From positions 1-28,972 of the IMG/VR virus record IMGVR_UViG_3300025120_000365: a stretch of DNA of 28,972 nucleotides. One strand, given 5' to 3'. Of the stretch, positions 1 to 28,972 are shown piece by piece. The stretch comes from a virus. The translations under genes and the position numbers were made by a program. Within the stretch, counting starts at the first letter, position 1. Each line of letters starts with the position of its first letter. The notes under the pieces are model-generated. The model had not been told where the DNA came from, ran no database searches, and worked only from the letters and a program-made list of their open reading frames with translations.

Positions 1-1565
1 CGGATAAAGTCGTACCGATTTCGGTCAACTACCCGTTCTTCTTCAAGCCGATCCAAGACGGTATGGACAGACCCAAAACTGAACTCGCCTATCGTGTCCC
101 CGCCTCGAAATTCACCAGGCGTAAACTTGACTCCAACGAGAAACTCCAGGAAATCACCGGACTTGATACAACGATCGACTGGAAAAACACGGGTGATAAC
201 TCCTACGATGGAGAGAAATTAAAACTACTAGTACACGATGAAAGTGGAAAGTGGGAGAAACCTACAAATATATTAAACAACTGGCGAGTAACCAGAACTT
301 GTTTAAGATTAGGTTCTAGAGTTATTGGTAAATGCATGATGGGAAGTACCTCAAATGCTTTAGATAAAGGTGGTGCAAACTTTAAAAAACTTTACAATGA
401 TTCAGATGTTACACAAAGAAACGCCAATGGACAGACACGCTCAGGACTCTATTCTTTGTTCATACCTATGGAATGGAACTACGAAGGATACATTGATTCT
501 TATGGCTTTCCTGTATTCAACACACCAAAAGAAGGGGTTGAAGATCCGCACGGAACAAAAATAACACAAGGCGTAATAGAATATTGGGACAATGAAGTAG
601 AAGGTTTAAAGTCTGATCAAGACAGTTTAAATGAATTTTACAGACAGTTTCCACGTACAACCAAACACGCGTTTAGAGATGAATCAAAACAATCTCTATT
701 TAACTTGACAAAGATATACGAGCAAATAGATTTTAACGAAGATCTTAAAAACTCAATAAAAGTAACAAAAGGAAGTTTTCAGTGGGAGAACGCTAAACAA
801 GATACTAAAGTAATATTTGTACCAAATAAAGATGGTAGATTTTTAGTGACTTGGGTTCCACCTGCGCATCTTCAAAATAAAAGATATATAAAAAATGGTA
901 CTAATCATCCTGGTAATGAGCATTGCGGAGCATTTGGCTGCGATCCATACGACATATCAGGTACTGTGGACGGTAGAGGATCCAATGGATCTCTTCACGG
1001 TTTAACAAAGTTTTCAATGGAGGATGTGCCTCCGAATATGTTTTTTTTAGAATATATAGCTCGGCCTCAGACTGCTGAGATATTCTTTGAGGACGTTCTA
1101 ATGGCTTGTGTATTCTACGGGATGCCTATATTAGCTGAGAATAATAAACCTAGACTCTTGTATTATTTCAAGCGTCGAGGCTACAGAGGTTATTCAATTA
1201 ACAGACCTGACAGAAAATATAACAAACTGTCTGTGACAGAAAGAGAGCTAGGTGGAATACCAAACTCTAGTGAAGATATTAAACAAGCACACGCTGCAGC
1301 AATTGAAACTTATATAAATGATTTTGTAGGTAGAAAAGAAACGGGTCACGGAGACACATATTTTCAAAGAACATTAGAAGACTGGGCTAAGTTTAATATT
1401 AACAACAGAACAAAACATGATGCATCTATTAGTTCAGGTCTAGCTTTAATGGCTTGCAATAAACATAGATATGCACCTAACGCGCCTAAGCAAAAAGCTA
1501 AAGCGGTAGATTTAGGTTTTAGAAAGTACGATAACAAAGGAAATACATCAAAAATAATAAGTTAA
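1..1565 (+). CDS. terL: Terminase large subunit, 5' partial
   Basis: DNA-packaging motor: ATPase plus nuclease that pumps DNA through the portal and cuts concatemers. The frame is open to the window's left edge (first full codon at base 3), so the ATG at 63 is internal and the Walker A part lies outside. Visible motifs are Walker B (LLVHDE, D at 237, E at 240), a coupling motif (MMGSTS, about 340-357), and an RNase H-like nuclease domain with GCDPYD (first D at 942) and a late HDAS (D at 1419) as candidate metal ligands. The stop TAA directly abuts the portal ATG (TAAATG). Bases 1-180 are 50% G+C with C-ending codons; from about 220 the gene turns AT-rich with ATA, TTA and AGA codons. Identity rests on motif order and on the portal next door. 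Confidence 0.9.
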   Translation, partial: DKVVPISVNYPFFFKPIQDGMDRPKTELAYRVPASKFTRRKLDSNEKLQEITGLDTTIDWKNTGDNSYDGEKLKLLVHDESGKWEKPTNILNNWRVTRTCLRLGSRVIGKCMMGSTSNALDKGGANFKKLYNDSDVTQRNANGQTRSGLYSLFIPMEWNYEGYIDSYGFPVFNTPKEGVEDPHGTKITQGVIEYWDNEVEGLKSDQDSLNEFYRQFPRTTKHAFRDESKQSLFNLTKIYEQIDFNEDLKNSIKVTKGSFQWENAKQDTKVIFVPNKDGRFLVTWVPPAHLQNKRYIKNGTNHPGNEHCGAFGCDPYDISGTVDGRGSNGSLHGLTKFSMEDVPPNMFFLEYIARPQTAEIFFEDVLMACVFYGMPILAENNKPRLLYYFKRRGYRGYSINRPDRKYNKLSVTERELGGIPNSSEDIKQAHAAAIETYINDFVGRKETGHGDTYFQRTLEDWAKFNINNRTKHDASISSGLALMACNKHRYAPNAPKQKAKAVDLGFRKYDNKGNTSKIIS

Positions 1566-3950
1566 ATGAATATATATACTAATACCAGAAGCTCATTTCC
1601 TAGCCAAGTAGTTAGTGATACGGAAAAAGCTAGTTTAGAATACGGAAGTCAAGTAGCGCAAGCTATAGAAGGCGAATGGTTTTCTGCGGGTAGAACAACA
1701 GGTAATAGGTATTTAACTAACTGGAATAGCTTTAATGAATTAAGATTATATGCTAGAGGCGAGCAGTCTATACAGAAATACAAAGACGAACTATCTATTA
1801 ACGGTGATTTATCTTATTTAAACTTAGACTGGAAACCAGTACCTATATTATCTAAATTTGTAGATATAGTAGTAAATGGTATATCTGCTAGAACTTACGA
1901 TATAAAAGCTTACGCTCAAGATCCTGCTTCTATAAAGAAAAGAACAGACTATGCTTCTAAGATATATGAAGATATGTTGTCTAAAGAGTATTTAGATAAC
2001 TTAAAAGCAACTCTTGGAATAGATTTATATCAAGCATCTAATCCAGAATTATTACCAGAAACAGACGAAGAACTAGAACTTCACATGCAGCTTAGTTATA
2101 AGCAATCTATAGAGATAGCAGAAGAAGAGGCTATATCAACTGTTTTTGCTCAAAACAAATATGACCTAGTAAAACGTAGGCTTAATATGGATTTAACTGT
2201 ATTAGGTATTTCAGCATGTAAAACTAATTTTAATACCGCAGAAGGTATAACAGTAGATTACGTTGATCCTGCGTATATGGTATACTCATACACAGAAGAT
2301 CCTAACTTTGAGGATGTATACTACGTTGGTGAGTTAAAATCTATAACTATACCTGAACTCAAAAAAGAATTTCCAGACGTAACTGAGGACGAATTAAAAA
2401 GAATTCAAAACACGCCTAGCAATAGCTCTTACGTCACAGGTTGGGGTAATTACGATGAAAATACTGTTCAAGTTTTGTATTTTGATTACAAGACATATCA
2501 AAACCAAGTTTTTAAAATAAAACAAACAGATCAAGGTTTATTAAAAGCTATAGAGAAAGACGATAGCTTTAATCCTCCAGAGAATGATAGTTTTGAAAAA
2601 GTCTCTAGATCTATAGAGGTATTATATAGTGGAGCTAAGGTATTAGGTACAAACACAATGTTAAAATGGGAGCTAGCTAAAAATATGTCTAGACCCATGG
2701 CAGATACTACTAAAGTAGAAATGAATTACGCTATTTGTGCGCCTAGAATATACAAAGGACGTATTGAATCTCTTGTTAGCAAATGCATTGGTTTTGCTGA
2801 TATGATTCAGCTAACACATTTGAAACTACAGCAGGTTATGTCTAGGATTGTACCAGATGGTGTTTATTTAGACATGGACGGACTAGCCGAGGTTGACCTT
2901 GGCAACGGAACTAACTACAACCCAGCAGAAGCACTAAATATGTATTTCCAAACAGGTTCTATCGTTGGTCGATCACTTACTCAAGACGGTGATATGAATG
3001 CAGGTAAAGTACCTATTCAAGAACTTAACAGCTCAAGCGGTCAAGGTAAGATACAAAGTCTTATTCAAACCTATCAATACTACTTACAAATGATCCGTGA
3101 TGTGACAGGGCTTAATGAAGCTAGAGACGGAACTACGCCAGACAAAAGTACTTTAGTAGGTTTACAAAAGATGGCCGCTAACGCATCTAATGTAGCAACT
3201 AGACATATCAAACAAGCTAGTGCGTACTTAACTCTTAGAGTTGCTGAAAACATAGCTCTTAAGATAGCTGATGCTCTAGAGTTTCCATTAACAGCTGAGT
3301 CTTTAAAGAACTCAATAAGTAATTACAATGTTAACACTCTTCAAGAAGTTTCTAACTTAAATCTACATGATTTTGGTATTTTCTTAGAACTAGAACCTGA
3401 TGATGAAGAGCAACAACAATTAGAAGCTAATATACAAGTTGCACTGCAGCAAGGAGGCATAGACCTTGAAGACGCTATTGATTTAAGACAAATAAAAAAT
3501 CTTAAATTAGCTAATCAACTTCTTAAAGTAAAAAGAAAGTCTAAAGCTAAACAAGATCAAGAAAACGCTCAAGCTAACATAAGAGCTCAATCTGAGTCTC
3601 AAGCAGATGCTGCTGAGAAAATAGCGATGACTGAAGTCCAAAAGCAAGAAGCTATAAGTGGCTCTAAAGTTCAATATGAACAAGCTAGATCTCAAATGGA
3701 AATTGCCAGGATGGAAACAGCTGCTCAGTTAGAACAACAAAAGATGCAAGCTCAATTCAATTTTGATATGCAATTAAAACAGATGGATATGCAAGCTGTT
3801 CAGCAGAAAGAAAAAGAAATAGAAGATAGAAAAGATAAGCGTATACAAATGGAAGGTACGCAACAAAGTAAAATGATAACTCAAAGGAAAAACGATTTAA
3901 TGCCTTTTGATTTTGAGCAAGAAAAAGCAGAAGTTCCTACCGCGATGTAG
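1566..3950 (+). CDS. Portal protein
   Basis: Dodecameric ring at one capsid vertex through which DNA enters and leaves; it docks terminase and later the tail adaptor. The 794-residue length suits a podovirus portal. The N-terminal 600 residues show a mixed fold with helical stretches. From about residue 609 to the end the protein becomes a long Q/K/E-rich helical tail (for example QLEQQKMQAQF), as in the C-terminal barrel of P22-type and crAss-like portals. The start is set by zero spacing to the terminase stop. It ends in TAG, the only non-TAA stop of the 16 complete gene ends in the window. The call rests on position between terminase and scaffold/capsid plus the C-terminal barrel-like segment; I recognise no single diagnostic motif. 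Confidence 0.85.
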   Translation: MNIYTNTRSSFPSQVVSDTEKASLEYGSQVAQAIEGEWFSAGRTTGNRYLTNWNSFNELRLYARGEQSIQKYKDELSINGDLSYLNLDWKPVPILSKFVDIVVNGISARTYDIKAYAQDPASIKKRTDYASKIYEDMLSKEYLDNLKATLGIDLYQASNPELLPETDEELELHMQLSYKQSIEIAEEEAISTVFAQNKYDLVKRRLNMDLTVLGISACKTNFNTAEGITVDYVDPAYMVYSYTEDPNFEDVYYVGELKSITIPELKKEFPDVTEDELKRIQNTPSNSSYVTGWGNYDENTVQVLYFDYKTYQNQVFKIKQTDQGLLKAIEKDDSFNPPENDSFEKVSRSIEVLYSGAKVLGTNTMLKWELAKNMSRPMADTTKVEMNYAICAPRIYKGRIESLVSKCIGFADMIQLTHLKLQQVMSRIVPDGVYLDMDGLAEVDLGNGTNYNPAEALNMYFQTGSIVGRSLTQDGDMNAGKVPIQELNSSSGQGKIQSLIQTYQYYLQMIRDVTGLNEARDGTTPDKSTLVGLQKMAANASNVATRHIKQASAYLTLRVAENIALKIADALEFPLTAESLKNSISNYNVNTLQEVSNLNLHDFGIFLELEPDDEEQQQLEANIQVALQQGGIDLEDAIDLRQIKNLKLANQLLKVKRKSKAKQDQENAQANIRAQSESQADAAEKIAMTEVQKQEAISGSKVQYEQARSQMEIARMETAAQLEQQKMQAQFNFDMQLKQMDMQAVQQKEKEIEDRKDKRIQMEGTQQSKMITQRKNDLMPFDFEQEKAEVPTAM

Positions 3951-3960
3951 GTTTATTAAT

Positions 3961-3982
3961 TATTTAATTTTATTATATTATG
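3961..3982 (+). repeat. 22-base leader repeat, copy 1
   Basis: An A/T-only sequence starting TATTTAATTTTATTATA and ending in the scaffold ATG. It is identical over all 22 bases to 6763-6784, where it again ends exactly in a start codon. The fixed distance to ATG suggests a translation-initiation leader or a promoter whose transcript starts close to the ATG. There is no Shine-Dalgarno in it. Confidence 0.7.
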
Positions 3983-5164
3983 TCAGAAGTAAAAACAAAT
4001 GAACCTGTTAAGCAGGAGGGTGAGTTTAAAATTAAAAAGAAAACTCCAAAAAAATTAACAACACCTAGTAATGAACCGGTTAAAGTTAATATCAAAGAAC
4101 CTTTGATTGAAACAGCTCCAGAAATTACTAAAGTGGTAATACCAAGCGAAGATGCCATTCAAATCGGAGAAACAAAGGAAGTATCTGTGGAAGAACCATC
4201 CGGAGATAGCACAAAGGTGGGAGAATCTGTACAAGAGTCCAACGCGGATGTTGAAGGGTTTTATCCAATCAAAGAAGTAACAGATGTTGAAAAAGTTGAA
4301 GCTCAAGTAGATAAAGCAATACAAGACGAAAGAATTCTTGGCAAAGCGTTACCTGAGAACATTGAGAAACTAATTTCTTTCATGGAAGACACTGGTGGAA
4401 CAATTCAAGATTACACTAGACTAAACACTGACTATTCAGATGTTGATGAAAAAACTTTATTAGTAGAATACTATAAAAAAAATAAACCTTACTTAGATAG
4501 TAGTGACATCGAATTATTAGTTGAAGATTTTGACTATGACGAAGACCTAGACGAAGAAAGGGATATACGCAAGAAAAAACTTGCATTTAAAGAAGAGGTT
4601 GCTAAAGCCAAAGGTTTTTTAGAGGAAACGAAGAGTAAATATTACGACGAGATCAAGTTGAGACCGGGCGTTACTCAAGAACAACAAAAAGCCACCGACT
4701 TTTTCAACCGCTATAACAAGCAGCAAGAAGCAGCTGAGCAACAGCATGCACAATTCCAAGAAAGTACTAAACAGCTTTTTAGCGACAATTTCGAAGGTTT
4801 CGATATTAAAGTTGGTGACAAGAACTATAAGTACAATATTCAAAATCGTGATAAAGTTGCAGAGAACCAATCAAACATAACAAACCTTGTCGGGAAGTTC
4901 CTAGACGAAGAAGGTAATGTTAAAGACACGAAAGGTTATCATAAAGCTATATATGCTGCTGACAATGTAGACAAGATCGCAGCTCATTTCTATGAGCAAG
5001 GAAAAGCCGATGCTGTAAAGGATGTCGTTAACAGATCTAAGAACCCAAGCAACACACAAGCTAGGTCAACTCAAGGAGATGTTTTTATTGACGGATTTAA
5101 GGTAAGAGCAATTTCAGGTTCTGACTCTACAAAACTTAAAATTAAAAAAAGAAAATTTAACTAA
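3980..5164 (+). CDS. Putative capsid scaffolding protein
   Basis: Likely scaffold that guides capsid assembly and then leaves the prohead. The 394-residue product lies between portal and major capsid protein, the usual scaffold slot. It is hydrophilic throughout. Residues 1-95 are rich in E, K, T, P and V and look disordered. Residues 130-275 are charged and helical, with a coiled-coil-like Q/E/A stretch near 230-265. The C-terminus is strongly basic (KLKIKKRKFN), as in scaffolds that bind capsid protein through a basic tail. No enzyme motif is visible. Parts of the N-terminal segment (bases about 4130-4250) use fewer A/T-ending codons than neighbouring genes. A minor internal protein is the alternative; position and composition favour scaffold. 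Confidence 0.7.
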   Translation: MSEVKTNEPVKQEGEFKIKKKTPKKLTTPSNEPVKVNIKEPLIETAPEITKVVIPSEDAIQIGETKEVSVEEPSGDSTKVGESVQESNADVEGFYPIKEVTDVEKVEAQVDKAIQDERILGKALPENIEKLISFMEDTGGTIQDYTRLNTDYSDVDEKTLLVEYYKKNKPYLDSSDIELLVEDFDYDEDLDEERDIRKKKLAFKEEVAKAKGFLEETKSKYYDEIKLRPGVTQEQQKATDFFNRYNKQQEAAEQQHAQFQESTKQLFSDNFEGFDIKVGDKNYKYNIQNRDKVAENQSNITNLVGKFLDEEGNVKDTKGYHKAIYAADNVDKIAAHFYEQGKADAVKDVVNRSKNPSNTQARSTQGDVFIDGFKVRAISGSDSTKLKIKKRKFN

Positions 5165-5178
5165 AAAAACAAACAATT

Positions 5179-6645
5179 ATGAGTTTAACTCCTCAATTTG
5201 GTAGTTTAATCCCTTCGCAGGCACAACAATTACTTGCGACTAACTACCTACAATTTAACAACGGCACAAGTGATTTTGCACAGCAATATCTGCCAGAAAT
5301 TTATGAAGCTGAAGTAGAGCGTTACGGAAATCGTACGTTATCAGGATTCTTAAAAATGGTTGGCGCTGAAATGCCAATGACAAGTGATCAAGTAATTTGG
5401 TCAGAACAAAATAGATTACACGTTTCTTACGACAACGCAACAGTAGTTGCTACAGGTGGAGCTGCTTCTAACGTTATAACCCTTCCTGCTGGAGTAACAA
5501 ATGTTATTTCTCCTAACGATACGGTTGTTATTTTAGATCCAGCAACTGGAGCTGAAGCAAAAGCTTTAGTTATTGCTAGTACACCTGGTGCAGGTGGTGG
5601 TGTTGGTCAATTCACTGTAACTCCTTTTAACAACGCTTCTTTAGAAGCTGCTGCTAATGGAATTACTGTTGGTGCTGGAATCAAAGTATTTGTATACGGT
5701 TCTGCTTACCAAAAAGGCCAATTCTTAAATTCAAGTACTGCCGCTGCTGGAGCTGCTGCTAATGGATATGTATCTATTGAACCTCAACTAACTCAATTTT
5801 CTAACTCTCCAATCATAATCAGAAGCCAATACACTGTATCTGGATCTGATATGGCTCAAATCGGATGGGTTGAAGTTGCAACTGAAGACGGTGCATCTGG
5901 ATACTTGTGGTATTTAAAAGCTGAATCTGAAACTCGTTTACGTTTTGAAGATTACTTAGAAATGGCAATGGTAGAAGGTGAGTATAACCAAATAGCTCAA
6001 GCTGGTGTACCTGCTGCTACTGGACTTGCTGGTACTGAAGGTTTATTTGCTGCTATTCAAACTCGTGGAAATGTAGAAGTAGGATTTACTGCTGCTGCTG
6101 GACTTGACGAATTTGACGGTATCCTTAAGAATTTAGACACTCAAGGTGCTATTGAAGAAAACATGTTATTCTTACAAAGACAAACATCTCTTGATTTTGA
6201 CGATATGCTAGCTGGCATCTCTGGTGGATTCGCCGGTGGAACTGCTTTTGGTTTATTTGAAAACTCAGAAGAAATGGCTTTGAATTTAGGATTTAGCGGA
6301 TTCCGTAGAGGATCTTACGATTTCTATAAGACTGACTGGAAATACTTAAACGACGCTTCTACTCGTGGAGCTATCACAGGTATTAGTTCTATCGAAGGTG
6401 TATTAGTACCAGCTGGAACTTCTACAGTTTACGATCAAGTACTAGGTACAAATATACGTCGACCATTCTTACACGTACGATACAGAGCTTCTCAAGGAGA
6501 TGACAGACGTATGAAGTCTTGGTTAACTGGTTCTGCAGGTGGAGCATTTACTTCTACTCTGGATGCTATGGAAGTAAACTTCCTGTCTGAAAGATGTTTA
6601 GTAACTCAAGCTGCTAACAACTTTGTATTATTCAAAGGAATCTAA
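5179..6645 (+). CDS. Major capsid protein, HK97-fold type
   Basis: Main shell protein of the head. The 488-residue product begins with a helical arm (residues 1-60) and a conserved-looking stretch DQVIWSEQNRLHVSY near 75-89. Next comes a Gly/Ala/Val/Thr-rich beta segment (about 90-175) that looks like an inserted surface domain. The core then resumes with YTVSGSDMAQIGWVEV and RLRFEDYLEMAMVEGEYNQ (about 218-273), a pattern I associate with HK97-fold capsid proteins of crAss-like and related marine podoviruses. Codons are more regular than in neighbours (GCT, GGA, TCT), fitting high expression. The start has an A-rich leader (AAACAAACAATTATG) 14 bases after the scaffold stop. Two hairpins follow the gene, as the T7 terminator follows its capsid gene. 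Confidence 0.88.
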   Translation: MSLTPQFGSLIPSQAQQLLATNYLQFNNGTSDFAQQYLPEIYEAEVERYGNRTLSGFLKMVGAEMPMTSDQVIWSEQNRLHVSYDNATVVATGGAASNVITLPAGVTNVISPNDTVVILDPATGAEAKALVIASTPGAGGGVGQFTVTPFNNASLEAAANGITVGAGIKVFVYGSAYQKGQFLNSSTAAAGAAANGYVSIEPQLTQFSNSPIIIRSQYTVSGSDMAQIGWVEVATEDGASGYLWYLKAESETRLRFEDYLEMAMVEGEYNQIAQAGVPAATGLAGTEGLFAAIQTRGNVEVGFTAAAGLDEFDGILKNLDTQGAIEENMLFLQRQTSLDFDDMLAGISGGFAGGTAFGLFENSEEMALNLGFSGFRRGSYDFYKTDWKYLNDASTRGAITGISSIEGVLVPAGTSTVYDQVLGTNIRRPFLHVRYRASQGDDRRMKSWLTGSAGGAFTSTLDAMEVNFLSERCLVTQAANNFVLFKGI

Positions 6646-6668
6646 TTGATTCAAAATTAATGTAATTC

Positions 6669-6695
6669 TTACCCTCGTTGAACTGACGGGGGTAA
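6669..6695 (+). terminator. Hairpin just downstream of the capsid gene
   Basis: Arms TTACCCTCGT (6669-6678) and ACGGGGGTAA (6686-6695) pair over ten positions with one G-T wobble, around the loop TGAACTG. The bases after it (TTATTACC) are only weakly T-rich, so on its own it is an imperfect intrinsic terminator. It may act with the next hairpin or protect the 3' end of the abundant capsid transcript. Confidence 0.55.
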
Positions 6696-6709
6696 TTATT
6701 ACCTTTATA

Positions 6710-6758
6710 TGACATTAGCCCCTTACTAAGTATATACTAAGGCTATTGTCACATTTTT
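6710..6758 (+). terminator. Second hairpin with T-run, intrinsic terminator candidate
   Basis: The outer arms TGACATTAG (6710-6718) and CTATTGTCA (6743-6751) pair with one mismatch. The stem continues with CCTTA against TAAGG after a two-base bulge, closing on a loop CTAAGTATATAC. CA and then TTTTT (6754-6758) follow. This is the normal form of a rho-independent terminator, and it is the second hairpin within 60 bases behind the capsid gene. Confidence 0.65.
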
Positions 6759-6762
6759 AAAC

Positions 6763-6784
6763 TATTTAATTTTATTATATTATG
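6763..6784 (+). repeat. 22-base leader repeat, copy 2
   Basis: Exact copy of 3961-3982, again ending in the ATG of the following gene (6782). It lies directly after the T-run of the second capsid hairpin. A promoter that restarts transcription here, or an initiation leader, would both fit. Confidence 0.7.
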
Positions 6785-7603
6785 GCTAAACAAGCTGCAG
6801 CAAAAAAAGTTGAGGTTGCACCTCAAGAAGTGGTAACACAAGTTACTACTCCAGTAAAACCTACAAAACCAACGTGGGAAATCAAAGATAGAGTCTATTA
6901 TTTAAAAGGCAACAAAAACCCTTTAACATTAACAATACCTGGAAAGCACACTAGGAAACATGCATTACTATATTTTGATGCAAAAACTGGAAAACAAAGA
7001 GAGATAAGATATGCAACCAATCAAGACTCACCCTTAGTAGATGAACAAAAAGGGGAAGTTACAATGGGACATATTAGGTTTCACGGAGGTACTCTGCAAG
7101 TTTCAAAAGAACAGCAGAACCTACAAAAATTACTATCAATATACCATCCTTTGAAAGGTAAATTATATGAAGAGTTTAGCGCAGTTGCAGAAGCTTCTGA
7201 TGATTTAGATATTTTAGATCTTCAAATAGACGCGTTAAATGCAGCTAGAGGTATGGATGTAGATCACGGAGAAGCTATATTAAGAGTTGAGATGGGATCT
7301 AAGGTAAATTCAATGAGTTCTAAAGAACTTAAAAGAGACTTACTATTGTTTGCTAGAAACAATCCAGCATTGTTCTTAAACTTAGCTAATGACGAAAATG
7401 TACAACTAAGGAATTTTGCTATTAGAGCACAAGAAGTTGGCATTATAAGATTATCGCAAGATCAAAGAACATTCACATGGGGATCAAACGATAGAAAATT
7501 AATGAACGTTCCTTTTGACGAAAACCCTTACTCAGCGTTTGCGGCTTTCTTGAAAACAGATGAAGGAGTTGAAATCTATAAGTCTATAGATAAAAAACTA
7601 TAA
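6782..7603 (+). CDS. Conserved-looking phage protein of unknown function, isolated unit
   Basis: The 273-residue soluble product has an Ala/Lys/Val/Pro-rich flexible N-terminus (1-33). A compact beta-rich part follows from WEIKDRVYYLKG (about 34-110), with a basic patch (GKHTRKHALLYF). After that comes a helical region with IDALNAARGMDVDHGEAILRVEMG (about 150-175) and SSKELKRDLLLFARNNPALF (about 180-200). I see no signal peptide, membrane segment or catalytic motif. Position directly after the capsid gene suggests a head-associated or late-regulatory role, but I cannot assign one. The gene is bounded by two hairpins upstream and a strong terminator downstream and carries the shared 22-base leader, so it may be transcribed and dosed independently of its neighbours. 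Confidence 0.8.
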   Translation: MAKQAAAKKVEVAPQEVVTQVTTPVKPTKPTWEIKDRVYYLKGNKNPLTLTIPGKHTRKHALLYFDAKTGKQREIRYATNQDSPLVDEQKGEVTMGHIRFHGGTLQVSKEQQNLQKLLSIYHPLKGKLYEEFSAVAEASDDLDILDLQIDALNAARGMDVDHGEAILRVEMGSKVNSMSSKELKRDLLLFARNNPALFLNLANDENVQLRNFAIRAQEVGIIRLSQDQRTFTWGSNDRKLMNVPFDENPYSAFAAFLKTDEGVEIYKSIDKKL

Positions 7604-7612
7604 TAACATGTG

Positions 7613-7650
7613 ATACTAGTATAAGGCGGTTTAGGCCGCCTTTTTAGTAT
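7613..7650 (+). terminator. Strong intrinsic terminator
   Basis: Perfect inner stem AAGGCGG (7623-7629) and CCGCCTT (7636-7642), loop TTTAGG, T-run 7641-7645. An outer pair, ATACTA (7613-7618) with TAGTAT (7645-7650), can extend the structure. The GC-rich stem stands out sharply from the AT-rich surroundings. An A-rich stretch after it gives a weak T-run on the other strand, but all genes here are +. Confidence 0.88.
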
Positions 7651-7666
7651 ACAAAAATAAAAAAAA

Positions 7667-8467
7667 ATGGTAAATATAAATACTGTATATAAAACAGTCC
7701 TGTACGTATTAAACAAAGAGCAGAGAGGTTATATTCCACCTGATGAATTTAATAGTTTAGCTCAACAGGTTCAGTTTGAAATATTTCAATCGTATTTTCC
7801 TGACGGAAACCAATTAAATCGTCAAAATCAAAACAATACTCAAAATGACACTGAGTTTTTTAATACGTTTAAAAACAACAGCAATAAGTTAATACCATTT
7901 GAATCAGAAATTGAATATGAGTATAATACAGTAACAAGTTATTGGGAGCCACAAGCTTCTATAGGAAACATAACGCAAGATAGTATTATTTATCTTTACG
8001 GAGATATAATAGCGACATATGCTAGCTCTTTAGTAGGAAACACTAGTCCTCAAGCCACTTCTTCTGGATTTGAATCTATCGTGCAGTTAACAACTGTGAA
8101 AGACTACAATAAAATAACTAGATCTAAACTAACTTCCCCAACATCTAGATACCCTTTAGCAACTTCTATAAGGCCATTAGATCCTATAAGCTCAAGTTCA
8201 AATTTTAAAGTGCAACCATTACCAAGCTTTTTAAGAGTAAACTGCATAATAAGTCCATCAACTCCTAAATGGGCGTTTACTATTGGTTCTCTTGGTCAAT
8301 ATTTGTTCAGTAGCGCATCTTCTCAAAACTTTTTATTAGATATATCTGAACAAAGTAATTTAATAAGTGGTATATTGAAATATGCAGGCATAGTAATTAA
8401 TGATCCTGGAATAATAGATTTAGCTTCTCAAGAAATAGCTAAAGTGCAGGCTAACGAAAAATCTTAA
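7667..8467 (+). CDS. Putative head-tail connector (ring) protein
   Basis: The 266-residue product starts with a helical segment VYKTVLYVLNKEQRGYIPPDEF (in part residues 6-27) followed by FNSLAQQVQFEIFQSYFPDG. That pattern is typical of head-completion or ring proteins between portal and tail adaptor in Bacteroidota podoviruses. An Asn/Gln-rich linker follows (about 46-70), then a beta-rich body. No catalytic motif or membrane segment is seen. The start is the ATG after a run of nine A directly behind the terminator, so a promoter must lie in or just before 7646-7666 or transcription reads through. Four bases separate it from the next gene. The role is inferred from position. Confidence 0.65.
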   Translation: MVNINTVYKTVLYVLNKEQRGYIPPDEFNSLAQQVQFEIFQSYFPDGNQLNRQNQNNTQNDTEFFNTFKNNSNKLIPFESEIEYEYNTVTSYWEPQASIGNITQDSIIYLYGDIIATYASSLVGNTSPQATSSGFESIVQLTTVKDYNKITRSKLTSPTSRYPLATSIRPLDPISSSSNFKVQPLPSFLRVNCIISPSTPKWAFTIGSLGQYLFSSASSQNFLLDISEQSNLISGILKYAGIVINDPGIIDLASQEIAKVQANEKS

Positions 8468-8471
8468 ATAA

Positions 8472-9698
8472 ATGAGTTTAATAACAGAAACAAATCAACA
8501 ATATTACCAAGGAGCTCAAGGGTTTATAGCTGATGGCGCTTCAGGTTCTTTCACCACGACGTTTAACACTGACTTAGCGTTTGGAAATTACGATCCGACA
8601 GAAGTTAATTATGCTTTAAATAATTTTAAATTATACACGAGCCCGAGTGGACTACCTGGTACTTTTTTAGAATATACCACAGAATACGTTGTATTTAACA
8701 ACATTATAACTCTAGGTACTGTAGCAGTTCCAATTCCTCCAGCTATTGGAACCTATGTTGTAGTTCAACTAAAATCACTAGATGGTGGAAACTATGGAAA
8801 TGGCGACGCTTTTGGAACAACAGTTGAGGATAATTACGGAAGCTATGAATACATAAAACTGCATGACGCAATTGACAACTTTATGGTTGGATATGTAGGT
8901 GACGGTAAATTAATACAAACTGCTAAAAAGTCAGATGTATTATTTTTTGCAAAAAGAAGTTTACAAGAGTTTAGCTATGACACTTTAAAAAGCATACACT
9001 CTCAAGAGCTTACAATACCACCTAGCTTAAGTGTAGCATTACCTCAAGACTATGTTAACTACGTTAGAGTTTCTTGGATAGATCAGTTGGGTGTAAAAAG
9101 AATTATATACCCAGCAAACAATCTAACTATAAACCCATATGAAAATCCTATACAAGATGCTCAAGGAATTCCTATTCAAAGTAATTTTGCTGATAATTTA
9201 GAAGGAACTTCTATAACAGAAGAGCGTTGGGCAAATGCTAATGACAATTTAATCAATGGTCAATTCTTTAATAATATAGACGACTTTGCTTATTGGGCTA
9301 GTTATAATGGTTTAAATGGAGATTTTAATTGGGGTAGACGATATGGTCTTGATCCTCAAATGTCTCAAACAAATGGTTGGTTTACACTAAACGAAAGAGA
9401 AGGTAAAATATCTTTTTCTAGCAATTTAGCTAATAAACTCATTGTATTAGAATACATATCTGACGGTTTAGGTTATGATGAAGATACTAAAGTCCCTAAG
9501 TTGGCTGAAGATGCTCTATACGCGTCTATACTGTATTCTATAGTGTCTACTAGATCTGGTCAACAAGAATATCTAGTACAAAGACTTCAAAAAGACAGAA
9601 GAGCTAAATTAAGAAATGCAAAAATAAGGTTATCTAACATTAAACTTGATGAGATAGTTCAAGTAATGAGAGGTAAATCAAAATGGATTAAACACTAA
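8472..9698 (+). CDS. Tail adaptor (gp11/gp4-like) with N-terminal beta domain
   Basis: Probable adaptor joining the portal to the tail nozzle, the role of T7 gp11 and P22 gp4. The core starts near residue 150 (SDVLFFAKRSLQEFSYDTLKS) and ends with a helical, basic C-terminus (LVQRLQKDRRAKLRNAKIRL, then KLDEIVQVMRGKSKW). Between them lie beta strands with DYVNYVRVSWID and GKISFSSNLANKLIVLEYI, as in adaptors. Residues 10-105 form an extra beta domain (SGSFTTTFNTDLAF, then EYTTEYVVFNNIITL, then GTYVVVQLKS). Its strand pattern resembles the small domains at the N-terminus of many podovirus tail fibres, so it may be a fibre or decoration dock. At 408 residues it is about twice the T7 adaptor. Confidence 0.72.
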   Translation: MSLITETNQQYYQGAQGFIADGASGSFTTTFNTDLAFGNYDPTEVNYALNNFKLYTSPSGLPGTFLEYTTEYVVFNNIITLGTVAVPIPPAIGTYVVVQLKSLDGGNYGNGDAFGTTVEDNYGSYEYIKLHDAIDNFMVGYVGDGKLIQTAKKSDVLFFAKRSLQEFSYDTLKSIHSQELTIPPSLSVALPQDYVNYVRVSWIDQLGVKRIIYPANNLTINPYENPIQDAQGIPIQSNFADNLEGTSITEERWANANDNLINGQFFNNIDDFAYWASYNGLNGDFNWGRRYGLDPQMSQTNGWFTLNEREGKISFSSNLANKLIVLEYISDGLGYDEDTKVPKLAEDALYASILYSIVSTRSGQQEYLVQRLQKDRRAKLRNAKIRLSNIKLDEIVQVMRGKSKWIKH

Positions 9699-9704
9699 AA
9701 TTAA

Positions 9705-12700
9705 ATGGCTAAAGTTTTAAATACATTTTTAAAGTCCAAGATGAATAAAGACTTGGATGCTCGTATAATACCTGAAGGTGAATATAGAGACGCGCAGAAT
9801 GCTCAAATAAGCAAATCTGAATCTGCAAATGTTGGTAATTTAGAAAACGTTCTAGGTAATATAAGCATAGAAAACTTTAACACTTTAACTGGAGTTTCAG
9901 GTCTAATATGTGTAGGAGTTTTTAGTGATGAAATAAACAACACTGTTTATTTATTCTTTACAACAAATCAACAAACACAGTACGTTCCAACTGCCTCTAA
10001 TTTTATTATATCCTACAATACACTTGATAATCCAAATAGTGCCTCTAGAATATTAGTTGAAGGAGCTTTTTTAAATTTTTCAACTCAAAACCAAATATAC
10101 GGTATAAATATATTAGAAGATTTATTATTTTTTACTGATAATAGAAATCAACCTAGAGTTATAGATGTAACTCTTGCGGGAGGATCTTTTTATTCAACAG
10201 AAGACCAAATATCAGTAGCTAAATACAATCCTTACCAAGCAATAGAGTTATTTCAAAAAAACACAGAAGCCGAACAGGCTAATTCTGCACTTCCTTATGA
10301 AACTACTATGAAAGACGTTAGTAGTATTTTTCTTCCTAACGGAGGTAGTGCTGTAATTACAGACGCTAGTAGCACTTCAGATATAATAAATTTTTCTGGT
10401 TTAGTAGGTGAGATAAACGACTCTGGCTCTCCTTATGGAACTTCTGTTACTGTTGGATTAATGAACATGGTAAATAATGAGGTAAGTATTATTCCAGGTG
10501 TATCAATTACTAGTTTAAATAGTCCTACACGAATAACCTTAAGCGCTCCTATAACTTTTAGTGAAAATCAAAAAATAGTTTTTAACAAAAATCCCTTTTA
10601 TGAAGCTGATTTTGGCGGTGATCCTGATTACTTAGAAGATAGGTTTGTAAGGTTTAGTTATAGATTTAAATATCAAGACAACAGTTATTCTATATTTGCT
10701 CCATTTACACAATCAGCTTTTATACCTAAGCAAGATGGTTATTTCATGTACGCTAGTGGTGATAATCCTGCAAAAGATGATCAATCTGATTCTTATAGAA
10801 GTACAGTTGTGTCTTTTATGGAGAACAAAGTTAATAAAATTGAATTAAAAATTCCTCTCCCTTTTCCAAACTACAGCATGCAAGATGCTTTGAAGTTAAA
10901 AGAAATAGACGTTTTATACAAAGAGTCAGATGCTGTTGCGGTAAGAGTAATAGAAACAATAAAGATAGATAAAATAACAAATCAATCTTCTATAGCTTTT
11001 GTTAATGGTAATCAAACCCCTGGCGCGGCCAACACTGATATAGCTATAGATGGTGTGTTAGGTGGTATAGAAATTGGCTCTACAATCGAAGGTGTTGGAA
11101 TACCTGCTAATACTACAGTAATTAGCTTTTCACCGACAGATCCTAGTAATCCATCTTCAGGGAACATAAGATTAGATCAACCTGTACCCAACTTAGACGA
11201 TAACGTGTTATTGTTTATAAATGACATAAGATTTTTTAAATACGAATACAATTCTTCAAAGCCTACAAAAACATTACCAGAGGCTGAGTTGGTAAGAGTT
11301 TTTGACAAAACACCTGTAAGATCTTTAGCTCAAGAAGTATCAGGAAACAGAGTTATATATGGTAATTTTGAAAACAAACATACTCCACCTGAGTTTATAA
11401 ATTACAACGTTGCTGCAACTGACAAGTTATCGTTCAACTTAAATGAAATTTTTGTAGTTTACAATGGAGGTTCCGCAGTGTATCCAGCAGGAACTCCTAT
11501 AACTGTTACAATAGGTAAAACGCCAAATGGTGGTATAGGTGGTTTTTTTCCTGGCATGGTTTTAACTTGCTTTGATTACGGAGCTGTTATACCTGAAGGA
11601 ACACAGGTAACGGTTACTTCAAGCAACTCGCAAGGAGCTGCTGTTATTGGATTAGACCAAGATGTGACTTTACCAGCTGGTACTGTTACTTTTGCATTTT
11701 CACCTGGAGGATCAGTTGAAAACACATCCTCTAAAATTGAATACCCTAGCAGTTCGTTAAAAACAAATAGAAACTATCAAGTAGGATTTGTGCTGTCAGA
11801 TAGATATGGTAGACAATCTACTGTTATTTTGTCTAATAATGAAGATATAATAAAAATAAATAATATATCATACTCTGGTTCTACCCTGTACTCACCTTAC
11901 ATAGGTGAAGGCTTAGACACTGATGCTTGGCCTGGTAATTCTTTAAAAGTTTTAGTAAACGAAGCTATAGATGGAGCATCTACAGGATTGTATAACGGTG
12001 ATGTTAATAGTTTAGATTATAATCCTTTAGGTTGGTATTCTTACAAGATAGTAGTTAAACAAACTCAACAGGAATACTATAACATATATTTACCAGGTGT
12101 GATGGCTTCTTATCCAAATGATCAAGTTAAGGAATTAAATCAAACATCTCATGTTGTTTTAATAAACGACAATATTAATAAAGTGCCAAGAGATTTAAAT
12201 GAAGTTGGACCAGAGCAAAGACAGTTTAGAAGTTCAGTAAGATTATTTGGTAGAGTTCAAAACACTATTCAGTCTATTTCTGATTTAAATCCTGGTGCAT
12301 CAAATATACAGTATTATCCGGGAATATCATCTGACACTGTTTCTACTATATCAACTATCAATGATTTGTTTGAATATGATCCAAGCAAACCTCCTCAGCC
12401 AAACTATTTCCCTCAGTTTTATTCTTTAAATTCAAACCCATTAGTTGCTAGAATAACTACCGCCAACTTAATAGGTCAAGTATCAACTACTAACTACTTA
12501 CCTGGTAGTGGAGTTATTAAGACTGCTGCGCCAGTTAACGCTCCTGTTGCAACTCTTGAGATGATTACAGTAACTGGACCTATAGCTGGAAATAATGATT
12601 TAGAAGGTTACTTAATTACTGGCCCTGGAATACCTGATGAAACATACATAAGAAGCAACACTTACATAAATCAGGTGTTATCGGTAACAATAGAAGATAA

Positions 12701-15092
12701 AAATGGCGCTACAGTACCAGTTAGTGTTGAAGAAAAAGCATTAATGAGTTGGGTTAAAACAAGTAAAGCTGGTGGTCAACCTCCTTTTGAATTAGTAACA
12801 CCTGGCGTTCAGTACTTAGCTGTTTATGAAACAGAGCCATTTGAAAGCTTATTAGATCTTTATTGGGAAACTTCTTCATCTGGTTTAATATCTGATTTAA
12901 ACTCAGCTGTTTTAAATAACCAGTCAAATCCAGCAGGCGCAAGTTTAGGCCCAATAAGCACTCAAAACTTCAACGAAGGTTTAATAGAAAATGGTCAAGT
13001 TTTTACAACCGATTTTAGCTTATTAAACAGTTTTGGTACTTCTATAGCTTTAGACACAGCTGCTGGAGATAGTCTTATTTTACAATCGGCGGTTAATGGA
13101 TTAGGTGAGTCCTGTATAGGAATTGATTCACCTAGAGATTTCTTTAGATTAGAAGATACTAGTGCGGGAGGTGCTACACCTGGTATAGGTCCATGGAATA
13201 TTAGAACAACAAGTACTACGCCTCCGTACCTTGCAACTGCTGCGCAAAGTTATTGGGAAAATATGTTCTACATGAACGATGAAGATAATTCACCTCAAGG
13301 TTTTAATAGATTAAGACAGTTTACTTTTAATTTTATTGCAACAATACACGGAACTAACTCGGATGGTGATGTGGTCGCTCAAGCTACCAACATATCTATA
13401 GATGCTAATTTAGGTAATGTACCTCCAGTTTTTTATAGAATAAAGCCAAACCCAATTTTACCCATCAACTCAGGAGTTCAGTATGGGACTATTAATGGCA
13501 CAGCAATTCCAGACCCTGTAGAGTTTGAAGCAAACCCTGAGACTGAAAATTTGGTTTTTCTGCAAGCATCTAATGGTAATGCTAATATAGATCAAACTTA
13601 TAATGATATTTATTTAGGTACTAGAGATCTACAATATGAAGCAGGATCTCAAGATGTTAACATAGTATCTCAAACAATAGGTTCTATAGGTGGACAACCA
13701 GCTCAGACTTTAGATGGAGAACCCATATTTGCTATAGAGAGGTCATTCCCAGGTCAAGGCCTTCCCTATGACCCTAAATATAATAACTTTAAGCTAGTCA
13801 ACACTCAATTTAATAACACTCAATTATCTTCAACTCTTTATTTTGTAAAAGTAAGACTAAGAGATGGTGGAGCTTCTACTGAAGTCAATTTTAGAATAGA
13901 CATGCGTGTGGTTATAACGAAGGAAATGATATTCAACAGGGTTGGACAATCTGTGCCCATGAGATACTTGCAGCCTGGTAGCTTTAGTAATACAATAAGT
14001 AATTCAGGAAGGCCTTTTGTGAGTAACCGACCAATCTCAGCAGATAGTGATCAAAATCAATTGTTTGAATCAAATGGTTCGCCATATGATTTAGCAGGTT
14101 GGGATGCAAACCATAGAAGTCAATTGTATCCTTTTACGTGTTTTTATTTACCAACAGGAACACCTGGATTAGGTTTTGGTGGAGATGGTTTTTACGCTTA
14201 CGCTGGAGGATTTTTTGACACAGAGCTTGAAGCAAGTTGTAATAATGTTGCAGGTGCTTCTAAGTCTCTAGTTAATTACTATGGAGCAGGTAACGATATA
14301 GTTATACCTAGATTCTCACCAAACTCACAAGGTCATCAATGCCAAACTAATATTAGAATTATTGATGGCGGTTTAGTCAATAGTACTTTTAGAAGACCTC
14401 CTTATGTTAAAGGATATATGACTATAACTAAAATACCAGGAACCCAAGGACTCACTACGTCTCAAGTTCAAGTAGACCCAGCTAGTGCTCAATTCCCTGG
14501 TTTTGTACCTAAAAGAGGTATGAGATGTTACGCTAGAGACTGGATTAAGTGGAATTTTAATAGGGATTTAGGTAGACCATACGATTTAGATCTTGGCATC
14601 TCTCGAGGAACAAGATACCCGCAGAGAATTCAATCATACAATCAATCAACAGGGGTTATAACTTTTCAAAACCCAGTGATTTCTGGGGTCGGTCCTGCTG
14701 GTTCTCAAAACTTAAACAATGGAGACGATACTATAAGTCGCTGGGAGGTGGGAGACGATCTTAATTTCTTTAATGGTCTACCTTCTGAAGCGAATCCTTG
14801 GTTTTTCGCTAACAATTTTGAGGAACTAATGCAGATGTTATTATGGAGCGAGTGGGGGCCTGGGTTTTGGTACCAAGGTGGATTGTGGGATAAAAATCTA
14901 ACTAATGATCCCAATTACCCAGACAACGAGTTTTATGGTGTTAATTTTGGTCCACCGGCATGCGACCCAATAAACGCAACGATTTATAATTGGTCTTTGG
15001 CTGAAGCGGGCACAGGGAATTGTGGCGAGTTTTTAGGTGTACCTTCTCAACCGGATTTTGCAACAGGAGACTTTACGTTTTCATTCATATAA
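9705..15092 (+). CDS. Giant tail nozzle (gp12/gp10-like, muzzle) protein
   Basis: The 1795-residue beta-rich structural protein likely forms the distal tail tube. The N-terminus (MNKDLDARIIPEGEYRDAQN) followed by SANVGNLENVLGN resembles the start of T7 gp12/P22 gp10-type nozzles, where an N-terminal strand feeds a beta-propeller. Inserted along it are small beta modules with the pattern G-x-x-I-x-G-x-GIP-x-x-T-x-V-x-S: clearest at residues about 426-508, weaker at 584-668 and 945-1019, possibly at 218-297. An Ig- or cadherin-like stretch lies near 1200-1400. The last 120 residues are rich in Trp, aromatic residues and Cys (WSEWGPGFWYQGGLW). It is more than twice the T7 nozzle and may include receptor-binding functions, since no separate tail fibre is seen here. 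Its ATG follows AAAATTAA, six bases behind the adaptor. Confidence 0.7.
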   Translation: MAKVLNTFLKSKMNKDLDARIIPEGEYRDAQNAQISKSESANVGNLENVLGNISIENFNTLTGVSGLICVGVFSDEINNTVYLFFTTNQQTQYVPTASNFIISYNTLDNPNSASRILVEGAFLNFSTQNQIYGINILEDLLFFTDNRNQPRVIDVTLAGGSFYSTEDQISVAKYNPYQAIELFQKNTEAEQANSALPYETTMKDVSSIFLPNGGSAVITDASSTSDIINFSGLVGEINDSGSPYGTSVTVGLMNMVNNEVSIIPGVSITSLNSPTRITLSAPITFSENQKIVFNKNPFYEADFGGDPDYLEDRFVRFSYRFKYQDNSYSIFAPFTQSAFIPKQDGYFMYASGDNPAKDDQSDSYRSTVVSFMENKVNKIELKIPLPFPNYSMQDALKLKEIDVLYKESDAVAVRVIETIKIDKITNQSSIAFVNGNQTPGAANTDIAIDGVLGGIEIGSTIEGVGIPANTTVISFSPTDPSNPSSGNIRLDQPVPNLDDNVLLFINDIRFFKYEYNSSKPTKTLPEAELVRVFDKTPVRSLAQEVSGNRVIYGNFENKHTPPEFINYNVAATDKLSFNLNEIFVVYNGGSAVYPAGTPITVTIGKTPNGGIGGFFPGMVLTCFDYGAVIPEGTQVTVTSSNSQGAAVIGLDQDVTLPAGTVTFAFSPGGSVENTSSKIEYPSSSLKTNRNYQVGFVLSDRYGRQSTVILSNNEDIIKINNISYSGSTLYSPYIGEGLDTDAWPGNSLKVLVNEAIDGASTGLYNGDVNSLDYNPLGWYSYKIVVKQTQQEYYNIYLPGVMASYPNDQVKELNQTSHVVLINDNINKVPRDLNEVGPEQRQFRSSVRLFGRVQNTIQSISDLNPGASNIQYYPGISSDTVSTISTINDLFEYDPSKPPQPNYFPQFYSLNSNPLVARITTANLIGQVSTTNYLPGSGVIKTAAPVNAPVATLEMITVTGPIAGNNDLEGYLITGPGIPDETYIRSNTYINQVLSVTIEDKNGATVPVSVEEKALMSWVKTSKAGGQPPFELVTPGVQYLAVYETEPFESLLDLYWETSSSGLISDLNSAVLNNQSNPAGASLGPISTQNFNEGLIENGQVFTTDFSLLNSFGTSIALDTAAGDSLILQSAVNGLGESCIGIDSPRDFFRLEDTSAGGATPGIGPWNIRTTSTTPPYLATAAQSYWENMFYMNDEDNSPQGFNRLRQFTFNFIATIHGTNSDGDVVAQATNISIDANLGNVPPVFYRIKPNPILPINSGVQYGTINGTAIPDPVEFEANPETENLVFLQASNGNANIDQTYNDIYLGTRDLQYEAGSQDVNIVSQTIGSIGGQPAQTLDGEPIFAIERSFPGQGLPYDPKYNNFKLVNTQFNNTQLSSTLYFVKVRLRDGGASTEVNFRIDMRVVITKEMIFNRVGQSVPMRYLQPGSFSNTISNSGRPFVSNRPISADSDQNQLFESNGSPYDLAGWDANHRSQLYPFTCFYLPTGTPGLGFGGDGFYAYAGGFFDTELEASCNNVAGASKSLVNYYGAGNDIVIPRFSPNSQGHQCQTNIRIIDGGLVNSTFRRPPYVKGYMTITKIPGTQGLTTSQVQVDPASAQFPGFVPKRGMRCYARDWIKWNFNRDLGRPYDLDLGISRGTRYPQRIQSYNQSTGVITFQNPVISGVGPAGSQNLNNGDDTISRWEVGDDLNFFNGLPSEANPWFFANNFEELMQMLLWSEWGPGFWYQGGLWDKNLTNDPNYPDNEFYGVNFGPPACDPINATIYNWSLAEAGTGNCGEFLGVPSQPDFATGDFTFSFI

Positions 15093-15126
15093 TGTAATAT
15101 ATAAAAAAAATAAGTAATAATCAACC

Positions 15127-16857
15127 ATGGCAGGAGCTCAAATAGAAGTAAAGTACTTTAATACATTTCTACTAAAAAAAGTAAGCACGACAGGTACTGT
15201 CGCTCAAGGTGAAATAATATACAATGGATCTTTTGGCGTGCCAGGTGAAGCGCTTGTTGGTGGTATTCAAGGTGGTTACCCTGTTTTATTAAATCAGAAT
15301 AACGTCAACAGTTGGGTAATAGAAGAGTCTAGAATTAGAGGCGGATACAACAATACTTCTGTGGATTTTGGTGCAAAAGCGTATTTAATAGAAAACGAAC
15401 CTAGTGGTGTTAGAAGGTTTAATACATTGATATATTCAGGTATATTTAATTCAAAAACCGGAATAAACAAGACTAATGTTTTCTCAGTAGGCACAGATAT
15501 AACTAAATCCGCAGATCCTGCAAATGGTTCTATTCAAAAACTATACGCAGAAGATACTAATTTAAATGTTTTTCAAGAACTAAAAGTTAGTAGAGCATTA
15601 ATAGATAAAGACGCTATATATTCAGCAGAAGGAGGAGGTACAGTTACAGCTAGTAATTTAGTTATAGGTGTTATACAGCCTATTTTAGGTAAGTATGGTA
15701 TTTCTCAAAATCCAGAAAGTTTTGCTATATACGGTAATAGAAAGTATTTTTCAGATAAAAACAACAACGCAATTCTTAGGCTGTCAGGAGGATCCATAGA
15801 AGAAATATCTTCACTAGGAATGAAAGACTTTTTTAGAGATAACATAAATAGAGTTAATACAGCTCAAGGGTTAGGTAAAATACTTGGCGCGTATGATATA
15901 TACACCAGTGAGTATGTTACTTCTTTACAATTCAGCAGTAACTCTATAAACGAAGACGATGGTTTTGTTACTTTAAGCTTTGACGAGAGAGCTAAAGGTT
16001 GGCCTAGTTTTTTCAGCTATCAACCAGACCAAATGTTTAGTTTAAGAAATAACTTTTATTCAGTTAAAACTAGCGATCTTGGTGTTGCTCAATTATGGAG
16101 ACATAATAGCACTCAAGTTAACAGAGGTAGTTTTTATGGAGAAAATCACAGAACATCTATTACTTTCGTGCTAAACCCAATGCCTACTAATTCTAAAACA
16201 TTTAAAACTATAGGCTATCAAGGTAGCAACGGATGGGAGGTAAATAGTATGGTTTCTGATTCAACCGGAACTGTATACAACAACAACAATAGTTTCTCTG
16301 TATTATCATTAGACAGTATTTCTCAAATAAAAAGTTATACTGAAGGAGAGTACGTTGTAACAGAAGGATCTGGAAATAGTTTATCTGCTTCTAGTTTAAC
16401 TACGGTCTCATTAGATGTAAATAGCGTTAACGGTGTAATAAGAGCTGGAGACTCTGTTAGTGGTGTTGGAGTTGATGGCGGAACAACAGTTGTTAGTTAT
16501 GATGCGGGTAATGGAGATTTAGTAGTAAACTTACTTTTTAATAATTTACTAGCAAACACGTTACTTAGTTTTACAGGAGCTGTTACAAGAGTTGAGTACA
16601 GCACAGTTTTTGGGAACAATATACCAGGACTACCTAGATATTATGCTGGTTTTAATTTAAAAGAAAATAAGTATGTTTCTAATGTTACAAACAATTCTTT
16701 AGCTTCGAACGGTGAAGTTGTGTTTGGAGACTCTGTAGGTGGTATAAAAGGTTATTATTCAACAGTTACAATGTCAACTGAGTTAACAACTGATCTTGGT
16801 GGTGAAAAAACGTTATTTTCTGTAGAAAGTTTTTATGACGTAAACAATGGTTATTAA
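15127..16857 (+). CDS. Tail structural protein, nozzle-associated
   Basis: The 576-residue product is beta-rich and soluble, directly after the nozzle gene. Residues 190-240 contain ILGKYGISQNPESFAIYGNR and YFSDKNNNAILRLSGGSIEE, the repeated blade style of beta-propellers in nozzle and stabilisation proteins. Residues 280-350 include SFDERAKGWPSFFSYQPDQM and HRTSITFVLNPMP, which look like a folded core rather than a fibre. Residues about 416-484 carry one copy of the beta module found in the neighbouring nozzle (AGDSVSGVGVDGGTTVVSY). With the gene before it, this could represent a nozzle split into two chains, or a muzzle-binding protein. The leader TAAGTAATAATCAACC has no Shine-Dalgarno. No enzymatic motif is visible. 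Confidence 0.65.
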   Translation: MAGAQIEVKYFNTFLLKKVSTTGTVAQGEIIYNGSFGVPGEALVGGIQGGYPVLLNQNNVNSWVIEESRIRGGYNNTSVDFGAKAYLIENEPSGVRRFNTLIYSGIFNSKTGINKTNVFSVGTDITKSADPANGSIQKLYAEDTNLNVFQELKVSRALIDKDAIYSAEGGGTVTASNLVIGVIQPILGKYGISQNPESFAIYGNRKYFSDKNNNAILRLSGGSIEEISSLGMKDFFRDNINRVNTAQGLGKILGAYDIYTSEYVTSLQFSSNSINEDDGFVTLSFDERAKGWPSFFSYQPDQMFSLRNNFYSVKTSDLGVAQLWRHNSTQVNRGSFYGENHRTSITFVLNPMPTNSKTFKTIGYQGSNGWEVNSMVSDSTGTVYNNNNSFSVLSLDSISQIKSYTEGEYVVTEGSGNSLSASSLTTVSLDVNSVNGVIRAGDSVSGVGVDGGTTVVSYDAGNGDLVVNLLFNNLLANTLLSFTGAVTRVEYSTVFGNNIPGLPRYYAGFNLKENKYVSNVTNNSLASNGEVVFGDSVGGIKGYYSTVTMSTELTTDLGGEKTLFSVESFYDVNNGY

Positions 16858-16867
16858 ATTTAATTAA

Positions 16868-17386
16868 ATGGAACAATCTTTAATAGATAAAAAAATCAAT
16901 GAAGATCTTCAAAGAATAAATCATTTTAGAGACAATATAATGAAATTTGAAGAGCAGCTAGTAAACTTACCAGGTTCTTATGGTGATCCAAACAAACCAG
17001 GACAAGACAAGGTTGCTAACGCAATTAATCCACTTAAGCATACATTTGTGGATGGATTATATATTAGAGAAATATTTATGCCTAAAGGTCAAATAATTTC
17101 TACCGGTATACATAAAAAAGAACATACTTATTTCATACTTAAAGGTAAGGTGTCTGTGTTAACAGAGAACGGTATAGAACAGTTTAAAGCTCCTTATAAT
17201 GGCATAACACAACCTGGGACTAAAAGATTAATATACATACATCAAGACACTATATGGACAACTGTACATGCTACAGGTAAAAATAACGTTGAAGATGTTA
17301 TGAAAGAAATAATAGCAGAGGACTTTGATGATCCGCTTATCAGTATAGAAGTTATGCATGATAAGTTAAAATTAAAAAATAAATAA
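16868..17386 (+). CDS. Cupin-like protein
   Basis: The 172-residue product has a helical N-terminus (1-35) and a single double-stranded beta-helix-like domain (about 55-150). The segment GIHKKEHTYFILKGKVSV supplies H82 and H86 in a cupin-1-like arrangement, followed by GTKRLIYIH (H125) and TTVH (H134) as possible further metal ligands. The fit to the textbook cupin motif is loose (HxxxH rather than HxH), so metal binding and catalysis are uncertain. Lying between tail and ejection genes with 10- and 1-base spacing, it may be a structural or decoration protein built on a cupin fold rather than a metabolic enzyme. The ATG follows TTTAATTAA. Confidence 0.6.
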   Translation: MEQSLIDKKINEDLQRINHFRDNIMKFEEQLVNLPGSYGDPNKPGQDKVANAINPLKHTFVDGLYIREIFMPKGQIISTGIHKKEHTYFILKGKVSVLTENGIEQFKAPYNGITQPGTKRLIYIHQDTIWTTVHATGKNNVEDVMKEIIAEDFDDPLISIEVMHDKLKLKNK

Positions 17387-17387
17387 T

Positions 17388-18053
17388 ATGAGTGTAGTAG
17401 CAGCAGGTATTGGCGCGGCGATTAGCATAGGAGGTTCTATATTTGGAAGTAGTGCCGCTAGAAAAGCTAAAAGAAGAGCAGCAAGACAAGCGAGAAAATT
17501 AGAAGGAAAGCTTCGCCAGATGGAGGCTAACAGGCAAGATATAATAAACCCTTATGCAGGAGTTACTAGTCTTAGCAATATGTTAAGTAATCCTTTTGAT
17601 AAACTTACTGTAGCTACAAAAGCTACTGAGATACAAATGGAACAAACAGATCTTGCTTTAGCAAATACGCTAGACACGCTTATGGCTACTGGCGCAAGCG
17701 CTGGTGGTGCTACTGCTTTAGCGCAAGCTGCTTTACAGTCTAAAAAAGGTGTAGCTGCAAACATTGAAAGCCAAGAAGCTGCTAACGATGCTAGAAGAGC
17801 AGAAGGAGAAGCTACTCTGCAGCAACAAAAGAAAAGCGAAGCGCAAAGAATGCAAGCAGCGGATGTTTCTGGTAAACAATTTGTCTATAGTCAGACTGAA
17901 CAAAGAGAAAGAACTGCTATGAATAGAGTTTCTAACCAAATTGCAGCGTTAAGAGGTCAAGAAGCGCAAGCACAAGCAGATCAAACAGCCGCAATAACAG
18001 GTGGAATCGGTGCTATAGCAGGTATAGCTGGTGGTTTAGGTGGTAAAATATAA
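17388..18053 (+). CDS. Internal virion / ejection protein, T7 gp14-like
   Basis: The 221-residue product has the layout of T7 gp14. A Gly/Ala hydrophobic N-terminal segment (2-22, VVAAGIGAAISIGGSIFGSS) is followed by a highly basic helix (about 25-45, ARKAKRRAARQARK), a long Ala/Gln/Glu-rich helical body (about 75-200) and a Gly/Ala-rich hydrophobic C-terminus (GGIGAIAGIAGGLGG). Such proteins leave the virion on infection and insert in the outer membrane to start the DNA conduit. It lies first in a three-gene set (14-15-16 order) with 1- and 5-base spacing. Sequence similarity to T7 is not claimed; the call is from architecture and position. Confidence 0.75.
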   Translation: MSVVAAGIGAAISIGGSIFGSSAARKAKRRAARQARKLEGKLRQMEANRQDIINPYAGVTSLSNMLSNPFDKLTVATKATEIQMEQTDLALANTLDTLMATGASAGGATALAQAALQSKKGVAANIESQEAANDARRAEGEATLQQQKKSEAQRMQAADVSGKQFVYSQTEQRERTAMNRVSNQIAALRGQEAQAQADQTAAITGGIGAIAGIAGGLGGKI

Positions 18054-18058
18054 AAAAA

Positions 18059-19156
18059 ATGGAGAACAAAAATATACTATACAATTTAACATTAAAGCAA
18101 GCTAATCAGAGTAACGCTTTAGCTTACAACAAAAATTATGTTGCTGGAAATATAGACACCACGTTTGGAATACTAGACAACGCCTACAAAGGTACTGGTA
18201 AAACATATGCTAAACTTAAGATGGCATTAGATTCTGGTAATTGTATAGGAGAGAACTGTGAATACGAGCATGATCAATTAGCAAGAATAGAAGCCGCTCC
18301 TGCTAAGTCTTTAGCTTTTATAGAGTCTTTAGTAGATCAATTATCTACAACTGAAGATGAATATTACGATCCTAATAACAATTACGTTTTTATGGTTGCT
18401 AATTCTATAATGACTAATAAACCTGGTTTTTCTAAAACAGAAGGTTATGACGTTTATTTAGACTTAATAGAAGATGGTTCTCAGCGTATAACTTTTACAG
18501 GACCTATGATTGAGACTCCTTTAGTTATAAATAGCAATACTTTAAAAGCTTTGCTTGATTCAAACACCGATCTTGTTTCACCAACTCCAGCTATTAATGA
18601 AGACATGTTGAGACTATTAACAGAGGTTTCTATTTTAGCTGAAGGATCTTCTCAAGACGGCAAGCTAACGCCTCAAGCTGCTATAGCTGATGAGTTTATA
18701 TTGAAGAACACAGACGGTTCTTACGACTACGAGATAATAGATATAGGTAACGGAAAAGGTAGAAACATACTTCAATTTGATTTAAACAAGATTGAAATAA
18801 AGGCTAAGCCATTTATAAACGCAGAAGTAGCAGGTCTTATGAGTTCTGAGCAAGAAGTTATAGCTGCATGGAATGTTTTTATAGGAAAAGAATCTAGCGT
18901 TGAAGAAGATGACCAAATGGTTCAAAACGCTAATGCCGGAGATCACTCTTGGTCTTACGAAGAAGACTTACCTTTGTCACAAGATAATAAAGTAATTTTT
19001 GAAAAAAAATATGCAGAGTATTTTATGAAAAACTATTTAAAGCAATTTATAACAATGAAACTGCCTCTTGTAGAGGAAGACGCTGCTGTGTTTGATCTAG
19101 CAGAAGGTAAGAAATCGAAGGCTCAAAAGTATATTGACGATAACAATTTAAATTAA
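18059..19156 (+). CDS. Putative internal virion protein (gp15 position)
   Basis: The 365-residue product is acidic, soluble and without a membrane segment. Visible features are a Cys pair (CIGENC, about residues 61-66), an acidic helical middle, a stretch with SSEQEVIAAWNVFIG (about 261-275), and a charged C-terminus (KKSKAQKYIDDNN). I recognise no family. It lies between the gp14-like gene and the giant protein, five bases from each, so it takes the slot of T7 gp15, the periplasmic tube component of the ejection apparatus. T7 gp15 is about twice as long, and the giant downstream could supply the remainder. The start codon follows a run of A (TAAAAAAAATG). Confidence 0.6.
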   Translation: MENKNILYNLTLKQANQSNALAYNKNYVAGNIDTTFGILDNAYKGTGKTYAKLKMALDSGNCIGENCEYEHDQLARIEAAPAKSLAFIESLVDQLSTTEDEYYDPNNNYVFMVANSIMTNKPGFSKTEGYDVYLDLIEDGSQRITFTGPMIETPLVINSNTLKALLDSNTDLVSPTPAINEDMLRLLTEVSILAEGSSQDGKLTPQAAIADEFILKNTDGSYDYEIIDIGNGKGRNILQFDLNKIEIKAKPFINAEVAGLMSSEQEVIAAWNVFIGKESSVEEDDQMVQNANAGDHSWSYEEDLPLSQDNKVIFEKKYAEYFMKNYLKQFITMKLPLVEEDAAVFDLAEGKKSKAQKYIDDNNLN

Positions 19157-19161
19157 ATTAA

Positions 19162-22100
19162 ATGACTTTATTAGAGAAAGTACAAGAATTACAAAGCATA
19201 AAACCACCTCTTGGCAAAGAAGAATTTGAAAGCAGATTAAACGCTTACAAAGCTTCTCAACCTAAAAAAGAAGTTAAAGAAGAGCTCAAGGAAGACACTA
19301 AGATTGATTCTAAGGAGACTAAAGACAAACCTGAGTCAAATACTGAGACAGAGGGAAAGACAAACGACTCTGCAAATGCGGACCAAGGTGTGGAGTCAGG
19401 AAAGAATACAAAGTCCGATTCGGAAAGTGGAGATTTACAGCCGTCAGAGAAAAATGATTTTGATTTTTTAAACGGAGATTTATCAGAAGTGCTTAAAGAC
19501 GATACAGGTTTTAAAGAAGGTGTTCAAAAAAGACAACAAGAAGCTTATGACAAATACACTTCGGTAGCAAAGCCAGAAGAAGTTATAACCAAAGGCGGTT
19601 GGGACATGAAGTACACAACTGATGGTAGTTATTACACTAAAAAAGAAGGTTCTGAAAACTGGATAGAGCTAGAAGAAGGCACAACTGCTTTTGGAGGTGT
19701 TTCTAGTTCTTTTGGTCACAGTGAGTTTGATTTAAATGCAAGTAGAAAAAACAGTGAAATGTTTAATAGTGTTGGAGATATTTTTAATCCAAAACCTAAA
19801 AGTGTAGCTAAAGAAACTAAAACAATAAACGACATAGTCTCTAGTGACACTACAGGCGCTTTTGTAGTTCCAGTGGAAACTATCGCAAGCGTTAATAAGC
19901 AAATAGCTGCTAAGCAAGAAGAAATGAATTCTTTAGGTTTTAAAGACAATGTTAAAATAGAGAAATTACAAGAAGAAATAAACGCTTTAAAATCATCTAT
20001 AGACCCTGTTCAAACGGCTATATCTAAAACAGAACAGTTTAACAAAGATATTTCTTTAAGTGATAAACAAGTCAATAGCATAAGACAGAAGACTATTGAT
20101 TTTATGGAAGCTCCTAAAATGGTTCCTGAAATAAAAGAAGAATCAAAACAAGTTAAGATAGGTAGCGAAGGCGGAAAGCCTATATACAGCACTGAAACTG
20201 TTAAGACTAAGACAGGTAGAATGATACCTAACCCAGAATTAACTGACTTGCAAGCAGAGGCTAAATCTGACTTAGCAGCTAAAATGGGTGTTAATGTTAA
20301 AGATCTTGAAGACACGCCTGAAATTCAAGAAGAATTAGATGCTATAATAAGATCTAAGTATTCAAGCGGACTTGAAAGTAAAGCAAAAGACGCTAATATA
20401 AAAGAGTGGATTCATTCTAATAGAGACGTTTTTACTAAGGGTGAATCACAAGAAAGACAGGCTTTATATGCTAAAATAAACCAGCTAGACGTTAACAAAA
20501 GAGAAAATCAAGTTTTAACAACCGTTAAAGATGCTCAAAACGATATAGGTGCTATAAGAAAAGCTTTAAAACAATTAAGTGAGGCTGATTACCAGTCTCA
20601 AGAAGAGGTTGATAAAGCTAATGGTTTGTTTGAGAAGCTAAAGAATCAAGAGAAAAAGCTAATAGGAGTATACGAAAGTGAGTATGAGAAAATAGATGAC
20701 ATTCTTACTGATAAAAAAAGTCTAGCTAAAAATATTGATTTTTTAGAAAGAAACTATAGCTACACAGCTAACTTTGTAACTAGCGCGGGAATGGCTGGTG
20801 TTGATTTAGCTCAAGGTGTTGAAGAGGTTTTATTTAGATTAGCTGACGCTCCGAATGCTTTTAACTTTGCTGACAACAAAGTATTTACAGCTTTAGCACC
20901 TTTTAACGCAATGGCATCGGCTTTAGTTGATAGTGATTCTTATAAAGAAAAAAGAAAAGAAATAAACGAGACTATAGATAGTTATCAAGACGGAATAACA
21001 GAGGGCATGGCTAAGCCTGTTGAGTTATCTGAGATAAGCAGTTTAGCAGATGTTGGTATGTTTTCTTCTCAAATGATAGGAAGTCAAATACCAAACACAG
21101 CAATATTGATGGCGAGTGGTGGGGCTGGTTTGTTAATAATGGGAGGTTCATCTGCTGGGTCTAGCTTTAAAGAAATGCAAACCGAAATCGACGAAAGCAA
21201 GAAAGTTCATGACGCTTGGGTTGAAGGTGGTAGTGTTGGCGAAGAGCCAGCAAAAATAGAGTACAATCCTTACCAGATGTATGGCGTGGCTATGCTTAAC
21301 GGTGCGGCTGAGGTTTTGTCTGAAAAAGTTAGTTTTGGTATAATAAAAAGAAGTCAAAAAGCATTTAACTTAGATAGTAAAATAAAAAAAGGTTTTGTTG
21401 ATCAAATTAAAAGCGTTTTTACTAAACAAGGCGCTAGAGCTGTAAAGACCTACGGGATTGATGTAGCTGGAGAGTCTTTGTCTGAAGGTGGAGTAGAGTT
21501 TGCTAGTAATATATTTGACAATGTAATATTAGGTAAAAATGTTCCTTTACTAGAAGGAGTTCCTACGGCTATGGTAAGTGGAGCTATGATGAGTGGTCTT
21601 GTTTATAAAGCACCTGGATTTGCTAAAGGCATAGTAAGTATGACTCAGTCTGCAGATAGCAACCAAATAATCAAGCAGAACTACGACCAAATAAAAGAGT
21701 TAGAGATTAGCTTGAGACCTCCAAATGTTTTATCTAGTAAAGCTAGAGGTATAGTAACAAACAAAATAGCAGGATTAGTTAAAGATAGTAGTAATGAAAT
21801 AAACAAAGGTTTACAAAGGTTTACTACTATGCCCATCGAAAGCGTTAGAGAATTGTCTCAAATAGAATCTAATATATTTGGTATTAGACAAGACATGGAA
21901 ACCTTGAATAAAGAAACTGGTTTCACAGAAGGTAAAGAAGCAGCGATTAAGCAGCTTAAAGATAATTTAATAAAACAACAAGTAAAAAAATCAGAATTAA
22001 TAGAGGCTAATGCTGAGTTTGAAAACGTTGATGGAGAAGTTGCTTTAACTAATAGACAGATTCAAGAGGGATCAGAAGTTGTTGCCAACCAATTAGGTGA

Positions 22101-25100
22101 CACAGGTATTACAAGGTTTGATAACACAGAAGATTTATTAGGAGGCTTTGAAACTTTAAAAGCTCAAGGTATACAGCTTGAAGTAACTAGAGATCCTGAT
22201 ACTAACGAAATATTACCAGCAGAAGACCAAGGCTACGGTTTGATAGCTACATTGCCAGACGGCACGCAGCAGGTTGTTATAAATAATGCTTCTAGCGAAG
22301 CTGATGGAGTAATACCAGCTGATAAACATGAAGTTTTTCATGCTTTTGCAAGCAAAGTAGATCCGGATAAGAAGTTAAAAATGGGTATGGATCTTTACGA
22401 TTCTTTACAAAATGACAGCAACATAACTGTAGACATCGATACTAAAGTACTATTAGATCAATACAAGAAAGATCTAGATGATGGATCAATTAGCGAAGCA
22501 GATTTCTACGAAGAAGTAATGGCTGTAACTAGTGACGCTTTGACACCAGATTCTAAAGGTAATACAGGTATAAAAATAAAAGAAGTTAGCGCGTTGAAAG
22601 CTTTAGGTAATAAGATACTAGAAACAGTAGGCTGGAAACAAAGCTTTAAAGATGGAAATCAAGTTTTAGATTTTTTAAAGGCTTTTAATAAAGATGTTAT
22701 TAGTGGTAAAGGTTTATCTCAAGAAACTTTAGACACTGCTGGTGTAACTCTAAGCGAAGTTGATATGGGTCTTAATGACGATGCTGTTGACTTAGGAACT
22801 GTTAAAAAATCTCAGAAACTTACATCTGAGCAAGATCAAAAAGCTCAAGACAAAGTAAAAGAAATACAAAAAATACAAAAAGAAGGTGAAGCTTTAGCTA
22901 AAAAGTTTAATAAGCCTTTCGCTAAAAGCGCTAAGCAGCAAAGATTAGAAGCTGAATTAGCTGCAGATATAAAACCTACTGTTGATAGTTTTGTAGAAAG
23001 CAGAACTAAAGCTTTGTACGATCCTATAGCACCCGATGCTAAGAAAAACGTTACAAGACAGGAGTTTGTAGAGTCTATGAAGTCTGATATAACCACAATG
23101 GTTAATAGTGAATTTTTAGCAAAACAGCCTTTAGAAAAGTTTATTACAAGTAGAGGTTATTTAAGAGCTAATAGTTTAGCTGAAAGACTAGGTATTAAAT
23201 CAGTTGAAGAAGGAATTACTCAAGGAATGGAAGCCGCTGAAGATGTTGCGGCAGAAGACACGACTGTTGCTAAAGAAACAAAAGATACGTCAAGTAAAAT
23301 AAAACCAAGTTCTTTTATTTCTAACGAAGCTGTAGCTAAAATTAAAGAGCAAATACTAGGAAAAATTGAAGGCATCGATCCTAATAATCTAACGTTTAAA
23401 AAACTTGGTGACTTAGCTCCTGAAATTATTGCAGCTGAAATTGGTATACCAGTTAAAAAACTTACAGTAGCTACAGCAAACCTATCAAAAGGTGATGCTA
23501 CAGCTATTCAGCAATTTGTCAATAAGAACGCAGATAAATTATTAAAGATATTACCAGAAGGGGCGGTTGTAGAAGCTGCAACAGAGAAGCTCTTAGGTAC
23601 GTCTACTGGCGTGCCAAAAGGTTTGCTTAATGCTTTTTATACTAAACAAGCTAGATTAGGTAAAGGCGCTGGACTTGCTCCTTTTAAATTAAACAAAGGA
23701 ATTAGTAAAGCTGATTTCTTAGAAACATTTGGGATTGTTGAAGGTAAGAAAGCTGAAGGTTTTGACGCTAGATCACCACAAGCTCAAGCGTTAAAAGGTA
23801 TAGCTGGTTTATACGGTAAGTTAGTTACAAATGAAATTGTAAGATCTGACACGGATTTAAGCTTAGAAGCTAAGCAAGACGTTGCAGCTGGCAAGAATAG
23901 AGCTATGGCTAGCAAAAAACGAAAGCCATTAAACTCGCAAGCTCTTGAATCAAAAGTGGCTGAGGTAATGCAAACTTCTGGTATAAATGATGTCAAGTCT
24001 GAGTTAAACATAAAAGGAGACATAACTGTTACTAATAAAAATAGAGAAAGCAGGATTGCCTCTGTTTTAAACACTATTATTTCCGGTAAAATACCAGCTC
24101 CTGCTTTGAGTTTATTAAAACTTCAGAATTTTGGCGCATCAAGAAAGCAAGACTCTAAAGGTGTTTATTACTATGATCTAACTAATGGCAAAACAATTAT
24201 AGGCACTAAGGGCTTAACAAGTGCTGGTAAGGTAAAATACACACTACCTACGCAAAAAGCCATAGATGATAAGTATGGACCAAACGTGACAATTAAACCT
24301 TCTAGAGGATCTTTGTATTACGGAGTAACCGATATTAATTATGAAAATGCTATAAAAGCTGCTGAGCTTAATAACAAGTTTTACAGTTCTGATATAATAT
24401 CAAACTTAGAAAACGCTAAACGAGTAACTATAAAACCTGACTCTAAATTAGATACAAAATCAAAGAAAACACGTAAAGCTCAAGAAGCTATTAACATGAA
24501 CGCTTTAAATGATTTTGTAAATATACTAAACACAGGTGTTCAAGGTGGACAGATACCTTTAAACGATGCCGCTTTATTAGTAGCTCAAGCTTACCAAGGA
24601 ACAACTGGTTTAATAAAAATAGCAGCTCCTTTTGAAGGTGTTTCTGATGTTTTTGAAAAAGCGCCATCTGGAACAAAACAAGCAACTAGAAAAATTGATT
24701 TTATTGAAGAGCATAGTCCTCCAGCATCTTCTATAGGAGCTGCTATTATAACAGGTTTAGCTACTAACAATGTATCTGAAGTAATGCAAGGAGTTAGAGA
24801 TAATTTCGTTCAAGTACAGCTTTCCAATGCTTCTGATGTATTAATAGATATGGCTGGCTTTTCAAAAACCCTACCTAAAGGCATAAGTATATTAACACCT
24901 AACGCTGGGTATATAAGATTGTCAGCTTCTGGTATAAACATGAATGGTATAACAGATCTTAAGTCTGGAAAATCTGTAGCTGAACTAATGAACGTAGGCG
25001 TTAAGAGTAAAGCTAGCAAAAAAAATCCAAACATAGTATATGCTCAGAATTCATTAATAAATGAGCAAGCAAAACAAGATGACGCTATAGATGGTAAAAC

Positions 25101-27957
25101 AGCTCAAGCTAGAATAGAAGCTTATGAGCCTATAGCTTCTCTAGAGTTAAAGTCTGGTAAAGTAAACGTCGATAGCTTTGGAGCTAAGATAGATACTGAC
25201 ATGACTATACAAGAGCAAATAGACGTTCTTGGTACTTATGATAAAGCAGCAACTCTTGGTAGAAAACTAGATCAACCTGTTAGAAAAATAAGAGTTTTTG
25301 ACTTTGACGATACATTAGCTAGAACTAAAAGCAACGTGTTATACACAATGCCTGATGGAACTACAGGTAAAATAGATGCTGCTACATTTGCTAAAGAAGC
25401 AGGTAACATGGAGGCTGAAGGAGCTGAGTGGGATTTCTCTGAATTTAGTAAAGTAATGCAAGGAAGTAAAGGACCACTATTAGATGTAGCTAAAATCATA
25501 GCGGACAAACGTGGAACTGATGATGTGTTTGTTTTAACGGCAAGACCTGCGGACGCAGCTGGACCAATTAAAGAATTTTTAGCTAGCATGGGATTAGATA
25601 TTCCACTTGCTAATATCACTGGATTAGGCGATGGTTCTCCTTCTGCTAAAGGAAACTGGATAGCTCAAAAAGCAGCTGATGGTTATAATGACTTTTATTT
25701 TGCTGACGATCACACAGGAAACGTTAAAGCAGTTAAAGAAGTTCTTGATCAAATAGATGTTAAGTCTAAAGTTCAACTAGCAAAAGCTAGTAAGAAAAGA
25801 GTATTTAACGAAATATTTAACGACATAATAGAAGACTCTACAGGTATTGAGTCTTACAAAACATATTCACCAGCTAGAGCTCAAACAATAGGCGCAAGCA
25901 AAGGCAAGTGGAACTTTCTTATACCAGCCTCTGCTGAAGACTTTACAGGTTTACTTTATAGAACGTTAAGCAAAGGCAAGAAGGGTGACGCTCAAATGGC
26001 TTTTTACAAAACAAACCTACTAGATCCTTATAACAAAGCTGAAATAGCGGTTGTTAACGCTAAGATACAAGCTGCTAATGATTTTAAAGCTTTAAAAAGT
26101 AATTTAAAAACATTGCCTAAGAGTTTGTCTAAACTAACAGGTATTGGAGGATTTACTTTTTCCAACGCTGTAAGAGTTGCAGCGTGGACTAGACAAGGTA
26201 TGGAAGTTCCTGGTTTATCTAAAAGAGATGCTAAAGAGCTTAACGATTTTGTAAGTAAAGACGCGGAGTTGAATACTTTTGTAGACGAGTTAATTAAGAT
26301 ACAAAAAGGCAAACCGTACCCTAAGCCAAAAGACAGTTGGTTAGCTGGAAGTATTACAACGGATATAACTCAAGAGATAGAAAAGGTTAATAGAAAAGAA
26401 TACATGCAAGAGTTCTTAGAGAACGCTGATATTATATTCTCTAAAGAAAACTTATCTAAACTAGAGGCTGCATATGGATCTAAATACGTTGAAGCTTTAA
26501 AAGATAATCTACGTAGAATGAAATCAGGCTCTAATAGACCCATAGGAGGCTCTAGAGTTGCTAATCAGGTATTAGACTGGTTAAACAACTCAGTTGGTGC
26601 TGTGATGTTCTTAAACACAAGATCTGCAATACTTCAAACATTGTCCGCGGTTAACTTTATACAAGTCAGTGGACCTAATAATATACTAGCTGCCGGTAAA
26701 GCATTTGTTAATCAAAAACAATACTGGAGTGATTTCATGACGCTGATGAATTCTCCTTACTTAGTTGAAAGACGTAATGGTCTTAAAATAAACGTTAGTG
26801 AATCTGAAATTGCTGACGCTGTAGCTGAGAGTTCTAACAAACCAAAAGCAGCTTTAGCTTTCTTACTAAGCAAAGGTTTTGTAATGACTAGGTTTGCGGA
26901 TAGTTTTGCTATCGCATCTGGCGGTTCTACTTTTTATAGAAATACAGTCGATGCTCTTGTTAAAGGAGGTATGGATCAGAAATTAGCTGAGAAACAAGCT
27001 TTTGATGAATTTAGAGCTTTATCGGAAGAAAGTCAACAATCAAGTAATCCTAGTAAGATAAGCCAACAACAAGCGTCAACTGCTGGTCGTGTTATATTAG
27101 CGTTTGCTAATACACCTATGCAGTACGCAAGGATAATAAAAAGATCTTCTCAGGATTTAATAAACGGAAGAGGCGATTGGAAGACTAATGTTTCTAAGAT
27201 AGCTTATTATGGAGTTATGCAAAACGTTATATTTAACTCTTTACAAACAGCTTTATTTGCTTTAGCATTTGATGATGAAGAAGATGAAGAAAAGAAAGAT
27301 GCTAAGTTAAAGTCTAAAACCGGTAGAATAGTAAATGGAATGGTTGATTCTTTACTGAAAGGTGGAGGTATTGCCGGTGTAGCCGTTGGTTCTCTTAAAA
27401 ACGCTTTGATGACTATTGCAGAAGAAAATGATAAAAAATCTCCTGATTTTAGTAAAGCCATAGATGATTTAATTGGTTTTTCACCACCACTAAGTGCTAA
27501 ATTTAGAAAACTAAAAAGCGCGGCTAATACTTTTTCTTGGAATAGAAAAGAGATTAAAGAAGAAGGCTTCAACTTAAACAACCCAGCTTACTTGGCTAGT
27601 GCTCAAGTTATATCTGGCTTGACGAATATACCAGTTGATAGAGCTATAAAAAAACTAAACAATATAAGATCTATATTTAGTGACACATCAGCTAAATGGC
27701 AGAAAGTTGCTTTAAGTCTTGGTTGGTCCACTTGGGACGTAGGTTTACCTTTCTACGGGGTTAAAGATAAAGAAATAGAAACACCTGAAACTATACTTAG
27801 AGATAAAATAATTACTTTAAAAAAAGACACAAATACTAAAGATCAAAAGCAAATGCTATTAGATTTAGGTTTAAGTAAGAAAGATATTAAAAAGTTAAAA
27901 TATGAAGAAGACAGAATTAAAAAAATAATAGCATTACAAGATAAAAAGAAAAAATAA
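19162..27957 (+). CDS. Giant internal virion protein, polyvalent type, with HEXXH and HAD domains
   Basis: The 2931-residue protein in the T7 gp16 slot is likely stored in the head and ejected with the DNA. Order: an acidic disordered linker (about 30-95); a coiled-coil region (about 235-520); hydrophobic Gly/Ala/Ile segments (about 634-672 and 800-828) that could enter membranes; a metallopeptidase-like HEVFH (1056-1060) with EE at 1117-1118; phage-specific blocks with GTSTGVPKGLLNAFY (near 1480) and DFIEEHSPPASSIG (near 1845); a HAD phosphatase-like domain (about 2040-2210); and a C-terminal block with FANTPMQYARIIKRSSQDL and YYGVMQNVIFNSLQTALFAL (about 2645-2705) that I associate with large polyvalent internal proteins. 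T7 gp16 is about half the size and carries a transglycosylase, which I do not see here. The ATG follows AAATTAA; the stop overlaps the next start (TAATG). Confidence 0.75.
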   Translation: MTLLEKVQELQSIKPPLGKEEFESRLNAYKASQPKKEVKEELKEDTKIDSKETKDKPESNTETEGKTNDSANADQGVESGKNTKSDSESGDLQPSEKNDFDFLNGDLSEVLKDDTGFKEGVQKRQQEAYDKYTSVAKPEEVITKGGWDMKYTTDGSYYTKKEGSENWIELEEGTTAFGGVSSSFGHSEFDLNASRKNSEMFNSVGDIFNPKPKSVAKETKTINDIVSSDTTGAFVVPVETIASVNKQIAAKQEEMNSLGFKDNVKIEKLQEEINALKSSIDPVQTAISKTEQFNKDISLSDKQVNSIRQKTIDFMEAPKMVPEIKEESKQVKIGSEGGKPIYSTETVKTKTGRMIPNPELTDLQAEAKSDLAAKMGVNVKDLEDTPEIQEELDAIIRSKYSSGLESKAKDANIKEWIHSNRDVFTKGESQERQALYAKINQLDVNKRENQVLTTVKDAQNDIGAIRKALKQLSEADYQSQEEVDKANGLFEKLKNQEKKLIGVYESEYEKIDDILTDKKSLAKNIDFLERNYSYTANFVTSAGMAGVDLAQGVEEVLFRLADAPNAFNFADNKVFTALAPFNAMASALVDSDSYKEKRKEINETIDSYQDGITEGMAKPVELSEISSLADVGMFSSQMIGSQIPNTAILMASGGAGLLIMGGSSAGSSFKEMQTEIDESKKVHDAWVEGGSVGEEPAKIEYNPYQMYGVAMLNGAAEVLSEKVSFGIIKRSQKAFNLDSKIKKGFVDQIKSVFTKQGARAVKTYGIDVAGESLSEGGVEFASNIFDNVILGKNVPLLEGVPTAMVSGAMMSGLVYKAPGFAKGIVSMTQSADSNQIIKQNYDQIKELEISLRPPNVLSSKARGIVTNKIAGLVKDSSNEINKGLQRFTTMPIESVRELSQIESNIFGIRQDMETLNKETGFTEGKEAAIKQLKDNLIKQQVKKSELIEANAEFENVDGEVALTNRQIQEGSEVVANQLGDTGITRFDNTEDLLGGFETLKAQGIQLEVTRDPDTNEILPAEDQGYGLIATLPDGTQQVVINNASSEADGVIPADKHEVFHAFASKVDPDKKLKMGMDLYDSLQNDSNITVDIDTKVLLDQYKKDLDDGSISEADFYEEVMAVTSDALTPDSKGNTGIKIKEVSALKALGNKILETVGWKQSFKDGNQVLDFLKAFNKDVISGKGLSQETLDTAGVTLSEVDMGLNDDAVDLGTVKKSQKLTSEQDQKAQDKVKEIQKIQKEGEALAKKFNKPFAKSAKQQRLEAELAADIKPTVDSFVESRTKALYDPIAPDAKKNVTRQEFVESMKSDITTMVNSEFLAKQPLEKFITSRGYLRANSLAERLGIKSVEEGITQGMEAAEDVAAEDTTVAKETKDTSSKIKPSSFISNEAVAKIKEQILGKIEGIDPNNLTFKKLGDLAPEIIAAEIGIPVKKLTVATANLSKGDATAIQQFVNKNADKLLKILPEGAVVEAATEKLLGTSTGVPKGLLNAFYTKQARLGKGAGLAPFKLNKGISKADFLETFGIVEGKKAEGFDARSPQAQALKGIAGLYGKLVTNEIVRSDTDLSLEAKQDVAAGKNRAMASKKRKPLNSQALESKVAEVMQTSGINDVKSELNIKGDITVTNKNRESRIASVLNTIISGKIPAPALSLLKLQNFGASRKQDSKGVYYYDLTNGKTIIGTKGLTSAGKVKYTLPTQKAIDDKYGPNVTIKPSRGSLYYGVTDINYENAIKAAELNNKFYSSDIISNLENAKRVTIKPDSKLDTKSKKTRKAQEAINMNALNDFVNILNTGVQGGQIPLNDAALLVAQAYQGTTGLIKIAAPFEGVSDVFEKAPSGTKQATRKIDFIEEHSPPASSIGAAIITGLATNNVSEVMQGVRDNFVQVQLSNASDVLIDMAGFSKTLPKGISILTPNAGYIRLSASGINMNGITDLKSGKSVAELMNVGVKSKASKKNPNIVYAQNSLINEQAKQDDAIDGKTAQARIEAYEPIASLELKSGKVNVDSFGAKIDTDMTIQEQIDVLGTYDKAATLGRKLDQPVRKIRVFDFDDTLARTKSNVLYTMPDGTTGKIDAATFAKEAGNMEAEGAEWDFSEFSKVMQGSKGPLLDVAKIIADKRGTDDVFVLTARPADAAGPIKEFLASMGLDIPLANITGLGDGSPSAKGNWIAQKAADGYNDFYFADDHTGNVKAVKEVLDQIDVKSKVQLAKASKKRVFNEIFNDIIEDSTGIESYKTYSPARAQTIGASKGKWNFLIPASAEDFTGLLYRTLSKGKKGDAQMAFYKTNLLDPYNKAEIAVVNAKIQAANDFKALKSNLKTLPKSLSKLTGIGGFTFSNAVRVAAWTRQGMEVPGLSKRDAKELNDFVSKDAELNTFVDELIKIQKGKPYPKPKDSWLAGSITTDITQEIEKVNRKEYMQEFLENADIIFSKENLSKLEAAYGSKYVEALKDNLRRMKSGSNRPIGGSRVANQVLDWLNNSVGAVMFLNTRSAILQTLSAVNFIQVSGPNNILAAGKAFVNQKQYWSDFMTLMNSPYLVERRNGLKINVSESEIADAVAESSNKPKAALAFLLSKGFVMTRFADSFAIASGGSTFYRNTVDALVKGGMDQKLAEKQAFDEFRALSEESQQSSNPSKISQQQASTAGRVILAFANTPMQYARIIKRSSQDLINGRGDWKTNVSKIAYYGVMQNVIFNSLQTALFALAFDDEEDEEKKDAKLKSKTGRIVNGMVDSLLKGGGIAGVAVGSLKNALMTIAEENDKKSPDFSKAIDDLIGFSPPLSAKFRKLKSAANTFSWNRKEIKEEGFNLNNPAYLASAQVISGLTNIPVDRAIKKLNNIRSIFSDTSAKWQKVALSLGWSTWDVGLPFYGVKDKEIETPETILRDKIITLKKDTNTKDQKQMLLDLGLSKKDIKKLKYEEDRIKKIIALQDKKKK
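22321..22530 (+). other. Zincin-like metallopeptidase site inside the giant protein
   Basis: Residues 1056-1060 read H-E-V-F-H within DKHEVFHAFASKV, matching HEXXH. The segment DFYEEVMAVTSDAL (from 1114) places E1117/E1118 about 57 residues later as a candidate third ligand, as in gluzincin-type domains seen in polyvalent phage proteins. A beta stretch (QQVVINNASS) comes just before the helix, as expected for this fold. A possible role is cutting cell-envelope or host proteins, or self-processing during maturation. The motif is short, so chance is not excluded. Confidence 0.6.
25279..25790 (+). other. HAD-superfamily phosphatase-like domain inside the giant protein
   Basis: All four HAD motifs occur in order and spacing. 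Motif I is VFDFDDTLA, with nucleophile D2047 and acid/base D2049 (DxDxT). Motif II is VLTARP with T2126. Motif III is K2163 (SPSAKGNW). Motif IV is YFADD with D2182 and D2183. The region between I and II is a cap-like insert (about 2060-2100). HAD domains of this build include polynucleotide 3'-phosphatases and acid phosphatases; the substrate cannot be told here. Preserved catalytic residues argue for activity rather than a structural remnant. Confidence 0.85.
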
Positions 27958-28118
27958 TGAGCATATCAGACATCAAACTTTACGCTATGAATGTAGGCGC
28001 AATAGGAGTTACAACTTTCACGCAAATAGAAGATTATTTAAAAGTGTTTTTACTTTTAGTAACTATTGGGTACACGCTTCATAAGTGGATAAATCTTAAA
28101 AAAGAAAAAGATGAATAA
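27957..28118 (+). CDS. Small membrane protein, putative holin
   Basis: A 53-residue ORF. Its ATG shares the last base of the giant's TAA stop (TAATG), and its own end overlaps the next gene by eight bases, so it is translationally coupled on both sides. Residues 28-42 (LKVFLLLVTIGYTLH) form a clear membrane helix. Residues 10-24 (AMNVGAIGVTTFTQI) are a weaker hydrophobic stretch. The C-terminus is short and charged (KWINLKKEKDE). Size, single strong membrane helix, basic tail and location at the head of a cassette that ends in an amidase fit a small phage holin that opens the inner membrane at lysis. A membrane anchor with another role remains possible. Confidence 0.75.
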   Translation: MSISDIKLYAMNVGAIGVTTFTQIEDYLKVFLLLVTIGYTLHKWINLKKEKDE

Positions 28119-28398
28119 ACAATCACCGTTTCAAATTAAAGAAGCAGCTTACGAAAAGCAGAATAGAAAGATGCGTAAGGATTACACATCTGAAACAGGT
28201 AAAACATTAGGATCAAGACAAACCTCAGGTACAGGAAAACGTAGAGTTTCATTTGCATGTAGATTTGCCGGTATGGCAGGCGCTATGAAAGATGCTAAAG
28301 GAGAACCAACAAAGAAAGCTATGGCTTTAAAAAAATGGGGCTTTGGTAGCGTTGCAGCTGCTAAAAGCTTTTGTAGTAAAAATAAATCTAAAAAATAA
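28111..28398 (+). CDS. Small basic conserved phage protein, DUF6321-like
   Basis: The 95-residue, strongly basic product has a core RRVSFACRFAGMAGAMKDAK (residues 44-63), followed by EPTKKAMALKKWGFGS and AKSFCSKNK. This pattern of a short R/F/G-rich block, a 'KDxxGxPT' turn and a 'LKxWGFGS' block recurs in small proteins of many tailed phages; I recall it as DUF6321, from memory only. No function is known to me. The charge suggests nucleic-acid or membrane-surface binding. Its start lies within the end of the holin-like gene (8-base overlap), placing it firmly in the lysis cassette's transcript. Confidence 0.7.
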   Translation: MNKQSPFQIKEAAYEKQNRKMRKDYTSETGKTLGSRQTSGTGKRRVSFACRFAGMAGAMKDAKGEPTKKAMALKKWGFGSVAAAKSFCSKNKSKK

Positions 28399-28402
28399 AA
28401 AT

Positions 28403-28720
28403 ATGAAAGACTCAGGACTTTACAAAAAATACATAGGATCTCCTTGCAAACAAGAAGTAGATTCTAAGAAAAAGCAATACCAAGATTCAATTCAAAAACT
28501 ACATAAACCAAAATATGACGATTACGTTAAGAAGCAAACAGAGGGTTACATAGAAGATAACACTGAAGATGGTATGGGTACTACGTTTATACCGCCAGCT
28601 ACAAATCCAACAAGTCTTAAAAGCTTGAAAGAGTTCGCTTATGCTATGGAAATTGGCAAAGGTGGTTCCGTGACTAAAGACGGTGTGGCAGCATCTAAAT
28701 TAGCTCGTATGTATAATTAA
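28403..28720 (+). CDS. Small hypothetical protein in lysis cassette
   Basis: The 105-residue product begins MKDSGLYKKYIGSPCKQEVD. I chose the ATG at 28403 over the in-frame ATG at 28343. The later start lies four bases after the previous stop and has the A-rich leader seen elsewhere (AAATAAAAATATG); the earlier one would run 56 bases into the preceding gene. The protein is hydrophilic, with a Lys-rich N-terminal half and a central loop (EDGMGTTFIPPATNPTSLKS). No membrane segment, signal peptide or catalytic motif is seen and I recognise no family. Its stop overlaps the amidase start (TAATG), so the two are translationally coupled, hinting at a shared time of expression. Confidence 0.75.
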   Translation: MKDSGLYKKYIGSPCKQEVDSKKKQYQDSIQKLHKPKYDDYVKKQTEGYIEDNTEDGMGTTFIPPATNPTSLKSLKEFAYAMEIGKGGSVTKDGVAASKLARMYN

Positions 28721-28972
28721 TGAAAAACGTTGATAAGGTAATTGTTCATTGCACAGCAACTCCTGAAGGTAGGCATACTACCGTGGAAGATGTAAGAAGA
28801 TGGCATTTAGATAGAGGTTGGTCTGATATTGGATATCATTTCCTAGTTTATTTAGATGGCACAGTGCATGAAGGAAGATCCTTAAACACACAAGGTGCTC
28901 ATTGTAGAGGTCAGAACAAAAACTCTATAGGTATTGCTTATGTAGGTGGTATCGATAAGGTTAACTTTAAAC
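28720..28972 (+). CDS. N-acetylmuramoyl-L-alanine amidase, T7 lysozyme type, 3' partial
   Basis: Endolysin that cuts the amide bond between N-acetylmuramic acid and L-alanine in peptidoglycan. The window ends after 84 codons. The visible part follows T7 gp3.5 closely: VHCTAT with Zn-ligand H10, RRWHLDRGWSDIGYHF (Y39 in the place of the catalytic T7 Tyr46), LDGTVHEGR, and GAHCRGQNKNSIGIAYVGGI. The remaining Zn ligands (T7 H122, C130) lie outside. There is no signal peptide, so it would need the holin-like protein upstream to reach the wall. The N-terminal extension present in T7 lysozyme, part of its RNA polymerase contact, is about seven residues shorter here. The ATG overlaps the preceding stop. 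Confidence 0.93.
   Translation, partial: MKNVDKVIVHCTATPEGRHTTVEDVRRWHLDRGWSDIGYHFLVYLDGTVHEGRSLNTQGAHCRGQNKNSIGIAYVGGIDKVNFK

Follow-up and report, generated by a model that had tools for sequence, protein, structure and literature searches.

A recurring beta domain probably inserted at fixed loops of a two-gene tail-tip muzzle in marine crAss-like phages

Introduction

The window analysed here is a stretch of viral DNA of 28,972 nucleotides (IMG/VR record IMGVR_UViG_3300025120_000365). A sequence-only reading had noticed a short motif recurring in a nozzle protein and in the 576-residue protein encoded next to it, and proposed that a mobile beta module had entered tail proteins repeatedly, perhaps for surface adhesion. 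This raises the questions of what the repeated unit is, how it came to occupy several places in neighbouring proteins, and what it does there. In the crAss001 muzzle gp44 family, differences in length are reported to come from insertions in the crass and IG2 domains, and the part of the structural paper drawn on here (PMC10172136) leaves these insertions as length variation. Domain mosaicism of phage tail proteins has been described (PMC10684548), and BACON domains, which are small beta domains, are known from tail-associated phage proteins, where they occur in tandem and have been transferred horizontally (PMC6949934).

Results

The muzzle is encoded by two genes

The nozzle and the 576-residue protein are parts of the Crassvirales tail-tip muzzle, here split between two genes.

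9705..15092, + strand: 1795-aa nozzle protein, N-terminal part of the Crassvirales muzzle, with four module copies (phrog_14478, homologue profile)
15127..16857, + strand: 576-aa protein (muzzle-C), C-terminal part of the Crassvirales muzzle (Pfam crAss_MUZ_C, phrog_14478, model)

In a profile search, positions 3-189 of phrog_14478 align with nozzle residues 6-193 (E 1e-36), and the 576-aa protein covers positions 921-1222 of the same family. A profile of the nozzle homologues matches phi38:1 gp97, elemoC, Gundel, Manatee and Panino, and crAss001 gp44 weakly. The 576-aa protein contains Pfam crAss_MUZ_C (E 1.8e-9, 38.3 bits against a cut-off of 27), and its model superimposes on the phicrAss001 muzzle 7qol_P (Foldseek E 6.6e-11; VIA Z 15.7 over 275 residues, rmsd 3.0). 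The muzzle is one ORF in phi38:1, elemoC, Gundel, Manatee Spring phage and crAss001; here its N- and C-terminal parts lie on two ORFs, and no fused muzzle ORF was found in the 140 related loci holding both genes, a number that counts duplicates of one contig.

A model of a nozzle fragment had no Foldseek match in the PDB at E ≤ 0.001, and its BFVD matches, to mixed viral proteins with most of the model aligned and poor TM-scores, were set aside. Profiles of the nozzle and muzzle-C alignments found no PDB sequence at E 10. An N-terminal motif common to both muzzle genes was unsupported (hhalign probability 3.8%).

The repeated unit is a domain of 65-80 residues

The four segments originally pointed out are all present, at nozzle residues 457-475, 617-635 (given as 613-631) and 968-982 (given as 967-981) and at residues 440-458 of the 576-aa protein. 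The close alignment described between the first and the last of them was confirmed: its local score of 75 was reached by 0 of 2000 shuffles, and BLASTP gave E 2.5e-4 (no composition correction, 15 window proteins). Since this pair is only 24% identical, a recent duplication within the window is excluded. The 19-residue motif is part of a longer unit, a domain of 65-80 residues found at four sites in the nozzle and one in the 576-aa protein; the copy at nozzle residues 214-294 was absent from the original list. E values below are from the window-free profile.

10344..10586, + strand: module s1, nozzle residues 214-294, divergent, at the position of crAss001 IG1 (E 3e-6)
10989..11225, + strand: module s2, nozzle residues 429-507 (E 8.6e-16 for 437-507)
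11475..11687, + strand: module s3, nozzle residues 591-661 (E 4.3e-7)
12507..12689, + strand: module s4, nozzle residues 935-995, lowest score (E 6.9e-5, 13.2 bits for 936-995)
16069..16089, + strand: empty module site T0, residues 315-321 of the 576-aa protein, filled in close relatives, between NFYSVK and LWRH
16366..16593, + strand: module T, residues 414-489 of the 576-aa protein (E 5.7e-13 for 414-483)

The weaker nozzle copies proposed from the motif did not stand up in pairwise comparison, where between 197 and 1890 of 2000 shuffles reached the observed score for the five remaining segment pairs, but they are significant with the iterated window-free profile. Run against the 15 window proteins, this profile recovered five copies, of which two scored very strongly and the other three weakly. 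Before iteration, the three weak copies were not significant (iE 0.036, 0.037 and 0.0062). Profiles of single sites were reciprocal: that of the 576-aa site (24 sequences) found the nozzle copy (25.2 bits, E 1.1e-8), and that of the nozzle site (44 sequences) found the 576-aa copy (26.1 bits, E 6e-9). No reversed protein fell under E 0.05 with the iterated profile, and among 500 shuffled nozzles the top score was 12.5 bits (second best 6.6), so that s4 lies barely above this control. Shuffles, reciprocal profiles and reversed decoys exclude chance similarity for s2 and T; s1, s3 and, narrowly, s4 are candidate copies recognised by the iterated profile. The most doubtful by fold is s1, and the s1 site in locus L145 holds a clear module. 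The other 13 window ORFs gave no match at E 0.05; a capsid segment resembling the motif by eye was not significant by profile.

Composition and predicted fold

Thr, Val and Gly are abundant in the module, which puts the weak copies at greater risk of false matching. Compared with the rest of the same proteins, the modules are poor in W (0.1 against 0.9%), H (0.0 against 0.4%), R (0.6 against 2.7%) and Y (1.5 against 5.5%). The best conserved columns are glycine and hydrophobic residues, whereas aromatic, charged and histidine residues are conserved at no position of the module alignment. Searches of Pfam, NCBIfam, PHROG and PDB sequences with the module gave scattered weak matches and no covering family. 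In Pfam, 39 module members match 11 families at E ≤ 0.1, with BACON and Ig-like families absent among the 11. With neither Pfam nor NCBIfam providing a model that spans it, the domain is apparently uncatalogued.

AlphaFold gives a confident small beta domain, with pLDDT block means of 94-97 for s2 and likewise for T (residues 411-490). Structure prediction had been proposed as a check on the copies, and the models of T, s2 and s3 share the same strand order at high confidence. Searched singly with VIA, the s2 model resembles barrels of phage tail proteins and of EF-Tu, the nearest being phage tail protein domains. It aligns with small barrels of the JBD30 baseplate, T5 Dit pb9 and the Mystique tail tube (named by its chain title) over 66-70 residues, with rmsd 2.1-2.3, 9-16% identity and Z 6.9-8.7, where a Z below 8 can reflect a common arrangement; it reaches 8.7 for 8rk3_b, 6.9 for T5 pb9 residues 91-169 and about 6-6.5 for EF-Tu-type chains. 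The module is probably a small beta barrel. The s2 list is led by domains other than Ig-like ones, although absence from such a list is no evidence. The s1 copy may be an Ig-like domain, because it sits where crAss001 has IG1. Separately, s1 gave Z 6.4 with a capsid chain of phage VP1 and 5.7 with the lambda tail tip.

The sites are filled, empty or doubled in relatives

With the iterated profile at E ≤ 0.05, 455 stretches were found in the ORFs of 160 loci and the window: 386 in nozzles, 65 in muzzle-C proteins, 3 in homologues of the ORF at 7667-8467 and 1 elsewhere. A search in other genes and phages, also part of the original proposal, thus located the module in the relatives' homologues of these three proteins. 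The homologous ORFs numbered 161 for the nozzle and 141 for muzzle-C, of which 116 and 106 were aligned (complete, non-identical, matching from near the N-terminus, summed bits >150), giving occupancy tables of 117 and 107 rows. Empty, single and double classes were set by length, with cuts at 45 and 135 residues (50 for T0).

Between conserved flanks, the sites switch from 0-31 residues (empty) to 74-128 (one copy) or 137-181 (double length). At s2, 48 of 117 rows are empty and 69 filled, with a profile match in 69/69 filled and 0/48 empty rows. The s3 site (117 rows) is empty in 13, of one length in 95 (91 matched) and of double length in 9 (8 matched); s4 (117 rows) is empty in 20, of one length in 66 (64 matched) and of double length in 31, 27 of which have a profile match and 25 two. 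At T (107 rows), none of the 61 empty rows is matched, all 33 one-length rows are, and so are all 13 double-length rows, 6 of them twice. T0 is filled in 11/107 rows, 10 with a profile match; direct reading shows a clean insertion, filled in L151, L126, L121, L160 and L002 and empty in the window, L081, L084 and L085. The s1 site has a match in 46/112 one-length rows, the other 66 filled rows having none. The closest presence/absence pair, L135 and L138, is 81% identical with a 66-residue gap at s3, the insert being unrecognised by the profile (iE 0.099). Presence and absence at orthologous sites with conserved flanks, as expected of a mobile domain, are thus observed, and together with the double-length sites they bear out the proposal of a module inserted several times.

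Inheritance and exchange between sites

On trees built from the conserved parts (FastTree, a single tree for each gene, no support testing), the fewest changes are 6 for s2, 9 for s3, 12 for s4, 8 for T and 6 for T0. For the cross-site comparison, 406 matches map to aligned rows, and 308 were used (E < 1e-5, >50 residues). Same-site pairs have a mean score of 70, cross-site pairs 42 between genomes and 44 within one genome, and the closest counterpart lies at another site for only 27 of the 308 copies; most occupancy is therefore inherited within clades. Cross-site likeness is somewhat enriched within one genome, which adds support to mobility: 6 of the top 100 cross-site pairs are same-genome, with 0.92 expected. 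The best (score 211; next 167) lies within L118, which has two near-copies, one at s3 and the other at a private site.

Further support comes from a third virion protein, three homologues of which (ORF 7667-8467) contain the module. L043 and L052 share an insertion site there, at which the window has 0 residues and all other aligned homologues are empty. The profile of this family has strong matches in flavobacterial phages and weak ones in crAss001, at the place of gp34 (iE 0.0088) and of an endonuclease gene (0.0073); a role as tail ring protein is guessed from where the gene lies.

In all four single-gene outgroups (phi38:1, elemoC, Gundel and Manatee Spring phage), s1 and s2 are too short to hold a module; s3 is unfilled in two and not empty in the other two. 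The T site gave a profile match in Panino (iE 3e-6) and a marginal one in phi38:1 (0.0041). Two single copies used as tblastn queries against named phages, a search of low sensitivity, found nothing, and crAss001 gp44 (1371 aa) had no module match at E 0.1.

Discussion

We consider it likely that a self-contained beta domain has been inserted in frame repeatedly at muzzle loops of a marine crAss-like clade, and it is best read as a promiscuous domain of structural kind that decorates the tail tip. Relatives differ at corresponding positions in carrying a copy, none or a doubled one, so one recurring block seems to have been used to remodel the tail tip. Copies would have spread by recombination between phages, and some may have been duplicated between sites of one genome. 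Standing on tail-tip loops, the domains would alter the outer surface and the packing of domains, and contact with the host envelope could be tuned without each module being a dedicated receptor-binding domain.

What the copies do can be read in other ways. That modules brace adjacent muzzle domains or subunits, with copy number tracking the size of the surrounding assembly, is conceivable though doubtful: conservation is of structural type only, as bracing would have it, but single copies are often cleanly absent with flanks conserved, so no one copy at s2, s3, s4, T or T0 is generally needed for assembly. The adhesion suggested with the motif, in which every copy binds a host glycan or other surface ligand, is rather unlikely. 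The copies do lie in a tail-tip protein, the s2 model resembles residues 91-169 of T5 Dit pb9, whose extension has been called an OB-fold (PMC7291167), and related stretches occur in large bacterial ORFs (L193-L196); against this stand the depleted W, H, R and Y, conserved columns of glycine and hydrophobic residues with no fixed aromatic, charged or histidine position, the presence of the module in three homologues of another virion protein, and the closest structural parallel, probably a barrel with a described role in stabilising a baseplate.

Origin without mobility, as an internal muzzle repeat of ancestral age followed by differential loss, is improbable. It would account for the greatest likeness being among same-site copies and for trees needing just 6-12 changes per site, and the matches in Panino and phi38:1 indicate that T may be old. 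However, s1 and s2 are unfilled in every single-gene outgroup and s3 in half of them, and the near-copies in L118, the 27 copies nearest to one at another site, and the L043/L052 insertion at a place otherwise empty argue against it. Chance or convergent likeness of threonine/glycine-rich beta sequence would fit the skewed composition and the insignificant pairwise scores of the two weaker nozzle segments, but is hardly credible given the shuffles, reciprocal profiles and reversed decoys, the strand order predicted alike for T, s2 and s3, and matches confined to filled rows.

A bolder extension of repeated insertion would make the tail tip a plug-in platform, in which a dedicated, uncatalogued beta cassette is copied among fixed loops of two muzzle genes and one neighbouring virion gene and exchanged between phages, so that differences in its number and placement among relatives would change host contact in a combinatorial way; we regard this as unlikely in full.

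By crAss_MUZ_C and by fold, the muzzle encoded here belongs to the same family as crAss001 gp44 (7QOK/7QOL). However, gp44 is one 1371-aa chain without a module match, whereas two genes with five copies occur here, and the part of PMC10172136 drawn on describes no recurring module. Like the promiscuous Ig-like and BACON domains, the module is a small beta domain of phage tail-associated proteins, but it differs in having no match to their Pfam families in 39 members and a structural list for s2 led by others. Its best structural parallel is probably the JBD30 barrel, described as stabilising the baseplate: the s2 model aligns with this and the T5 domain, called barrel or OB. Sequence identity to the JBD30, T5 and Mystique barrels is low, and the modelled likeness is one of structure. 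In the same order, the capsid E-loop carries a widespread beta-barrel insertion, the I-domain (PMC10172136), likewise seated in a structural-protein loop, but the window's capsid protein has no significant match to the module profile.

Length variation at s2, s3, s4, T and T0 thus largely comes down to one recurring domain, and both empty and filled relatives exist. Tail-tip evolution becomes readable site by site, and the role of one copy testable by deletion. A domain model would aid annotation, since Pfam and NCBIfam lack one and the module is present in other phage virion proteins too.

Results

In the 28,972-base virus record the genes lie on the + strand and are arranged as in a crAss-like phage (compared with phi38:1); the first two ORFs presumably encode the terminase and the portal. 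Two adjacent genes match different parts of one protein family, phrog_14478 (1474 positions):

9705-15092, + strand: nozzle protein, 1795 aa, matching positions 3-189
15127-16857, + strand: muzzle-C protein, 576 aa, matching positions 921-1222

Moreover, muzzle-C contains the Pfam Crassvirus muzzle C-terminal domain (E 1.8e-9), and its model resembles the experimental structure of the phicrAss001 muzzle (Foldseek E 6.6e-11; VIA Z 15.7 over 275 residues). The two gene products thus belong to a single tail-tip assembly, the muzzle. The named matches, all below 60% identity, are phages of flavobacterial hosts (Cellulophaga phi38:1, Flavobacterium elemo phages, Maribacter Panino, Tenacibaculum Gundel) and the Manatee Spring environmental record. 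The muzzle is a single gene in phi38:1, elemoC, Gundel, the Manatee Spring phage and crAss001, whereas the window has two; that of Panino is also split, but at a different place from the window (9705-16857).

No fused muzzle ORF occurs in the 140 related loci holding both genes (duplicates of one contig included); 130 of these have 17-100 bases between the two genes, and the other 10 have 431-502. In muzzle-C, profile matches to single-gene muzzles begin after about the first 63 residues (IEVKYFNTF..., window 15127-15315). This leading stretch is for the most part conserved within the split clade, possibly as an adaptation to the gene split. The gene after the muzzle (16868-17386) encodes a 172-aa protein with matches to phrog_12032 (E 8.6e-32), a family annotated as short tail fiber protein, and to phrog_24280, tail fiber adhesin.

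A beta module of 65-80 residues recurs in both proteins. The sequence-only reading had quoted four similar segments, all of which are found in the window proteins; pairwise, only nozzle 457-475 (within site s2) and muzzle-C 440-458 (within site T) stand out, with 0 of 2000 shuffles scoring as high, while the other pairs do not. The significant profile scores that it proposed to look for among the copies were obtained: with independent site profiles, T retrieves the nozzle segment (E 1.1e-8) and the latter's site retrieves T (E 6e-9). An iterated profile searched against the 15 window ORFs and 160 related viral loci with 2456 distinct ORFs (E <= 0.05) collected 455 stretches (386 in nozzles, 65 in muzzle-C, three in homologues of ORF 7667-8467 and one in a reverse-strand 67-residue ORF), with 0 matches among reversed proteins as control. 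When built without the window, the profile keeps five window copies:

s1: nozzle residues 214-294, E 3e-6
s2: nozzle residues 437-507, E 8.6e-16
s3: nozzle residues 591-661, E 4.3e-7
s4: nozzle residues 936-995, E 6.9e-5 (13.2 bits)
T: muzzle-C residues 414-483, E 5.7e-13

The three weak copies (s1, s3 and s4) had no significance prior to profile iteration, and s4 scores little more than the top one among 500 shuffled nozzles (12.5 bits). In a related locus, L145, each of s1 to s4 contains a clear copy, which supports the site assignment.

AlphaFold models from 61-row alignments give pLDDT block means of 94-97 for s2 and for T residues 411-490, the latter being the most confident part of the 576-aa model. 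Read against the sequence, the models predict a like strand order in T, s2 and s3. The s2 model resembles T5 Dit pb9 (Z 6.9), the tail tube of phage Mystique (Z 7.8), JBD30 baseplate chain 8rk3_b 480-556 (Z 8.7, rmsd 2.1, 70 residues) and many EF-Tu-type chains (Z about 6-6.5), the matched range of the last being EF-Tu domain 2, a barrel.

Homologues vary by whole units at the module regions, as counted in alignments that include the window and have 117 rows for the nozzle and 107 for muzzle-C.

Table. Site occupancy among homologues (rows; profile hits in brackets) and fewest changes on FastTree trees of conserved parts. T0 is a muzzle-C site empty in the window.
s1: 3 empty; 112 one length (46/112)
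s2: 48 empty, 7-14 residues (0/48); 69 filled, 75-93 residues (69/69); 6 changes
s3: 13 empty; 95 one length (91/95); 9 double (8/9); 9 changes
s4: 20 empty; 66 one length (64/66); 31 double (27/31, two hits in 25); 12 changes
T: 61 empty; 33 one length (33/33); 13 double (13/13, two hits in 6); 8 changes
T0: 96 empty; 11 filled (10/11); 6 changes

The proposal of a mobile module inserted repeatedly in tail proteins is supported by this switching between empty, one and double lengths, with s2 hits confined to filled rows. At T0 the window reads NFYSVKTSDLGVAQLWRH, and five related loci (L151, L126, L121, L160 and L002) have an insert between NFYSVK and LWRH. Since fewer than half of the one-length s1 rows are hit, much of s1 is filled by something invisible to the profile. 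Loci L135 and L138 form the closest presence/absence pair, with 81% identity over 1352 residues; a single 66-residue block at s3 sets them apart, but the module profile misses this block (iE 0.099), so the pair tells how the site behaves rather than how the module does.

Discussion

The direction of change was read by aligning a homologue profile to the named muzzles and converting positions to window residues. Between the flanks of s1 the window has ~130-145 residues, against 13 in phi38:1, 16 in elemoC, 23 in Gundel and 33 in the Manatee Spring phage; for s2 the outgroup and window values are 46 (150), 12 (90), 41 (145) and 4 (83), respectively. There is thus no room for a module at either site in any of the four outgroups, and both sites were most simply filled within the window's lineage. 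At s3, phi38:1 has 28 residues (window 122) and Gundel 26 (120), while an insertion of ~300 residues in elemoC and a filled stretch in the Manatee phage are without module hit. A T-site match in Panino (iE 3e-6), with a marginal one in phi38:1 (0.0041), suggests that T may be older.

Among 308 copies, same-site pairs score 70 on average, and cross-site pairs 42 between genomes and 44 within one, so that occupancy is mostly inherited. The nearest copy lies at another site for 27 of the 308; the best cross-site pair (score 211; next 167) is formed by two copies within locus L118, and six of the top 100 cross-site pairs are same-genome pairs against 0.92 expected. The s3 copy of locus L058 most resembles its s3 counterpart in L006, then T copies of other genomes. 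We infer that the module moves by recombination.

The best conserved columns are glycines and hydrophobics (G28 87%, V42 78%, G33 72%, F68 72%, G23 70%), leaving aside D70 (72%), an end column reached by few copies, and modules are depleted in W, H, R, K, E and Y relative to the rest of the same proteins. This conservation reads as a fold signature with no evident ligand site, which favours a structural decoration domain over a dedicated adhesin; such a domain, if exposed, would alter how the tail tip is packed and what surface it presents. That the module braces between domains is a serious rival: the JBD30 paper gives a bracing-type role to a small six-stranded barrel of the hub, which we infer to be the 8rk3_b segment matched by s2. 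For s1, whose place is that of crAss001 IG1 (put by PMC10172136 at residues 163-292, between the second and third propeller blades), an Ig-like domain could be present.

Such variation is of a known kind: according to the crAss001 paper, muzzles differ in length because the crass and IG2 domains take up insertions (PMC10172136), tail proteins of phages are known to shuffle domains (PMC10684548), and crAss-like phages carry BACON repeats (PMC6949934). No title found in the open literature names a recurring muzzle module.

Neither Pfam nor NCBIfam has a model that covers the module, and each match there involved just one or two of its members. Other phage proteins also contain related stretches: one in L168 has a major tail protein match and one in L191 a virion structural protein match, and the viral contigs L170-L184 encode a protein with two consecutive module-like stretches; L173, the only member searched against families, has amidase and structural protein matches. 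Large bacterial ORFs (L193-L196) from Chryseobacterium, two Verrucomicrobia (Brevifollis among them) and a proteobacterial MAG also have them. The window's capsid protein (5179-6645) has no significant match to the module profile at residues ~76-175, the place of the I-domain barrel in crassviruses (PMC10172136).

In the alignment of ORF 7667-8467 (127 homologues and the window), L043 and L052 have the module at one common site, where other rows have fewer than 10 residues and the window none; L120 has it at a different position. Seven of ten long homologues (L105, L106, L110, L139, L140, L144 and L155) have a different insert of ~53-68 residues, which the module profile does not recognise. 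Several of these contain GTGY/GSGY-like motifs, and a GGTGY stretch also lies within the T region of L077; this insert may be a second movable unit.
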